NCBI RefSeq assembly: GCF_014200045.1
Contig: NZ_JACHOV010000008.1
Coordinates: forward strand, 124,001-188,000
Length of the DNA: 64,000 nt
Direction: 5' to 3'
Source: Rhizorhapis suberifaciens
GTDB taxonomy: Bacteria; Pseudomonadota; Alphaproteobacteria; Sphingomonadales; Sphingomonadaceae
The translations under genes and the position numbers were made by a program. A model generated the notes under the pieces. That model searched no databases and had not been told where the DNA came from. It saw only the letters and a program-made list of their open reading frames with translations. Numbering within the stretch: position 1 is the stretch's first letter; each line of letters opens with the position of its first letter. This document shows, one piece after another, positions 1 to 64,000 of the stretch.

Positions 1-162
1 ACCATCCTCTTTCCCGTGGAGGCCACGCAGCTTATCGGCACATTGGGCGGCATTGGTGAAATTGCCAAGGAGGCGCTGGGCAATGGATCGGCCGGTACGC
101 CCTCTGCACCGCCAACCGCGCCTGCGCCACGGCGGCGGGGTCCGTTCGAACCGGCGGAGTAA
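1..162 (+). CDS. SPFH/Band 7 (stomatin-like) protein, C-terminal end only
   Basis: Only the last 53 codons are inside the window; the gene starts upstream. The visible residues end a helix of the type ILFPVEATQLIGTLGGIGEI followed by a low-complexity Pro/Ala/Arg tail, which is how stomatin/prohibitin-type (SPFH) membrane proteins of the QmcA/slipin group end. These proteins form oligomeric membrane microdomain scaffolds. The gene stops 5 bp before the start of an NfeD-family gene. Stomatin and NfeD genes are classically paired, which supports the call. The missing N-terminal part prevents any statement on its membrane anchor. Confidence 0.75.
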   Translation, partial: TILFPVEATQLIGTLGGIGEIAKEALGNGSAGTPSAPPTAPAPRRRGPFEPAE

Positions 163-167
163 GCGAG

Positions 168-620
168 ATGGAGTGGCTTAACCAGTTGCAACTCGATGCC
201 CAATGGTGGTGGCTGATCCTGGCCGTACTGCTAGGAATCGGGGAAATATTGAGCCCCGGCGTCTTCCTCATATGGGTTGCAGCTGCGGCGGCGTTTACCG
301 GTTTGGTCACGCTCCTGACTGGTGTGCCAACGGCGGCGCAGTTGCTGATTTTCGCGCTGACCTCGCTCGTTTCGGCATGGTTTGGAAGGCGCTGGTATCT
401 TGGCAATCCCGTGATGTCCTCCGATCCGCTGCTGAACGACCGCGCCGCCAGATTGATAGGGCGCACAGTCACTATCGCCGAACCCATCGTGCATGGGCGC
501 GGCAGGGTGAAAGTAGGCGACAGCGTCTGGCCAGCGACAGGACCGGACCTGCCCGAAGGAGCGGTGGCGCTAGTTACCGGCTTCCAAGATGGCGTTCTGG
601 TGGTGAAAACATCAGAATAG
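168..620 (+). CDS. NfeD family membrane protein (short form)
   Basis: A 150-residue protein with two or three hydrophobic segments at about residues 13-75 (starting QWWWLILAVLLGIGEIL). A soluble beta-rich C-terminal domain follows at about residues 90-150 (GRTVTIAEPIVHGRGRVKVG), matching the OB-fold NfeDC domain. It lacks the ClpP-like protease domain of long NfeD proteins, so it is the short form. It follows the stomatin-like gene by 5 bp and is presumably co-translated with it. Known biology of the family: NfeD partners a stomatin in the membrane and is thought to modulate its assembly. ATG start; the preceding bases (GCGAG) offer only a weak ribosome binding site, as is common in such coupled pairs. 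Confidence 0.88.
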   Translation: MEWLNQLQLDAQWWWLILAVLLGIGEILSPGVFLIWVAAAAAFTGLVTLLTGVPTAAQLLIFALTSLVSAWFGRRWYLGNPVMSSDPLLNDRAARLIGRTVTIAEPIVHGRGRVKVGDSVWPATGPDLPEGAVALVTGFQDGVLVVKTSE

Positions 621-725
621 GGCTCAGCGAAAAATTTAAGGCCGCTTGCGCAAGATCGGAGGCTCACCGAGGCATGTTGGCCTGGACAGACGTGTCTCGA
701 CTTCGCCCCGACACAAACGGATACT

Positions 726-1577
726 CTAGCCGTCGCCCACTGAAGCCAAAGCCATTGCGATGTAGATTTCGCGCAATCGTCTCGCAATCGGACCCGGCGT
801 GCCAGTACCCAGCTTCCGTCCGTCGATCTCCACCACCGCCAGGACGAAATTGGACGCGCTGGTGATGAAAGCCTCACACGCGTCTGCTGCCTCTTCCACA
901 GAGAAGGGTCGTTCTTCCACAACGAGTCCCGCCTCCTCAGCCAGCGCCAGGACAGACTGTCGCGTGCAACCCGGCAATATGTCCGTGGAATTGGGCCGAG
1001 TCACCAGCACGCCTTCTGCCTTGACGATAAACGCGGTTGATGAGGCGCCTTCCGTAACGAACCCATCCTGCACCAACCAGGCCTCCTGACATCCGGCCTC
1101 CGCCGCCGCCTGCTTGGCGAGTACCTGGGCCAGCAATGCAATGCTCTTGATATCTCGTCGCGCCCAGCGCAGATCGGGAACAGTCTTCACCTTTATGCCA
1201 ATCCCGGCAGCCGGGGCATTAAGGATATCCTTGCGCTGGGTAAACACCACCAAGGTGGGTTCAACTGCTGCGGGAAAGGGAAAATCTCGCTCGGCTACCC
1301 CGCGCGTCACCTGCAGATAGACAAGACCGCTCGAGAGCGCATTGCGTTCCACCGCCTCGGCCACGATCCCGGCGATACCAAGGGGCAGTGGCAGTGCTAT
1401 CTCCCTCGCCGACCGTTCCAGCCGTGCAATGTGGGACGCGCTGTCCGTCAGCCGGCCTTCCAGTACGGCCCAAACTTCGTAAATTCCATCGGCAAACAGA
1501 AAACCCCGATCAAGAACCGAAACCCGCGCTTGGTCCAGCGGCACCCATTCTCCACTCACATAAGCAATGCGGTTCAA
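726..1577 (-). CDS. dat: D-amino acid aminotransferase (class IV PLP transaminase)
   Basis: Fold-type IV PLP transaminase. It exchanges the amino group between D-amino acids (D-Ala, D-Glu) and 2-oxoacids and feeds D-glutamate or D-alanine to peptidoglycan. Visible signatures are RVSVLDRGFLFADGIYEV near the N-terminus, the Schiff-base lysine in RRDIKSIALL (about residue 144) and QDGFVTEGASSTAFIV, typical of D-AAT rather than branched-chain IlvE. I chose the TTG at 1577. It lies 8 nt after a GGGGGAG ribosome binding site and overlaps the glpD stop codon, giving 283 residues, the family's usual size. A TTG at 1598 would add seven residues. The gene is translationally coupled to glpD upstream. 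A branched-chain or 4-amino-4-deoxychorismate activity cannot be excluded by sequence alone. Confidence 0.85.
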   Translation of the reverse strand: MNRIAYVSGEWVPLDQARVSVLDRGFLFADGIYEVWAVLEGRLTDSASHIARLERSAREIALPLPLGIAGIVAEAVERNALSSGLVYLQVTRGVAERDFPFPAAVEPTLVVFTQRKDILNAPAAGIGIKVKTVPDLRWARRDIKSIALLAQVLAKQAAAEAGCQEAWLVQDGFVTEGASSTAFIVKAEGVLVTRPNSTDILPGCTRQSVLALAEEAGLVVEERPFSVEEAADACEAFITSASNFVLAVVEIDGRKLGTGTPGPIARRLREIYIAMALASVGDG

Positions 1578-3031
1578 CTGAAATTCTCCCCCCACCAAAG
1601 CTCAAATTCACGCTGTTCATTATCGGTCATGTGAAGGCCCAGTTTGCTTCGACGCCAAAGACAATCCTCAGCGGTTTTCGCCCATTCGCAATCCCGCATC
1701 CAGCGCGCCTCTATTTCGGTAAAGCCAGCGCCGAAATTCCGGCCCATATCGATTTCTTCGCGCACCTGCCCCAGCATTTCGTGCAGCAGCGTGCCATAGG
1801 CGCGGGACATTCTTAGCGACCGGTCAGTGCCCAGGAACGGCCAGAAAGTTCGCACGTGCGACAGGAACTCATCAAAATTCGCGATTGCTCCGCCTGGAAA
1901 GACAAGCGCCCGGCTGCTCCTGTAAAACTGCCAGCCGGCTGGCTCTGCGAGCAGCGCCAGCGCCTCTTCGGCCAAGCGCCGCCCCGTTGTGATCTTGCCG
2001 CCGAAAATTGACAGCAACAGGGGTCCAGACTCGTCCAGTTCCAATACATAGTCCCTCGTCACCATATGAGCGTCGGTCGTGCCATCGTCATAAAGCGGGC
2101 GCACTCCAGCATAGGCGTGCACTACATTTCCAGGTGAGATGGATTGAGAAAAATAGCGGTTCACAGAGTCGCAAAGATACTGAATTTCCTGGGGGGAGGG
2201 CGCCTCCGCTTCCGCTGATTGAACACTGATTTCCGTTGTGCCGATCAATGTAAAACGCTGCTCAAAGGGGATGGCGAAGACGATCCGCCGGTCGGGCTGT
2301 TGCAGGACATAGGCATGGTCGCCCTCATCTATTCGCGGCACGACGATATGACTGCCTTTCACCAGCCGCACATGAGCAGTGCTTTGCTTGCCCAGAAGGG
2401 TCAGCGTTTCATTTACCCAGGGGCCGGTTGCGTTCACCAGCACCTTTGCCCGAACCTCCCCGGCTTGGGTGAGTACGGCCCGCCACACATCCTTGTCGCG
2501 CCGTGCTGAAATGAGTTCGGTCCTCGTGCGGATTTCCGCCCCATGCTGCGCCGCATCCAAGGCGTTTAGCAGCGTCAGGCGGCTGTCGTCGGTCACGCAG
2601 TCGGTATAGACAAACCCGCCAAATGGCCGCTTTAATGGGGCCTGCAGCCGCCTATCCGATTGCCGCAGGCTGCACGAACGGGGCAAACGGCTTTTGCCTC
2701 CCAGGAAATCATAAATTCGCAAGCCTAGCCGAAGCATCCATTTCGGCCGTACTGACAAAGCATATGGCAGCACGAAACGCATCGGCCGGATTACATGGGG
2801 CGCGGCCTCAAGCAAGCGCCTTCGTTCATGCAGCGCCTCTCGGACCAAACCGAAATCGCCATGTTCCAAATAGCGCAGACCACCATGGATCAGCTTGGTC
2901 GAGGCTGATGAAGTGCCGCAAGCGAGGTCGCCACGCTCCACCAGCAGTACGGAAAGGCCATTGATCGCCGCTTCCCGTGCGAGCGCCGCCCCGTTTATGC
3001 CGCCCCCGATGATAAGCAAGTCATGGACCAT
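1574..3031 (-). CDS. glpD: Aerobic glycerol-3-phosphate dehydrogenase
   Basis: FAD enzyme that oxidises sn-glycerol-3-phosphate to dihydroxyacetone phosphate and passes electrons to the quinone pool at the inner membrane. The N-terminus shows the dinucleotide motif DLLIIGGGINGAALAREAA, followed by GTSSASTKLIHGGLRYLEHG, a strong GlpD signature. The C-terminal region carries the DAO C-terminal domain. The ATG at 3031 puts the FAD motif at residues 4-12, as in characterised GlpD proteins, and has AAGG upstream; it gives 485 residues. A longer form from the ATG at 3094 would add 21 residues with no family resemblance. No glpF, glpK or glpR is visible nearby, so it is away from the usual glp regulon. 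It is divergent from rnr and overlaps the transaminase gene downstream. Confidence 0.93.
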   Translation of the reverse strand: MVHDLLIIGGGINGAALAREAAINGLSVLLVERGDLACGTSSASTKLIHGGLRYLEHGDFGLVREALHERRRLLEAAPHVIRPMRFVLPYALSVRPKWMLRLGLRIYDFLGGKSRLPRSCSLRQSDRRLQAPLKRPFGGFVYTDCVTDDSRLTLLNALDAAQHGAEIRTRTELISARRDKDVWRAVLTQAGEVRAKVLVNATGPWVNETLTLLGKQSTAHVRLVKGSHIVVPRIDEGDHAYVLQQPDRRIVFAIPFEQRFTLIGTTEISVQSAEAEAPSPQEIQYLCDSVNRYFSQSISPGNVVHAYAGVRPLYDDGTTDAHMVTRDYVLELDESGPLLLSIFGGKITTGRRLAEEALALLAEPAGWQFYRSSRALVFPGGAIANFDEFLSHVRTFWPFLGTDRSLRMSRAYGTLLHEMLGQVREEIDMGRNFGAGFTEIEARWMRDCEWAKTAEDCLWRRSKLGLHMTDNEQREFELWWGENFS

Positions 3032-3110
3032 CAACGCCTTATGCCACGTCTGAAACGAAAATGCACCGGCATCACTGGCGTCGGGCCATGTCAATCCCTA
3101 TAGCTCTCCC

Positions 3111-5432
3111 ATGCCACGCCCGAAAAAATCACAGCCCCTTGGCCTCCCCTCGCGGGAGCAAGTGATGGACTTCATCAGCTCTTCCGACCAGCCGGCAGGC
3201 AAGCGGGAAATCGCCCGAGCCTTCGGTCTCCATGGCGCGGACAAGATTGCGCTGAAGGCGTTGCTCAAGGACATGACGGATGAAGGTCTGATCGACAGCG
3301 CTCCAGGGCGAGCCTTTCACAAGATGGGGGGCGTGCCGAAGGTCACGGTTTTGCGCATCGTGGATATTGATGGCCGCGATCCCATCGCCGTACCCGAACG
3401 CTGGGAAGCCGATGGCAAGCCCCCGCCACGTCTCCGCGTCGTCGAACGCAGCCGCCGCAGCGCTCTGGGGGTTGGGGATCGTATCCTCGCCCGTACAGAG
3501 GAAAAGGGGAATGGCTGGCTTGCCCATCCCATGAAGAAGCTCGCCCGGTCGGCGGAGTTGCTGATGGGCGTGGTCGACAAGGACCCCGAGGACAGGCTTT
3601 GGCTCCGCTCGATCGACAAAAAGGCCCGCCACGACATTCGCATCAGCGATGCGGGCGAAGCTCAGCCGGGCGATCTTGTGTTAGCGGAGCCGTCCGGCCG
3701 CCCACCGCGGGTCAACGCCCGCGTCACCGATATTCTGGGCGATCCTTTTGCGCCCAAAAGCTTCAGTTTGATCGCCATTCACAAGTTCGGCATCCCCTTC
3801 GAATTCCCCGAAGAGGTGGAGGGAGAGGCGGAAAAGGTCGCGAGCCTTCCGCTCCATCCGGACACGCGCGAGGACCTGCGCCACCTTCCGATCGTTGCGA
3901 TCGACCCGGTAGACGCTCGTGATTTTGACGACGCCGTCTGGGCTGCCCCCGATGAGAGCGAAGCCAATGCCGGGGGATATAAGGCCATCGTCGCCATTGC
4001 GGATGTCTCTTACTATGTCCGCCCAGGCAGCCTCCTGGACAAGCAGGCCAGGAAGCGGGGCAACAGCGTCTATTTCCCGGATCGCGTAGTCCCGATGCTG
4101 CCCCACAGCCTGTCCTCCGATATGTGTTCGCTCAAGGCTGGGCAGGACCGCGCGGCGCTGGCCTGCCATCTGACAATCGACAAGACTGGGAAGGTAAAGG
4201 ATTGGCGCTTCACCCGCGCGCTCATCCGGGTCGCCCACAACATCCCTTATGAACAGGCGCAGGCCGCTATCGATGCCGCGACGCACGGGCAAGGGCATCA
4301 TCTGGAAGCGGACGGCGTCGATCTGGTGGAAGAGGCGCTAAAGCCACTTTGGGCGTGCTGGAACCTGCTCGCCAAAGCGCGAGACAAGCGGGAGCCGCTG
4401 GATCTGGACCTTCCCGAAAGGCGGGTGGTGCTGGATGAGGACGGCCGCATATTGAGCGTTGCAGTTCGCGAGCGGCTCGACGCCCACCGCCTTATCGAGG
4501 ATTATATGATCGCCGCCAACGTTGCGGCTGCAAAAGCGCTTGAGGCGAAGAAGTCGCCCGTCATGTACCGCATCCACGAGCCGCCTTCGCGCGAAAAGCT
4601 GGCGGCGCTCAAGGAATATCTTGGCACCTTCGACATCGAATTTGCCATGGGACAAGTGATCAAACCCGCCACCTTCAACCGCCTGCTGGAACGTGTGGGC
4701 GATGTAGCGCACCGCCCGCAAATCATGGAGCAGATCCTCCGCACGCAGACCCAGGCCTATTATGGTCCGCGCAATGCCGGCCATTTCGGACTGGCGCTCG
4801 GCAGTTACGGTCATTTCACCTCGCCGATCCGCCGCTATGCCGACCTTCTGGTGCATCGTGCTCTGGTCGGCAGCTATGACCTTGAACTTCCAAAGCCCAA
4901 AGACACGGCGATCCCGCCAGCGACCATATTAAGTCGCGAAGATACCGAGGATATGAGCCGAATAGGCGAACTCATCAGCCAATATGAACGGCGTGCGATG
5001 GAGGCCGAACGTGAAACAGTGGACCGCTATGTCGCCGCCTACCTTGCGGAAAAAACCGGAGAGATCGTCGACGCCCGCATCACTGGCGTTCAGAATTTCG
5101 GCTTTTTCGCCACTGTGGAGGGGCTTGGCGGCGATGGTCTTGTTCCCGTCTCCACCCTGGGCGCCGAACGTTTCAACTTCGACGAAGCGGGCCGCGCGCT
5201 TGAAGGAGAGGAAAGCGGCGACCGCTATGAGCTGGGCCAGCGCCTGAAGCTGCGCCTGGTCGAAGCCAACCCGATCAGCGGAGCGCTCCGCTTCGAACTG
5301 CTTGAAGGCGTCAACCACCTTCCCTTGTCAGGCCGTGGCAAACGACCCCCCGGCCGCCCCCGCCCGATCAAACAGCGCGGCCGGCCAGCGAACATCCGGC
5401 ATCAGAGTAAGCCAAGGGGAAAGCGGCGGTAA
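3111..5432 (+). CDS. rnr: Ribonuclease R
   Basis: Processive 3'-to-5' exoribonuclease of the RNase II/R family, used in decay of structured RNA, rRNA quality control and tmRNA-linked decay. A winged-helix N-terminus (about residues 10-70) is followed by cold-shock domains. The RNB catalytic domain has the Mg2+-binding aspartates in VAIDPVDARDFDDAVW at about residues 262-277. Near residue 560-590 lies HFGLALGSYGHFTSPIRRYA. An S1 domain (about 640-715) precedes a lysine/arginine/proline-rich tail of roughly 45 residues. The full-length S1 domain plus basic tail favours RNase R over RNase II. The 773-residue length is normal. It is divergent from glpD across about 80 bp. Confidence 0.96.
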   Translation: MPRPKKSQPLGLPSREQVMDFISSSDQPAGKREIARAFGLHGADKIALKALLKDMTDEGLIDSAPGRAFHKMGGVPKVTVLRIVDIDGRDPIAVPERWEADGKPPPRLRVVERSRRSALGVGDRILARTEEKGNGWLAHPMKKLARSAELLMGVVDKDPEDRLWLRSIDKKARHDIRISDAGEAQPGDLVLAEPSGRPPRVNARVTDILGDPFAPKSFSLIAIHKFGIPFEFPEEVEGEAEKVASLPLHPDTREDLRHLPIVAIDPVDARDFDDAVWAAPDESEANAGGYKAIVAIADVSYYVRPGSLLDKQARKRGNSVYFPDRVVPMLPHSLSSDMCSLKAGQDRAALACHLTIDKTGKVKDWRFTRALIRVAHNIPYEQAQAAIDAATHGQGHHLEADGVDLVEEALKPLWACWNLLAKARDKREPLDLDLPERRVVLDEDGRILSVAVRERLDAHRLIEDYMIAANVAAAKALEAKKSPVMYRIHEPPSREKLAALKEYLGTFDIEFAMGQVIKPATFNRLLERVGDVAHRPQIMEQILRTQTQAYYGPRNAGHFGLALGSYGHFTSPIRRYADLLVHRALVGSYDLELPKPKDTAIPPATILSREDTEDMSRIGELISQYERRAMEAERETVDRYVAAYLAEKTGEIVDARITGVQNFGFFATVEGLGGDGLVPVSTLGAERFNFDEAGRALEGEESGDRYELGQRLKLRLVEANPISGALRFELLEGVNHLPLSGRGKRPPGRPRPIKQRGRPANIRHQSKPRGKRR

Positions 5433-5527
5433 AGGGATGGCGAGATCGGGCCCGCAGAGGAGATGAATGGCAATCCTGCTTAATTCGCGCTAAACTCGGT
5501 CCAGGCAAAATAGCCGCAGGTGCCGTC

Positions 5528-7180
5528 ATGCCCCCATTCGCGCCGACGAGCCAACTCGCCACGCACGAAGTCACCAATCAGCCACCCCCCTTTGCCAGCC
5601 GTAACCTGTACACCGGCGATACGGCTTTGCGGGAAGCTGTCCTGCGTGAAGCCGGAGAGTGGATCGACGCACCGCTGATCCAGCTTGGTGAACTCGCCGG
5701 TTCCGACCATGTGCTGAACCTTGGGATCGAGGCTAATCGTTATCCACCAGAACTTGCGAGCCATGACCCCCAGGGGCGCCGCATCGATGAGGTGCGGTTC
5801 CATACCGCCTATCATGATCTGATGGAGCTCGCGATGGAGCACCGCATCCATGACATCGCCTGGATGCACAAGGGCAATGGCGGGCACGTCGCCCACGCCG
5901 CCATGCTTGCCGTCTTTACCCAGGCGGAAGCGGGCGTCATGTGCCCTATCAACATGACCTATGCGTCGGTCCCAGCGCTGCGCAAGGAACCTGACCTCAC
6001 GGGCCCCTGGCTCAAAAGACTGATCGGCGGCCAATATGATCCTCAACTGAGGCCTATCGCCGGCAAGAGTGGCATCACCATTGGCATGGCGATGACTGAA
6101 AAGCAGGGTGGCAGTGACGTGCGTGCCAACAGCACTCGCGCCTTTCGCCTGGGTGATAGCGAGCGCGCCTGGAGACTCGTCGGCCATAAATGGTTCTGCT
6201 CAGCACCGATGAGCGATGCGTTCCTGACTCTCGCATATACTGACAGAGGCCTCTCCTGCTTTCTTGTTCCCCGCGTCACCCCCGATGAAAGGCGCAACGG
6301 TATCCACTTGCTGCGCCTCAAGGACAAGATCGGCAACCGTTCCAATGCGTCTGCGGAGATCGAATATCATGATGCCTTCGCGCTGCTGATCGGAGAAGAA
6401 GGAGGAGGCATCGGCGTCATCATCGACATGGTGCACCATACCCGCCTTGGCACCATCGCCAACACATTGGGACTGATGCGAATGGCGCTGGCCCAAGCTG
6501 TGCACCATGTTCAGCACCGCGCGGCTTTTGGCATGCGGCTGATCGAACAGCCTGTCATGCGCGCCGTTATTGCCGATCTCGCATTGGAATATGAGGCGGC
6601 TGCCACGCTCATCATGCGAGTAGCCAGCGCCTTCGACGGGACCGATGCGCCCGACCGCGCTTTTGCCCGGCTAGCCGTCGCCGTCGCCAAATATTGGCTC
6701 ACGAAGCGCTGTCCGAATTTCGTCTACGAATGCATGGAATGCTTGGGGGGCGTGGGATATATCGAGGACAATCCCCTGCCTCGCCTGTATCGGGAAGCCC
6801 CCGTGAACGCCATCTGGGAGGGCTCCGGGAACGTCATCGCCCTTGATATTTTGCGAACGCTGCGCCGCGAACCGGACGCGCTTTCGAGATATTCGGAGGA
6901 AGTGAATCGGGCCAATGGCGGCAATGCCTGTCTGGACCGCGCGGCTCGATCACTGATGCAGCATATCCGCGCAGGGAAGTTCGATGAGAGCGGCGCGCGG
7001 ACCATTGCCGAACGACTTGCTCTCGTTCTTCAAGGAGCCCTCCTTACCCAGCATGCCCCGGCCAAGATCGCCGATCCATTTTGCGAAACCCGCCTTGGCC
7101 ATGGTGGTGGCCGCAGCTTCGGGACCCTGCCTGCATCAGCGGATATCAATGCAATTCTGGAACGACAGCTGGTTGAGTAA
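5528..7180 (+). CDS. AidB-type acyl-CoA dehydrogenase
   Basis: A 550-residue flavoprotein of the long acyl-CoA dehydrogenase group that includes AidB, the alkylation-response isovaleryl-CoA dehydrogenase-like protein. Supporting signatures are GMAMTEKQGGSDVRAN (about residue 186), YRVAL-type FAD contacts (QHRAAFGMRLIEQPVMRA), and near the end CMECLGGVGYIEDNPLPRLY with NAIWEGSGNVIALD. The N-terminal extension before the ACAD fold (about 150 residues) and the length fit AidB and not short-chain enzymes. AidB binds DNA and is thought to protect it during alkylation. No ada or alkB is present here, so a role in alkylation response is by family only. It is convergent with the permease gene, with only 2 bp between the stop codons. 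Confidence 0.85.
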   Translation: MPPFAPTSQLATHEVTNQPPPFASRNLYTGDTALREAVLREAGEWIDAPLIQLGELAGSDHVLNLGIEANRYPPELASHDPQGRRIDEVRFHTAYHDLMELAMEHRIHDIAWMHKGNGGHVAHAAMLAVFTQAEAGVMCPINMTYASVPALRKEPDLTGPWLKRLIGGQYDPQLRPIAGKSGITIGMAMTEKQGGSDVRANSTRAFRLGDSERAWRLVGHKWFCSAPMSDAFLTLAYTDRGLSCFLVPRVTPDERRNGIHLLRLKDKIGNRSNASAEIEYHDAFALLIGEEGGGIGVIIDMVHHTRLGTIANTLGLMRMALAQAVHHVQHRAAFGMRLIEQPVMRAVIADLALEYEAAATLIMRVASAFDGTDAPDRAFARLAVAVAKYWLTKRCPNFVYECMECLGGVGYIEDNPLPRLYREAPVNAIWEGSGNVIALDILRTLRREPDALSRYSEEVNRANGGNACLDRAARSLMQHIRAGKFDESGARTIAERLALVLQGALLTQHAPAKIADPFCETRLGHGGGRSFGTLPASADINAILERQLVE

Positions 7181-7182
7181 AG

Positions 7183-8511
7183 CTATGCTCCACCGCCATT
7201 TTCCTTTCCCGCGCTTCCTACGGAACTGTCTATCAGTCCGGCCCGCATCATCAGCCAGAACAGGATGATTCCGGGAAAGGCGGCCAAGGTTGTCAGTAGA
7301 TAGAAATTGACATAACCAAATGCCTCGATCAACGAGCCTGCGGTCGTGCCGGTCAGGAAACGCCCAACTATGCTCGCCGCCGCGGAGATCAAAGCATATT
7401 GGGCCGCTGTAAAACGCAGGTCACAAAGCGCCGAGAAGTAAGCGACCACCGTCACACCGCCCACGCCGCTCGCGAAATTTTCAAATCCTATCGCGCCAGC
7501 CATGCCCCAATTGCTGTGACCTGCCGCCGCGAGAGCCGCGAAACTGAAATTGGACACCGCCATCAGCACCAGGCTGAATAGCACCGAGCGCTTCATGCCC
7601 AGCCGGGAGTAGAGGATGCCGCCGACGAATATGCCGATCAGATAGGCCCAAAAGCCAAGCCCGACATCGTAGATCGCGATTTCGTCATTACTGTAACCCA
7701 TATCATTGAACAGCAACCGAAAGGTGAGGTTCGCCAGCGTATCCCCGATCTTGTGCAGCAGGATGAAGAGCAGGACCAGATAAGCTCCACGCCGCTTGAA
7801 GAACTCCGTCAGCGGCCCTACGATGGATTGCCATATTTCGCCCGCACCCCGCCGGCCGCCAGGTTCGCGATGACGCGCCGGCTCCCCCATGGCCAAGCCC
7901 GTCAGCATGGCCGGAAGGGCGAACATGGCGCAGGCAAGATAGGCCCCCTCCCATCCCACACGCGCAGCGAGTACCAGCGCCAACCCTCCAGCGGCAACGG
8001 ATCCGATGCGCCAGCCATATTGCGACATGCCGGAACCCACGCCCAACTGGTGCGGCTTCAGCAATTCGATCCGATAGGCGTCGATAACAATGTCGAATGT
8101 CGCGCCGGCAAGACCCACCAACACCGCGGCATAGGCGGTCTTGAGCAAACTTGCCTCCGGATTGACCAATGCGAGATTGGCCACTGCGCCGATCACAAAC
8201 AGCCCCGCCAGGATCAGCCATGAGACGCGCTGTCCCAAACGCCCCAGCACCGGAATGTGGACGCCGTCGACGACCCACGCCCAAAGCCATTTCAGATTAT
8301 ACACCAGGAAAGCGAGCGAAAAGGCCGTCACCGCCTTCTTGTCGATGCCGTCTTGAGCCAGACGGGTCGTCAATGTCGCGCCGATCATCGCATAGGGAAA
8401 GCCCGATGAAATGCCCAGGAAAAAGGCGGCAATCGGAGCAGATTCGGTATAAGGCCGCAACCCTTCCGGCATCGCCGCGCGCCAACCTCTCGCTTCCTCC
8501 ACTACCTCCAT
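7183..8511 (-). CDS. AmpG-like MFS permease (PAT family)
   Basis: A 442-residue integral membrane protein with about 12 hydrophobic segments. The start of the first segment (APIAAFFLGISSGFPYAMIG), followed by LTTRLAQDGIDKKAVTAFSL and NLKWLWAWVVDGVHIPVLGR, is the signature of the AmpG/acetyl-CoA transporter (PAT) family. AmpG imports anhydro-muropeptides for cell-wall recycling. Several PAT paralogs exist in sphingomonads, so the substrate is an inference. No ampD or beta-lactamase is next to it. A central hydrophilic loop lies at about residues 215-235. The ATG at 8511 sits within purine-rich sequence and is the first reasonable start. Confidence 0.8.
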   Translation of the reverse strand: MEVVEEARGWRAAMPEGLRPYTESAPIAAFFLGISSGFPYAMIGATLTTRLAQDGIDKKAVTAFSLAFLVYNLKWLWAWVVDGVHIPVLGRLGQRVSWLILAGLFVIGAVANLALVNPEASLLKTAYAAVLVGLAGATFDIVIDAYRIELLKPHQLGVGSGMSQYGWRIGSVAAGGLALVLAARVGWEGAYLACAMFALPAMLTGLAMGEPARHREPGGRRGAGEIWQSIVGPLTEFFKRRGAYLVLLFILLHKIGDTLANLTFRLLFNDMGYSNDEIAIYDVGLGFWAYLIGIFVGGILYSRLGMKRSVLFSLVLMAVSNFSFAALAAAGHSNWGMAGAIGFENFASGVGGVTVVAYFSALCDLRFTAAQYALISAAASIVGRFLTGTTAGSLIEAFGYVNFYLLTTLAAFPGIILFWLMMRAGLIDSSVGSAGKENGGGA

Positions 8512-8572
8512 TCACCGAGCCCCTTCCCTACAAGTCACGGGCAAACCTATAGGAAATTCCGGCTTTGACCAG

Positions 8573-8992
8573 TCAGAACAGCATCAATGCCTGGGGCAGT
8601 CGTGCGGGACTTCCTCCCGCCATGATAGCGTCAATGGCCTCGATCGCAGCCAGCAACTCCTTGGGAGCATAGGGCTTTACAAGGCAGCCAACCGCCAAAT
8701 GCCTTGCCTCAGTAGGGCAATTGGCCGTCACGAACAATACTGAGACATTTCGGTCACGGGCCAGTTGCGCAACATCCACGCCGGTTCTCCTGCCACGCAA
8801 ACGAACGTCTGCGAGGACAAGGTCGATATCCGCGCTCCGGATGACCAGTTCGGCATGGGCATAGCTGTCCACGGTGTCCACGACTTGATAACCAGCCTGA
8901 GCCAGTAAGTGCTCATTGTCGAACGCGACAAGCGGCTCATCCTCTACGATCAAAATCTTGGTGATGATCCGGTCGTCATGTCCGAAAAGCAT
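8573..8992 (-). CDS. Stand-alone response regulator receiver protein
   Basis: A 139-residue CheY-like receiver domain without an output domain. The acidic pair is at E18-D19 in KILIVEDEPLVA, the phospho-acceptor is D62 in LVLADVRL, a hydroxyl residue follows in VLFVTAN, and the conserved lysine is in LVKPYAPKEL. All residues needed for phosphorylation are present. No histidine kinase gene is in the window, so the partner is unknown. Such single-domain receivers in Alphaproteobacteria act in phosphorelays or bind target proteins. It is divergent from the pseudouridine synthase gene and may share a 110-bp promoter region with it. Confidence 0.88.
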   Translation of the reverse strand: MLFGHDDRIITKILIVEDEPLVAFDNEHLLAQAGYQVVDTVDSYAHAELVIRSADIDLVLADVRLRGRRTGVDVAQLARDRNVSVLFVTANCPTEARHLAVGCLVKPYAPKELLAAIEAIDAIMAGGSPARLPQALMLF

Positions 8993-9102
8993 TGCCGTCC
9001 TCGTCCCTTTCCGCCATCAGTCGCGGCGGGTTGCCCGGCCTCATTTGGTGCGGCCACAAGTCGTAAACGCACAAGACCCGCGGGAGGTCGCCGGGATTCC
9101 GC

Positions 9103-9960
9103 GTGGAAAAGGAAATTTTCTTGTCTCAGAAAAAGGACGCCCCACGCCGCAAGCCCGGCTCTATGGACAGGCGCGGTCCCGGGCGACCGCGCAGGCCGGG
9201 GACGGTGCCGCATGTCCGTCCCGCGGTTACTCACTCCGACAAGGGCGAACATCGCATAGCCAAATTGCTGGCGAGGGCCGGCATTGCATCTCGCCGCGAA
9301 ATTGAGCGGATGATTTCGGAAGGGCGTATCGCACGCGATGGCGAAGTGATCGACACTCCAGCAACGCTTTTGAAGTCGCTCCACGGCATCACAGTCGACG
9401 GCAATCCGGTCAGCGAGCCAGCGCCAGCCCGCCTGTTCCGTTATCACAAGCCCACAGGCCTGCTCACCACCGAGCGCGACCCGAAGGGTCGGCTCACAAT
9501 CTATGACAAGCTGCCTGCCGATTTGCCCCGGGTGATGCCGGTCGGGCGATTGGACCTTAATACCGAGGGGCTGCTGCTTCTCACCACCGATGGCGGCCTG
9601 AAGCGCCAGATGGAGTTGCCTTCGGTCGGGGTGGAACGCACCTATCGGGCCCGTGCCTATGGTACAGTCAGCCAGGCACAGCTTGAAGACCTTATCGAGG
9701 GCATTGAGATCGACGGCATTCGCTACGGCAAGATCGACGCCAATCTGGAGCGGCGGACTGGTCGCAACCAATGGATCGAAATGACTCTTACCGAAGGGAA
9801 AAACCGCGAGGTTCGCCGCGTTCTGGAGCATCTGGGCCTCGAAGTCAGCCGTCTTATCCGTACGCGCTATGGTCCGTTCGTCCTTGGCGATCTGCCCGCA
9901 GGTGGCGTGGACGAAGTACGGCAGCACGACTTGGTGGTCTTCAGGAAAGCACTGAAATAA
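9103..9960 (+). CDS. rRNA pseudouridine synthase, RsuA/RluB/RluE family
   Basis: Converts uridine to pseudouridine in rRNA; the closest functional class is RluB or RsuA. An S4 RNA-binding domain (RIAKLLARAGIASRREIERM, about residues 51-110) precedes the catalytic domain. The catalytic aspartate lies in PVGRLDLNTEGLLLLTTDG (about residue 150), and the later motif EGKNREVRRVLEHLGLEV is typical of the family. About 45 basic, proline-rich residues precede the S4 domain if translation begins at the GTG at 9103; a later start is possible. It cannot be assigned to a particular U site from sequence alone. It is followed by purF after about 180 bp. Confidence 0.88.
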   Translation: MEKEIFLSQKKDAPRRKPGSMDRRGPGRPRRPGTVPHVRPAVTHSDKGEHRIAKLLARAGIASRREIERMISEGRIARDGEVIDTPATLLKSLHGITVDGNPVSEPAPARLFRYHKPTGLLTTERDPKGRLTIYDKLPADLPRVMPVGRLDLNTEGLLLLTTDGGLKRQMELPSVGVERTYRARAYGTVSQAQLEDLIEGIEIDGIRYGKIDANLERRTGRNQWIEMTLTEGKNREVRRVLEHLGLEVSRLIRTRYGPFVLGDLPAGGVDEVRQHDLVVFRKALK

Positions 9961-10139
9961 AAGGATCATAAGGGGCAGTTCGAGAACGGGGAAACCCGGC
10001 TATCCCGGCAAAATGAAATCTTCCCACCTGCCAAGCAGCTTTTTTGCTACAATAGGGCGACAAACGCCTTGCTTCTCTCTATATGCGCGGCAGGACGCGG
10101 CAAGGGCCGCTGATGCTGCGGCAATCGGGTTTGCGATAC

Positions 10140-11603
10140 ATGCTTACGACCAATCCTTTCGATGACGACAAACTGCGCGAGGAATGCGGAGTTTTCGGGA
10201 TCAGCGGCGCTGACACGGCGGCCGCCATCGTTGCGCTGGGCCTTCATGCCCTGCAGCATCGCGGGCAGGAAGCAGCCGGAATCACCAGTTGGGACGGCAC
10301 GGAATTTCACACGCATCGGGCAATGGGCCATGTCGCGGGAAATTTCGATCGGGACGATATCATCCGCAGTTTGCCGGGCGGCGTTGCCTGCGGCCATGTG
10401 CGCTACTCGACATCAGGGGAAACTGCCCTCCGCAACGTTCAACCACTTTATGCAGAGCTTTCGTCTGGCGGCTTTGCGGTAGCCCATAATGGCAACATCT
10501 CAAATGCCATGAAACTTCGCCGCGAGCTCATTCGTCGCGGTTCAATCTTCCAGTCGACGTCCGATACCGAAGTCATCATTCATCTGGTCGCCACCTCGAC
10601 CTATCGTACACTGCTCGACAAGTTCATTGATGCGCTGAAACAGGTCGAGGGTGCTTACTCCCTCATCGTGATGACGCCCGAAGGAATGATTGCCTGCCGC
10701 GATCCGCTGGGCATTCGTCCGCTGGTGATGGGCAAGCTCGGCGATGCGACGATCTTTGCTTCTGAAACGGTCGCCCTGGACGTTGTTGGCGCGGATTATG
10801 TACGCAGCATTGAACCGGGCGAGCTGGTCATCGTGCCAAATAAGGGCGAGGCCCGCTCCATACGCCCCTTCGGCGATCATCACGCCCGTCCCTGCATTTT
10901 CGAGCATGTTTATTTTTCGCGGCCAGATTCGATTGTGGACGGCTCGTCAGTCTATTCGGTGCGCAAGTCCATCGGCGCCCAGTTGGCGATCGAAAACCCG
11001 GTTGAAGCGGATTATGTGATTCCGGTGCCCGACAGCGGCGTTCCTGCTGCCATCGGCTACGCCCAGCAATCGGGCATTCCATTTGAACTCGGCATTATTC
11101 GATCCCACTATGTCGGCCGCACCTTCATCCAGCCCGGCGACAAAGTTCGTCATCTTGGCGTCAAGCTGAAGCACAACGCCAATCGCGCCCTCATCGACGG
11201 CAAGCGCATAGTGCTCATCGACGATTCCATCGTGCGCGGCACCACTTCGCTGAAGATCGTGCAAATGATGCGCGAAGCCGGCGCAAGCGAGGTGCATATG
11301 CGTATCGCCAGCCCGCCCACCCGGCACAGCTGTTTCTATGGCGTCGATACGCCCGAACGCGCCAAGCTGCTTGCCCATAAGCTGGATGTGAACGGCATGC
11401 GCGACTTCATTCACGCAGACAGTCTTTCCTTCCTTTCCATTGACGGTCTCTACAAGGCGCTTGGTGAGGCCAAGCGCGCCGACATCCGTCCGCAATATTG
11501 CGATGCCTGCTTCACGGGGGATTATCCAACCACGCTTACCGACCAGGATGAAGCGCAGGTGACGGATCAATTCTCGCTGCTGCAGGAACGGGTGGTTTCC
11601 TAG
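10140..11603 (+). CDS. purF: Amidophosphoribosyltransferase
   Basis: First committed enzyme of purine synthesis, making 5-phosphoribosylamine from PRPP and glutamine. The start chosen at 10140 gives MLTTNPFDDDKLREECGVFG, so a short propeptide is removed to expose the Ntn nucleophile Cys16. The PRPP loop is VLIDDSIVRGTTS (about residues 356-368), and the cysteine-containing region SCFYGVDTPER follows. The protein is 487 residues, normal for the family. A reading frame extends upstream to an ATG at 10083 without a ribosome binding site; the 19 extra residues would lengthen the propeptide and are less likely. The 179-bp region upstream has no other gene. Confidence 0.95.
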   Translation: MLTTNPFDDDKLREECGVFGISGADTAAAIVALGLHALQHRGQEAAGITSWDGTEFHTHRAMGHVAGNFDRDDIIRSLPGGVACGHVRYSTSGETALRNVQPLYAELSSGGFAVAHNGNISNAMKLRRELIRRGSIFQSTSDTEVIIHLVATSTYRTLLDKFIDALKQVEGAYSLIVMTPEGMIACRDPLGIRPLVMGKLGDATIFASETVALDVVGADYVRSIEPGELVIVPNKGEARSIRPFGDHHARPCIFEHVYFSRPDSIVDGSSVYSVRKSIGAQLAIENPVEADYVIPVPDSGVPAAIGYAQQSGIPFELGIIRSHYVGRTFIQPGDKVRHLGVKLKHNANRALIDGKRIVLIDDSIVRGTTSLKIVQMMREAGASEVHMRIASPPTRHSCFYGVDTPERAKLLAHKLDVNGMRDFIHADSLSFLSIDGLYKALGEAKRADIRPQYCDACFTGDYPTTLTDQDEAQVTDQFSLLQERVVS

Positions 11604-11710
11604 TCAAATCACACGGCATTCGGCCCGAGTTTATTCGAGAGACGCTGGCGCGGATCAACATGTCCCGGCGACACTGAACATGAACAGAAACGGCATACAA
11701 AGATAACGGC

Positions 11711-12424
11711 ATGACCAACAAATCCCTCGCAGGAAAACTGGCCCTCGTCACGGGCGCAAGCCGTGGAATTGGCGCGGCCACCGCATTGGCATTCGCTGAA
11801 AAAGGCGCGCATGTCATCATTACCGCCCGCACTGCTGGCGCTTTGGAGGAAGTCGAAGAGCGCATTCACGGTTTCGGCGGCAACGCCACAATCGCCCCGC
11901 TGGACCTGACTGACGGCGAAAGTATCGGGCGTCTCGCCGGCGCGGTAGCAGAGCGTTGGGGCACGCTCGACGTCTTGATTCTAAACGCGGCGATGCTCGG
12001 AACGCTAACTCCTGTGAACACCATTGATCCCAAGGAATTTGCTCGTCTCATCACGCTGAACCTTACGGCGCAGCAGGCGCTGATCGCTGCCTTCGATCCG
12101 TTGCTCCGCAATAGTGCGGACGCGCGGGTGATAGCTATCACGTCCAGCGTCGCCCAAAGACCCCGGGCCTATTGGGGAGCCTATGGCGCGTCCAAATCCG
12201 CGCTGGAGACGCTGGTCACGGCCTATGGCGAGGAAGTAAAGAACATCAGCAAGATTCGGACCGCGATTGTGGACCCCGGCGCGACGCGCACCGCCATGCG
12301 GGCCAAAGCCTTTCCAGGTGAAGATCCGGCAACGCTGAAGACTCCCGAAGTGGTTGCGCAGGCGCTGGTGCACCTAGTGGAGCAGGACCCCATAACAGGC
12401 TATCGCACCCGGGTTGAAGCTTGA
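11711..12424 (+). CDS. SDR family NAD(P)-dependent oxidoreductase
   Basis: A classical short-chain dehydrogenase of 237 residues. It has the cofactor motif VTGASRGIGAATA (residues 13-25), the structural NAA motif in LILNAAMLGTL, and the catalytic Ser-Tyr-Lys in ITSSVAQRPRAYWGAYGASK (about residues 141-160). The substrate cannot be told from sequence. The C-terminal part resembles the YciK-like group of SDRs that are conserved near housekeeping genes. It follows purF by about 107 bp and is convergent with rppH. Confidence 0.88.
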   Translation: MTNKSLAGKLALVTGASRGIGAATALAFAEKGAHVIITARTAGALEEVEERIHGFGGNATIAPLDLTDGESIGRLAGAVAERWGTLDVLILNAAMLGTLTPVNTIDPKEFARLITLNLTAQQALIAAFDPLLRNSADARVIAITSSVAQRPRAYWGAYGASKSALETLVTAYGEEVKNISKIRTAIVDPGATRTAMRAKAFPGEDPATLKTPEVVAQALVHLVEQDPITGYRTRVEA

Positions 12425-12448
12425 CGGCCGCGCTGAAGTCAGCAGCGT

Positions 12449-12928
12449 CTAGATAATATCCCGGAATTCCCGGAGCACATCCCTGTAAAGCTTACGTTTG
12501 AAGGGAACGATCAGATCGGGAAGTGTATCAGGATCCGCCCATTTCCAGGCGCGAAACTCCTGATGCTCTGTTTCGATGTCGATGTCATTATCCGTGCCGG
12601 TAAATCGCACCAGAAACCAGATTTGCCTCTGCCCGCGATATCGGCCCTTCCATATTTTACCGATCAACTCGTCTGGAAGATCGTAGAAATGTTCATCTTT
12701 CGCCTGAGCCAGAAACTGCAAATGCTCTTCCGCGATACCCGTCTCTTCCCGGATTTCGCGAATGGCAGCCGTGCGGGGGTCCTCGCCGTCATCAATGCCG
12801 CCTTGAGGCATCTGCCACGCCTCGACGCTCGAATCGAGCCGTTGCCCAACAAAAACCTTGCCTTCATAATTTACGAGCATGACCCCTGCGCAGGGGCGAT
12901 ATGGAAGGGCATTCAGCTTAGCGTCCAT
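12449..12928 (-). CDS. rppH: RNA 5'-pyrophosphohydrolase
   Basis: Nudix hydrolase that removes pyrophosphate from 5'-triphosphate mRNA and so starts decay by 5'-end-sensing RNases; related activity on dinucleoside polyphosphates is known. The opening RPCAGVMLVNYEGKVFVGQR and the Nudix box from GGIDDGEDPRTAAIREIREE onward are typical of RppH, as is WQMPQGGIDDGED. Length 159 residues is normal. The start overlaps the end of the upstream hydrolase gene by 11 bp, so translation is probably coupled. Confidence 0.94.
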   Translation of the reverse strand: MDAKLNALPYRPCAGVMLVNYEGKVFVGQRLDSSVEAWQMPQGGIDDGEDPRTAAIREIREETGIAEEHLQFLAQAKDEHFYDLPDELIGKIWKGRYRGQRQIWFLVRFTGTDNDIDIETEHQEFRAWKWADPDTLPDLIVPFKRKLYRDVLREFRDII

Positions 12929-13958
12929 AAAGTCCTTCGCTCATTGAACTCCCGAGCCGTTCGGCCTGATGTCGGACCATATTCTTGAACAAGGCGAGTC
13001 CTTCCCGAATATCGTCGACTGATGAAGGTATCGCCTTGGCCAGGTTAATAAAACCGTGAATATTGCCCCTCGCCTCACGATAGGTCAGCGGCACGCCTTG
13101 TTCGATGCACGCCTTGGCATAGCGCCGACCTTGGTCTCGCAGGGGATCCAGCCCGGCCGTGACGATCAGGGTCGGCGGCATTGAATTCTGGCTGCCCATC
13201 AACGGGGATGCGCGCCACTGATCCATGTCGGCCGCATAGCACTGATCAAACCATTTCATTTCAGCGTCGCCAATAAAATAGCCCTCGGCGAACAGCTGAT
13301 TGCTGCGGTAGCGGTTTTTGAGGTCTGTGGCCGGGTAAATCGAAAATTGCGCCAGGACTGGCGCCTGTGCCGGCTCGTCCCGCAGCGCCATTGAGGTCAC
13401 GATGGACAGCAAGCCGCCGGCGCTGTCGCCACAGAGGGCAATTGCGGTCACATCGAAGCCTAGCTCCGGCGGGCTGGCCGCCACCCAGCGCGCAGCTGCT
13501 TCGCAGTCGAGCGGCGCTGCTGGGAAAGGATGTTCGGGGGCAAGCCGATAATCGACAGCGATCACCGGCATGTCGAGTTGGCGAGCAGCCTCTGCACAAA
13601 AAGGCGCGTGCGTATCAAAATCACCCAACACAAAACCGCCGCCATGAAAGAAGACGAGGGCAGGCCCCTTCTCACGATGGGAACGAGCATCGAACAGACG
13701 GAGCGGAATTTCACCGGCCGGCCCTTTGCAACTCAGATCTCTGATAACCGCCAATTCGCCCACCGCAACATCGGCAAGCTGCCCCATATCGCGCATTACC
13801 CCTCGGGCCTCCGCTAAAGAAAGTTCTGCCATTTTTGGTCGGGGTGCGGTGTTCACAAAATCCAGAAACGCCCGGACATCCGGCCGAACAAAAAGATGGT
13901 CCAAAGCATTTCTCCCGATTGCCGATGAGCCTGTGAATCCATATCTCCATAAGAGCAT
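12918..13958 (-). CDS. HSL-type alpha/beta hydrolase (carboxylesterase)
   Basis: A 346-residue esterase/lipase of the hormone-sensitive lipase family. Visible motifs are the oxyanion-hole HGGG in VFFHGGGFVLGD, the nucleophile elbow GDSAGG, the acid in TAGLDPLRDQG and the catalytic His in NIHGFIN. There is no signal peptide, so it acts in the cytoplasm on small acyl esters; the true substrate is unknown. It begins about 190 bp from the divergent kor operon and overlaps rppH by 11 bp. Confidence 0.88.
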   Translation of the reverse strand: MLLWRYGFTGSSAIGRNALDHLFVRPDVRAFLDFVNTAPRPKMAELSLAEARGVMRDMGQLADVAVGELAVIRDLSCKGPAGEIPLRLFDARSHREKGPALVFFHGGGFVLGDFDTHAPFCAEAARQLDMPVIAVDYRLAPEHPFPAAPLDCEAAARWVAASPPELGFDVTAIALCGDSAGGLLSIVTSMALRDEPAQAPVLAQFSIYPATDLKNRYRSNQLFAEGYFIGDAEMKWFDQCYAADMDQWRASPLMGSQNSMPPTLIVTAGLDPLRDQGRRYAKACIEQGVPLTYREARGNIHGFINLAKAIPSSVDDIREGLALFKNMVRHQAERLGSSMSEGLYGR

Positions 13959-14015
13959 GTCGCGTCCGACGGCAACCGACGATTAATTGCCCACGGGGTC
14001 ACATGCCCATGGAGC

Positions 14016-14033
14016 CAGAAGCAAATGCTTCTG
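14016..14033. other. Small perfect hairpin in the hydrolase/kor divergent region
   Basis: CAGAAGC and GCTTCTG flank a 4-base loop within the 186-bp spacer between the divergent hydrolase and kor genes. It could be an operator or a leader hairpin; nothing else distinguishes it. Confidence 0.25.
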
Positions 14034-14153
14034 CAACCAGAAAAGGGAGATTGCTCTGTCCGCATATTTTCTATTTTGAAGTGCAGGGCTTCCCGGCGTA
14101 GGACAGCGCCCAAGAAGTAGGCCATACAGTTAGTAACAGGACGAGTGACAGAC

Positions 14154-16028
14154 ATGGCGACAGCCGCCCAGAATATTACAACCGAGGATGTCTCGGCTGC
14201 CCCCGCGCCCGAAGCGGTAGTGGTCCGCTTTGCGGGCGACAGCGGCGACGGCATGCAGCTAACCGGCGGCCAGTTCACGCTGTCGACCGCGCTGGCTGGA
14301 AACGACCTGGCGACCTTCCCGGATTTTCCGGCAGAGATTCGGGCGCCGCAGGGGACGTTGTTCGGTGTGTCGGCGTTCCAGATCAATTTCGGCTCGACTG
14401 AGATCAACACGGCGGGCGATGAACCCGATGTGCTGATCGCGATGAACCCGGCCGCACTCAAGACCAATGTCACCGCGCTGAAACCGGGCGGCCTGATCAT
14501 TGCTGATGAAGGCGAGTTTAACGACCGCAATCTCGCCAAAGCCAAATATGACCACAATCCGCTGACGGACGGCAGTCTTGCCAAATGGCAATTGCTGGCC
14601 TTCAACATTTCGCAGCACACGCTCGACAGCGTGAAGGAATTCGGCCTTGGCAACAAGGAAGCGTTACGCTGCAAGAATATGTGGACATTGGGTCTGGCGC
14701 TTTGGATGTTCGATCGTGACCGCCAGCCGATCATTGATTGGCTGAAGAGCAAGTTCGCAAAAAACCCCGTGCTCGCCGACGCCAATATTGCGGCGCTGAA
14801 CGCTGGCCATGCCTATGGTGAGACCGCAGAAATCGGCGGACCGATGAAGCAGTACCACGTCGCCGCCGCGCAACAAGAGGAGGGACTGTACCGCACCGTT
14901 ACTGGGGCGGAGTCCATTTCCTTAGGTTTGGTGGCAGGAGCGCAACTGGCCGGTCTACCGATGTTCTTTGGCGGCTATCCAATCACTCCGGCATCGGCAA
15001 TCCTTCACCACCTGTCCCGCCTTAAGGAATTTGGCGTCACCACATTCCAGGCTGAGGATGAGATTGCGGCCATCGCTTCGGCCATTGGCGCAAGCTATGC
15101 GGGCCAGCTTGGCATCACATCCTCCTCAGGTCCGGGCATTGCGCTGAAGGGCGAAGCCATCGGCTTGGCAATCATGACCGAGTTGCCATTGGTCATCGTC
15201 AACTCCCAGCGGGGCGGGCCTTCCACGGGGTTGCCGACCAAGACGGAGCAATCGGATCTTTATCAGGCCGTCTATGGCCGCAACGGCGATGCGCCGATGC
15301 CGGTGATCGCCGCAAGCTCGCCCGCCGACGCATTTGACTGCGCGATAGAGGCCTGCCGCATTGCGACACAGTATATGACGCCGGTCATGCTGTTGACCGA
15401 CGGCTATATCGCCAATGCGGCCGAACCTTGGAAAGTGCCCGACATGAGCACTTATGAGCCGTTCCCCGTGCGCTTCCTGGAAGAGCCTCAGGAAGGCGGC
15501 CTGAAACCCTATGGCCGCGACCAGAAGCTGGCGCGTCCCTGGATCAAGCCCGGCACCCCTGGCCTGCTCCATCGGATTGGCGGTATCGAAAAGCAGATCG
15601 GGACCGGTCACATCGACTATTCCCCTGCCAACCATCAGGCGATGACGGAAATTCGCCGCGACAAGGTGCTGGGAATTGCGAACGACATTCCCGATCAGGA
15701 TGTTTGCCTTGGCGAGCCCGGCGGCAAGCTGGCGATTGTCGGATGGGGTTCCACCTTTGGCCCGGTCCACCAGGCCGTACGCCGCGCCCGCGCCAAGGGC
15801 CAAAATGTGAGCCATATCCACATCCGCCACATTTGGCCGCTGCCCAAAAATCTAGGGGCGTTGCTGGGGGGCTATGACCGGATATTGGTGCCGGAAATGA
15901 ACACCGGCCAGCTTAAGACCGTATTGCGTGACCAGTATCTGGTCGACGCCAAGCCTTTGAACAAGACTTCCGGCCAACCCTTCCGCATCGCGGAGATCGA
16001 GGCCGCGATAGACGAAGAACTGAAATAG
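14154..16028 (+). CDS. korA: 2-oxoacid:ferredoxin oxidoreductase, fused gamma-alpha subunit
   Basis: Subunit of the CoA-dependent 2-oxoglutarate (or related 2-oxoacid):ferredoxin oxidoreductase, which gives acyl-CoA, CO2 and reduced ferredoxin. The N-terminal gamma domain (about residues 22-200, FAGDSGDGMQLTGGQF) is fused to the alpha domain (about 245-620), shown by MFFGGYPITPASAILHHL and RGGPSTGLPTKTEQSDL. This two-gene layout matches the aerobic alphaproteobacterial and actinobacterial KorAB type. I chose the ATG at 14154 (624 residues); a GTG at 14145 would add three residues. It is co-transcribed with korB across an 87-bp spacer that holds a palindromic repeat. Confidence 0.92.
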   Translation: MATAAQNITTEDVSAAPAPEAVVVRFAGDSGDGMQLTGGQFTLSTALAGNDLATFPDFPAEIRAPQGTLFGVSAFQINFGSTEINTAGDEPDVLIAMNPAALKTNVTALKPGGLIIADEGEFNDRNLAKAKYDHNPLTDGSLAKWQLLAFNISQHTLDSVKEFGLGNKEALRCKNMWTLGLALWMFDRDRQPIIDWLKSKFAKNPVLADANIAALNAGHAYGETAEIGGPMKQYHVAAAQQEEGLYRTVTGAESISLGLVAGAQLAGLPMFFGGYPITPASAILHHLSRLKEFGVTTFQAEDEIAAIASAIGASYAGQLGITSSSGPGIALKGEAIGLAIMTELPLVIVNSQRGGPSTGLPTKTEQSDLYQAVYGRNGDAPMPVIAASSPADAFDCAIEACRIATQYMTPVMLLTDGYIANAAEPWKVPDMSTYEPFPVRFLEEPQEGGLKPYGRDQKLARPWIKPGTPGLLHRIGGIEKQIGTGHIDYSPANHQAMTEIRRDKVLGIANDIPDQDVCLGEPGGKLAIVGWGSTFGPVHQAVRRARAKGQNVSHIHIRHIWPLPKNLGALLGGYDRILVPEMNTGQLKTVLRDQYLVDAKPLNKTSGQPFRIAEIEAAIDEELK

Positions 16029-16039
16029 CACTTCCTGAG

Positions 16040-16106
16040 CCGTTCGTGTCGAGCAAGTCGAGACACGTCCGCGCCAACGTCCCTCGACTTCACTCGGGAC
16101 GAACGG
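16040..16106. repeat. Palindromic repeat (CCGTTCGT...ACGAACGG family) between korA and korB
   Basis: Two 25-nt arms at 16040-16064 and 16082-16106 form a near-perfect inverted repeat (outer ends CCGTTCGT and ACGAACGG), separated by a 17-nt loop. This belongs to a repeat family with other copies at 52835-52860 and 53044-53069. It fills most of the korA-korB spacer, and its right end supplies the first bases of the GGAG ribosome binding site of korB. Confidence 0.85.
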
Positions 16107-16115
16107 AGACCAAGA

Positions 16116-17135
16116 ATGAATGAGATGACCAAACTGAGCATCAAGGACTTTGAAACCGATCAGGAAGTGCGTTGGTGCCCCGGCTGCGGCGATTATGCGA
16201 TCCTCAAGGCCGTGCAGCGCACCATGCCGGAACTCGGCGTAAGACCAGAGAATGTCGTGTTCGTTAGTGGCATAGGCTGCTCCAGCCGCTTTCCCTACTA
16301 TATGGAAACATACGGCTTCCACACGATCCACGGCCGTGCTCCGGCCGTGGCGACGGGCGTCAAGCTAGCCAATCCGGAACTCGATGTCTGGATTATCACA
16401 GGTGACGGCGACGCATTGTCGATTGGCGGCAATCATACGATGCACGTGCTGCGCCGAAATGTCGATTGCCAGATCCTGCTCTTCAACAATGAGATTTATG
16501 GCCTGACCAAAGGTCAGTACAGCCCGACCAGCCGAGTGGGAACACAAAGTCCATCCACGCCTTTCGGCTCGGTGGATCGCCCTACCCGTCCGGCTGCGTT
16601 CGCGCTAGGATCCGGCGCGCGTTTCGTAGCACGTGCCTATGACGTGTCGAAGCAGCTTCCCGATGTGCTGAAGGCCGCACACGCGCACAAGGGCGCAAGC
16701 TTTGTCGAAATCTTCCAGAACTGCATTGTTTACAACAAGGACGTGTTTGCGGACTTTACCGAGAAAAAGAATGCCGATCTTGGTCAGCTCTGGCTTGAAG
16801 ACGGCAAGCCCATGCTGTTCGACAAGGGAACCAAGGGCCTTAAGCTCAATCTCGACCACCTCCATTTGGAAGTGGTGGATGTCGTGGATGGTGATTGGGA
16901 AACCGCCGGCGTTCTGGTTCACGACGTCCGTAACCGCGCGGTAGCCCATATGCTTGTCGAAATGCCCTTCGGCTCTTTCCCGATGGCGCTTGGCGTCCTG
17001 TACAATGATCCTGCGCCGACATTCGACAGCGTGGTCATCGAACAGAACAGGACAGTCGCTCAGGGGAAGACGCCCGACCTCCAAAAGCTGGTCTCGAAGG
17101 GCCAGACCTGGACCGTTGGGAAGCAGCCGATTTAA
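16116..17135 (+). CDS. korB: 2-oxoacid:ferredoxin oxidoreductase beta subunit
   Basis: Thiamine-diphosphate and [4Fe-4S]-binding beta subunit that pairs with the preceding gamma-alpha subunit. Cluster cysteines are visible in RWCPGCGDYA (about residues 20-29), GIGCSSRF (about 55) and QNCIVYNK (about 206). The ThDP motif is ITGDGDALSIGGNH (about 92-105) through NNEIYGLTKGQ. The protein is 339 residues, as expected. The ATG at 16116 has GGAG 7 nt upstream. A hairpin at 17161-17198 follows the stop codon. Whether 2-oxoglutarate or another 2-oxoacid is the substrate is an inference. Confidence 0.93.
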   Translation: MNEMTKLSIKDFETDQEVRWCPGCGDYAILKAVQRTMPELGVRPENVVFVSGIGCSSRFPYYMETYGFHTIHGRAPAVATGVKLANPELDVWIITGDGDALSIGGNHTMHVLRRNVDCQILLFNNEIYGLTKGQYSPTSRVGTQSPSTPFGSVDRPTRPAAFALGSGARFVARAYDVSKQLPDVLKAAHAHKGASFVEIFQNCIVYNKDVFADFTEKKNADLGQLWLEDGKPMLFDKGTKGLKLNLDHLHLEVVDVVDGDWETAGVLVHDVRNRAVAHMLVEMPFGSFPMALGVLYNDPAPTFDSVVIEQNRTVAQGKTPDLQKLVSKGQTWTVGKQPI

Positions 17136-17160
17136 GCTGACGAGAACTGCAATTTCGGTA

Positions 17161-17198
17161 CTTTGCCCGATTGCCTCCCACGCGGGGCTCGGGCAAAG
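17161..17198 (+). terminator. Hairpin after korB, probable transcription end
   Basis: CTTTGCCCGA and its exact complement TCGGGCAAAG flank an 18-nt loop just after korB. There is no long T-run, so termination would be weak or factor-assisted. It lies directly before the start of the cyclopropane synthase gene. Confidence 0.5.
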
Positions 17199-17205
17199 TC
17201 CCCGT

Positions 17206-18474
17206 ATGAACGCCATTTCACCTGGACGTAACCGCAAGCTGCCCAGCATCAAGCCTTTTGCAAGCGGTAACAGGATCAGCCGTCTGCTCGGTCCCATTTT
17301 TCACAAGATACTGGACCGCATTGACGCTGGTCTTGAGGCAGGGGCGCTGGAGGCCTGGCTGCCCGACGGCACAACACGCATTTTGGGCGGGCGATGCCAG
17401 GGACCGGTTTGTGAGGTACGACTAAACCGGTGGCGTGCACTGATACGCCTCATCGGTTCAGGATCGACCGGTTGGTACCGCGCATGGGAGGCAGGCGAAT
17501 GGGAAAGTCCTGACCCCGTTCCGCTGTTTGCCCTATTCATGCGCAATGCCGAGACTCTGGGAGGCGTCGCTCGCGCGCGTGGTCTGTCGAGGCTGCTTGC
17601 AAAGACAACGCACGCATTGCGCATGAATAGCCGAAGCGGGGCGCGCCGGAACATCGAATTTCATTATGATCTCGGCAACGACTTCTACAGCGCATGGCTT
17701 GACAAAAGCATGTGCTATTCCAGTGCCTTGTTTGAGGATCTTAATACTATACAGGAATCCTTGGAAAGTGCGCAGCAGCGAAAATTAAACGCCATTCTAG
17801 GGCGGCTACGGCTGCACGATGGCCATTCGCTTATTGAAATCGGCTGCGGATGGGGCGCATTAGGTGCCGCCGCATTGAAACATGCCAGCCTGCGTTATGA
17901 CGGACTGACTCTCTCGCCGCGCCAAAAGGCATTTGCGGAGGAATGGCTGTCGAGCGCGATCTCCTCCGGCGGTGCACAGATCTTTCTTACCGACTATCGC
18001 GACGCCAAGGGGCAATATGACGCCGTTGCAAGCGTTGAAATGGTGGAAGCCGTGGGGCAGCGTTATTGGCCCGACTATCTCGCGGCTATCCATCGCCTAC
18101 TGAAGCCTGGCGGCCGGGCGGCGATCCAGTATATTTGCATCAACGATACCCTGTTCGACAGCTACGCCGCCAGCGCGGATTTCATCCAGACCTATATTTT
18201 CCCCGGAGGCATGCTGATTTCAGAAGGCCGCTTCCGGAATTTAGCTGAAGACATGGGCTTCGAATGGCACGACCAGAATCATTTCGGCCAACATTATGCG
18301 GAAACCCTACGCAGGTGGCGGGAAAATTTCGACAGAGCACTGGATGATGGACGAATTCCTTCTCAATTCGATGAGCAATTCGTAAAACTCTGGCGATATT
18401 ATCTCATGTACTGTGAAGGGGGCTTTCGCGGCGGCGGCATTGATGTTGCACAAGTGACGCTGGTGAAGACCTGA
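17206..18474 (+). CDS. cfa: Cyclopropane-fatty-acyl-phospholipid synthase family methyltransferase
   Basis: SAM-dependent enzyme that adds a methylene group across double bonds of membrane phospholipid acyl chains. Motifs: FHYDLGNDFYSAWLDKSMCY (about residues 153-172), the SAM-binding LIEIGCGWGALG (about 208-219), and VASVEMVEAVGQRYW. The 422-residue length suits the family. The ATG at 17206 starts after the korB hairpin; the frame stays open upstream through the end of korB but those codons have no family resemblance. It may be co-transcribed with kor by read-through. Confidence 0.9.
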   Translation: MNAISPGRNRKLPSIKPFASGNRISRLLGPIFHKILDRIDAGLEAGALEAWLPDGTTRILGGRCQGPVCEVRLNRWRALIRLIGSGSTGWYRAWEAGEWESPDPVPLFALFMRNAETLGGVARARGLSRLLAKTTHALRMNSRSGARRNIEFHYDLGNDFYSAWLDKSMCYSSALFEDLNTIQESLESAQQRKLNAILGRLRLHDGHSLIEIGCGWGALGAAALKHASLRYDGLTLSPRQKAFAEEWLSSAISSGGAQIFLTDYRDAKGQYDAVASVEMVEAVGQRYWPDYLAAIHRLLKPGGRAAIQYICINDTLFDSYAASADFIQTYIFPGGMLISEGRFRNLAEDMGFEWHDQNHFGQHYAETLRRWRENFDRALDDGRIPSQFDEQFVKLWRYYLMYCEGGFRGGGIDVAQVTLVKT

Positions 18475-18537
18475 CGGTCGTTTTAACCGCTGCAAATTGG
18501 CTGGAGCGATCAGCCGATTTGAGTTACAAGATTACGC

Positions 18538-19746
18538 ATGAGCGCAATTTCAGAAGCCGAACATGGCGTTCTTGAGCTTGCCGCCAGTGCTTCAATGCTG
18601 GAGCAGGTGCAGAGCTGGGCAGCGATCAATAGCGGCTCCCGCAATCTTTCGGGATTGGCGCTCATGGCCACAAGGTTGGCGGACGCATTTTCGCTCCTGC
18701 CCGGTAAGGTGAAGCTTGTATCCACCGATCCTGTCGAGATGCTGTTGCCAGATGGGCGCCTGGCCGAAATGGATCATGGTGCACATCTTCACCTGACCGT
18801 CCGGCCCGACGCGCCAGCGCGCATATTGCTCACAGGCCATATGGATACGGTTTTCGGGACGGACAATCCGTTCCAGACGCTTGCCTGGCTGGACGATGGG
18901 ACACTTAACGGCCCTGGAGTAGCCGATATGAAAGGAGGATTGAGCGTCATGCTCGCCGCCCTTTCAGCTTTCGAAAGCAGCCCTCTCGCCTCGCGGATCG
19001 GCTACGAAATTATTATCAATAGCGATGAGGAGGTGGGCTCGCCTTCTTCCGCTTCCCTGATCGCAAAAGCCGCCGCAGGGAAGATCGCCGCGCTTACCTA
19101 TGAGCCCGCGCTGCCGGACGGCACCTTTGCGGGCGCTCGTTCCGGCAGCAGCAACTTCTCCGTGATCGTGACCGGCAAAAGCGCGCATGCCGGCCGAAAT
19201 CCACATGAAGGCCGTAACGCCATAGTTGCGGCCGCTGATCTGGCGGTGCGCCTGAAGCGCGGAAGCGGACGGGGCTTTAGCTGCAACCCTGCCAAGATCG
19301 ACGGCGGCGGTCCTAATAATGTCGTCCCCGATCATGCCATTCTCCGTGTCAATTTCCGCTCCAGAACGGCGGATGACGAGCAAGCCGCCCTTGCACTACT
19401 TGAAGAGAGCGCAGGCAGCGTTTCGCGAGAACACGGGGTCTCTCACAATATCCATCATGGCTCCCGCCGCCCGCCAAAGCCAATCGATTCGGGGGCAGAA
19501 CGTCTCTTCACGCTGGTGAAGCAGTGCGGATCCTGCCTGGGGCTATCGCTGGACTGGCGGGACACCGGAGGAGTCTGCGATGGCAACAATATTGCGGCCT
19601 GCGGAACCCCCGTGGTCGACACAATGGGCGTCAGGGGAGGCGCCATTCACAGTTCGGGTGAATTCCTGATCGTGGAAAGCCTTGCCGAACGAGCCAGCTT
19701 GTCGGCGTTGGTCCTCATGCGAATAGCTGAAAGAGGCCGCATATGA
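18538..19746 (+). CDS. M20 family metallopeptidase/hydrolase, coupled to astA
   Basis: A 402-residue zinc hydrolase of the M20 (ArgE/DapE/CPG2) clan. Metal-binding motifs are GHMDTVFG (His about 101), GVADMKGGLSVML and INSDEEVGS. A dimerisation domain begins around SGSSNFSVIVTGKSAHAGRN, and a last histidine lies in GAIHSSGEFL. It looks most like glutamate carboxypeptidase-type members. Its stop overlaps the astA start by 4 bp, so the two proteins are probably made together. A role in the arginine succinyltransferase pathway, such as removing the succinyl group at the end, is an inference; the classical AstE belongs to a different family (M14). Confidence 0.83.
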   Translation: MSAISEAEHGVLELAASASMLEQVQSWAAINSGSRNLSGLALMATRLADAFSLLPGKVKLVSTDPVEMLLPDGRLAEMDHGAHLHLTVRPDAPARILLTGHMDTVFGTDNPFQTLAWLDDGTLNGPGVADMKGGLSVMLAALSAFESSPLASRIGYEIIINSDEEVGSPSSASLIAKAAAGKIAALTYEPALPDGTFAGARSGSSNFSVIVTGKSAHAGRNPHEGRNAIVAAADLAVRLKRGSGRGFSCNPAKIDGGGPNNVVPDHAILRVNFRSRTADDEQAALALLEESAGSVSREHGVSHNIHHGSRRPPKPIDSGAERLFTLVKQCGSCLGLSLDWRDTGGVCDGNNIAACGTPVVDTMGVRGGAIHSSGEFLIVESLAERASLSALVLMRIAERGRI

Positions 19747-20762
19747 GCTTCTTCATTCGCCCCGCCAACCATGGCGATCTCCAGACCCTTTATGAAATGG
19801 CCAAGCTGACCGGCGGTGGTTTCACTAATTTGCCAGCGGACCGTGAGGCGCTAAAGGCGAAGCTGGAGCGGACCGAACAAGCACTTTCCCATGACGATGA
19901 GATCATAAAAGACGAACTGATCGTGCTGGTGCTTGAAAATAGCGACACCAAGCATGTTCGGGGAACCTGCCAGTTATTCACTCAGGTGGGTCAAATTTGG
20001 CCATTCTACAGCTATCGCGTCGGCGTCCTTTCGCAGAATAGCCGCGAACTCGGCCGGACTTTCCGGGCAGAAATCCTCAACTTAACCACTGATCTTGAAG
20101 GCTCCAGCGAAGTCGGAGGCTTGTTCCTCCACCCGCGAGAAAGAGCCGAAGGCCTGGGCCTTCTGCTTGCCCGCAGCCGATATTTGTTCATTCGCCAGCA
20201 TCGCGCGCGGTTTGGAGATCGAATCCTCGCCGAGCTTCGCGGCGTCATTGACGATGCCGGAGGTTCGCCCTTTTGGGACGGGCTTGCCGGCCGCTTTTTC
20301 GGCATGGGTTTTCAGGACGCGGACGACTTCAACGCAATTCATGGAAACCAGTTTATCGCGGACCTCATGCCAAAGCATCCAATCTACACCGCTATGCTGC
20401 CTGAAAGTGCGCGCATGGTAATTGGCGTGCCGCATCCTTCCGGACGCGCTGCCATGCGGATGCTGGAAACGGAAGGATTTAGGCGCGAAGGTTATATCGA
20501 CATTTTCGACGGCGGCCCCACAATGACGGCTCAAACCGATCGGCTTCGGACGATTGCAGAGGCCAAAGATGCGACGCTGGCGGGCACCCATTCTGAAAAA
20601 GGCGAAAAAATGCTGGTAACCGCTGGCAGGCTGAAGGACTTCCGCTGCTGCTATGGCTATGCCGTGGTTCAGCCGGATGGCGCCGTACTGCTGGACGGCA
20701 GCTGCGCAACCTTGTTGCAACTCAACGTCGGCGATTCCTTCACGATGATTCAAAGGTGGTAG
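19743..20762 (+). CDS. astA: Arginine N-succinyltransferase
   Basis: First enzyme of the AST pathway: arginine plus succinyl-CoA gives N2-succinylarginine. The 339-residue length and motifs are those of the AstA family: MSFFIRPANHGDLQTLYEMA, TGGGFTNLPADRE, RYLFIRQHRARFGDRILAEL and SPFWDGLAGRFFGMGFQDAD. The gene overlaps the M20 hydrolase gene by 4 bp (ATGA). astB lies 32 kb away in this same window and no astC, astD or astE is visible. It is convergent with the DUF423 gene, with a 21-bp spacer. Confidence 0.93.
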   Translation: MSFFIRPANHGDLQTLYEMAKLTGGGFTNLPADREALKAKLERTEQALSHDDEIIKDELIVLVLENSDTKHVRGTCQLFTQVGQIWPFYSYRVGVLSQNSRELGRTFRAEILNLTTDLEGSSEVGGLFLHPRERAEGLGLLLARSRYLFIRQHRARFGDRILAELRGVIDDAGGSPFWDGLAGRFFGMGFQDADDFNAIHGNQFIADLMPKHPIYTAMLPESARMVIGVPHPSGRAAMRMLETEGFRREGYIDIFDGGPTMTAQTDRLRTIAEAKDATLAGTHSEKGEKMLVTAGRLKDFRCCYGYAVVQPDGAVLLDGSCATLLQLNVGDSFTMIQRW

Positions 20763-20783
20763 TAAACGGCATGAAGGGCAAAG

Positions 20784-21110
20784 CTATCGGCGGAACAATA
20801 TCCAGGCCGCCCATAACCAGCCAAGAATAAGCAAGGTTCCCCCAATTGGCGTAACGGCGCCCAGCCAGCGCGGCGCTCCTGCAGCCATCGCGTAGAGGGT
20901 GAAGGCAAAAATTGCTGCACCCAGCAACAGCAGGATTGCGGGTCCACGGGCCACACCCATTATCGCGAGGGCGGCGATCGCATGAACCATTTGATACATA
21001 CCGCCGGTCCTCAGCCATTCAGAGGCCTGCGGATTGGAGGCGCCATGAGCCCCAAAGGCCCCTGCCCCAACGGCAATGGCGGCAGACAGAGCTGCAAGAA
21101 CTGCGATCAC
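20784..21110 (-). CDS. DUF423 small membrane protein
   Basis: A 108-residue protein with four hydrophobic segments. The signature GAFGAHG (residues 18-24) and the run LRTGGMYQMVHAIAALAIM are typical of the DUF423 family (YgdD-like). The function of this family is not established. The start codon overlaps the stop of the cation/proton antiporter gene by 4 bp, making it the last gene of the radA-cvpA-iscU-like-kef unit. Confidence 0.88.
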   Translation of the reverse strand: MIAVLAALSAAIAVGAGAFGAHGASNPQASEWLRTGGMYQMVHAIAALAIMGVARGPAILLLLGAAIFAFTLYAMAAGAPRWLGAVTPIGGTLLILGWLWAAWILFRR

Positions 21111-22915
21111 CCAAATTCCCCATCGAACTGACCATCCGGATCGCGCATGCTGTGGCCCGGCCGGTACAACATATCCTTGCCTGCGTGCAAGGACCCTGAA
21201 GCATCCTGGGCAGCCAGGCGCTGCTGGTCGTTTTCCCGATAACGCCTTTCGACTTGCGCGATTTCGGTTTGCGGTATGCCTAAGGCTTTCATCGCTTGCA
21301 GTCCCATATGGACAGCGGACTCGAATACCTCCCGAACAGACCCGGCAATGTCCAGGGTCCTGAGCGTTAGCAAATGCTGCCTGTCATATGCGCGCACAAA
21401 CACCGCCGCCTGAGGAAAAGCCTCCAATATCGGTTCCAAGTCCTTGGGGGCCAGCATGTCTCCGTCAATGCAGAACGCTATGATCTGCGCCTTTTCTGCC
21501 CCCGCCCTGCGCAACAGGTCCACACGGGTCCCATCGCCATAATAAACCTTCACGTCAAACTGACTGCTAAATTCGATCTGGGCTGGTTTTTTGTCAATCA
21601 ACGTAACGTCGCAGCCATTACCCATCAGCATCTGGGCGACCGTTTGCCCGAACCGACCATAACCGATTACCAGCGCCGCACCCTGGGGCGCTTCATCCGG
21701 CCCTTCCGGTTCGATCTCTCGTGAAGGGCGAGCAAATTCAAGCTTACGAGCCAACAGCAGGAGGAACGGCGTGGTTGCCATGGAAACTGTCACTATAGCG
21801 CTGAAGATGCTTGCGGCGCTCGGCTCAATCAGCAAAGCATCTTGAGCCTGCGAGAAGAGTACAAAGCCAAACTCACCCCCCTGGCTCAGGAGCAGGCCCA
21901 AGGCAAAAGCCTGCTTGCCTTCCATCCCAAAAAGGCGCGCAACGAGCATTATAATGACGGTTTTGACCAGGACGAGCACCGCCGCCATCCCGAACACAAA
22001 GATTGGGTGAGCAAGCACCGTCTGGATGTCCAGAACCATGCCTACAGCAAGGAAGAACAGCCCGAGCAGGATTGAGCGGAACGGCTCGACATCAGCCTCG
22101 ATCTCATGCCTGTAGGGAGAGTCCGCCAACATCACGCCTGCCACAAAGGCCCCCAAGGCAGTCGAAAGGTGCAGAGAATGCATTAACGCAGCGCTCGCAA
22201 GGACCGTAAAAAGTCCCACCACTACAAACAGTTCGCGTTCACCCAGGCGCCCAGCCAGTCTTAACATGGGATTCAGTACGAAATGCCCAACCAGCACCAG
22301 TCCCATGATCGCTCCTACCGTGTAGAGAGCGAGCTGCCAGCCGGGAGGTGCGAGCGCATCTATCGGATTGCGAGACAGCGCAGCGACAATGGTGATCAGC
22401 GGAACAATCGACAGGTCCTGCAGAAGCAGGATCGAAAAAGCCTTTTCACCGAAGGGCGAATTGATCCGGCCGCTATTCTTCAAGCTGGGAAGAACCTGGG
22501 CCGTGGACGACAGGCCAAGGGGTAAGCCCAGCGCGAGAGCCGCACCCCATGTAAACTCCGTAGTCAAATAGATGATAGCCGCCAAAGCTGCACCGCACAG
22601 CACGACCTGCATGAGCCCCAGTCCGAATATATCCCGCTTCAGCCGCCATAATCGTTGGACATTGAGTTCCAGGCCAACAAGGAACAGCAGTAGCACTATG
22701 CCGATTTCGGCAATGGCCAATTTCGACTCCGCGCCTCCCACAAGGCCAAAACCTTGAGGACCGACCAGAGCACCTGCAACCAGATATCCAAGCACCGCAC
22801 CCAGGCCAAGGCGACGGAATAGCATCACGAACAGCAATGCCACGCCAAGGAGGACAACCCCCTCGGTCAGCAGCATGTCGGTGGCGCTGGCCGCTTCCGG
22901 GACCGCCGGATTCAT
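21107..22915 (-). CDS. CPA2 monovalent cation:proton antiporter (Kef-type)
   Basis: A 602-residue protein with an N-terminal Na+/H+ exchanger domain (about residues 12-390, some 12 membrane segments). A cytoplasmic TrkA-N/RCK domain follows (about 405-530) with the dinucleotide motif LVIGYGRFGQTVAQML. This is the KefB/KefC layout: K+/H+ exchange, in some members gated by glutathione adducts. No KefF/KefG partner is adjacent, so glutathione control is uncertain. It overlaps neighbours by 4 bp on both sides. Confidence 0.9.
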   Translation of the reverse strand: MNPAVPEAASATDMLLTEGVVLLGVALLFVMLFRRLGLGAVLGYLVAGALVGPQGFGLVGGAESKLAIAEIGIVLLLFLVGLELNVQRLWRLKRDIFGLGLMQVVLCGAALAAIIYLTTEFTWGAALALGLPLGLSSTAQVLPSLKNSGRINSPFGEKAFSILLLQDLSIVPLITIVAALSRNPIDALAPPGWQLALYTVGAIMGLVLVGHFVLNPMLRLAGRLGERELFVVVGLFTVLASAALMHSLHLSTALGAFVAGVMLADSPYRHEIEADVEPFRSILLGLFFLAVGMVLDIQTVLAHPIFVFGMAAVLVLVKTVIIMLVARLFGMEGKQAFALGLLLSQGGEFGFVLFSQAQDALLIEPSAASIFSAIVTVSMATTPFLLLLARKLEFARPSREIEPEGPDEAPQGAALVIGYGRFGQTVAQMLMGNGCDVTLIDKKPAQIEFSSQFDVKVYYGDGTRVDLLRRAGAEKAQIIAFCIDGDMLAPKDLEPILEAFPQAAVFVRAYDRQHLLTLRTLDIAGSVREVFESAVHMGLQAMKALGIPQTEIAQVERRYRENDQQRLAAQDASGSLHAGKDMLYRPGHSMRDPDGQFDGEFG

Positions 22916-23349
22916 GATCCGCTATGCTCATTTGCAATAGCGACCGCTTCGGCAACAGCCTCAAATCCCAAACGAATTGAGGCGTGACGTGCCGGATAGC
23001 CCCGGGCCGGCGCAATAACCTCAAAGCCGGGCCAGAAATCTGTTTCGGCGCTAATCCCCGCCAGCCAAGCTGCAAGCCCGTCCCGGGCCGTTACCAATTC
23101 CGCCTGAGTTTTTCCCATGGCATGTGCCGCCATGAGAGAGGCAGACGCCTGTCCCAGAGCGCAGGCGCGGACTTCCAGGCCAAGATCGCAAAGTCGCCCA
23201 TCGCGATCGAGCCGCACGTCCACCGTCACCCGGCTGCCGCAGGTGGGCGAGCGCTTCTCAGCGCTGCCCTGCGGATCCTTCAACCGTTTATGATGAGGGA
23301 TGGAAGCGGCCAACCGCAATATATCAGAATTATAGAGAGGCGCGTTCAT
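22912..23349 (-). CDS. IscU/NifU N-terminal-like protein with incomplete cluster ligands
   Basis: A 145-residue protein of the IscU-like scaffold fold. Cys37 (SPTCGSRV) and Cys63 (VRACALGQASASLM) align with the first two cluster-binding cysteines of IscU. The third position, normally in an HCS context, reads HAS at about residues 122-124, so one ligand is missing. It is therefore doubtful that this protein assembles a cluster as IscU does. No iscS or suf genes are next to it. It overlaps the antiporter and cvpA genes by 4 bp each. Confidence 0.82.
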   Translation of the reverse strand: MNAPLYNSDILRLAASIPHHKRLKDPQGSAEKRSPTCGSRVTVDVRLDRDGRLCDLGLEVRACALGQASASLMAAHAMGKTQAELVTARDGLAAWLAGISAETDFWPGFEVIAPARGYPARHASIRLGFEAVAEAVAIANEHSGS

Positions 23350-23870
23350 TCGTCCGTCATTGCCTCACTAGCTGGGACACCGCGTCGCTCCGCAATAAAA
23401 TCGCTCATTGCCTTACCGCTGGCGTTGAGCAGGGGATAGCTCCGCGACGAGGACATCCATTCGGGCCGTTCTGCACCCCCGCCATATATGGTGTCGTAAA
23501 CCAGACTTGCCAGCATGAAGAGCAGCGTCGCGCCAATAAGGCCCTTTAGGACGCCGAACCCCAATCCCAATATCCGATCAATTGGGCCGAGCACTGATTG
23601 ACGCGTTCTGGCGCCAAGTGAGCGTGCCAGAAATTTCCCGACCACGAACGTAACGCCGAACACTAGGGCAAAGGCCAATACGGCCGCCCCCGCCTGGGTT
23701 CCCACGGGTCCTGTCAACCATTCCGTGGTTGGCGTATGCAACATCCTTATCGCAAAAATCGCCAACACCCAGGCGATAAGCGAGAGCGTTTCCGTTACGA
23801 AACCGCGCATAAAACCGAATATCGCGCCACCGCCAATCAAGAGCAGTACAATTATATCGAGAGCTGTCAT
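23346..23870 (-). CDS. CvpA family membrane protein
   Basis: A 174-residue protein with four hydrophobic segments in the first 125 residues. The opening DIIVLLLIGGGAIFGFMRGF fits the colicin V production (CvpA) family. The role of this family in Alphaproteobacteria is unclear, although links to envelope integrity are known elsewhere. It begins 10 bp after radA and overlaps the IscU-like gene by 4 bp. No purF follows it, unlike the classical cvpA-purF order; purF is 12 kb away in this window. Confidence 0.87.
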   Translation of the reverse strand: MTALDIIVLLLIGGGAIFGFMRGFVTETLSLIAWVLAIFAIRMLHTPTTEWLTGPVGTQAGAAVLAFALVFGVTFVVGKFLARSLGARTRQSVLGPIDRILGLGFGVLKGLIGATLLFMLASLVYDTIYGGGAERPEWMSSSRSYPLLNASGKAMSDFIAERRGVPASEAMTDE

Positions 23871-23879
23871 GACTGCTGG

Positions 23880-25247
23880 CTAATCGCGGCCGAGCATATG
23901 GTCAACAAATTGCGCGAGCGTTCTGAATCCAGTGTTCGAAACGCCGGAGGCCTTGTCGGCGACCGAGGCGGGAATCAGCGCGCGGGCAAAGCCAAGCTTG
24001 ACCGCTTCCCGGAGGCGCAAGGCAGCATGGGCGACCGGCCTGATCTCTCCCGAAAGTGCAACTTCCCCGAACAATATGGAATCGGCTGGAACGGGCCGTT
24101 CCGAAAGGGCCGATATCAAAGCTGCTGCCACTGCCAGATCGGCGGCCGGATCGGATATGCGATAACCGCCCGCGATGTTGAGATAGACTTCGCATGTCGA
24201 AAAGCTGAGGCCGCACCGCGCCTCAAGCACCGCCAAGATCATTGCCAAACGTCCACTGTCCCAACCTACGACAGCGCGCCGAGGGGTTGCGCCGCTTGCG
24301 AGGCGAACGGTCAGAGCCTGAATTTCAACCAACACAGGGCGCGTACCCTCCAGCGCCGGAAAAACAGTTGCACCAGTGACGCTCTCGTCCCGATGGGTGA
24401 GGAATAGCGCCGAAGGATTTGCCACCTCCGACAATCCCTCGGACTCCATTGAGAAGACGCCAATCTCATCCGTGCCGCCAAAGCGATTCTTGATCGCGCG
24501 GAGAATGCGGTACTGATGGCTCCTTTCCCCTTCGAAATTCAGCACCGTATCCACCATATGTTCAAGCACGCGAGGTCCAGCGATGCTGCCGTCCTTGGTT
24601 ACATGGCCAACAAGAACCAACGCCGTTCCCCGCTCTTTGGCGAAGCGAATAAGTTCCTGAGCGGAGGCGCGTACCTGACTGACCGTACCAGGAGCACCCT
24701 CGATCAAATCGCTGTGCATCGTCTGGATCGAATCGATGACCAGAAACGCCGGGGGAGCGCCTTGGCTCAAGGTCGTGAGAATGTCCCTCACCGAAGTCGC
24801 GGACGCCAGCTGCACCGGAGCCTTGCCGAGCCCAAGCCGCTGCGCGCGCAGCCGCACCTGATCCGCCGCCTCCTCTCCGCTGATATATGCTACCGCAAGG
24901 CCCCTCGCCGCCATCCTTGCGGCCGCCTGCAGCAATAAGGTGGATTTGCCGATACCAGGATCGCCGCCAATCAACGTAGCGGATCCCGCCACTAGGCCAC
25001 CGCCCAAGGCCCGGTCGAACTCGGCAATCCCTGTAGGCTCTCGCGCCGGCAAGGCGACATCGCTGTCGAGGGCTACCAGATTGACGGCCCGCCCTCCCGC
25101 TTGAAGGCTATGACGCGCGCTGAAGACGGTCTCTCCTGCTTCCTCGATCAGGCTGTTCCATTCGCCGCAATCGTCGCACTGACCCTGCCAGCGGAAAGAA
25201 ACCGAACCGCAGAGCTGGCAGACATATTTTTTCTTCACCTTGGCCAT
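23880..25247 (-). CDS. radA: DNA repair protein RadA
   Basis: A RecA-like ATPase/helicase that drives branch migration in recombination. Domains in order: a C4 zinc finger (YVCQLCGSVSFRWQGQC, about residues 8-31), Walker A in IGGDPGIGKSTLLLQ (about 92-106), the RadA motif KNRFGGTDEIGVF (about 250), and a C-terminal Lon-protease-like domain (about 290-455) with ASGATPRRAVVGWD. Length 455 is normal. It is the first gene of a five-gene minus-strand unit. Confidence 0.95.
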   Translation of the reverse strand: MAKVKKKYVCQLCGSVSFRWQGQCDDCGEWNSLIEEAGETVFSARHSLQAGGRAVNLVALDSDVALPAREPTGIAEFDRALGGGLVAGSATLIGGDPGIGKSTLLLQAAARMAARGLAVAYISGEEAADQVRLRAQRLGLGKAPVQLASATSVRDILTTLSQGAPPAFLVIDSIQTMHSDLIEGAPGTVSQVRASAQELIRFAKERGTALVLVGHVTKDGSIAGPRVLEHMVDTVLNFEGERSHQYRILRAIKNRFGGTDEIGVFSMESEGLSEVANPSALFLTHRDESVTGATVFPALEGTRPVLVEIQALTVRLASGATPRRAVVGWDSGRLAMILAVLEARCGLSFSTCEVYLNIAGGYRISDPAADLAVAAALISALSERPVPADSILFGEVALSGEIRPVAHAALRLREAVKLGFARALIPASVADKASGVSNTGFRTLAQFVDHMLGRD

Positions 25248-25375
25248 GAGGTGGATGTATCAGAACATAGAGGGAACACCAGAAGAAATTTGGAGGGCTT
25301 GGAAACCTTGCGCCTGCGCAGTCAAATTCTTTGGAAGTCTTGCCTTATTCGACCAACCAAAGGCACAATCGACGA

Positions 25376-26071
25376 ATGATCAAGGTCGCCACCTATAATA
25401 TGCGCAAAGCCATTGGGACGGACCGACGCCGGAACCCTGAGCGCATATTGGAGGTACTGCGTGAAATCGACGCCGATGTCATAGCGCTACAGGAGGCCGA
25501 TCGGCGATTTGGACAACGCACGGCGGCGATCCCGCTGCACCTTTTGGACTTGCATAGCGACTATCAACCGGTTCCGCTCGACGTCCATATCGAAAGCATG
25601 GGGTGGCATGGAAATGCGCTTCTGGTGCGAAAGTCGGCGGAGATATTGCGGCACGAAGTCCTCCATATTCCCTATCTCGAACCGCGCGGGGCGGTGATGG
25701 CGGAGGTGCTGTTAAAGGGACAAACAATGCGCGCCTTTGGAATGCATCTCGACCTTTCCGGCCTGTGGCGACGACGACAGGCGGCCGCCGTCATTGCCCA
25801 CGCCAACAGCTATCAGGACAGCCTGCCGACTGTATTGATGGGCGATCTCAACGAATGGAGCGCCCAGGGTGGATGTTTGAGGGACTTCGCTCATCATTTC
25901 CGCTTCGCCGATTGCGGCAAGAGCTTCCATGCCCGCCGGCCCGTGGCGCGGCTGGATAGAATAATGCATTGCGCCAACTGGACAGTGATGGAGAGCGGCG
26001 TCCATGACAGTCCTTCGGCGCGGAAGGCGTCTGATCACCTACCCATTTGGGCCGCTTTGAAGCCTGCCTGA
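25376..26071 (+). CDS. Endonuclease/exonuclease/phosphatase family protein
   Basis: A 231-residue EEP-fold phosphodiesterase. Motifs: KVATYNMRKAIG at the N-terminus, LQEADRRFGQR, the central VLMGDLNEW, and the final KASDHLPIWA. These supply the metal-binding and catalytic residues of the DNase I-like superfamily. No signal peptide or membrane segment is present. The substrate may be DNA, a nucleotide or a phospholipid head group and cannot be told here. I chose the ATG at 25376, which gives a start right at the fold; the frame is open 45 bp further upstream. It is divergent from radA. Confidence 0.87.
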   Translation: MIKVATYNMRKAIGTDRRRNPERILEVLREIDADVIALQEADRRFGQRTAAIPLHLLDLHSDYQPVPLDVHIESMGWHGNALLVRKSAEILRHEVLHIPYLEPRGAVMAEVLLKGQTMRAFGMHLDLSGLWRRRQAAAVIAHANSYQDSLPTVLMGDLNEWSAQGGCLRDFAHHFRFADCGKSFHARRPVARLDRIMHCANWTVMESGVHDSPSARKASDHLPIWAALKPA

Positions 26072-26111
26072 TTCACTCGACAACTGACTGCCATCCTGCC
26101 ATTTCTTCTAC

Positions 26112-28442
26112 ATGAGGGAGAAGGAACTGAGGCTGGCGCTGGTATGCTATGGCGGCATCAGCCTCGCCATTTACATGCACGGCATCACCAAAGAGATTTG
26201 GCGCCTCACCCGCGCCAGTCGCGATTATCACGACGGATCGGAACCATCCGGCGGCAGTCAGGAAGTTTATCTTCGGATATTGGAAGATATTGCGCATCAC
26301 GCCGACCTCAAGCTGCGGGTGCTGACCGACATCATTGCGGGGGCGAGCGCGGGAGGCATAAATGGGATTTTCCTGGCGCAAGCCATAGAAGCTGGCCAAT
26401 CACTCGATCCACTGACTGAGATGTGGCTGCAAAATGCGGACGTGGACCTGTTGCTGGACCCCGGTGCGCGGCCGATGAGCAGGATGACCAAATTCTGGGC
26501 CACGCCGCTGGTGTGGATGGCGGCGCGGCGACCGAATGACACGGTCGAGCAAACCGTTGCGGCGGAGGCGCGAGAGGAGGTTCGGCACAAATTATCGAAC
26601 TTCATACGTGCGAGATGGTTTGCGCCGCCGTTCGGAGGGGAAGGGTTCGTCAATCTGCTGCTCGACGCGCTGGATGCAATGGCGGCCAGCGACGCCGGGC
26701 AGCCGCTACTGCCTTCTGGCCATCCGCTCGATCTGTTCGTGACCGTGACGGACTTTGACGGTCATCCGGAGAGACTTCGCCTCAACAATCCATCAGAAGT
26801 GGTTGAAACAGAACACAGATTAACGATTGGATTTCACGTCCGGGGCGAGGAGCGCCGTCTGGGCGACGCTGCGGATCTTGTTTTCGCCGCCCGGGCCACC
26901 GCCAGCTTTCCCGGTGCCTTTCCTCCATTCACTGTTCGCGAGCTCGATCGCGTTTTGAAGAAGCGCGAACGGGCCTGGCCTGGGCGCGATGCATTTCTAA
27001 AACGCATTCTTCCCCGTCAATCGGCCATCGGAGCGGCTGATGAAGCCGTGCTGATCGATGGCTCGGTGCTCGCCAACGCCCCCTTCGCTCAGGCCATTGA
27101 AGCGCTAAAGAATCGGCCTGCCAGGCGCGAGGTTGACCGGCGCTTTGTCTATATCGATCCAAAACCGGGCGTCCGCAGCATTCGCTGGAGCCGCCGCCGT
27201 GAAGGGGATGACGAGGACGGCGAGCAGAACCTGCCGGGCTTTTTTCGCACAATCTTCGGCGCATTGTCTGACATTCCCCGGGAGCAGCCCATCCGGGACA
27301 GTCTGGAAGCCATTGAAAACCGTTCAAAACGCATCCGCCGCATGCGCCGCATCACCGAGGCCTTGCGTCCGAAAATCGAGGAAAGTGTGGAGGCCCTATT
27401 CGGCGGCACCTTCTTTCTGGACCGACCGACGCCGGCACGGCTCGCGGCCTGGCGTGGAAAGGCTCAGGAACAGGCGGCACGGCAGGCGGGCTACGCCTAT
27501 CCCGCTTATGGCCATTTGAAACTGTCGGGTATCGCCGAGGACATGGCGGCGCTGTTGTTTCGGCTGGGAGGTGACGGAAGTCCTTCGCAAAGGGAACTGT
27601 TCCGCTCATGCCTATGGAAAGTGCTGCGCGAACGGGGCCTTGACCGAATCGGCGAGAAGGCAAATGGCGGAGCGTCGGATTCCGTCGTCCTGTTCTTCCG
27701 CAATCACGACCTGGGCTTCCGCATTCGCCGCCTTCGTTTCATGGCGCGAAGACTTGCCGAGACGCTCGAAATCCAAAGCAGCGCGCCTCAGGACGCGATC
27801 ACTGGCTTTCATGACGCCATTTACGCGGCGCTTGCCCTCTATCTGGAACGAGAGACCGCCGATTTCTACAACGAAGCCATGGTGGCCGCGGCTGCCGTGC
27901 TACCAGATGCACCGCAGGCCGCCATCGACCTCTTGTCTGAACAGCGCAACCTGAAAGAAATGGACTCGCGGGCCGAGCACATGCTCTCCGAAGCCTTGTG
28001 GGCGCTGCCCAAGGAGGAGAGGAGAGCGATGCTGCTCGCCTATCTCGGTTTCCCCTTTTACGACATTGCCACGCTTCCTCTGCTGCAGGGGGAAGGCCTG
28101 GACGAATATGATCCCGTAAAGGTGGATCGGATCGCTCCTGACGATGCCACCGCCATAAGAGCGGGAGGTGCGGAAGCGACCTTGAAAGGAATAGAATTCA
28201 ACAGCTTCGGAGCATTTTTTAGCAGGGCTTATCGAGAAAATGACTATCTTTGGGGCAGGCTCCACGGCGCGGACCGGTTGATCGACATCATGCTTTCCAG
28301 CCTGCCTGCCGGCGTTCACCTGCCGCCAGGCGCTGCGGCGGCGTACAAGCGAAAGGCCTTTCATGCGATATTGGATGAGGAGGAGAGTCGCCTTTCGCTG
28401 GTAAAGGAGCTGATCGCCGACCTGCGGAAGGAGATCGGCTAG
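26112..28442 (+). CDS. Large patatin-like phospholipase with DUF3376-type C-terminus
   Basis: A 776-residue protein. The N-terminal patatin domain begins almost at residue 1 (LRLALVCYGGISLAIYMHGI). The nucleophile serine lies in AGASAGGING (Ser about 79-80), and the catalytic Asp in LIDGSVLANAPFAQAIEAL (about residue 315). The remaining 450 residues are the long C-terminal extension typical of DUF3376 patatin proteins of Actinobacteria and Alphaproteobacteria. Predicted activity is lipid acyl hydrolysis; the biological role is unknown. No signal peptide is present. It is convergent with the SH3 gene; a 66-bp palindrome occupies the spacer. Confidence 0.87.
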   Translation: MREKELRLALVCYGGISLAIYMHGITKEIWRLTRASRDYHDGSEPSGGSQEVYLRILEDIAHHADLKLRVLTDIIAGASAGGINGIFLAQAIEAGQSLDPLTEMWLQNADVDLLLDPGARPMSRMTKFWATPLVWMAARRPNDTVEQTVAAEAREEVRHKLSNFIRARWFAPPFGGEGFVNLLLDALDAMAASDAGQPLLPSGHPLDLFVTVTDFDGHPERLRLNNPSEVVETEHRLTIGFHVRGEERRLGDAADLVFAARATASFPGAFPPFTVRELDRVLKKRERAWPGRDAFLKRILPRQSAIGAADEAVLIDGSVLANAPFAQAIEALKNRPARREVDRRFVYIDPKPGVRSIRWSRRREGDDEDGEQNLPGFFRTIFGALSDIPREQPIRDSLEAIENRSKRIRRMRRITEALRPKIEESVEALFGGTFFLDRPTPARLAAWRGKAQEQAARQAGYAYPAYGHLKLSGIAEDMAALLFRLGGDGSPSQRELFRSCLWKVLRERGLDRIGEKANGGASDSVVLFFRNHDLGFRIRRLRFMARRLAETLEIQSSAPQDAITGFHDAIYAALALYLERETADFYNEAMVAAAAVLPDAPQAAIDLLSEQRNLKEMDSRAEHMLSEALWALPKEERRAMLLAYLGFPFYDIATLPLLQGEGLDEYDPVKVDRIAPDDATAIRAGGAEATLKGIEFNSFGAFFSRAYRENDYLWGRLHGADRLIDIMLSSLPAGVHLPPGAAAAYKRKAFHAILDEEESRLSLVKELIADLRKEIG

Positions 28443-28506
28443 AGCATCGCGCCTCAAATGATGATCAGACAGTTTAAGATGATCATCGTTTAAGGCGCAG
28501 CGCTCT
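28441..28506. repeat. Long imperfect palindrome between convergent genes
   Basis: A 27-nt arm at 28441-28467 (AGAGCATCGCGCC...) pairs with 28480-28506 with about four mismatches, leaving a 12-nt loop. The palindrome starts in the patatin stop codon and ends in the SH3-gene stop codon, so it can form a hairpin in both transcripts and probably acts as a bidirectional transcription end. There is no strong T-run. Confidence 0.75.
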
Positions 28507-28978
28507 ATTCCGCCGCACCCCATAGATGGGCTTTTTCAATGAATCCCTTGCGGCCCTGAATGTCGATTAGACACCAGCCATCCTCACAGTCCGATATTCG
28601 GCCGACCACTCCCGGCTCCGCGCGATAGATGACCGTCGCGCCGCTTTCAGGGGCTTGCCTGAGAGGCTGCACACCGCCCTGAACAATGGCGGTCGGTTGA
28701 TCACTCAGCAGCCTCACATGCATCCACCCCTGTGTGCCGTCGGGATCCTCAACCTTGCGCCAATGCGAGTAGATTTCTACAACCTTCACCGGCAGATCGC
28801 GGCGGCGATAGATCCAGTTTGCCGGATAATCGTCGCTGGGACCGGTCCGCATCCGCGCCTCTGTCTTGGAAATCGAGGCCCAATAGGGCGGTTTCTTCAT
28901 CTGTCCCGCCGCTGGCGTGCCCATGAGCATGACCCCGGCGGAAATGCCAAGGAAAACAGCGCGTAGCCGAAATGTCAT
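28505..28978 (-). CDS. Exported SH3-domain protein
   Basis: A secreted protein of about 157 residues. It begins with a signal peptide (FLGISAGVMLMGTPAAGQ) and then has two bacterial SH3 (SH3b) units at about residues 28-90 (ARMRTGPSDDYPANWIYRRR) and 90-155 (YRAEPGVVGRISDCEDGWCL). Such SH3b proteins bind peptidoglycan or mediate protein contacts in the periplasm. The ATG at 28978 is chosen; starts at 28981 and 28996 are also in frame and would add one and six residues respectively. No catalytic domain is present. Confidence 0.82.
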   Translation of the reverse strand: MTFRLRAVFLGISAGVMLMGTPAAGQMKKPPYWASISKTEARMRTGPSDDYPANWIYRRRDLPVKVVEIYSHWRKVEDPDGTQGWMHVRLLSDQPTAIVQGGVQPLRQAPESGATVIYRAEPGVVGRISDCEDGWCLIDIQGRKGFIEKAHLWGAAE

Positions 28979-29123
28979 CATGCTTCTTCCACCCACGATC
29001 TCATTTTCTGCCTGTGCCAGTTCGCCGCACCTGCTTCAAGACGCCATTAATTGCTATCTTCATTTCCCACGAAGGACTCATTGTTGCTTGACCTTCCGGT
29101 CGACTAACGGATAGCCCCAGATC

Positions 29124-30122
29124 ATGTCGAAACGACCCCGTCCCACCAATCCCAAGGTCATCGTCACCCGCAGGCTACCGCCCGGCACGGAAGCCCGGAT
29201 GCGGGAGTTGTTTGACATCAGCTTCAGTCCGAACGACGAACCCATGAGCCGGGGCGCGCTGCTCAATTCCATGCGCAATTGCGACGTCCTGGTACCGACG
29301 GTTACGGACCATATCGATGGCGACCTGATCGAAGAGGCCGGCGACCGGCTGCAACTCATCGCCAATTTCGGCAATGGGGTGGATCATATCGATCTGAAGG
29401 CCGCCCGTGCGCGAAACATTCTGGTCACCAACACGCCCGGCGTTTTGACAGAAGACACCGCCGACATGACGATGGCCCTGATCCTGTCGGTGCCGCGTCG
29501 GTTGGCGGAGGGGGAAAAGCTGGTGCGCAGCGGCCGATGGGCCGGATGGAGCCCTTCAGGCATGCTGGGACACCGGATTGGCGGAAAGACACTGGGCATC
29601 ATCGGCATGGGCCGCATTGGCCAGGCAGTCGCCCGCCGCGCCCGCGCTTTTGGGCTTTCCATATTCTACAATAATCGCAGGCGGTTGCCGCTCAGCGTTG
29701 AGCAGGAGTTACAGGCCACCTATGTGCCTGAACTTGACGCCATGCTGCAAACGTCGGACATCATCTCCATTCACTGCCCGCACAACGCCGAAACACACGA
29801 AATGGTCGATGCCCGCCGGATCGCGTCGATGAAACCCAGCGCCTATGTCATCAATACGTCCCGTGGGGAAATCGTTGACGAAATCGCGCTTATTGAAGCG
29901 CTGGAGGATGGGCAGATCGCTGGCGCAGGCCTGGACGTGTACAGCCATGAACCGGAGGTCAGCCCCAGATTGCTGGCGCTCAACAATGTCGTGTTGCTGC
30001 CGCACATGGGCTCTGCCACATTCGAAGGCCGCGCGGCGTCGGGCGATAAGGTGATCGCCAACATTCGGGTGTGGGCGGACGGACACCGTCCTCCTGATCA
30101 GGTGCTGGAAGGCTGGATCTGA
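29124..30122 (+). CDS. D-2-hydroxyacid dehydrogenase (glyoxylate/hydroxypyruvate reductase type)
   Basis: A 332-residue NAD(P)-dependent D-isomer 2-hydroxyacid dehydrogenase. The cofactor motif is GIIGMGRIGQAVARRA (about residues 158-173), the catalytic Arg is R247 in NTSRGEIVDE, and the catalytic His lies in LLPHMGSAT. The segment NFGNGVDHIDLKAA followed by VTNTPGVLTEDTADM is usual in glyoxylate/hydroxypyruvate reductases, so reduction of glyoxylate or hydroxypyruvate is the best guess. It is followed by a glycosyltransferase gene 8 bp later. Confidence 0.88.
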   Translation: MSKRPRPTNPKVIVTRRLPPGTEARMRELFDISFSPNDEPMSRGALLNSMRNCDVLVPTVTDHIDGDLIEEAGDRLQLIANFGNGVDHIDLKAARARNILVTNTPGVLTEDTADMTMALILSVPRRLAEGEKLVRSGRWAGWSPSGMLGHRIGGKTLGIIGMGRIGQAVARRARAFGLSIFYNNRRRLPLSVEQELQATYVPELDAMLQTSDIISIHCPHNAETHEMVDARRIASMKPSAYVINTSRGEIVDEIALIEALEDGQIAGAGLDVYSHEPEVSPRLLALNNVVLLPHMGSATFEGRAASGDKVIANIRVWADGHRPPDQVLEGWI

Positions 30123-30130
30123 CCGGCGGT

Positions 30131-30976
30131 ATGCGGCTGTGCACGGCCATATTCGCGCATAATGAGGAGCACCGGATCGGCACATGCCTTGCCAGCCTGC
30201 CACTTGACCAAAGCCTGACCGAATTTCACATTTTGGTGAACGGGTCCACCGACCGCACCGCCTCGATAGCGCATCAAATCGCGGCGGAACGGACCAACGT
30301 ACAGGTTCACGAACTCCATCCGGGCGGTAAATCGCGGACATGGAACCGCTTCGTCTTCGACATCTGGAATGGAAGTCATGACGTCATGATCTTCATGGAT
30401 GGAGACGCCGAGATTGCTCCTGGTTCTCTTGAAGCCTTGGCGGAGGCGCTGACGCGCTATCCAGGCGCCAACGCATCCAGCGGAATGCCAATGAACGGGC
30501 GCAAACACCTTACCTATCAGGAGATATTGCGGAGCGAGCGCGGGCTGTTCGGCGATCTCTATGCTGTACGAGGCGACTTTCTGCGGCGGATGCGGGACAA
30601 GAAGATCAGGCTGCCTGACGACCTGATCGGCGATGATGGCCTCATAGCGGCGCTTGCGGCGACGGACTTGCAGGATGAGGCGCACTGGGATCGGGAACGG
30701 GTTGTGCCAGCCGACGGAGCCGGCTTCTACTGCGAGCCAGTGAACGTCTTAAACCTGCGGACTTGGCGGATGCAGTACCGCCGGATGATCAATTACAGTG
30801 TCCGGCATTTCCAGAACCGCATCATTTCCAGCATCATGCGCGGGCCGGGCCCCGAGGCTCTACCCGGGCAGTTGCGGCCCTTATATCCTGCGTACCTGCC
30901 TAGTTTTAATGTTCGGCGGTCCGTGGATGTGGCGTGGTTCGACTTTCTAGCGCTGAGGCGAATGCGCGAGCCGTAA
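30131..30976 (+). CDS. Family 2 glycosyltransferase
   Basis: A 281-residue GT-A fold enzyme. It opens with LCTAIFAHNEEHRIGTCL and has the metal-binding DGD at residues 90-92 (MIFMDGDAEIAPGSLEALAE). There is no membrane segment at the C-terminus, so it works in the cytoplasm or at the membrane surface. The acceptor and sugar donor are not known; no polysaccharide cluster surrounds it. It begins 8 bp after the hydroxyacid dehydrogenase gene and is convergent with alr. Confidence 0.83.
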   Translation: MRLCTAIFAHNEEHRIGTCLASLPLDQSLTEFHILVNGSTDRTASIAHQIAAERTNVQVHELHPGGKSRTWNRFVFDIWNGSHDVMIFMDGDAEIAPGSLEALAEALTRYPGANASSGMPMNGRKHLTYQEILRSERGLFGDLYAVRGDFLRRMRDKKIRLPDDLIGDDGLIAALAATDLQDEAHWDRERVVPADGAGFYCEPVNVLNLRTWRMQYRRMINYSVRHFQNRIISSIMRGPGPEALPGQLRPLYPAYLPSFNVRRSVDVAWFDFLALRRMREP

Positions 30977-30991
30977 ATGCACTCCGACGGG

Positions 30992-32038
30992 TTATTTCCA
31001 GTAACGCTCGAAACGATCACCCAGGCCGGATAGAAGTTCATATTGAGAAAGGCCGGAGATCGCGGAGGCGTTCTCCAGGCGATAATCCAGGCCAAGCCAA
31101 TCGCCTTCCTTTAGCTCCGGCGCGTCCGATGCATCCACGATCAGAAGGTCCATTGAAACACGGCCAACAACCGGGAGAACAGCCCCCCCGGAGGTCAGCA
31201 CATGGCCCTTGCTGGAAAAGCCACGCAGATAGCCGTCGGCATAGCCGACATTCAGGACCGCGACTTCCATATCGAGTTCGGCTGTTCGTGTGGCATTATA
31301 TCCGATGCTCTCCCCCGCACGCACAATCTTGCGCTGGAGAATTTGCGCCTCGGGAAAGGCGATTTGCCGAATATGAGGGCGCGCTTCGGGCCGGGGGATG
31401 CCGCCATAGAGCGCCAGGCCAGGGCGCGTCAGATCGAATGCATAGGCCTGCCCATGGCAAATGCCCGCGCTGTTTGCCAGGCTATAGCGCTTGGCGGATA
31501 CCTCCGCCCGCAATGACGAAAAACGTTCCAGCTGAACCGCGTTGAGTGGATGATCCTCATCGGCGCAGGCAAGATGGCTCATGAAGATATTGATCTTGAG
31601 GCCATCCAGCAGTTGCGATCTCGCCTCATCCAGGCTGATGCCGAGCCGGTTCATACCAGTATCGACCATGACGTCACAGAACCCGCCACTGCCATCCTTC
31701 CAGCGCCGAACCTGCTCCACGCTATTTAGCACCGGCCGTACTCCCGCCTGATACGCAGCCGCCATGTCTTCAGCCCGCACGCCATGCAGGACCGAAAGCG
31801 ATATTCCATCCGGAAGCGGCAAAAGCGCCAGCGCCTCGGCCCAGGTGGCAACAAAGAAGTCCCGGCACCCTTCCTCCGCCAGATGGCGAAGAACTCCCGC
31901 GGCGTCTGTACCGTAGCCATTAGCCTTGATCGCCGCGCCGCAAGCGGCAATGCCGCTTTGCGCCTTCAGCCAGCGCCAGTTGGAGACGAGCGCTTGCTTG
32001 TCGAGACGGAGGCGAAGGGGCGAAGGAGGCAAAGTCAT
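30992..32038 (-). CDS. alr: Alanine racemase
   Basis: PLP enzyme converting L- to D-alanine for peptidoglycan. The PLP lysine is K38 in CGAAIKANGYGTDAAGVLRH, and the catalytic-tyrosine region is RAGESIGYNATRT. The C-terminal beta domain carries GRVSMDLLIVDASD, a strong Alr signature. Length 348 is normal. A D-amino acid transaminase at the other end of the window acts on the same pool. It lies 22 bp after the MHS transporter gene on the same strand. Confidence 0.94.
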   Translation of the reverse strand: MTLPPSPLRLRLDKQALVSNWRWLKAQSGIAACGAAIKANGYGTDAAGVLRHLAEEGCRDFFVATWAEALALLPLPDGISLSVLHGVRAEDMAAAYQAGVRPVLNSVEQVRRWKDGSGGFCDVMVDTGMNRLGISLDEARSQLLDGLKINIFMSHLACADEDHPLNAVQLERFSSLRAEVSAKRYSLANSAGICHGQAYAFDLTRPGLALYGGIPRPEARPHIRQIAFPEAQILQRKIVRAGESIGYNATRTAELDMEVAVLNVGYADGYLRGFSSKGHVLTSGGAVLPVVGRVSMDLLIVDASDAPELKEGDWLGLDYRLENASAISGLSQYELLSGLGDRFERYWK

Positions 32039-32060
32039 CGCCGGAGCGATAGCGCGCCCT

Positions 32061-33665
32061 TCACGCCGCGTCGAGACTTTGCCAGCGTGTTTCCTTCAGT
32101 CCGAAGATGGTAACAAGCAGCGCCATCAGGACCACGGCGAAAGTATACCAAAGCCCGGCATAGGGATCGCCCGTCTTCGCAACGATATACTGGCTGACCA
32201 GCGGCAGGAATCCGCCAAAATAGCCAGTGCCGATATGATAGGGAATTGACATGGAGCTATAGCGGATCCTGGGAGGAAAAAGCTCCGAAAGCAGCGCCGC
32301 CATCGGTCCGTAAGTCGCTCCGGACAATGCGCTAAGGACCAGAATGGCTACAATGATAAGCGCAATGCTTTGGCCAGAGGGGCGGACCTTTTCCAGATTA
32401 TAGCCCGCATCGGCCAGCGCGGGCTCCAGCGCCTCAGCGGTATTTTCCGATACCAATGCGCTACCGATCCGGATCTGCGTCCGGTCCGCATTTGGCGTCT
32501 CGACCGTTTTATAGGCAACCCCGCGCTTTGAAAGCATATCCAATGCCTTGCCGCACTCGGTATCCTGTTCCTTGGCAAAAGGACTATAGCTGCAGTCGCT
32601 CCCCGTCACCACCACTGGCGCGCGGCGCGCGGCCTCGGCAAGGCCTGGATTGGCGGCGTTGCCCATCAGGTGGAACAGCGGGAATAGCAGCACCAGGGTT
32701 GCTGCATAGCCAAGGACTATCGGCTTTTTCCGCCCGATCCGATCCGACAGCCAGCCAAAGAAAACGAACCAGAAAAGTCCTGCCATAGCACCGACGCCAA
32801 CGACCGTCTCGGCTATCCAACTTTCCATCCGCTGCGGCCCAGTCAAAAAGAACAAGACCCCATACATGGCGGTATACCATATAACGGTGAGGCCGGCCGC
32901 CAGGCCAAAGAGCGCCACCAGGATCCGCCGCTTGTTTCCGGGATAGGTAAAACTTTCCTTCAGCGGATTGGCAGAGGTCTCCCCCGCCTCCTTCATCGCC
33001 TTGAAGACAGGGCTCTCGCTGAGTTTCAGGCGCATGTAGAGCGACACGGCGAGCAGCAGCAGCGAAAAGACGAAGGGAATGCGCCAGCCCCAGTCATTCC
33101 AGGCGCCGTCGCTGATCACCGACTTGGTGCCCAGCACTATGAGGATGGAAAGAATGAAGCCACCCGCGACGCTCGCCTGGATGAAGCTGGTGAAAAAGCC
33201 GCGCTTTTCATCAGGCGCATGTTCGCTGACATATATGGCGGCGCCGCCATATTCACCGCCCAGCGCCAAGCCCTGGACGATCCGGAGCAGGATGATGATG
33301 ACAGGCGCCGCCATGCCAATAGCGGCTTCGGAGGGAACGAAACCTATTGCCGCAGTGCCAAGGCCCATCAAAGTGATGGTGACAAGGAAGGTATATTTGC
33401 GGCCGAGCTTATCACCCAAATAGCCGAACAATACGGCTCCCAGCGGACGAAAGCCGAAACCGATCGCGAACCCGGCGAGGGAAAGCAGAAGCTCCAGCGT
33501 CACATTGCCTGTGGGGAAGAAAACACGACCGATGATGGGAGCCAGAGTTCCGTAGATAAAGAAGTCATACCATTCGAAAACGGTGCCAAGCGAGGATGCG
33601 CCGATAACGAGTTTAATGTCCTTTTGGCTGGGCTCCTGTCCCGCCACCGCCGCGCTACTGGCCAT
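32061..33665 (-). CDS. MHS-family MFS transporter with a large loop
   Basis: A 534-residue proton symporter of the metabolite:H+ symporter group (ProP/ShiA/KgtP-like). It begins with LVIGASSLGTVFEWYDFFIY, typical of this group. The inner-loop motif FGYLGDKLGRKYTFLVT and RIVQGLALGGEYGGAAIYVS are also diagnostic. Between membrane segments 8 and 9 lies a hydrophilic insert of about 95 residues (about residues 340-435) containing two cysteines, seen in a subset of these carriers. The ATG at 33665 has GGGGGA 4-9 nt upstream; earlier in-frame starts exist at 33677 and 33740. The substrate is unknown. Confidence 0.86.
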   Translation of the reverse strand: MASSAAVAGQEPSQKDIKLVIGASSLGTVFEWYDFFIYGTLAPIIGRVFFPTGNVTLELLLSLAGFAIGFGFRPLGAVLFGYLGDKLGRKYTFLVTITLMGLGTAAIGFVPSEAAIGMAAPVIIILLRIVQGLALGGEYGGAAIYVSEHAPDEKRGFFTSFIQASVAGGFILSILIVLGTKSVISDGAWNDWGWRIPFVFSLLLLAVSLYMRLKLSESPVFKAMKEAGETSANPLKESFTYPGNKRRILVALFGLAAGLTVIWYTAMYGVLFFLTGPQRMESWIAETVVGVGAMAGLFWFVFFGWLSDRIGRKKPIVLGYAATLVLLFPLFHLMGNAANPGLAEAARRAPVVVTGSDCSYSPFAKEQDTECGKALDMLSKRGVAYKTVETPNADRTQIRIGSALVSENTAEALEPALADAGYNLEKVRPSGQSIALIIVAILVLSALSGATYGPMAALLSELFPPRIRYSSMSIPYHIGTGYFGGFLPLVSQYIVAKTGDPYAGLWYTFAVVLMALLVTIFGLKETRWQSLDAA

Positions 33666-33840
33666 TCTATCCCCCATAATCTTTATTCCGGAGCCTATTA
33701 GCCATGACTCGCAAGGGCGGGCAAGCGGCATAACACTCAAGGAGCCCTTACGTTTTTCGTAACGCCGTGACTTTGCTCTGTCATGCGCGGCCCCTATATG
33801 GGCTCATTCGAACTAGCTTTTTCCACCATGGGAGCATGAA

Positions 33841-35046
33841 TTGAGCAAGGTACTTGTCATTGGCGCGGGCGGTGTAGGTTCCGTGGCTGTCCACAAAATG
33901 GCCATGAACCCCGACATCTTCAGCGACATCACGCTCGCCAGTCGGCGGATCGCAAAATGCGACGCCATCGCAGAATCCGTGAGGGCGCGCACGGGCATCA
34001 TCGTGAAGACGGCCGAGGTCGATGCCGACGATGTTGAGGCCACGGCGGCGCTGATCGAAAAGGTGAAGCCTGCGTTGGTGGTGAACCTTGCCCTTCCCTA
34101 TCAGGACCTTTCCATCATGGAAGCGTGCCTGAAAACCGGGGTCAATTATCTCGACACCGCCAATTACGAACCGCGTGATGAGGCCAAGTTCGAATATAAA
34201 TGGCAGTGGGCGCTACACGACCGGTTCAAAGAGGCAGGGCTGATGGCGTTGCTCGGATCCGGCTTTGATCCAGGCGTAACGAGCGTTTTTGCCACCTATC
34301 TCAAGAAGCACCATTTGGACCGGATCGACACGCTCGACATTCTTGATTGCAATGGCGGGGATCATGGCCAGCATTTCGCGACAAACTTCAATCCGGAGAT
34401 CAATATCCGGGAGGTGACGGCGGTCGCTCGCCACTGGGAAAATGGGCAGTGGGTGGAGACCCCGCCGCTGTCCCATAAGCAGAGCTTCGACTTCGACCAG
34501 GTGGGGCCGAAGAACATGTACCTCATGTATCATGAGGAGATCGAATCCCTCAAAACGCACCTGCCGGAGATCAAGCGTATCCGTTTCTGGATGACCTTCG
34601 GCGATGCTTATCTCAAGCATCTCGAAGTGCTTCAGAATGTGGGCATGACGCGGATCGATCCCGTGATCTACGAAGGACGCGAGATCATTCCGCTGCAGTT
34701 CCTGAAAGCCGTGCTGCCGGAGCCCGCCAGCCTTGGCCCCACCACACATGGCAAGACCAATATCGGCGACATTGCCACAGGCGAAAAGGACGGCGCGCAG
34801 AAGACCTTCTATATCTACAATATTTGCGACCATGAGGACGCATTTGAAGAAACCGGCAACCAGGCGGTAAGCTACACGACCGGCGTGCCCGCGATGATCG
34901 GCGCGGCAATGATGCTGACCGGCTCGTGGAAGGGCGAAGGGGTCTTCAACATTGAACAATTCGATCCCGACCCCTTCATGGACATGCTGAACAAGCACGG
35001 TCTGCCCTGGCAGGTAAAGGAATTAGCGGGCCCGCTCGAATTTTGA
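33841..35046 (+). CDS. Carboxynorspermidine synthase (saccharopine dehydrogenase family)
   Basis: A 401-residue reductase that condenses aspartate beta-semialdehyde with putrescine or diaminopropane to carboxyspermidine or carboxynorspermidine. The NAD(P) motif is KVLVIGAGGVGSVAVHKMA at the start, and the family signature GSGFDPGVTSVFATYLKKHH and DCNGGDHG follow. The identity is supported by the next gene, nspC, and by the decarboxylase after it. It starts with TTG at 33841, with GGGAG upstream. A nearby ATG at 33837 is out of frame and stops at once. It is the first gene of the polyamine unit; a palindromic repeat separates it from nspC. Confidence 0.9.
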   Translation: MSKVLVIGAGGVGSVAVHKMAMNPDIFSDITLASRRIAKCDAIAESVRARTGIIVKTAEVDADDVEATAALIEKVKPALVVNLALPYQDLSIMEACLKTGVNYLDTANYEPRDEAKFEYKWQWALHDRFKEAGLMALLGSGFDPGVTSVFATYLKKHHLDRIDTLDILDCNGGDHGQHFATNFNPEINIREVTAVARHWENGQWVETPPLSHKQSFDFDQVGPKNMYLMYHEEIESLKTHLPEIKRIRFWMTFGDAYLKHLEVLQNVGMTRIDPVIYEGREIIPLQFLKAVLPEPASLGPTTHGKTNIGDIATGEKDGAQKTFYIYNICDHEDAFEETGNQAVSYTTGVPAMIGAAMMLTGSWKGEGVFNIEQFDPDPFMDMLNKHGLPWQVKELAGPLEF

Positions 35047-35055
35047 TTTTTCTAT

Positions 35056-35146
35056 CGTCGTCCCCGGGGAAGCGGGAACCCATCTGCTGACCCATCCACT
35101 TGGCTCGGCAACCGGAGATGGATACCCGCCTTCCCGGGGGATGATG
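35056..35146. repeat. Inverted-repeat element between carboxynorspermidine synthase and nspC
   Basis: Arms at 35056-35084 (CGTCGTCCCCGGGGAAGCGG...) and 35116-35146 (...CCCGGGGGATGATG) are imperfect complements, separated by about 31 nt. It occupies nearly all of the 111-bp space between two genes transcribed in the same direction. It is a different family from the CCGTTCGT repeats. It may act on mRNA stability between the two cistrons. Confidence 0.75.
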
Positions 35147-35157
35147 CCTATTTTGGA

Positions 35158-36339
35158 ATGAATGCCATGGAAACCAGAGCCGGCGATCCCGGAGCCTTTG
35201 CGCATTTCGACCTCGGTCGCGTTCCCTCCCCCAGCTTTGTGGTGGACGAGGCCGCGATAAGGCGAAACCTTGCCATCCTGAAAGAAGTGCGGGACCAATC
35301 AGGCATCAGGATGCTGGCCGCGCTCAAAGCCTTTTCCATGTGGTCGCTGGGCAGCGTGGTCGCCGAATATCTGGATGGAGTCTGCGCGTCGGGAATCTAT
35401 GAAGCACGCCTCGGCCGGGATCATTATGGTGGCGAACTTGCAACCTATTGCGCCGGATACAAGGCAGATGACCTACGCCAGATATTGGCGCTTTCCGACC
35501 ATATCATCTTCAACAGCCCAGCGCAGATCGCGCGCTTCCGTCCGCTGATCGAAGATGCGCGCCGCCAAGGCAGGCAATTCGATGTCGGACTTCGCATCAA
35601 TCCCGAACATGCGGAGGGCGAAGTCGAAAAATATGACCCCTGCCAGCGGCATAGCCGCCTGGGTCATCCGCTCAGCCAACTCAAGGCCGCTGACCTGGAG
35701 GGCGTTTCCGGATTACACTTTCATACGCTCTGCGAGCAGGATTTCCTACCGCTGGAGCGCACTTGGGCGGCAATTGAACCGTTGGTCCGTCCGCACCTGC
35801 CACAGCTCAAATGGCTGAATTTCGGCGGCGGACATCACATCACACGCGCCGACTATCAGCGTGATAGCCTTATTGCCTTTCTTAAAGGGGTTCGCGAAAC
35901 GACCGGCCTCGAACTCTATCTTGAACCGGGCGAAGCGGTCGCGCTGGATGCCGGCATATTGGTCGGCGAAATTCTGGATGTCATCGACAACGGCATGCCG
36001 GTCGCTATCACCGACATCAGCGCCACTTGTCACATGCCTGACGTCATTGAGGCGCCATATCGCCCGGCGATGCTGGCTGAACCGAACGATGGGCCGTTGA
36101 TTCGGCTTGGTGGCCCCTCCTGCCTCGCCGGAGACGTGATCGGCGATTATCATCTGCCCCAAGCCGTGCATGTGGGACAGCGAATCGCCTTCCTGGATCA
36201 GGCGCACTATTCGATGGTGAAGACCAACACCTTCAACGGCGTGCCCCTGCCCTCAATCTATCTGTGGAACAGCGAAGCCGACTCGCTCCGCGAGGTGCGG
36301 ACGTTCGATTATGACGACTTCCGAAATCGGCTATCATAG
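35158..36339 (+). CDS. nspC: Carboxynorspermidine decarboxylase
   Basis: PLP enzyme of the alanine-racemase fold that decarboxylates carboxyspermidine/carboxynorspermidine to spermidine/norspermidine. The PLP lysine lies in MLAALKAFSMWSLG (about residue 50). ISATCHMPDVIEAPYRP and GGPSCLAGDVIGDY near the C-terminus carry the active-site cysteine region of NspC. Length 393 suits the family. The ATG at 35158 is used; a second ATG at 35167 is also possible and is better spaced from GGA. It is downstream of its metabolic partner and upstream of the decarboxylase that makes putrescine. Confidence 0.93.
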   Translation: MNAMETRAGDPGAFAHFDLGRVPSPSFVVDEAAIRRNLAILKEVRDQSGIRMLAALKAFSMWSLGSVVAEYLDGVCASGIYEARLGRDHYGGELATYCAGYKADDLRQILALSDHIIFNSPAQIARFRPLIEDARRQGRQFDVGLRINPEHAEGEVEKYDPCQRHSRLGHPLSQLKAADLEGVSGLHFHTLCEQDFLPLERTWAAIEPLVRPHLPQLKWLNFGGGHHITRADYQRDSLIAFLKGVRETTGLELYLEPGEAVALDAGILVGEILDVIDNGMPVAITDISATCHMPDVIEAPYRPAMLAEPNDGPLIRLGGPSCLAGDVIGDYHLPQAVHVGQRIAFLDQAHYSMVKTNTFNGVPLPSIYLWNSEADSLREVRTFDYDDFRNRLS

Positions 36340-36435
36340 CAAGGAAGTGCACTTTCCGACCCGCCGGACACGCAAAGCGGCACGCCCGGTTATCACCGGA
36401 AACCCGCGCAAAGATTCTTTCCCCCAAAGTCTTTA

Positions 36436-36532
36436 CATGGGGACCCCCAGTTTATATATCGCGCCCCTGCTGCCCCATGGGACTTCCACCGCAAGGCAGC
36501 TTGTTAAGTCGCCGAAATACACTGGAGGTCCC
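36436..36532 (+). promoter_or_regulatory. Structured leader of the ornithine/lysine decarboxylase gene
   Basis: GGGACCCCCAG at 36440-36450 can pair with CTGGAGGTCCC at 36522-36532 (10 of 11 positions). The latter contains the GGAGG ribosome binding site (36524-36528) of the decarboxylase. Separately, CATGGGG at 36436-36442 can pair perfectly with CCCCATG at 36473-36479. The two pairings share bases 36440-36442, so they exclude each other. This is the layout of a translational switch. Alphaproteobacterial ornithine decarboxylase genes are known to carry the speF RNA motif; I did not confirm a match. Confidence 0.6.
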
Positions 36533-36537
36533 TTGAG

Positions 36538-37734
36538 TTGTACAAGCATCATAGCGCGCTGGGGATAGCTACTGCCCTCAAACCGGTCGATCCGGTAACG
36601 CTCATTCGTCCACAGGCTGCACGCCGGGCCGCACGATTCTTCGTTGAGAAGTTTCCGGGCAAGTCGCTCTATGCAGTCAAGGCCAATCCCTCGCCAGAGC
36701 TTCTGACGACGCTTTGGGAAGGCGGGATCACGCATTATGACGTGGCCTCGATCGCGGAGGTACGGCTGGTTGCTCGCGTCCTGCCAGAGGCCGTCCTGTG
36801 CTTCATGCATCCCGTGAAGCCTGAAGAGGCGATCGCCGAGGCATATCATCAGCATGGCGTGCGTGTGTTCTCGCTGGATACGATGGACGAGCTCGCAAAG
36901 ATCATGCGCGCCACGGACAACGCGTCGGACCTGTACCTCTGCGTTCGCATGCGCGTTTCATCGGACTATTCGAAGTTGAGCCTGGCATCCAAATTCGGGA
37001 TCGAACCGAGCGAGGCCAAGGAATTGCTGATGGCTACGCGTCAGGCGGCGGATGCACTCGGCATCTGCTTCCACGTCGGCAGCCAGGCCATGACGCCGCA
37101 CGCTTATACCCAGGCGATGGAGCGGGTCCGGGCGGCCATCGTCGGCGCGTCGGTCACCGTCGACGTCATTGACGTGGGCGGCGGATTTCCGTCCGTATAT
37201 CCAGGAATGGAGCCTCCCGCGCTGGAGCTTTATTTCGACGCCATCGACCGCGCCTTCGAAAGCCTGCCGATCAGCTATTCCGCTGAACTATGGTGCGAAC
37301 CCGGCCGGGCGCTGAGCGCCGAATATAGCAGCCTGATCGTGCGCGTGGAGCGTCGCCGGGATGAAGAGCTTTACATCAATGACGGCGCGTATGGAGCGCT
37401 GTTCGATGCCGCTCATGTCGGCTGGCGGTTTCCAGTCAAGCTGCTGCGTGAGGAAGAGAGCGAAGCGGACATGGAAGCATTCAGCTTCTATGGGCCGACC
37501 TGCGACGACATGGACCATATGGCAGGACCCTTTCTGCTGCCTGCGGACATCAAGGCCGGCGACTATATCGAGATCGGCATGCTCGGCGCCTATGGCTGCG
37601 CCATGCGTACGGCATTCAACGGCTTTGGTTCGGGCGAGCTTCATGAAGTCACCGACGAGCCGATGGAAAGCCTCTACCGCGAGGATGCCATGCCGGCGAA
37701 GCGGCCCGCAACAGTGGTATCCATCAAGGGTTGA
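36538..37734 (+). CDS. Ornithine/lysine decarboxylase, PLP group IV (alanine-racemase fold)
   Basis: A 398-residue decarboxylase making putrescine from ornithine (possibly cadaverine from lysine). The PLP lysine is K48 in SLYAVKANPSPELL. The glycine loop is DVIDVGGGFPSVYPG and the phosphate contact is WCEPGRALS. The active-site Cys/Asp pair occurs in GPTCDDMDHMAGPF. It starts with TTG at 36538, 9 nt after GGAGG. It provides putrescine for the two genes upstream, so the three together form a complete carboxyspermidine route to spermidine. Its 198-bp leader carries a switch-like structure. It ends before a hairpin at 37751. Confidence 0.91.
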   Translation: MYKHHSALGIATALKPVDPVTLIRPQAARRAARFFVEKFPGKSLYAVKANPSPELLTTLWEGGITHYDVASIAEVRLVARVLPEAVLCFMHPVKPEEAIAEAYHQHGVRVFSLDTMDELAKIMRATDNASDLYLCVRMRVSSDYSKLSLASKFGIEPSEAKELLMATRQAADALGICFHVGSQAMTPHAYTQAMERVRAAIVGASVTVDVIDVGGGFPSVYPGMEPPALELYFDAIDRAFESLPISYSAELWCEPGRALSAEYSSLIVRVERRRDEELYINDGAYGALFDAAHVGWRFPVKLLREEESEADMEAFSFYGPTCDDMDHMAGPFLLPADIKAGDYIEIGMLGAYGCAMRTAFNGFGSGELHEVTDEPMESLYREDAMPAKRPATVVSIKG

Positions 37735-37750
37735 GCCGATCGATTGGTTT

Positions 37751-37774
37751 GGGCTCCTGTGCAGGCAGGAGCCC
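37751..37774. terminator. Hairpin between convergent decarboxylase and valS genes
   Basis: GGGCTCCTG and CAGGAGCCC form a perfect 9-bp stem with a 6-nt loop in the 59-bp gap between the convergent genes. It can end transcription from both sides, though no T-run follows. The stem sequence is the same as the core of the terminal repeats of the GIY-YIG element at 51012-51371, so it may be a solitary repeat copy put to use as a terminator. Confidence 0.6.
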
Positions 37775-37793
37775 AACTTCCTTAAATCAGCGC

Positions 37794-40529
37794 CTACCCT
37801 AACCGTTGCAGCGCCGCCTGCAGGCGCTCCGCTTCAGCGGACTTGTCGGCAAAATCCTCACGGGCCTTCGCAACAGCCTCCGGCTTGGCGCGTTCGACAA
37901 AGGCGGGATTTTCGAGACGCTTGGCAAGCGCATCGCGTTCCTTTACCGCGGCTTCCAACCCCTTGACGAGCCGAGTCCTTTCCGCGCCAAGATCGATGAC
38001 GCCTTCGAGCGGCAGAACATAAGTCGCCTCATCGACAACTACTTGCGCCGCTCCGCCTTCGGCAGCCGGATCGAAGGACAGTTTCTCCACACGCGCCAAC
38101 CGCGCCAGAACGCTGGCCTGTCGTTCAAGACGTTCGACTGTTACCGCCGATGCGTCACGGACATGAACCGCCATCCTGGCTCCTGGAGGTACATTCAGTT
38201 CGGCTCGCGCCGTGCGGATGCCGGAGACGAGCCGGATCAGCCAATCGATTTCTTCACTGGCCGACCGGTCCAGCGCATGAGCGTCAGGCTGCGGCCAATG
38301 GGCGATGATGATCTCGTTGTCGCGTTCCCCAAGAGCATGCCACAATTCTTCGGTGACGAAGGGCATGAACGGATGCAGCATAACCAGGATCTGGTCCAGC
38401 ACCCAGCCGGCGACGGCCTTCGTCTCATCATCCATCTGGCCTTTGATCAGTTCCAGATACCAGTCGCAGAAGCGATCCCAGACGAAATGATAGATTGCGT
38501 TCGCGGCCGCATCGAAGCGCAACTCCGCCATGGCGAGATCAAGCGCCTGAACCGTCGCCACCGTCTCTGCAATGATCCAGCGGTTGACGGGCAGAGCCGC
38601 ATCGGGCGCACGCAGCGTGCCGCTCGCACCGATGCCGTTGGCTTGGCAGAAACGCGCCGCATTCCATAGCTTCGTCGCAAAGTTGCGATAACCCTGGACA
38701 CGGTTTTCGTCCATCTTCACATCGCGGCCCTGGCTTTCCATCGCCGCCATGAAGAAGCGGAGGGCATCGGCGCCATATTGGTCGATCAGGCCCAGCGGGT
38801 CGACGACATTGCCCTTGGACTTGGACATTTTCTGGCCATCGGCCGCGCGGACAAGGCCATGGAGATAGAGCCGGCGGAACGGCACTTCCTTCATAAATTC
38901 GATGCCTTGCATAATCATCCGCGCATCCCAGAAGAAGAGGATGTCGAAACCGGAAATCAGAAGGTCATTGGGGTAATGGCGCTGCAACAGCCCCCCCTCC
39001 CCTTCAGGGGAGGAGCCGGGGGTGGGGGCTGTCATTTGTGCGGTGCCGTCGTGGGACACAGGCCCCACCCCAACCCCTCCCCTGAAGGGAAGGGGCTTTT
39101 GAGTCGCATCGGGCCAGCCAAGGGTGCCAAAGGGCCAGAGGGCAGAGGAGAACCAGGTGTCGAGGACGTCCGGATCGCGGCTAAGGGACTTGTTGCCGGC
39201 CTGCGCCTGGGCCTCCCCCTGATGCTCAGCGACATAGACATCCCCGTCAGCATCGTACCATGCCGGGATCTGGTGCCCCCACCAAAGCTGGCGGGACACG
39301 CACCAGGGCTGGATATTCTCCATCCAGTTGAAATAGGTCTTTTCCCACGTCTTGGGGATGATCTCGATCTTGCCGGTCTTCACCGCCTCTATCGCCGGTT
39401 TGGCTAGCGTTTCTGCATCCACATACCATTGATCGGTCAGCCATGGTTCGATCACAACGCCGGAACGGTCGCCGAATGGCGTCTGGATCACGCGATCTTC
39501 GATCTGTTCAAGCAACCCCGCCTGTTCGATCATGGCGACGACCATCGTCCGCGCTTCGAACCGGCCGAGGCTTAGTAGCTCGCCTGGAATAAGGCCGTCC
39601 GACGTCTGAATCACCTTCGCATCGGCATCCAGCATGTTGAGCATGTCGGCGGCCTTGATCCCTGCCCGCTTGCCGACCTCAAAGTCATTGAAATCATGTC
39701 CCGGCGTGATCTTGACCGCGCCGGAACCCAGTTCCGGGTCAGCATGTTCGTCACCGACAATCGGAACAAGGCGGCCGGTAATGGGCAGACGCACCCTCTT
39801 TCCGATGAGTGCCTTATACCGCTCATCCTCCGGGTTCACCGCGACAGCCATGTCGGCGAGCATCGTCTCGGGCCTGGTGGTGGCGACAGAGATGTGTCCG
39901 GACCCGTCCTCCAGCGGATATTTGAAGTGCCAGAACTTGCCCTGCACTTCCTTGGTCTCGACCTCCAGATCGGAAATCGCGGTTTTGAAACGCGGGTCCC
40001 AATTGACGAGACGCTTGTCGCGGTACAGCAGGCCACGGTTATACAGATCAACGAAGACCTTGGTCACGGCCTTCGAAAAGCCCTCATCCATGGTAAAGCG
40101 CTCATTGGCCCAATCCATGGACGCGCCAAGGCGGCGAAGCTGGCCGGTGATCTGGCCGCCGCTCTCCTCCTTCCATTCCCAGACCTTTGCGACGAATTCT
40201 TCGCGCGTGAAATCGGTGCGCTTTTGCTGCTGCTGCGCCATTTGCCGTTCGACGACCATCTGCGTCGCAATGCCCGCATGGTCGGTGCCCACCACCCAAA
40301 GCGCATCCTTGCCGCGCAGCCGCTCATAACGGATCACAATGTCCTGCAAAGTATTGTCCAGCGCATGGCCGACATGAAGCGACCCCGTCACATTGGGCGG
40401 CGGATTCACGATGGTGAAGGGTTGGGCGTGGGGCCTTTCGGGCCGGAAGAGTCCGTTGCTCTCCCAATGGGCATACCAACGCGCCTCCATGGCGGCGGGA
40501 TCGAAGGTCTTTGGCAGTTCGTTAGTCAT
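37794..40529 (-). CDS. valS: Valyl-tRNA synthetase with an in-frame palindromic insert
   Basis: Class I aminoacyl-tRNA synthetase of 911 residues. The HIGH motif occurs as [17 protein letters not shown] (about residues 41-57), KMSKS as [14 protein letters not shown] (about 563-576), and an editing (CP1) domain lies between. An anticodon-binding domain and a C-terminal coiled coil of the ValRS type (about 840-911) follow. Residues about 477-513 (from [12 protein letters not shown] to SSPEGEGGL) are absent from ordinary ValRS proteins, where TLGWP...T leads straight to (R/Q)xYP...SGFDI. They are encoded by the palindromic repeat at 38988-39100. The enzyme is essential, so the insert must be tolerated. 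Confidence 0.96.
38988..39100. repeat. Palindromic element inserted in frame within valS
   Basis: Arm A at about 38988-39030 (AGCCCCCCCTCCCCTTCAGG...) and arm B at about 39060-39100 (...CCTCCCCTGAAGGGAAGGGG) are inverted copies of roughly 40 nt, joined by about 30 nt. The whole unit adds about 37 codons to valS without shifting the frame. Sequences of the CCCCTCCCCTGAAGGG type usually occur between genes, so its location inside an essential gene is unusual. Confidence 0.85.
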
Positions 40530-40628
40530 GATCGCGCTTTAGCGGGTGCTGGGCGCAGGTCAAATAGGCAGGATAGCGCCGGGCGCGATTCTGCTATAGC
40601 GATGGGTAGATCAGGGAGAACCGAAAGC

Positions 40629-41318
40629 ATGCAAATTGTCCTTATACCAGGGCTGATGAACGACGGCTGGGTCTGGCGCCACCAGATCGGGGCGCTGAGC
40701 CGGATTGCGCCCCTCATGATCGCGCGGACGGATGGCTGCGGCACGCTGCAGCAAATGGCCGAACGGATCGTGAGCGGCACCGTCGGCCCATTGGCTGTGG
40801 TCGGTCATTCCATGGGCGGACGCGTGGCATTGGAGGTCGCGGCACTGGCGCCGGAGCGGATCGCGAAGCTCGTGCTTCTGGACAGCGGCGCTCACGGCCC
40901 GAGCGAACATGAGAGGGAAGGACGGATGAAGCTGGTCGAGACCGCCCGGCAGGAGGGCATGGCGGCGGTAGCGCGGGACTGGCTGCCGCCGATGATTGGG
41001 GCGGCGAACCGGCGCAACCAAGGGTTGGTGCATGGCATTACAGAAATGCTGGAGCGCTGCACCCCTGAGACCTTTGCGCTTCAGCAGCAAGCGCTCTTGA
41101 CCCGCCCTGACAGAACGAATCTTTTTGCCTCTCTCACCTGCCCTGTCCTGGCCGTAACCGGCAGCGAGGACGAATGGGCTCCGGTGACCCAGCATGAAGC
41201 CATAGCCCAGGCAGCGCCGCAGGGTCACCTGAAAGTCGTGGAAGGCGCAGGCCATATGTTGCCGGTGGAAGCGCCCGAAGCGGTCACTCGGATATTGGCG
41301 GAGTTCCTTGCCGATTGA
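40629..41318 (+). CDS. Alpha/beta fold hydrolase
   Basis: A 229-residue alpha/beta hydrolase without signal peptide. The opening MQIVLIPGLMNDGWVWRHQI leads to the nucleophile elbow GHSMGG (Ser61). The acid residue lies in TGSEDEWAPV and the histidine in GAGHMLPVEAPEAV. Thus the triad is complete. Its substrate is unknown. The ATG at 40629 is chosen because the family fold begins there; the frame stays open for more than 300 codons upstream on the strand opposite valS, which is a side effect of valS codon usage. It is divergent from valS and convergent with rlmN. Confidence 0.85.
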   Translation: MQIVLIPGLMNDGWVWRHQIGALSRIAPLMIARTDGCGTLQQMAERIVSGTVGPLAVVGHSMGGRVALEVAALAPERIAKLVLLDSGAHGPSEHEREGRMKLVETARQEGMAAVARDWLPPMIGAANRRNQGLVHGITEMLERCTPETFALQQQALLTRPDRTNLFASLTCPVLAVTGSEDEWAPVTQHEAIAQAAPQGHLKVVEGAGHMLPVEAPEAVTRILAEFLAD

Positions 41319-41338
41319 TTTTTGTGAGACGGACGCTT

Positions 41339-42592
41339 TTAACCTAACGCGGCCAGCTTTTCTTCCGCCAGCCGGTCAAGCTCCGCCCGACTCTTCTTCT
41401 CGGAAGCCGATTTCAACTGCCCGCAGGCGGCCATGATATCGCGCCCGCGGGGAGTCCGAACGGGCGCGGATATACCCGCTTCAAAGATGATGTCGGAAAA
41501 GCGCTTGATCCGCTCATGACTGGAACATTCGTAAGATGCACCGGGCCAGGGGTTGAAAGGGATCAGGTTGACCTTGGCCGGCAGGCGGTATTTGCGGATC
41601 AGGCGGACAAGTTCCCGCGCATCCTCATCGCTGTCATTCTTGTCTTTCAGCATCACATATTCAAAGGTGATGCGCCGGGCATTGTTTGCGCCCGGATAGG
41701 CGGCGCAGGCTTCCAACAGTTCCTCAATGCCATATTTGCGGTTGATCGGTACGATTTCATCCCGGACATCTTTGGTCACCGCGTGTAGCGACACGGCAAG
41801 GTTCACGCCGATCTCTTCTCCCGCGCGCGCCATCATCGGCACGACCCCGGAGGTAGAAAGCGTAATGCGTCGCTTGCTGAGCGACAATCCGTCGCCGTCC
41901 ATCACGACCTTCAATGCGTCCCGGACATTATCGAAATTATAAAGCGGCTCACCCATGCCCATCATGACGATATTGGTGAGCATCCGTCCATCTGTGGTAT
42001 ATTGCGGCGCATCGTCATCTTCGTCATCGCCCGCGTCATTAGCGGCGGCCATGTTCCCCCGAGGCCATTCGCCCAGTGCGTCGCGGGCCAACATTACCTG
42101 CCCCACGATCTCCCCTGGAGTGAGATTCCGCACGAGCCGCATGGTGCCAGTGTGGCAAAAGCGGCAATTCAATGTGCAGCCCACCTGGCTGGAAACGCAC
42201 AACGTGCCGCGGTCGGCATCCGGGATGAACACCATTTCATAATCCTGGCCGTCGTCCGAACGGAGCAGCCATTTGCGGGTGCCGTCAGAGGAGACCTGCG
42301 CCTCCACCACCTCTGGCCGGCCAACGACGAAGCGCTCCGCCATCCAGCCGCGCATAGGCTTGGCGAGGTCGGTCATCCGTTCGAAATCGGTTTCGCCGCG
42401 ATGATAAAGCCAGTGAAACAATTGCTTGGACCGCAGCTTCGCCTGCTTGGCGTCGAGGCCAGCCTCCTCCAGCACGGAACGGATCTGGACTTTGTTCAGA
42501 CCAAGAAGATCAATGCGGCCATCATCACGCGGGGTTACTTCGCGCGGCACTGGCACGGGGTCTATATGGCCGGGAATCTGCATGGCGCGCAT
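41339..42592 (-). CDS. rlmN: 23S rRNA (adenine2503-C2)-methyltransferase / tRNA A37 methyltransferase
   Basis: Radical SAM enzyme that methylates C2 of A2503 in 23S rRNA and of A37 in some tRNAs. The cluster motif CxxxCxxC occurs as [11 protein letters not shown] (about residues 141-148). Other RlmN signatures are VCVSSQVG-like [24 protein letters not shown], and a C-terminal SACGQL-like MAACGQLK with the methyl-accepting cysteine. A short acidic insert (about residues 175-200, [13 protein letters not shown]) precedes the GMGEP motif. Length 417 is typical of sphingomonads. Confidence 0.94.
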
Positions 42593-42703
42593 ATAGGTGC
42601 AAAGGCGCGAAAAAGCCAGCGGCGAGGAAGTGGCTCAGTTTCCTCGTCGAAGCCGGACTATCAGAGGACGGCTTCAGGCTGTGCCGGCGGAGTGGCGATG
42701 ATG

Positions 42704-43192
42704 CTACAATCTCGCACACGCCAAAGCCGCCGCATCAATGGCCGTCGCCGCCCCGCGCAGGCCGTAGAGATCAACGAAACGGGAACCATTTTTGCCTGCC
42801 CCCCGTACACTCATGCTGGCACCCATCCGGATAGCGGCGATGATCGCGGCGTCCACGCGCTTGTTCGGCGCCCATGCGTCCGCGCTGCCCGCGATCAGGT
42901 CAAAGCGGCGAACTCCAATGGCCAGCATGACTGGAGACTTCAGGTCCCGTTCCCGGCTCAAGCGAAAATGCACTTGGCCGCGAACGCCCTTCCTTGGCCA
43001 ATAGCCCACGGACGCAAAGGCGCGCCAGCGGCCATTGCTCGCCCGCCTTTCCGGCTCGGCAATGGCATAGCAGCGGGGTGGACCAGGATCCCGGAACGCC
43101 CCCCAGCTTCCGAACACGCCCAATGATTCCCGAGCATGCGCCGGAGTCACCAGAGTCATTGCCGCCAGGAAAAAAAGGAACGCGCGCTTCAT
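42704..43192 (-). CDS. Exported IalB-like (invasion-associated locus B family) protein
   Basis: A 162-residue protein with a clear signal peptide (KRAFLFFLAAMTLVTPAHA, cleavage after residue 20). The following ESLGVFGSWGAFRDPGPPRCYAI matches the IalB family start, where a tryptophan-rich stretch precedes a conserved cysteine. A second cysteine is near the C-terminus (ALACARL) and may form a disulfide. It is predicted to be periplasmic. The family was named for Bartonella invasion, but most members are in free-living species and the function is unknown. It is preceded by dnaN on the other strand. Confidence 0.72.
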   Translation of the reverse strand: MKRAFLFFLAAMTLVTPAHARESLGVFGSWGAFRDPGPPRCYAIAEPERRASNGRWRAFASVGYWPRKGVRGQVHFRLSRERDLKSPVMLAIGVRRFDLIAGSADAWAPNKRVDAAIIAAIRMGASMSVRGAGKNGSRFVDLYGLRGAATAIDAAALACARL

Positions 43193-43358
43193 CTCCGCGC
43201 CACCAAGCGCAATTATAGCGGCTTTGCAAGCATTGGCACTACAAAAGCGTCTCGTCCCTCCTTGCTCCGCTCATCATAGCTGGTAATGAAGGAAAGAATC
43301 CTTTCACCACAGCGGCCCACCATTCCTTGGCAGGGTCAGAATAGAAGCGGAACAGGGA

Positions 43359-44471
43359 ATGAAGGCGACAATAGAACGGGCGACTTTGCTCAAAAGCCTT
43401 AGCCACGTGCAATCGGTGGTGGAACGGCGCAATACCATTCCCATCCTGTCCAATGTTTTGATCGAGGCCACCTCCGACGGCGCGATCAAACTGATGGCGA
43501 CGGATCTCGACCTCCAGATTGTTGACACCGTTCAAGCCCAGGTGGAGACCCCTGGCGCAACCACGGTTTCCGCGCATACCTTGTTCGACATTGTCCGCAA
43601 GCTGCCCGAGGGAAGCCAGGTGTCATTGTCGGCGGCGGAGGGCAAAATGCAGGTCAATGCAGGCCGCGCCCGGTTTAGCCTGCAAACTTTGCCCCGCGAC
43701 GATTTTCCCGTGATTGCCGAGGGTGATCTGCCGGTCAGTTTCGAGCTGCCCGCCTCTACCCTCATCCAGATCATCGACAAGACGCGCTTTGCCATTTCGA
43801 CTGAAGAGACGCGTTATTATCTGAACGGCATCTTCTTGCACGTGTCGGATGAAGCCCAACCGGTGCTGAAGGCTGCTGCGACTGACGGTCATCGCCTCGC
43901 CCGGGTAACCGTTCCCCGGCCGGATGGTGCGGAAGGGATGCCGGACATCATCGTGCCGCGCAAATGCATCGGTGAGCTGCGCAAGCTGCTCGACGAAGTG
44001 GACGGCAGTGTGCTGGTCGACTTGAGCGCCAGCAAGATCCGCTTTGGCCTGGGCAGTGCGATTCTGACCAGCAAACTGATCGACGGTACTTTCCCCGATT
44101 ACAGCCGCGTCATCCCGACCGGCAATGACAAGCTGCTCCGGATCGACCCACGCAGCTTTGAGGAAGGCGTTGACCGCGTCGCCACGATTGCCACGGAAAA
44201 GACCCGCGCCGTGAAGATGGCTTTGGACCGTGACAAGATCACTCTTTCCGTTACCAGCCCTGAAAACGGCACCGCGGCCGAAGAAGTGCCGGGCGACTAT
44301 AGCAGCGAAGCGTTTGAGATTGGCTTCAACGCCCGTTATCTGCTGGACATATTGCAGCAGATGCAGGGCGATCTGGTCGAGCTTCACTTGGCGGACGCCG
44401 CAGCGCCCACATTGTTGCGCGAAAATGACAAGAGCGCGGCGCTTTATGTGCTGATGCCGATGCGAGTCTAA
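43359..44471 (+). CDS. dnaN: DNA polymerase III beta subunit (sliding clamp)
   Basis: The ring-shaped processivity clamp of DNA polymerase III, 370 residues in three repeated domains. Recognised by MKATIERATLLKSLSHVQSV at the start, IEATSDGAIKLMATDLDLQI, EETRYYLNGIFLH, and the C-terminal LRENDKSAALYVLMPMRV. dnaA, recF and gyrB are not next to it, so this is not a replication origin of the dnaA-dnaN type. A strong rho-independent terminator follows the stop codon. Confidence 0.96.
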   Translation: MKATIERATLLKSLSHVQSVVERRNTIPILSNVLIEATSDGAIKLMATDLDLQIVDTVQAQVETPGATTVSAHTLFDIVRKLPEGSQVSLSAAEGKMQVNAGRARFSLQTLPRDDFPVIAEGDLPVSFELPASTLIQIIDKTRFAISTEETRYYLNGIFLHVSDEAQPVLKAAATDGHRLARVTVPRPDGAEGMPDIIVPRKCIGELRKLLDEVDGSVLVDLSASKIRFGLGSAILTSKLIDGTFPDYSRVIPTGNDKLLRIDPRSFEEGVDRVATIATEKTRAVKMALDRDKITLSVTSPENGTAAEEVPGDYSSEAFEIGFNARYLLDILQQMQGDLVELHLADAAAPTLLRENDKSAALYVLMPMRV

Positions 44472-44494
44472 GGCTTCGCCCCGTAAAAATCATG

Positions 44495-44527
44495 AACGCC
44501 CCGCCCACCAGCGGGGCGTTTTTGTTT
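44495..44527 (+). terminator. Rho-independent terminator of dnaN
   Basis: AACGCCCCGC at 44495-44504 and its exact complement GCGGGGCGTT at 44511-44520 form a 10-bp stem with a 6-nt loop, followed by TTTGTTT. Confidence 0.9.
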
Positions 44528-44573
44528 GACCTTATACAAACTTCCCTTGATATCTTTTTGAAGATTATTGCGC

Positions 44574-45664
<1,091 letters not shown>

Positions 45665-45668
45665 TATA

Positions 45669-45846
45669 TATCCCGGCGCAAGGCGCGTCCAGCTCTGCCC
45701 AATCGTCCAGATAATTAGGTGGAAATGCATATGAAGGAATGGCGCCGGGCACCGAAAATTTGCGAGATCGAGGCGGAGAATCCCGGTAGGGACGATTTGT
45801 TTTTGTCTCTGGCGTAGCAACTGGGCTCCGGCCTTCGCCGGGGTAC
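45669..45846 (+). mobile_element. Decayed GIY-YIG element between mdh and sucD
   Basis: The right end CTGGGCTCCGGCCTTCGCCGGGGTAC (45821-45846, given here by position and first bases CTGGGCTCCGG) forms a hairpin. A degenerate inverted copy lies at 45669-45692, just after the mdh stop. Between them is only the C-terminal end of a GIY-YIG protein. The layout matches the fuller unit at 51012-51371. Confidence 0.65.
45719..45817 (+). pseudogene. C-terminal remnant of a GIY-YIG nuclease gene
   Basis: The frame open from 45719 encodes MKEWRRAPKICEIEAENPGR and then DDLFLSLA to the stop at 45815-45817. This aligns with the end of the GIY-YIG protein at 51039-51339 (MKKWKRSWKVELIERENPQW, LDLFDRLF). 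The catalytic N-terminal half is missing, so no nuclease can be made. An in-frame ATG at 45731 might allow a 28-residue peptide, but there is no reason to think it works. Confidence 0.7.
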
Positions 45847-45863
45847 TGAAAGGACGGAATTAG

Positions 45864-46757
45864 ATGTCAATTCTCGTGAACAAAAACACGAAAGTGCTTA
45901 CTCAGGGGATGACCGGCGCGACCGGCACGTTCCATACGGAGCAGGCGCTGGCTTATGGCACGCAGATGGTCGGCGGCGTGACGCCGGGCAAGGGCGGCAC
46001 GACCCATATCGGCCTGCCGAACTTCGACACGGTGCAGGAGGCCAAGCAGGCGACCGGCGCGGACGCCAGCGTCATCTATGTGCCGCCGCCCTTCGCGGCT
46101 GACTCCATCCTGGAAGCCATCGACGCGGAAATCCCGCTTATCGTCTGCATCACCGAAGGCATCCCGGTTCTTGATATGGTGCACGTAAAGCGGGCACTGA
46201 GCGGTTCCAAGTCGCGTTTGATCGGCCCCAATTGCCCGGGCGTCCTGACGCCGAATGAATGCAAGATCGGCATCATGCCGGGTAGCATTTTCCAGAAGGG
46301 CAGCGTCGGCGTTGTTTCCCGCTCTGGCACGCTCACTTATGAGGCCGTGCATCAGACCACGGCAGCCGGCCTTGGACAAACCACTGCGGTCGGCATCGGC
46401 GGCGACCCGGTCAACGGCACCAACTTCATTGACGTGCTGGAACTATTCCTGGCGGACGATGCCACTGAATCCATCATCATGATCGGCGAAATCGGCGGCA
46501 GCGCTGAGGAAGAGGCCGCGCAGTTCATCAAGGATGAGGCGAAGCGCGGTCGCAAGAAGCCGATGGTCGGCTTCATCGCCGGACGTACTGCTCCTCCGGG
46601 CCGCCGCATGGGCCATGCTGGGGCGATTGTCTCCGGTGGCCAGGGCGGCGCGGAGGACAAGATCGCCGCCATGGAAGCGGCGGGCATTCGCGTGTCCCCC
46701 AGCCCGTCCGAACTCGGCACCACCCTTGCCGCGTTGCTGAAGGGCGTTCCCGCCTAA
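45864..46757 (+). CDS. sucD: Succinate-CoA ligase alpha subunit
   Basis: The alpha subunit carries the CoA-binding domain and the phosphohistidine. The N-terminal segment [20 protein letters not shown] binds Co[13 protein letters not shown] follows, and the active histidine is H251 in [13 protein letters not shown]. Length 297 is normal. A GGAC/AAAGGA ribosome binding site lies 10 nt before the ATG. The beta subunit gene sucC is not in this window, although the two chains must be equal in amount. Confidence 0.95.
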
Positions 46758-46802
46758 GGCGATAGCACGCCGATCCGTTCTGTTTTCAGAACAAGCCAGA
46801 AA

Positions 46803-46828
46803 GCCCGCCGCTTTTCCCGGCGGCGGGC
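46803..46828 (+). other. Strong hairpin in the sucD-sucA spacer
   Basis: GCCCGCCGC (46803-46811) and GCGGCGGGC (46820-46828) pair over 9 bp with an 8-nt loop. There is no T-run, and the sucA start is 21 bp later. It may control relative expression or mRNA processing rather than end transcription. Confidence 0.55.
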
Positions 46829-46849
46829 CGGCAATCAAGGACAAGTCTC

Positions 46850-49759
46850 ATGGGTTTCGAGGGTCAGGATTTCGAAGGCATTGAGGGCGTGAGCCCCTCC
46901 TTCGTGGAATCGCTCTACCGCCAGTTTGCCGTCAACCCCTCGAGCGTCGCGCCTGAATGGCAGCGCTGGTTCGACGGGCTGGAACAAAGCGCTTCCGGGC
47001 CGAGCTGGCAGCGGAAGAACTGGCCCCCAGTAAACGATGACAGTTTAACGGCTGCCCTCGATCCAACCCAGATGGTGGTTGAGGGAAAGTCGGCCAAGCC
47101 GGCCAAGGCTGCTGTCTCGGCCTCCGACATTGCCGCCGCCGCCGCGGACTCGATCCGTGCCATGATGCTCATTCGCACCTATCGCGTGCGCGGGCATCTG
47201 GCCGCCAATCTCGACCCCCTCGGCCTTAGCAAGCGGGACTTGCCTGCGGATCTGACCCCTGAATATCACGGCTTTACCGGCGCTGATCTTGACAAGCCTG
47301 TTTATCTGGGCGGCGCTCTGGGCCTTGAAAACGCTACCGTGCGTGAACTGGTCGACATCTTGCGCGCCAACTACTGCGGCAATGTTGGGCTGGAATATAT
47401 GCACATCTCCGACGTGGAGGAGCGCCGCTTCCTTCAGGATCGCATGGAGGGCAAGGACAAGGCCATTGAATTCACGCCGGAAGGCAAGAAAGCGATTTTG
47501 GCCAAGGTCATTCACGCCGAGCAATATGAGAAATTTCTCGGCAAGAAATATGTCGGGACCAAGCGCTTTGGCCTGGATGGCGGCGAATCCATGATCCCGG
47601 CGCTGGAAAGCGTCATTAAATATGGCAGCCATTATGGCGTGCGCGAGATCGTGTACGGCATGGCGCATCGCGGCCGCCTCAACGTGCTGGCCAATGTCAT
47701 GGCGAAGGGCTTCCGCGTCATCTTTCACGAATTTTCGGGTGGCACAGCCAATCCCGAGGACGTCGGAGGATCAGGCGACGTCAAATATCACCTTGGCACC
47801 TCGACCGACCGCGAGTTCGACGGCGTCAACGTCCACATGTCGCTGGTGCCTAACCCATCGCACCTTGAAACCGTCGATCCGGTAGTGCTCGGCAAGGTCC
47901 GCGCGCAGCAGGTGATTCGCGACGACCTCGCGCAGCACAAGGAAGTGCTGCCGGTTCTCATCCACGGCGATGCGGCCTTTGCAGGTCAAGGCATCGTCTG
48001 GGAATGCCTCGGTTTTTCGGGCATTCGCGGATACAATACTGGCGGCTGCATCCACTTCATCGTCAACAACCAGGTGGGCTTTACCACCTCGCCGCAGTTC
48101 GCACGCTCCTCACCCTATCCCAGCGATGTGGCCAAGGGGGTGCAGGCGCCCATCTTCCACGTGAATGGCGATGATCCTGAGGCCGTGACCTTTGCCTGCA
48201 AAATGGCGATTGAGTTCCGCCAGACCTTCCACCGCGACATCGTCATCGACATGTGGTGCTATCGCCGCTTTGGTCACAATGAGGGCGATGAGCCCAGCTT
48301 CACGCAGCCGCTGATGTACGCCCAAATTCGGAAGCATCCGCCGGTCAGCGAAATCTACTCGGCGCGCCTAAAGAGCGAAGGCGTGGTTGATGACAGCTTT
48401 GCCGCATCGGTGACCGCTGAATTCACCGGACATCTCGAAGACGAGTTCGATAGCGCAAAAAGCTACAAGCCCAACAAAGCGGATTGGTTTGCGGGCCGCT
48501 GGTCGGGCCTGCATCAGCCCGCGGACATCGAAACTGCTCGGCAGAATGTCGATACCGCAATCGAAAAGAAGCTGTTAGACAGCCTTGGCCGCACCCTGAC
48601 GGCAGTTCCGCAGAACCATAACGTCCACAAGACACTCCGTCGTATCCTGGACCAGAAGGCGGAAATGTTCCGCACCGGTCAAAATTTCGACTGGGCCACT
48701 GGGGAGGCGCTGGCTTTTGGCGGCTTGCTTTCCGAAGGCTATAGTGTGCGCCTTTCGGGCCAGGATTCAGGGCGCGGCACTTTCAGCCAACGGCACAGCG
48801 TCTGGGTCGATCAGAACAGCGAAGAGAAATATATTCCGCTCTCGACTGTTCCCCATGGGCGCTTCGAGGTGCTGGACAGCCCGCTATCAGAATATGGCGT
48901 GCTCGGTTTCGAATATGGCTATGCCATGGCCGATCCAAAAACACTGGTCCTCTGGGAAGCGCAATTCGGCGATTTCGCCAACGGCGCACAGATCGTAATC
49001 GACCAATATATTGCCTCTTCGGAATCTAAGTGGCTACGCGCCAACGGCCTCGTCCTGCTGTTGCCTCATGGTTATGAGGGTCAAGGCCCCGAACACAGCT
49101 CCGCGCGCCTGGAACGCTATCTGCAGCTTTGTGCAGAGGGCAATATCCAGGTAGCGAACTGCACCACGCCCGCAAATTACTTCCATATCCTGCGGCGGCA
49201 AATGCTGCGTTCCTTCCGCAAGCCGCTCATCATCATGACCCCGAAGTCGCTGCTTCGTCATAAAATGGCGGTGTCAAAGGCCGAAGATTTCATGGGCGAC
49301 ACGCATTTCATGCGAATATTGTCGGATCCCAGCGCGCCCAAGGACGAAGATACGAAGCGCCTGGTCCTTTGCACGGGCAAGGTAGCCTATGACCTGATCG
49401 AAGCGCGAGACGCGGCCGGTGACAAGAATACCCAGATCGTCCGCCTCGAACAGCTTTACCCCTTCCCCGCCGAGCCGCTGGTGACGCGTCTGAAACGCAT
49501 GACCAATCTGGAAGAAATTGTGTGGGCGCAAGAAGAGCCCAAGAATAACGGTGCCTGGTTCTTCGTCGAGCCCTATATCGAACAGTGCCTCACCCAGGCG
49601 GACATCGGGCCAAAGCGCGCCCGCTATGCCGGCCGCAAGGCATCCGCCTCCCCGGCTACCGGCCTTGCCAAGCGCCACGTCGCCGAACAGGGCGCGCTAG
49701 TCGCCGATGCTCTGGGGCACAGCGTCCGTGAAGAAATCAAACGCCAGCAGAAGGGTTGA
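46850..49759 (+). CDS. sucA: 2-oxoglutarate dehydrogenase E1 component
   Basis: The thiamine-diphosphate E1 subunit of the oxoglutarate dehydrogenase complex, 969 residues. The N-terminal helix [20 protein letters not shown] binds E2/E3, as in other OdhA/SucA proteins. Further motifs are [20 protein letters not shown], the ThDP-binding [20 protein letters not shown] (about 372-391), and the transketolase-like central region [12 protein letters not shown]. It overlaps nothing upstream but is followed by sucB after 8 bp. The same reaction type is also encoded by korAB earlier in the window. Confidence 0.96.
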
Positions 49760-49767
49760 TCAAGACC

Positions 49768-51006
49768 ATGGCAATCGAAGTCAAAGTGCCGGTTCTCGGC
49801 GAATCCATCACCGAAGCAACGGTCGGCCAATGGTTGAAGAAGCCTGGTGATCCAGTGGCCGCCGATGAACCGGTTGCCAGCCTTGAAACCGACAAGGTCG
49901 CGATTGACGTGCCTGCTCCCAAGGCCGGCGTCATGGGCGATCTGGTGGTGGCTGAAGGCGACACGGTCGAGGTCGGCGCAATTATCGCCTATATCCAGGA
50001 TGGCGTCGGAGCCCCCGCAAAACCCGCTGCACAGGCTCAAGCGGCATCCGCACCTGCCGCCGCTGCGGCTCCGGCTCCGTCCCTTGAAGCGGTATCAACT
50101 GAAGGCAGTTCCGCCGCGCTCACCCTGTCCCCTGCCGTCCGCCGGTTGGTGCTGGAGCATGGGCTTGATCCCAGCAGCATCAAAGGATCGGGCAAGGACG
50201 GCCGCCTCACCAAGGATGACGTCATGTCTGCCGTCGAAGCCGGAAGTGCACGTCCCGCGACGCCTGCACCCGCTTTGACTCCTGTCGCCGCTCCGGTCGC
50301 CGCCGGCCGCAAGGAAGAACGGGTCCGCATGACCCGCCTGCGCCAGACCGTCGCCAAGCGCTTGAAAAGCGCTCAGGAAAATGCGGCCCTGCTCACGACC
50401 TTCAACGATGTCGACATGACCGCGGTCATGGAGGCGCGCACCAAATATAAGGACCTGTTCGAAAAGAAGCATGGCGTCCGGCTTGGCTTCATGGGCTTTT
50501 TCGTGAAAGCCGCCTGCATGGCGCTGAAGGATGTACCTGCAGTAAATGCCTTCATCGAAGGCGACGAGATCGTGTACCACGACTATGCCGACATTTCGGT
50601 CGCGGTCAGTGCTCCCAATGGCCTTGTCGTGCCGGTCATCCGCGACGCACAGGACATGAGCGTGGCGCAGGTCGAGCGGACCATCGGCGACTTCGGCAAG
50701 CGCGCCAAGGACGGCTCGCTCACCATCGAGGAAATGAAGGGCGGCACCTTCACCATTTCCAATGGCGGCGTCTTCGGCTCGCTGCTCTCCACCCCGATCA
50801 TCAACCCGCCGCAGAGCGCGGTTCTGGGCCTCCACCGCATCGAGGAACGGCCGGTCGTCGTGAACGGTCAGATCGTGGCGCGGCCGATGATGTATCTGGC
50901 GCTATCCTATGACCATCGCATCATCGACGGGCGCGAAGCAGTGACGTTCCTGGTGGCGCTCAAGAACGCGATCGAGGATCCGACCCGGTTGCTGATCGAT
51001 CTGTAG
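49768..51006 (+). CDS. sucB: Dihydrolipoyllysine-residue succinyltransferase (E2 of OGDH)
   Basis: Core E2 of the oxoglutarate dehydrogenase complex, 412 residues. The lipoyl domain (1-76) has its lipoyl Lys at K43 in [13 protein letters not shown]. An Ala/Pro-rich linker leads to a peripheral subunit-binding domain ([20 protein letters not shown]) and the catalytic domain ending with the His in [15 protein letters not shown]. The ATG at 49768 is used because AAGGG lies well before it; a TTG at 49756 overlapping the sucA stop would be too close to any ribosome binding site. Confidence 0.95.
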
Positions 51007-51011
51007 TTTCA

Positions 51012-51371
51012 GTGCTCCTGCGAAAGCAGGAGCCCAGGGTGGAGGGCACCACGAAAGCAGGCTTCGTTTACCTGATGGCCAACCGGCGAAATGGAACGCT
51101 GTATCTCGGCGTGACCAACCATCTCGTGGCACGAGCCTATCAGCACCGCAAATGGCCTGATCAACGGCTTCACCCGGGAACATGGCTGCAAATTGCTGGT
51201 CTGGTACGAGCATTATGAGGACTTGCAGAAAGCGCGCCGTCGCGAACTGCAAATGAAGAAATGGAAACGGAGTTGGAAGGTTGAGCTGATAGAGCGGGAA
51301 AACCCCCAATGGCTGGATCTGTTCGACCGCTTGTTCTGAACCACCCTGGGCTCCTGCTTTCGCAGGAGCAC
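51012..51371 (+). mobile_element. GIY-YIG element with perfect 31-bp terminal inverted repeats
   Basis: The ends at 51012-51042 and 51341-51371 are exact inverted copies over 31 bp. Each contains its own hairpin (GCTCCTGC, four bases, GCAGGAGC) followed by CCAGGGTGG on the inner side. The 360-bp unit holds one small GIY-YIG nuclease gene and lies between sucB and lpdA. I see no clear target-site duplication. A possible relative lies at 45669-45846, and a solitary hairpin with the same core at 37751. Confidence 0.8.
51039..51339 (+). pseudogene. GIY-YIG nuclease gene, disrupted by a frameshift
   Basis: The first frame (GTG at 51039) gives GFVYLMANRRNGTLYLGVTN, which contains the F-V-Y...L-Y-L-G-V form of the GIY-YIG motif and the first catalytic arginine region. 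At about 51151-51155 an extra base shifts the frame. The following frame continues as NGLINGFTREHGCKLLVWYE and ends EREN...LFDRLF at the TGA 51337-51339. The total length of 301 nt is one base over a multiple of three. So the gene was probably a roughly 99-residue UPF0213/GIY-YIG type protein and now is inactive, unless a ribosomal frameshift occurs or the base is a sequencing error. Confidence 0.82.
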
Positions 51372-51387
51372 ATTTGAAGAGGTTAAA

Positions 51388-52782
51388 ATGGCAGAGTTCG
51401 ACTATGACGTCCTGGTAATCGGTGCTGGTCCCGGTGGCTATGTCGCCGCCATTCGTGCAGCGCAGTTGGGCTTGAAAACGGCCTGTGCGGAAGGGCGAGA
51501 AACATTGGGTGGAACCTGCCTGAATGTCGGCTGCATCCCGTCCAAGGCACTCCTCCACGCGTCGGAACTCTATGAAGAAGCTGCCTCCGGCGCGCTTGAA
51601 AAGTTCGGGGTTAAAATAACGGGCGCGAAGATCGACGTGGCGCAGATGCACGCGGAAAAAACCAAGGCGGTAGGAGAGCTTACCGGCGGGGTCGAGTATC
51701 TCTTTAAAAAGAACAAGGTTGATTGGCTGAAGGGATATGCCGCGTTCAAGGACGCGCATACAGTCGAAGTGGCAGGAAAAAGCTATAGCGCGAAAAACAT
51801 CGTCATTGCCACCGGTTCATCCGTCACCCCGCTGCCGGGCGTAGAAATCGACGACAAGGTTATCGTTGACAGCACGGGCGCGTTGGCCCTGTCCAAAGTG
51901 CCCAAGCATATGGTCGTTATCGGAGGCGGAGTCATCGGCCTTGAACTCGGGTCCGTATGGCGTCGTCTGGGCGCGAAGGTGACAGTGGTCGAATTTCTTG
52001 ATCAGTTGCTTCCCGGAATGGACAGCGAAGTACGCAAGGAAGCCGCCAAGCTGTTCAAGAAGCAGGGATTTGAGATCAAGCTTTCCACAAAGGTCACCGG
52101 CGCTACCGCCAAAAACGGCAAGGCGGAGCTGACCGTGGAGCCAGCCGCTGGCGGCGCTTCGGAAACGATCGAGACCGACGCAGTCCTCGTCGCCATCGGC
52201 CGCCGACCCAATACCGACAAGCTGGGGCTGGAAAATGCGGGCCTCGTCACCAATAATCGCGGCCAGATAGAAACCGACCATGATTTCTCTACCAAGGTTG
52301 CTGGCATCTGGGCGATCGGCGATGTTATTCCGGGGCCCATGCTCGCGCATAAGGCCGAAGATGAAGGCATTGCCGTTGCAGAGAACATCGCCGGCCTTAC
52401 CGGCGTGGTAAATCATGACGTCATTCCGGCGGTCGTCTATACCTATCCGGAAATCGCCAGCGTCGGCCTGACCGAAGAGCAGGCGAAGGAACGCGGCGCG
52501 GTCAAGATCGGTAAATTTCCGATGCTGGCCAACAGCCGGGCAAAGACGAACCGCGACACGGACGGCTTTGTAAAGGTCATCGCGGATGCCGACACCGACA
52601 AGGTGCTCGGCGTCCACATAATTGCTTCGGTCGCGGGCACCATGATTGCGCAGGCGGCGCAAGCGATGGAATTCGGCGCGTCGTCGGAGGATATCGCCTA
52701 CACATGCCACGCGCACCCCACGCATAATGAAGCGGTCAAGGAGGCCGCCATGGCGGTTCTGGGCAAGCCGATCCATATTTGA
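51388..52782 (+). CDS. lpdA: Dihydrolipoyl dehydrogenase (E3)
   Basis: FAD flavoprotein that reoxidises lipoamide in the OGDH and related complexes, 464 residues. Motifs: VIGAGPGGYVAAIRAAQLG for FAD, the redox pair C44/C49 in GGTCLNVGCIPSKALLH, NAD-binding VIGGGVIGLELGSVW, and the C-terminal HAHPTHNEAVKEAAM with the catalytic His. An AGAGG ribosome binding site precedes the ATG at 51388. It is the last gene of the suc block and is separated from sucB by the inverted-repeat element. Confidence 0.95.
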   Translation: MAEFDYDVLVIGAGPGGYVAAIRAAQLGLKTACAEGRETLGGTCLNVGCIPSKALLHASELYEEAASGALEKFGVKITGAKIDVAQMHAEKTKAVGELTGGVEYLFKKNKVDWLKGYAAFKDAHTVEVAGKSYSAKNIVIATGSSVTPLPGVEIDDKVIVDSTGALALSKVPKHMVVIGGGVIGLELGSVWRRLGAKVTVVEFLDQLLPGMDSEVRKEAAKLFKKQGFEIKLSTKVTGATAKNGKAELTVEPAAGGASETIETDAVLVAIGRRPNTDKLGLENAGLVTNNRGQIETDHDFSTKVAGIWAIGDVIPGPMLAHKAEDEGIAVAENIAGLTGVVNHDVIPAVVYTYPEIASVGLTEEQAKERGAVKIGKFPMLANSRAKTNRDTDGFVKVIADADTDKVLGVHIIASVAGTMIAQAAQAMEFGASSEDIAYTCHAHPTHNEAVKEAAMAVLGKPIHI

Positions 52783-53215
52783 CCGGAGCGCTGCCGCTCG
52801 GGCGGGGGCATAGGTGCGTCTTGTTTACATTGAGCCGTTCGTCCGGAGCGTAGTTGGAGGACGTTGGCCGGTCGGCGCGTTCTAGGCTAGGTTCGCAAAA
52901 TGAAGAGTGATCCGTCCAAACAGGACATGATCATCCTAGATTATCTCGCCACCGTTTATGCCGAGCCCTTCGACTGCCGGCAAAGCGGCGCTCAAAATAA
53001 ATTTCAGCCTTCTGAAGTCGAGAAGGTTGAGCCAAGCCGCTGTCCCTCGACTTCGCTCGGAACGAACGGCTTGTCCAAGATCGTCGGGCGCTACTGTCAC
53101 GAGCCCCCAAGACTCCGGGCTCCCGGCTATGCAGCGCACATCTACCGCCCCTCACCATAGCCCTTCCCCTCCAATCCCAACACGGATACCCTCGGCTACG
53201 CACCACGAGGTAACT
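52783..53215. other. Gene-free stretch with palindromic repeats before astB
   Basis: A 433-bp spacer. A degenerate repeat arm starting CCGTTCGT lies at 52835-52860 and one ending ACGAACGG lies at 53044-53069; both belong to the family seen between korA and korB. After 52860 the copy continues with a GACGTTGG segment also present in the korA-korB loop when read on the other strand. No open frame here looks like a real gene. GAGG at 53207-53210 is the ribosome binding site of astB. Confidence 0.65.
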
Positions 53216-54469
53216 ATGCCCCTCAAGGAAATCAATTTCGATGGCCTTATAGGTCCCAGCCATAATTATGCTGGACTAAGCCTCGGCAATCTGGCCTCCA
53301 CCAGCAATGCAGGCCATGTAGCTTTTCCAAAGGCCGCGGCCTTGCAGGGCATTTCCAAGATGCGCGGCAATCTGGAACTGGGCCTGGTCCAAGGCTTGTT
53401 CCTTCCCCATAAGCGGCCGAACATGGTCTGGTTGCAATCCCTGGGCACCCACAACAATAGCGCTGAGCCTCCAATCCGCGCTGCGGCATGGTCCGCCTCC
53501 GCAATGTGGGCGGCCAATGCCGCTACGGTCTCCCCTTCTCCAGACACGCGGGACGGTAAATGCCACCTGACCGCCGCCAACCTACTGACCATGGCGCATC
53601 GCAGCCATGAGTGGCCAGATACATTAGCGCAGCTGAAAACCGCATTCGCCTCTTCACGCTTCGCCGTACATGGCCCGGTTCCGCCCCCTTTTGGCGATGA
53701 AGGAGCGGCCAATCATATGCGCCTCTGCGTCAGCCATGGGTCGCCAGGCGTAGAAGTGTTCGTCTATGGGAAAAGCGGAGGCCCGTTTCCGGCACGGCAA
53801 CATAAGGAGGCCAGCAAGGCCATAGCCCGGATCCACCGACTGGACCCGGCCCGCACCCTGTTTGTCCAACAATCGGAAGAAGCCCTCGCTGCCGGCGCCT
53901 TTCACAACGACGTCGTGGCCGTCGCCAATGAGAATGTGCTGTTTGCACATGAACTGGCCTTTGCCGATAAGGAAGCCTTTTACGCGAACCTGCGCCTCAT
54001 GCTGCCCGAGGTAGAAATTATTGAGGTCCCTGCCTCAGCGGTAAGCCTTGCAGAGGCCATCAAAAGTTACGTATTCAACGCGCAGCTCGTCACTTTTCCT
54101 GACGACGCGGGAATGGCGCTGATCCTGCCTACAGAGGCGCAGGATAGGCCCGCCGTCTGGAACTGGCTGCAGGCACTGGTGAAAGGCAACGGCCCTATTC
54201 GCCGCCTCATCCCGGTCGATGTGCGGCAGTCGATGGCCAATGGCGGCGGACCGGCCTGCCTGCGCCTGCGGGTGGTCGCTGATCCTGAAGACATCGATCC
54301 GCGTTTTCTCCTGAACGAAGAAAGGCTGGATGCCATTGCGGCCATTGTCGAACGGTCATGGCCGGAGCAAATCCTGGCACAGGACCTCACCAGTTCGGCT
54401 CTCGTCTCCGATGTCGAACGCGCACGGCTTGAAGTCATTAACCATCTCAGGTTAACCAATATTCTATAG
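53216..54469 (+). CDS. astB: N-succinylarginine dihydrolase
   Basis: Second enzyme of the AST pathway: hydrolyses N2-succinylarginine to N2-succinylornithine, ammonia and CO2. Recognised by EINFDGLIGPSHNYAGLSLG, TSNAGHVAFPKAAALQGI, AFHNDVVAVANENVLF and the catalytic cysteine C348 in SMANGGGPACLRLRVV. The fold is that of arginine deiminase-like amidinotransferases. The ATG at 53216 has GAGG 5 nt upstream. Length 417 is a little shorter than the E. coli protein. It lies far from astA (19743-20762). Confidence 0.95.
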   Translation: MPLKEINFDGLIGPSHNYAGLSLGNLASTSNAGHVAFPKAAALQGISKMRGNLELGLVQGLFLPHKRPNMVWLQSLGTHNNSAEPPIRAAAWSASAMWAANAATVSPSPDTRDGKCHLTAANLLTMAHRSHEWPDTLAQLKTAFASSRFAVHGPVPPPFGDEGAANHMRLCVSHGSPGVEVFVYGKSGGPFPARQHKEASKAIARIHRLDPARTLFVQQSEEALAAGAFHNDVVAVANENVLFAHELAFADKEAFYANLRLMLPEVEIIEVPASAVSLAEAIKSYVFNAQLVTFPDDAGMALILPTEAQDRPAVWNWLQALVKGNGPIRRLIPVDVRQSMANGGGPACLRLRVVADPEDIDPRFLLNEERLDAIAAIVERSWPEQILAQDLTSSALVSDVERARLEVINHLRLTNIL

Positions 54470-54552
54470 TTAAGACTGTCGACCTTTCTGACAATTTACT
54501 TATTATTCACCTCACCCATTCGCACAATTCCGCGGATGGCATATGAATTGCT

Positions 54553-54795
54553 GTGGTGAAGATCATGTGGACGACGATAAAGCGCCTGTTTACCATAAAG
54601 ACCAAGTTTGAGGCCTTTCTGGTTATCTATGCCCTGTCCCTTGGGGCCACCGAACGAGGCGTCCACTATATGCAGCAATATCCCGGCTATGGTGGAATGT
54701 TGCTGGCGCTGGCGTGCACGGGCACCGTATTCATGGCGGGTGGCAAGATCATCGATGCGGTGGATATGCGGTCCTATTGGGATGATCTGGCTTAG
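54553..54795 (+). CDS. Small hypothetical membrane protein
   Basis: A predicted 80-residue protein starting at a GTG, or at an ATG at 54565. It has a hydrophobic run at about residues 17-32 (KFEAFLVIYALSLGATERGV) and a second near 48-64 (MLLALACTGTVFMAGGKI), with YMQQYPGYGG between. I do not recognise the family. Coding is supported by codon usage and the neat fit between astB and the LysR gene, which it meets convergently. The function is unknown. Confidence 0.5.
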   Translation: MVKIMWTTIKRLFTIKTKFEAFLVIYALSLGATERGVHYMQQYPGYGGMLLALACTGTVFMAGGKIIDAVDMRSYWDDLA

Positions 54796-54809
54796 GTAAT
54801 CGGCCGCCC

Positions 54810-55700
54810 TTATTGTGACCGCCACTTCAACAGGCCTGCCTTTTCATTCACCAGCTCGGTTAGCCAATCATTGAACAAGCTGACCCGCGCAAGATTGCGT
54901 ACGTCCTGATGAATGGCGATCCAGAAGGCGCGATGTAGGGTGAAATCCAGAAGCACCCGCTGCAACGCGCCATCCTGGCTACCGATGAAATCCGGCAGGA
55001 TAGCCAGCCCGGCACCCGCGTGGCAAAGCCGATGTTGCGCGTTGATGCTGGAACTGCGGAGGTGCGCCTCCAGTCCCGGAAGAAGTTCGGCCAAATAGTC
55101 TAGTTCCGGCGCGTAAAGCTGATCGGGAATATACCCGATGACGCGATGAGCGCTCAGTGCGTTGCGGTTCAGGACACCGCCGGTCTCTTCCAGATATTGG
55201 CGGGCGGCATACAGCCCCAGGGTATAGTCGGTCAGCTTTCGCGTCAGCAGTGGTCCCCTGCGCGGCCTGGCCAGCAAAATGGCGATATCCGTTTCCCGTT
55301 TGGACGGACTTAAAAAGCCGCTGCTCGCGGTGAGGTCAATGGTTATTGCCGGATGGCCGGTGGCAAAATGGTGCAGATGAGGGGCGACGACCCAGGTGCC
55401 AAAGCCTTCGGACACACTGATCCTCAAGACGCCCGACGCCTTCCCTTCTCCCGCACTCTCCTCTCCGATAGCGCTGGCACAGCGTTCCATCTCCTCCGCC
55501 CGGACCAGCAGTGATCGCCCCGCCGCCGTCAGCCTTTGCCCTTCCCGTGCCTGTTCGAACAGCACCTGGCCTAATTCCGCCTCAAGCCGCCTGATCCGAC
55601 GAGACACCGTCGTCGGATCAGCACGCAACAGGGGTGCGGCCCGTCCGATTTGTCCCGCTCGTGCGACGGACAGGAAAAAACGCAGATCATCCCAGTGCAT
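54810..55700 (-). CDS. LysR family transcriptional regulator
   Basis: A 296-residue activator-type regulator. The helix-turn-helix is in the first 60 residues (LRFFLSVARAGQIGRAAPLL through TVSRRIRRLEAELGQVLFEQ), and the effector domain spans about 90-290. It is divergent from mmsA, with 101 bp between the start codons, so it most likely controls the valine operon. The inducer cannot be told from sequence, although 3-hydroxyisobutyrate or another valine intermediate is a reasonable guess. Confidence 0.88.
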   Translation of the reverse strand: MHWDDLRFFLSVARAGQIGRAAPLLRADPTTVSRRIRRLEAELGQVLFEQAREGQRLTAAGRSLLVRAEEMERCASAIGEESAGEGKASGVLRISVSEGFGTWVVAPHLHHFATGHPAITIDLTASSGFLSPSKRETDIAILLARPRRGPLLTRKLTDYTLGLYAARQYLEETGGVLNRNALSAHRVIGYIPDQLYAPELDYLAELLPGLEAHLRSSSINAQHRLCHAGAGLAILPDFIGSQDGALQRVLLDFTLHRAFWIAIHQDVRNLARVSLFNDWLTELVNEKAGLLKWRSQ

Positions 55701-55801
55701 AGAGCTGCATTTTTGCAGCCATCTCCTGCAAAGTCAAACCTTTGCCCAGTCTTAAAACAGGACTATTCCGCAGCCAAACCGACATATCGAGGATATTTCC
55801 C

Positions 55802-57298
55802 ATGCGCATAGTCGAACATTTCATTGGCGGCGGCCCTTCAAGCGGAGGCAACCGCAAAAGCGACATCTTCAATCCAAATGACGGCAGCGTCCAAGCGCAG
55901 GTGACGCTGGGCACTAAGCTGGAACTCGACCGCGCAGTGGAGATCGCAAAGGGGGCTCAACCGGCATGGGCAGCCACGAATCCGCAACGGCGGGCCCGGG
56001 TGATGTTCAACTTCAAAGCGCTGGTCGAAAGCAACATGAACGATCTTGCTCATCTGCTCTCGTCAGAGCATGGCAAGGTCATTGCCGATGCCAAGGGCGA
56101 CATTCAGCGCGGCCTGGAGGTGATTGAATTTTGCTGTGGCATCCCGCATGTCCTGAAAGGTGAATATACCCAGGGCGCAGGGCCTGGCATCGATGTATAT
56201 TCCATGCGCCAGCCTTTGGGCATCGGCGCTGGCATCACGCCGTTCAACTTTCCCGGCATGATCCCGATGTGGATGTTCGGTGTCGCTGTTGCGTGCGGCA
56301 ACGCCTTCATCCTCAAACCCTCTGAGCGCGATCCCTCCCTTCCCATCCGTCTGGCCGAACTGTTCAAGGAAGCCGGTGGGCCTGATGGCATCCTTCAGGT
56401 TCTGCAGGGCGACAAGGAAATGGTGGATGCGATCCTCGACCATCCCGACATAAAGGCCGTCTCCTTCGTCGGCTCGTCGGACATTGCCCATTATGTCTAC
56501 AAGCGTGGCGTGGACGCCGGAAAGCGCGTGCAGGCGATGGGCGGCGCAAAGAATCACGGTATCGTTATGCCCGATGCCGATCTCGATCAGGTGGTGAACG
56601 ACCTATCTGGCGCGGCTTTCGGTTCGGCAGGTGAACGCTGCATGGCGCTTCCGGTGGTGACCCCGGTCGGAGAGAAGATTGCCAATAGTTTGCGCGAAAA
56701 GCTGATCCCCGCGATCGAGGGGCTGCGCGTAGGCGTGTCCACCGACCCCGAGGCGCATTATGGCCCGGTCGTCACCGCCGCGCACAAGGCGAAGATCGAA
56801 AGCTACATTCAAATGGGCGTTGAAGAAGGCGCCGAATTGGTCGTCGACGGCCGTGGTTTCAAGCTTCAGGGCCATGAGGAAGGCTTCTTCGTCGGCCCGA
56901 CGTTGTTCGACCATGTAAAGCCGACCATGCGAAGCTATCAGGAAGAAATCTTCGGTCCTGTACTGCAAATGGTGCGCGCGGACAGTTTTGAGGAAGCGCT
57001 GGCGCTCCCCAGCCAGCACCAATATGGCAATGGCGTCGCAATATTCACCCGCAACGGCCATGCGGCGCGCGAATTCGCCGCCCGCGTCGATGTGGGGATG
57101 GTTGGCATCAATGTTCCGATCCCTGTACCGGTAGCCTATCACAGCTTTGGCGGATGGAAACGTTCAGCCTTTGGCGACACCAACCAGCATGGCATGGAAG
57201 GCGTCAAGTTCTGGACCAAGATCAAGACCATAACCCAGCGCTGGCCCGACGGTTCCGTCACCGGCGAGAACGCGTTCGTCATTCCCACACTGAGCTGA
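55802..57298 (+). CDS. mmsA: CoA-acylating methylmalonate-semialdehyde dehydrogenase
   Basis: Oxidises methylmalonate semialdehyde with NAD+ and CoA to propionyl-CoA and CO2, the last step of valine breakdown. It is a 498-residue aldehyde dehydrogenase. The catalytic Cys is C280 in GSAGERCMALPVV, preceded by FVGSSDIAHYVYKRG. GAGITPFNFPGMIPMWMFGV is typical of MmsA. The ATG at 55802 aligns with the family start (MRIVEHFIGGG). First gene of the valine operon, which runs to mmsB. Confidence 0.94.
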   Translation: MRIVEHFIGGGPSSGGNRKSDIFNPNDGSVQAQVTLGTKLELDRAVEIAKGAQPAWAATNPQRRARVMFNFKALVESNMNDLAHLLSSEHGKVIADAKGDIQRGLEVIEFCCGIPHVLKGEYTQGAGPGIDVYSMRQPLGIGAGITPFNFPGMIPMWMFGVAVACGNAFILKPSERDPSLPIRLAELFKEAGGPDGILQVLQGDKEMVDAILDHPDIKAVSFVGSSDIAHYVYKRGVDAGKRVQAMGGAKNHGIVMPDADLDQVVNDLSGAAFGSAGERCMALPVVTPVGEKIANSLREKLIPAIEGLRVGVSTDPEAHYGPVVTAAHKAKIESYIQMGVEEGAELVVDGRGFKLQGHEEGFFVGPTLFDHVKPTMRSYQEEIFGPVLQMVRADSFEEALALPSQHQYGNGVAIFTRNGHAAREFAARVDVGMVGINVPIPVPVAYHSFGGWKRSAFGDTNQHGMEGVKFWTKIKTITQRWPDGSVTGENAFVIPTLS

Positions 57299-57310
57299 TA
57301 AGATTTGGAC

Positions 57311-58456
57311 ATGACGAGCCAGTTTGACCTTACCGACGACCAGCGCGCCATTCAGGATATGGCCCGCAAATTTACCGCCGAGGCCATCACTCCCTTCGCG
57401 GCCGAATGGGATGAGAAACATATTTTTCCCCGTGACACCATTCGCGCGGCGGCCGACCTTGGCTTCGGCGGCATTTATGTATCAACGGAGTCAGGCGGCA
57501 TTGGTTTGGGACGGCTCGAATCTGCGATAATCATGGAAGCCATGGCCTATGGCTGCCCCTCCACCAGCGCATTCATCTCCATCCATAATATGTGCGCTTG
57601 GATGATCGACCGCTTCGGTTCGCAGACGGTAAAGAGCAAATATCTTTCCTCGCTGATCCATATGGACAAGATGGCGAGCTATTGCCTGACCGAGGCGGGC
57701 GCAGGCTCCGATGCGGCCGGTCTCAAGACAAAAGCTGTCAAGGACGGCGCGGATTACATTGTAACGGGTTCGAAACAATTTATTTCGGGCGGAGGTCAGA
57801 ATGAAATTTACCTCGTCATGGTCCGAACAGGCGATGAAGGAGCAAAAGGCATAAGCTGCCTTGCCATTGAAAAAGACATGCCGGGGGTGAGTTTCGGCAT
57901 CCAGGAGAAGAAGCTTGGCTGGCATTCCCAGCCCACATCGCAGGTCAATTTCGATGGCGTCCGAGTTCCTGCCGAAAATCTGATCGGTCCTGAAGGCAAC
58001 GGCTTCAAGATCGCGATGATGGGTCTTGATGGCGGCCGCCTCAATATCGGCGCCTGCTCTCTGGGAGGCGCGCAGCGCTGCATCGACGAGGCTGTAAAAT
58101 ACACCAGGGATCGCAAGCAATTCGGACAGGCTATTGCGGATTTCCAGGCAACGCAGTTCACGCTGGCCGATATGGAAACGGAGTTACAAGCCGCCCGCAC
58201 GCTCCTGTACGCCGCTGCGGTCAAGGTTACCGAGAACGCGCCGGACAAGACCCGCTTTGCGGCCATGGCAAAGCGTTTTGCTACCGACACTGGCTCTTCA
58301 GTGGTGGATCGGGCATTACAGCTTCACGGCGGTTATGGATATCTGCAGGATTATCCGATTGAGCGTTTCTGGCGCGATCTGCGTGTCCACTCGATCCTCG
58401 AAGGGACTAATCAAGTCATGCGCATGATCATCGGCCGCGACATGTTGAGACAGTGA
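57311..58456 (+). CDS. Acyl-CoA dehydrogenase, probable isobutyryl-CoA dehydrogenase
   Basis: A 381-residue flavoprotein of the acyl-CoA dehydrogenase family. Visible motifs are YCLTEAGAGSDAAGLKTKAV and a final YGYLQDYPIERFWRDLRVHS, with the catalytic glutamate in ILEGTNQVMRMIIGRDML. Its place between mmsA and the hydroxyisobutyryl-CoA hydrolase suggests isobutyryl-CoA as substrate, forming methacrylyl-CoA. The ATG at 57311 is chosen; a TTG at 57305 adds only two residues. Substrate range could also include 2-methylbutyryl-CoA. Confidence 0.9.
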   Translation: MTSQFDLTDDQRAIQDMARKFTAEAITPFAAEWDEKHIFPRDTIRAAADLGFGGIYVSTESGGIGLGRLESAIIMEAMAYGCPSTSAFISIHNMCAWMIDRFGSQTVKSKYLSSLIHMDKMASYCLTEAGAGSDAAGLKTKAVKDGADYIVTGSKQFISGGGQNEIYLVMVRTGDEGAKGISCLAIEKDMPGVSFGIQEKKLGWHSQPTSQVNFDGVRVPAENLIGPEGNGFKIAMMGLDGGRLNIGACSLGGAQRCIDEAVKYTRDRKQFGQAIADFQATQFTLADMETELQAARTLLYAAAVKVTENAPDKTRFAAMAKRFATDTGSSVVDRALQLHGGYGYLQDYPIERFWRDLRVHSILEGTNQVMRMIIGRDMLRQ

Positions 58457-58507
58457 AGAGAACCAAATCCTGGAGACGGTTCCGATCGGTAGCTGGAGAA
58501 AAGCTGG

Positions 58508-59572
58508 GTGAGTGAAGAAGTCCTGATATCGGAAGAAAATGGCGTTGGCCGTATCCGCCTGAACCGTCCGAACGCTATTCACGCCCTTACCCCGGGCATG
58601 TGCGAAACGATCATCGGCGCGCTGCTCGACTGGCGCAAGGATGACCATATCAGCGCTGTCATGATCGACCACGCCGAAGGTCGCGGTTTTTGCGCGGGCG
58701 GTGACATTGCTCTTATTGCCCGCAGTGCAAAAACCGACTGCGTGGAGGCCGAGCAGTTCTTCTTCACCGAATATCGGATGAACCACCTGCTGTTCGTCTA
58801 TGAAAAGCCCGTCGTTGCATTCATCGATGGCATCACCATGGGCGGCGGAGTGGGTGTTTCATTACCCTGTCGCTATCGCGTTGCCACGGAGCGGACGGTT
58901 TTTGCCATGCCGGAAACAGGCATTGGTCTGTTTCCCGACGTCGGCGGCGGCTGGTTCCTGCCACGGCTTCCCGGCCGGGTGGGCGTATATCTGGCAGTCA
59001 CAGGTGAGCGCATCAATGGATCGGATTGCAGAACCATAGGCATTGCCACCCAATATGCCCCCGCAGATCGCCTCGACGATATCAAAACAAGCATCATCGC
59101 CAGCCCGTCACGCATTGATGCCATTCTCGACGAAGCGGATGAAGCGCCACCACCTTCAAAGCTGGAGTCTCAGCGCGCATATATAGACCATCTGTTCGCT
59201 TCCGACCGCTATGAAGACATATTGACCGCCTTGAATCTCGATGGGTCAGAATGGGCGCAAGAGCAATTGTCCGTTCTGGCGACGAAATCGCCGCAGACAA
59301 TCAAGGTCGCCTTGCGTCAGCTTGCGCAAGGGGCCAGGCTTACGAACTTCGCCGATAATATGCGGATGGAATACCGCCTCGCCTGTCATATCATTCGTCG
59401 CCCGGATTTCGTGGAGGGAGTGCGGGCCGTCATCTTTGAAAAGGACAACGCGCCCAAATGGGAGCCGGCAACGCCTGAAGCTGTTACGCCTGAACTTCTC
59501 GACTCGCTCTTCGCCCCGCCTCCGGTGGGGAAGGAGTGGACTCCCCTACCCCAATTGGAGCATGATCGATGA
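58508..59572 (+). CDS. 3-hydroxyisobutyryl-CoA hydrolase
   Basis: A 354-residue member of the crotonase superfamily, hydrolysing 3-hydroxyisobutyryl-CoA to 3-hydroxyisobutyrate. It has [19 protein letters not shown] for the oxyanion hole, [19 protein letters not shown], and the catalytic acidic residue in [20 protein letters not shown]; the last phrase is characteristic of this hydrolase. The length exceeds ordinary enoyl-CoA hydratases, as expected. GTG start at 58508. The stop overlaps the next start by 4 bp. Confidence 0.91.
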
Positions 59573-60345
59573 CTTATGAAACCATTCTAGTGGAGCACCG
59601 CGGCGCGGTGACGCTCATTACACTCAACCGCCCTCAAGCATTGAACGCTCTCAACGCGCAGGTGCTGGCCGACCTCATCGATGCCTTCGCCAAATATGAT
59701 GCAGATCCCTCACAACGCTGCGCCGTCTTGACTGGCAGTGAAAAGGCCTTTGCCGCGGGCGCCGATATCAAGGAGATGTCGGATAAGCCTGCCGCCGAGT
59801 TTTTCCTGGAGGATTTCTTTTCTGAATGGACCAGCAAGGTCACCGCCACGCGCAAGCCCTGGATTGCCGCAGTTGCCGGCTTTGCTCTTGGTGGAGGGTG
59901 CGAACTGGCGATGATGGCCGACTTCATCCTCGCCGCCGATACCGCTAAATTCGGGCAGCCAGAGATCAAGCTAGGCGTGGCCCCAGGAATGGGTGGATCG
60001 CAGCGCCTCACCCGCGCCGTTGGCAAAGCGAAGGCAATGGAGATGTGTCTCACGGGCCGCATGATGGGTGCGGAAGAAGCCGAGCGTTCTGGCTTGGTCG
60101 CCCGCATCGTCCCTGCGGCAGAGCTTGTGGATGACGCCATTAAGACCGCCGCAGCAATCGCCGCGATGCCGCCCATGGCTGCAATGATCAACAAGGAGAT
60201 GGTGAACATCGCCTTCGAAACGGGCCTTAATCAAGGCCTGTTCACTGAGCGGCGCCTTTTCCAGATCCTTACGGCCACGGAGGACAAGAAAGAGGGCATG
60301 GCCGCTTTCGTTGAAAAGCGTTCCGGCGTTTGGAAAGGGCGCTGA
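59569..60345 (+). CDS. Enoyl-CoA hydratase
   Basis: A 258-residue crotonase-type hydratase, probably hydrating methacrylyl-CoA to 3-hydroxyisobutyryl-CoA in this operon. The two catalytic glutamates lie in [15 protein letters not shown] and [20 protein letters not shown], both intact. The oxyanion hole residues are in [13 protein letters not shown]. It overlaps the hydrolase gene by 4 bp (ATGA) and is followed by mmsB after about 95 bp. Other short-chain enoyl-CoAs may also be used. Confidence 0.93.
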
Positions 60346-60440
60346 TTCACATCTGATGGTGCGAAGCGAAGTTCCGTTTCCGGCGCCTGGACACCATCGA
60401 TAAACGTTAAATTAAGCTCAATGCCTGAGAGGATTTAACG

Positions 60441-61322
60441 ATGACCAAGATCGCCTTCATAGGTCTGGGCAACATGGGCGGCGGCATGGCCGCAAATCTG
60501 GTAAGCGCAGGCCATGACGTCGTTGCTTTTGACCTTAGCGAAGCGGCCCTGGCCAAGGCGGAAAAAGCCGGCTGTCTTCGCGCGGCTTCTGCCAGCGCGG
60601 CGGCCAAGGAAGCTGACGCGGTTGTCACGATGCTCCCGGCCGGCAAACATGTGGATATGGTGTATAATGGCGAGGTGTTCGACGTTGCTTCGCCCGGCAC
60701 CCTGTTTCTGGACTGCTCCACCATCGACGTGGTGACAGCGCGCAAGGTCACGGCCGCGGCAACCGAAAAAGGCTTCGAAATGGTGGATGCTCCCGTGTCC
60801 GGTGACATCGCCGCTGCGGCATCAGGCAGCTTGACCTTCATGGTGGGCGGCTCGGCGGGCGCCTTCAAGCGGGCAAAACCGATCCTTTCCGCGATGGGTA
60901 AGGCGGTCATTCATGCGGGAGATGCCGGCAACGGCCAGGCAGCGAAGATTTGCAACAACATGCTGCTCGGCGCGACCATGATAGCGACCTGCGAAGCCTT
61001 TGCCATGGCGCAAAAGCTTGGTCTCGATCCGCAGACTTTCTACGATATATCCAGTGTGTCATCCGGGCAGAGCTGGTCCATGACAAGCTACTGTCCGCTC
61101 CCCGGCGTGGGACCACAGAGCCCCGCGGACAATAATTATCAGGGGGGCTTTGCGGTTGCACTGATGCTGAAAGACCTGAAGCTCGCTACGCAGGCCGCGC
61201 ACGCGGTCGATGCCAGCGTTCCCATGGGCAGCGCCGCCGAGGCGCTATATCAGATGCTGGCCTCCTCCGGGGAGGGTGGCCGCGATTTCTCTGCCATTAT
61301 CGAAATGCTACGCGGAAGGTAA
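60441..61322 (+). CDS. mmsB: 3-hydroxyisobutyrate dehydrogenase
   Basis: Oxidises 3-hydroxyisobutyrate to methylmalonate semialdehyde with NAD+, 293 residues. It shows KIAFIGLGNMGGGMAANLVS for the cofactor, VDAPVSGDIAAAASGSLTFM, and the catalytic lysine in AAKICNNMLLGATMI (about 170). Its product is the substrate of mmsA, five genes earlier. A bidirectional terminator lies between it and the convergent EF-hand gene. Confidence 0.94.
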   Translation: MTKIAFIGLGNMGGGMAANLVSAGHDVVAFDLSEAALAKAEKAGCLRAASASAAAKEADAVVTMLPAGKHVDMVYNGEVFDVASPGTLFLDCSTIDVVTARKVTAAATEKGFEMVDAPVSGDIAAAASGSLTFMVGGSAGAFKRAKPILSAMGKAVIHAGDAGNGQAAKICNNMLLGATMIATCEAFAMAQKLGLDPQTFYDISSVSSGQSWSMTSYCPLPGVGPQSPADNNYQGGFAVALMLKDLKLATQAAHAVDASVPMGSAAEALYQMLASSGEGGRDFSAIIEMLRGR

Positions 61323-61368
61323 GTCGCCATTGGGCCTCGCGCAACAGTGACTTTCTCCGTCGAAAAAA

Positions 61369-61390
61369 CGGCTCGGAAATTTCCGAGCCG
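61369..61390. terminator. Perfect palindromic terminator
   Basis: CGGCTCGGAAA directly followed by TTTCCGAGCCG forms a perfect stem. On the minus strand it is followed by TTTTTT, so it is a rho-independent terminator for the EF-hand gene and may also end mmsB transcription. Confidence 0.85.
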
Positions 61391-61416
61391 CCTATTCATG
61401 ACAATTTAGAAGGCCT

Positions 61417-61800
61417 TCATCCGCCCAGATAGGTGACAAGTTCCGTCTTGCTGACAGCCTTGCTCTTGTCCTGATCTGCCATGGCGAAGGCTGCGCCTGC
61501 CCAAGCGGCTATCTCCTGATCACCAAGCGCCTGCCCGGTGGTTGCGGCTTCCGCTTTCTTGAGCGTCGTCATCCAGGTGGAGAATTCTCCTTTACTCAGG
61601 TCACCGCTCTTATCGCTGTCATAGGTCGGGAACTCGCTATTGACAACGGCCGCCACATCGACCGTGGTAGCTGACTGAGCCTGCTCCGGAGTTGCTGTTG
61701 CACCCTGCTGAGGGGCAGCTTCACTCCCTGGAGCCGTGTCCTGCGCTAGTGCAGGACTAGCCAACAAGAGGGCTGAGGAACAAAGAAGGTAACGTAGCAT
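61417..61800 (-). CDS. Exported EF-hand protein
   Basis: A 127-residue protein with a signal peptide (MLRYLLCSSALLLASPALAQ, cleaved after residue 20) and a Gln/Ala/Thr-rich linker. The first EF-hand loop, residues 61-72 (DSDKSGDLSKGE), is complete. The second, residues 109-120 (DQDKSKAVSKTE), has Lys at the usual Gly position and looks weak. It should be a small periplasmic Ca2+-binding protein. A start at 61812 would add four residues before the signal peptide. The function is unknown. Confidence 0.85.
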   Translation of the reverse strand: MLRYLLCSSALLLASPALAQDTAPGSEAAPQQGATATPEQAQSATTVDVAAVVNSEFPTYDSDKSGDLSKGEFSTWMTTLKKAEAATTGQALGDQEIAAWAGAAFAMADQDKSKAVSKTELVTYLGG

Positions 61801-62055
61801 GTGCTTCTCCAATTTTGCGCGACCCTAGGGACATCGGACGTGGACGCGGTTAACATATGCGTTATCGCCGCTTCCGTTCCGACAAATGAGAAAAGGGTCG
61901 CGCAAGCCGCCCCATGATGGAGCCGGGCTATCCCGCATTTGCGCCTTGCACGGGATAAGCCGTTCCGCCCCGCCCAGGCAAGTCGGGCGATTGCCCTCTT
62001 GCAGGAGGCCTGCTAGCGGACCCCATCCTTCAAAGCTGATATCAGGATTCGCCGC

Positions 62056-63372
62056 ATGGTCCCGCGTTATTCCCGTCCCGACATGGTTGCCATCTGGGAA
62101 CCGGAATCGAAGTTTCGCATCTGGTTCGAGATTGAGGCGCACGCCACCGATGCGCTTGCGGAACTGGGTGTGGTGCCAAAGGCCGCGGCCAAGGCGCTGT
62201 GGGACTGGTGGTCCACCAATCCCACGATCGACGTTGAAGCCATTGACGCCATCGAGGCGGTCACCAAGCACGACGTGATCGCATTCCTGACATGGGTCGC
62301 GGAAAATGTCGGCGATGAAGCCCGCTTCATGCACCAGGGCATGACCAGCTCAGACGTGCTCGACACCTGCCTGGCGGTCCAACTCGCCCGTGCGACGGAC
62401 ATTTTGCTCGTCGACATCGACAAGCTGCTGGAGGTGATCAAGCGCCGCGCCTTCGAACACAAGCTGACCCCCACGATCGGGCGCAGCCATGGCATTCATG
62501 CCGAACCGGTGACGTTTGGACTTAAAATGGCTGAGGCCTACGCCGAGTTCGCCCGCTGCCGCAGCCGTCTGGAGCAGGCCCGCGCCGAAGTTGCAACCTG
62601 TGCCATTTCGGGCGCCGTGGGCACATTCGCCAATATCGATCCGCAGGTTGAAATTCATGTGGCGGAGAAATTGAGCCTCGCCGTCGAGCCCGTATCGACC
62701 CAGGTCATACCCCGTGATCGCCACGCAATGTATTTCGCAACGCTGGGCGTCATCGCCTCATCGATCGAACGGCTGGCAGTGGAGGTCCGCCATCTCCAGC
62801 GTACCGAAGTTCTGGAAGCCGAGGAATATTTCTCGCCGGGACAAAAGGGCTCCAGCGCCATGCCGCACAAACGCAACCCGGTGCTGACGGAAAATCTGAC
62901 TGGCCTGGCGCGCATCGTCCGTGGCTATGCGAACCCGGCGATGGAGAATGTCGCTCTGTGGCATGAGCGCGACATTTCCCACAGCTCGGTCGAACGTTAT
63001 ATCGGACCTGACGCCACCATCACCCTGGACTTCGCGCTGGCACGACTGTCCGGCGTAATCGACAAGCTGCTCGTCTATCCCGCACGGATGCAGAAGAACC
63101 TCGACAAGATGGGCGGCCTCGTACATTCGCAGCGCGTACTTCTGGCCCTCACCCAGGCCGGCGTCAGTCGCGAGGATGCTTACCGTCTTGTTCAGCGCAA
63201 CGCCATGAAGGTGTGGGAATCCGACGGCGCGTTGTCACTCATGGATCTGCTAAAGGCTGATCCCGATGTCTCTGCCGCTTTAAGCACCGAAGAGATCGAG
63301 GAGAGGTTCAATCTCGATTATCATTTCAAGCATGTGGATACCATCTTCGACCGGGTTTTTGGCTCTCACTGA
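62056..63372 (+). CDS. purB: Adenylosuccinate lyase
   Basis: Cleaves adenylosuccinate to AMP and fumarate and SAICAR to AICAR in purine synthesis. The 438-residue protein has the fumarase/aspartase superfamily signature with the flexible loop PGQKGSSAMPHKRNPVLTEN (Ser about 265-266). Other typical parts are MVPRYSRPDMVAIWEPESKF, FMHQGMTSSDVLDTCLAVQL and TIGRSHGIHAEPVTFGLKMA. The 243-bp region before it shows nothing recognisable. purF lies much earlier in the window. Confidence 0.96.
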   Translation: MVPRYSRPDMVAIWEPESKFRIWFEIEAHATDALAELGVVPKAAAKALWDWWSTNPTIDVEAIDAIEAVTKHDVIAFLTWVAENVGDEARFMHQGMTSSDVLDTCLAVQLARATDILLVDIDKLLEVIKRRAFEHKLTPTIGRSHGIHAEPVTFGLKMAEAYAEFARCRSRLEQARAEVATCAISGAVGTFANIDPQVEIHVAEKLSLAVEPVSTQVIPRDRHAMYFATLGVIASSIERLAVEVRHLQRTEVLEAEEYFSPGQKGSSAMPHKRNPVLTENLTGLARIVRGYANPAMENVALWHERDISHSSVERYIGPDATITLDFALARLSGVIDKLLVYPARMQKNLDKMGGLVHSQRVLLALTQAGVSREDAYRLVQRNAMKVWESDGALSLMDLLKADPDVSAALSTEEIEERFNLDYHFKHVDTIFDRVFGSH

Positions 63373-63452
63373 GGATCGTTTCGCTGCACACTGGCATGCA
63401 GGTGCGAAATCGCATAAGTTCGGCGGAAAGCAGAACAGAAGTGAGGGCGTAC

Positions 63453-63770
63453 ATGCAGTTTTTCCGTACCGCATTTTGGGTGGCCCTAGCTGTCGTGATC
63501 GTGGTGTTTTCCGTTAGCAATTGGACGCCAGTGACGGTCAACCTGTGGGACGGGCTTCGCATGGACACCAAATTGCCGGTTCTGGTCATCGGCGCGTTCA
63601 TTCTGGGAAGTCTGCCGCTATGGATCTATTACCGCGCCATGCGCTGGCGTTTGCGCAGACGCTTGGACAGCGTCGAGCGGGCCTTGTCCGATAATCGCGC
63701 GATTTCCACGTCTTCGACCGTCTTATCACCATCTGGCACTTCCACTGCCGTACCCCCCGGTGCGATATGA
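63453..63770 (+). CDS. LapA-family small membrane protein
   Basis: A 105-residue protein with two membrane helices, at about residues 8-26 (FWVALAVVIVVFSVSNW) and 43-62 (LPVLVIGAFILGSLPLWIYY), then a basic segment (RAMRWRLRRRLDSVERAL) and a Ser/Thr tail. This is the lipopolysaccharide assembly protein A (LapA) domain layout. The stop overlaps the pyrF start by 4 bp (ATGA), the usual order in sphingomonads. The ATG at 63453 is chosen. Confidence 0.85.
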   Translation: MQFFRTAFWVALAVVIVVFSVSNWTPVTVNLWDGLRMDTKLPVLVIGAFILGSLPLWIYYRAMRWRLRRRLDSVERALSDNRAISTSSTVLSPSGTSTAVPPGAI

Positions 63771-64000
63771 CTAGCCCCATTTATGTAGCCATAGACACGC
63801 CTGACCTTGAAAAGGCCAAGGATCTGGCTGCGTCTGTGCGTTATCATGTCGGCGGGCTGAAGCTTGGCCTGGAGTTCTTCTGCGCCAATGGTCATCATGG
63901 CGTGCACGAAATGATGAAGTTCGGCCTTCCGATCTTCCTCGACCTGAAGCTTCACGACATTCCCAACACCGTCGCCAAGGCGATCCAGGCGTTGCACCTG
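63767..64000 (+). CDS. pyrF: Orotidine 5'-phosphate decarboxylase, N-terminal part
   Basis: The window ends inside this gene after 78 codons. The start MTSPIYVAIDTPDLEKAKDL and the catalytic segment IFLDLKLHDIPNTVAKAI, containing the Asp/Lys pairs of the OMP decarboxylase site, identify it. It makes UMP from OMP in pyrimidine synthesis. Its ATG overlaps the stop of lapA. Confidence 0.94.
   Translation, partial: MTSPIYVAIDTPDLEKAKDLAASVRYHVGGLKLGLEFFCANGHHGVHEMMKFGLPIFLDLKLHDIPNTVAKAIQALHL

Follow-up and report, generated by a model that had tools for sequence, protein, structure and literature searches.

Small GIY-YIG nuclease genes are associated with CGTC-type REPs, hairpin repeats that bracket them as matched inverted arms. 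Nuclease and repeats together probably constitute a two-part mobile system that resembles the REPtron and is built around an enzyme unrelated to RAYT. A 2013 survey (Di Nocera; PMC3733652) concludes that CGTC-type REPs "apparently lack a dedicated transposase". These REPs include Neisseria dRS3 and Rickettsia RPE-4/RPE-6; passages of the same survey equate dRS3 with the CGTC-1 elements of Neisseriae and allow TGTC and CCTC head variants. A GIY-YIG partner would offer a bench-testable answer to this missing transposase, involving a protein of ~100 residues and a hairpin of ~27 nt. If the system is real, it provides a role for genes annotated merely as "GIY-YIG nuclease family protein" and means that two unrelated nucleases each have REP systems. 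Among the papers listed from the open full-text literature, judged by title and abstract opening, we found none that connects GIY-YIG genes to REPs, REPINs, RAYTs, or dRS3, a mention elsewhere being possible; the passages of PMC6006769 that were consulted do not mention GIY.

A bracketed GIY-YIG pseudogene between sucB and lpdA

The window, a 64-kb stretch of the Rhizorhapis suberifaciens genome, contains a compact unit between sucB (49756-51006, plus strand), whose stop codon lies 5 bp before it, and lpdA (51388-52782, plus strand), which starts 16 bp after it; these gene names were assigned in the original prediction and are consistent with the translations. The arms of the unit (left, 51012-51042, plus strand; right, 51341-51371, minus strand) are 31 nt long and 100% complementary. 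Each folds into a hairpin with an 8-bp stem and a 4-nt loop (in the left arm, 51014-51021 pairs with 51026-51033), with z values of -4.3 and -4.2 and 0 of 200 shuffles as stable. The left arm is oriented with its head GT outermost and its tail inward. The loop is GAAA and the tail carries CCA, while the stem is preceded by GT (aGTGCTCC), with no unpaired CGTC head. Enclosed by the arms is a single small GIY-YIG gene (51039-51339, plus strand; the GTG at 51039 is one start-codon candidate) that is read in two frames, the N-terminal half sharing its frame with position 51012 and the C-terminal half lying one frame on and ending at a stop codon at 51337-51339. Because a copy at the same sucB-lpdA site in a same-genus genome (G001, locus L023) is uninterrupted, with both hairpins slightly diverged, we regard the window copy as broken by a frameshift. 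The arm alignment, the folds compared with shuffles, the translations, and the intact relative bear out the original description of this unit as a single, frameshifted GIY-YIG gene between exact 31-bp inverted repeats that are themselves hairpins. A scan of the window for GTC[AG] or GTGC with a perfect 7-9 bp stem gave only two matches, both of them the unit's arms, and no Rfam family was matched within the window. Downstream of lpdA, positions 52833-53071 hold a 30-nt imperfect inverted repeat (80%) of another sequence type.

The same hairpin is dispersed through the 3.36-Mb genome, where it occurs in 16 copies (24 nt, up to 3 mismatches) compared with 0 for a control pattern. Four opposite-strand pairs have starts 36-49 bp apart, and the hairpin is found several times in head-outward doublets with a short spacer, which is a REPIN-like architecture. 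Given the copy number and the opposite-strand pairs, the hairpin is a dispersed REP-like repeat and no chance palindrome, confirming the original impression that the ends look like REP-type palindromes. That prediction had also held that repeats occurring mostly without a GIY-YIG gene would count against it. Literally, this is what the genome contains, as 14 of the 16 copies lie outside the ends of the window unit, but the observation does not discriminate, because RAYT systems, as described in a passage of PMC6006769, likewise have just one full-length gene for each REP type. Three PF01541 matches are present in the genome: the window gene, a second small gene (L009), and one inside a frame longer than 600 aa, read as uvrC. 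The gene at L009 is bracketed by CGTCATTCCCGCGAAGGCGGGAATCCATC and its inverse, ends in which the CGTC head, stem, loop, and tail are all present, as they are in the elements of many relatives. Each of the genome's two small GIY-YIG genes is thus bracketed, and the hairpin type differs between them.

At the sucB-lpdA position, 30 family loci were compared, of which two lie at contig edges and seven have no located lpdA, leaving 21 readable. The gene is present in three of these, namely the window genome, G028, and G029, with G001 a fourth carrier outside this count, and the gene is broken in G029 too. Four loci (L203, L212, L218, and L219) have REP hairpins only, as a REP doublet without the gene, and three others (L200, L206, and L224) have spacers of just 14-15 bp, so that an empty form of the site, whose absence from all relatives would have spoken against the original prediction, does exist. 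The element seemingly stayed at one site. Its frameshift, together with the related gene at the same site in G001, G028, and G029, suggests that the window copy is old, and the unit is probably a decayed, long-resident member with a variant head.

Matched arms, unit copies, and sites without the unit

Loci for a wider survey were gathered by protein similarity, mostly top matches first and with the flanks not considered, and are mostly proteobacterial. The resulting 188 loci comprise 36 from the genus and family, 20 lower family matches, 80 named genome records (the best 80 of at least 578 matches), 25 of 30 from the phylum, nine from a plasmid collection, and 18 of 20 several-copy loci, the last picked because their genomes hold many copies. 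Omitted before this count were L157-L161 (repeats) and L230 and L239 (contig ends), and L299 and L300 were scored apart; dropped from the 188 were L110 and L123 (short flank), L026 (fragment), and L095, L168, and L169, which represent the same genes as L052, L098, and L146. The arm score was taken from the best local alignment of 250 bp of upstream sequence with the reverse complement of 250 bp of downstream sequence, and values of at least 36 counted as matched arms.

Both-sided inverted arms were found at 141 of the 186 loci with enough flank and at 139 of 182 after removal of repeats and the fragment, so the unit of gene and hairpin ends recurs systematically. Among the controls, arms were seen in 3 of 827 windows displaced by 0.9-2 kb and around 4 of 273 neighboring genes (complete frames of at least 120 aa), these four including L052 and L095, one element counted twice. 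By set, arms were present at 31/35 family loci, 15/20 loci of the family tail, 54/77 named records (from the best 80 of at least 578 matches), 15/23 phylum loci, 8/9 plasmid-collection loci, and 16/18 several-copy loci. A stricter test, requiring a head-outward GTC hairpin on each side, was positive on both sides at 94/186 loci versus 4/827 shifted windows; in the same test, GTC heads point inward on both sides at 24/186 loci, as expected from doublets. On viral-labeled contigs (51 loci, less L310, L329, and L342, which were short, and two repeats), arms were seen at 37/46 loci versus 0/251 controls, with overlap with the 182-locus set possible, and a search of phage genomes returned no match.

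The arms lie close to the gene, at median distances of 34 and 19 bp from its matched part. Bracketed loci come from Sphingomonads, Rhizobiales, Azospirillum, Xanthomonadales, Neisseria, and Magnetococcales, and from single records labeled Nitrospirae, Planctomycetes, and Uhrbacteria; in Neisseria gonorrhoeae, the GIY-YIG gene sits between CGTCATTCCCGCG doublets. No both-sided arm match at threshold was obtained for 43 of the 182 loci, among them L028, L031, and L033, which have one-sided or diverged doublets, and L060, L063, and L064, which are at background score. Arms were likewise absent from one of the nine plasmid-collection loci (L192) and from L300. At L195, on plasmid p1 of Planktothrix agardhii, the GIY-YIG gene has a restriction-modification gene on one side and a DISARM helicase gene on the other, and is accompanied by an unrelated, longer inverted repeat (score 36). 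CCTC-headed hairpins flank the gene on both sides between hflX and mazG in Sinorhizobium (L190 and L276-L278), where adjoining repeat units of one strain are missing from others.

Some genomes hold several copies of the unit, which are 84-91% (G314), 76-88% (G202), and 87-94% (G135) alike over about 400-740 bp, with surroundings otherwise unlike and hairpin ends constant. For three pairs (L226/L231, L228/L231, and L231/L233), similarity stops within ~4 bp of the hairpin feet, at ...CTT-CGTCATTC and GAATGACG-AAG.... Similarity reaches up to ~60 bp beyond the feet in other G314 and G202 pairs and further in L226/L227, and in the G135 copies it begins ~45 bp outside the left foot. The units at L226-L233 and L245 (G314, G202, and G218) have unusually long hairpins (CGTCATTCTAGGGCGGAGCAAGGAGCGAAGCGACGC...), and several of these copies contain in-frame stops.

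Sites without the unit are found at other positions as well. In Azospirillum lipoferum 4B, where the sufB-sufC spacer holds the unit, it measures 617 bp; three relatives without the unit, whose matched parts are 95-97% identical, have spacers of 91, 87, and 129 bp. The first two of these unit-less spacers (L301 and L302) have no CGTC-type hairpin, and the third (L303) contains an inverted repeat that differs in sequence. In Shinella, the unit is absent from five records and present in three. The comparison with empty sites that the original prediction had envisaged thus yielded sites lacking the unit and no base-exact boundary: neither a base-exact junction nor a target duplication was found at zapE-mdh (30 genomes of one genus, with gene names read from translations) or in Rhizobium, Shinella, Sinorhizobium, pNL2, and Azospirillum, where the flanks are too diverged, and these junction comparisons gave presence/absence or shared elements. 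Sinorhizobium M103, C101, and K101 were considered as empty sites and rejected, as the gene is present there and other repeats are missing. Several units occupy spacers of central-metabolism or Fe-S genes, as at L188 (sufB-sufC), L246 (zapE-mdh), and the window (sucB-lpdA); in two of these three spacers, the flanking genes are co-stranded and operon-like.

Such distributions could also arise by homing, which we consider unlikely: a free-standing homing endonuclease would cut REPs or doublets, and its gene would be copied into existing doublets via recombination between REP arms. Free-standing homing enzymes of the GIY-YIG type are well established and share with the present units a mobile small GIY-YIG gene. 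Homing would suit the resemblance of gene-bearing units to a REP doublet with its spacer swapped and the gene-less doublets at four sucB-lpdA loci. It agrees less well with the two close relatives that have neither the unit nor a CGTC-type hairpin at sufB-sufC, or with same-genome copies that lie in unlike surroundings and not at alleles. Unlike homing endonucleases, the units have terminal inverted hairpins and seemingly no fixed allelic site: relatives hold copies at several places per genome, but the window unit has one site shared by four genomes.

Hairpin type, protein lineage, and REP number

A mobile system in which the nuclease and its hairpins work together remains the preferred reading, and the two were compared across elements and genomes. 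Among 68 distinct GTC-N20-CCA ends, 84% of stem cells are paired, compared with 65% for shuffled partners (maximum 69%) and 26-48% when slid; for 35 distinct N21 ends, the figures are 79% versus 56%. Since stem sequences differ between elements and yet pair, the stems covary. Mapped on the protein tree, the loop types of 111 elements (70 GNAN and 41 CTTG, typed by simple regular expressions that may hold further errors) require 9 changes, compared with a mean of 33.4 and a minimum of 25 in 1000 shuffles. Within the window's family, 42 elements require 5 changes versus a shuffle mean of 13.1 and a minimum of 9 of 300, a figure whose underlying typing wrongly assigned six long-hairpin elements to CTTG; these six were omitted from the 111-element test. 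Shared inheritance of the gene and its ends accounts for at least part of this linkage, and such co-inheritance would itself be expected of a mobile unit. Per genome, REP type matches element type moderately (p = 0.025, with part of each genome's elements typed).

REP number also follows the gene. With two patterns (GNAN and CTTG) that were written after the ends had been seen, counts in 149 family genomes have a median of 10.5 in the 104 genomes with the gene and 0 in the 45 without it (p = 1e-10; Spearman 0.61), and subtraction of two ends per gene leaves medians of 6 versus 0 (p = 1e-4). In discordant same-genus pairs, the gene-bearing genome has more REPs in 11, fewer in 1, and the same number in 4. 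The correspondence is incomplete in that 13 gene-bearing genomes of the 149 have zero REPs of the two patterns and 20 gene-less ones have at least one. A second, distant family of 74 genomes gave a median of 6 in the 17 with the gene and 0 in the 57 without it (p = 2e-5; complete genomes only, 7 versus 29, p = 0.003), at a gene cut-off of E 1e-15 versus 1e-6 in the first family, with several "without gene" genomes having weak matches at 1e-7 to 1e-8. At least 10 REPs are present in 4 of the 45 first-family and 4 of the 57 second-family genomes without a detected gene; hence, REPs persist in the absence of the gene.

This persistence is compatible with hitch-hiking, in which the REPs are moved by another enzyme and GIY-YIG genes are cargo trapped between two of them. 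We judge this quite improbable, as neighboring genes are almost never bracketed (4/273) and hairpin type tracks the protein tree; associations of CGTC REPs with transposase genes are, in a passage of PMC3733652, few and fortuitous.

The GIY-YIG enzyme and a proposed two-part system

Returning to the nuclease as the REPs' own partner, all 25 relatives that we compared match PF01541 (GIY-YIG); the sole other Pfam match is T5orf172, in four of them, and no HUH Y1 transposase was matched. Y10, Y21, R31, E68, and N87, which we take to be the GIY-YIG active site, are invariant in 25/25. The predicted structure is confident (pLDDT 92) and corresponds to a minimal GIY-YIG domain. Its best solved match, and the only one with an E-value under 0.001, is the UPF0213 protein of PDB 1ZG2; another UPF0213 protein, UvrC, and Slx1 come next with weak E-values. 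For two of three proteins NCBIfam has no model, and the third is sub-threshold. In 10 of 11 pairs, dN/dS is 0.07-0.24, with one pair saturated, and the protein is therefore maintained by purifying selection. The distant relative YhbQ of E. coli, which carries the annotation of a DNA damage response nuclease, lacks a bracketing repeat (score 16). Hairpins can end transcripts, and one might thus see in these genes YhbQ-like host repair nucleases flanked merely by terminators, a reading made highly improbable by arms that match each other as inverted repeats and are repeated in the genome, and by a gene number that, within one family, ranges between genomes from 0 to 10.

In the proposed two-part system, a full unit would be a stand-alone GIY-YIG gene between head-outward REP hairpins, with the window unit as a decayed copy and lone hairpins or inverted doublets as non-autonomous partners. 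What we infer beyond this architecture concerns recognition, cleavage, the joining step, and target choice. The nuclease most likely recognizes the ends as a single-stranded hairpin or a cruciform and would cut at the CGTC-type foot, after which the excised or copied unit would be joined or repaired into a new site. Distorted or branched DNA is the kind of substrate on which UvrC and Slx1 act, which makes hairpin or cruciform cutting plausible. The GIY-YIG protein would thereby play, through an unrelated enzyme, the role that RAYT (HUH) transposases play for GTAG REPs. Against this proposal stand the loci that lack matched arms, the REPs in genomes with no detected gene, the loci with inward-pointing heads, the failure to find a base-exact junction or target duplication, the apparent immobility of the window element, the moderate agreement of REP type with element type, and REP patterns composed after the ends had been seen. 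The original prediction had suggested that the window unit may be a minimal mobile element whose nuclease acts on its own hairpin ends. Recurrence of the hairpin-gene-hairpin arrangement (139/182), REP ends that also occur as free doublets, and unit-less sites support part of that idea, whose strong support comes from the family-wide association with CGTC-type REPs and not from the one unit to which it had been tied.

The closest known counterpart is the REPtron (RAYT/TnpA-REP, GTAG REPs, and REPINs), which likewise has one small gene with inverted REP hairpins on both sides, hairpins dispersed singly and as doublets, and a gene type linked with hairpin type. It differs in having an HUH Y1 transposase instead of a GIY-YIG nuclease and a GTAG foot instead of CGTC (GTG in the window). 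Similar copies of whole units are present here, whereas REPtrons do not seem to transpose as a unit, as a passage of PMC6006769 reports. The CGTC REPs, as described in PMC3733652, have an 8-9 bp stem, a 4-5 nt loop, a CCA tail, and head-to-head dimers, and correspond to most element ends found here; unlike in that account, where they are reported without a dedicated transposase, they are paired here with a GIY-YIG gene, and the window hairpin has a variant head. The nearest solved structures, namely stand-alone GIY-YIG proteins (UPF0213 1ZG2 and YhbQ), the UvrC N-domain, and Slx1, share the GIY-YIG domain, but E. coli yhbQ has no bracketing repeat.

A more far-reaching proposal, for and against which we see roughly equal weight, is that the CGTC REP superfamily has its transposases in the small GIY-YIG nucleases. 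These enzymes would then define a new class of bacterial mobile element, in which hairpin-ended DNA is cut out and inserted by a nuclease of ~100 residues that uses no HUH, DDE, or recombinase chemistry, REP doublets are non-autonomous, and other nucleases (DUF559) may run parallel systems.

In Sphingomonas parapaucimobilis (L305:689-1134, NZ_CP155753.1), the sufB-sufC spacer holds a gene for a DUF559 endonuclease; on both sides of it, reading by eye showed another inverted hairpin, CCCCTCCCCTTCAGGGGAGGGG. A scan of viral contigs with one DUF559 protein found no relatives. At four further DUF559 loci, matched arms are present in L357 and L358 and absent from L359 and L360, and DUF559 genes with their hairpins are possibly a second nuclease-hairpin system.
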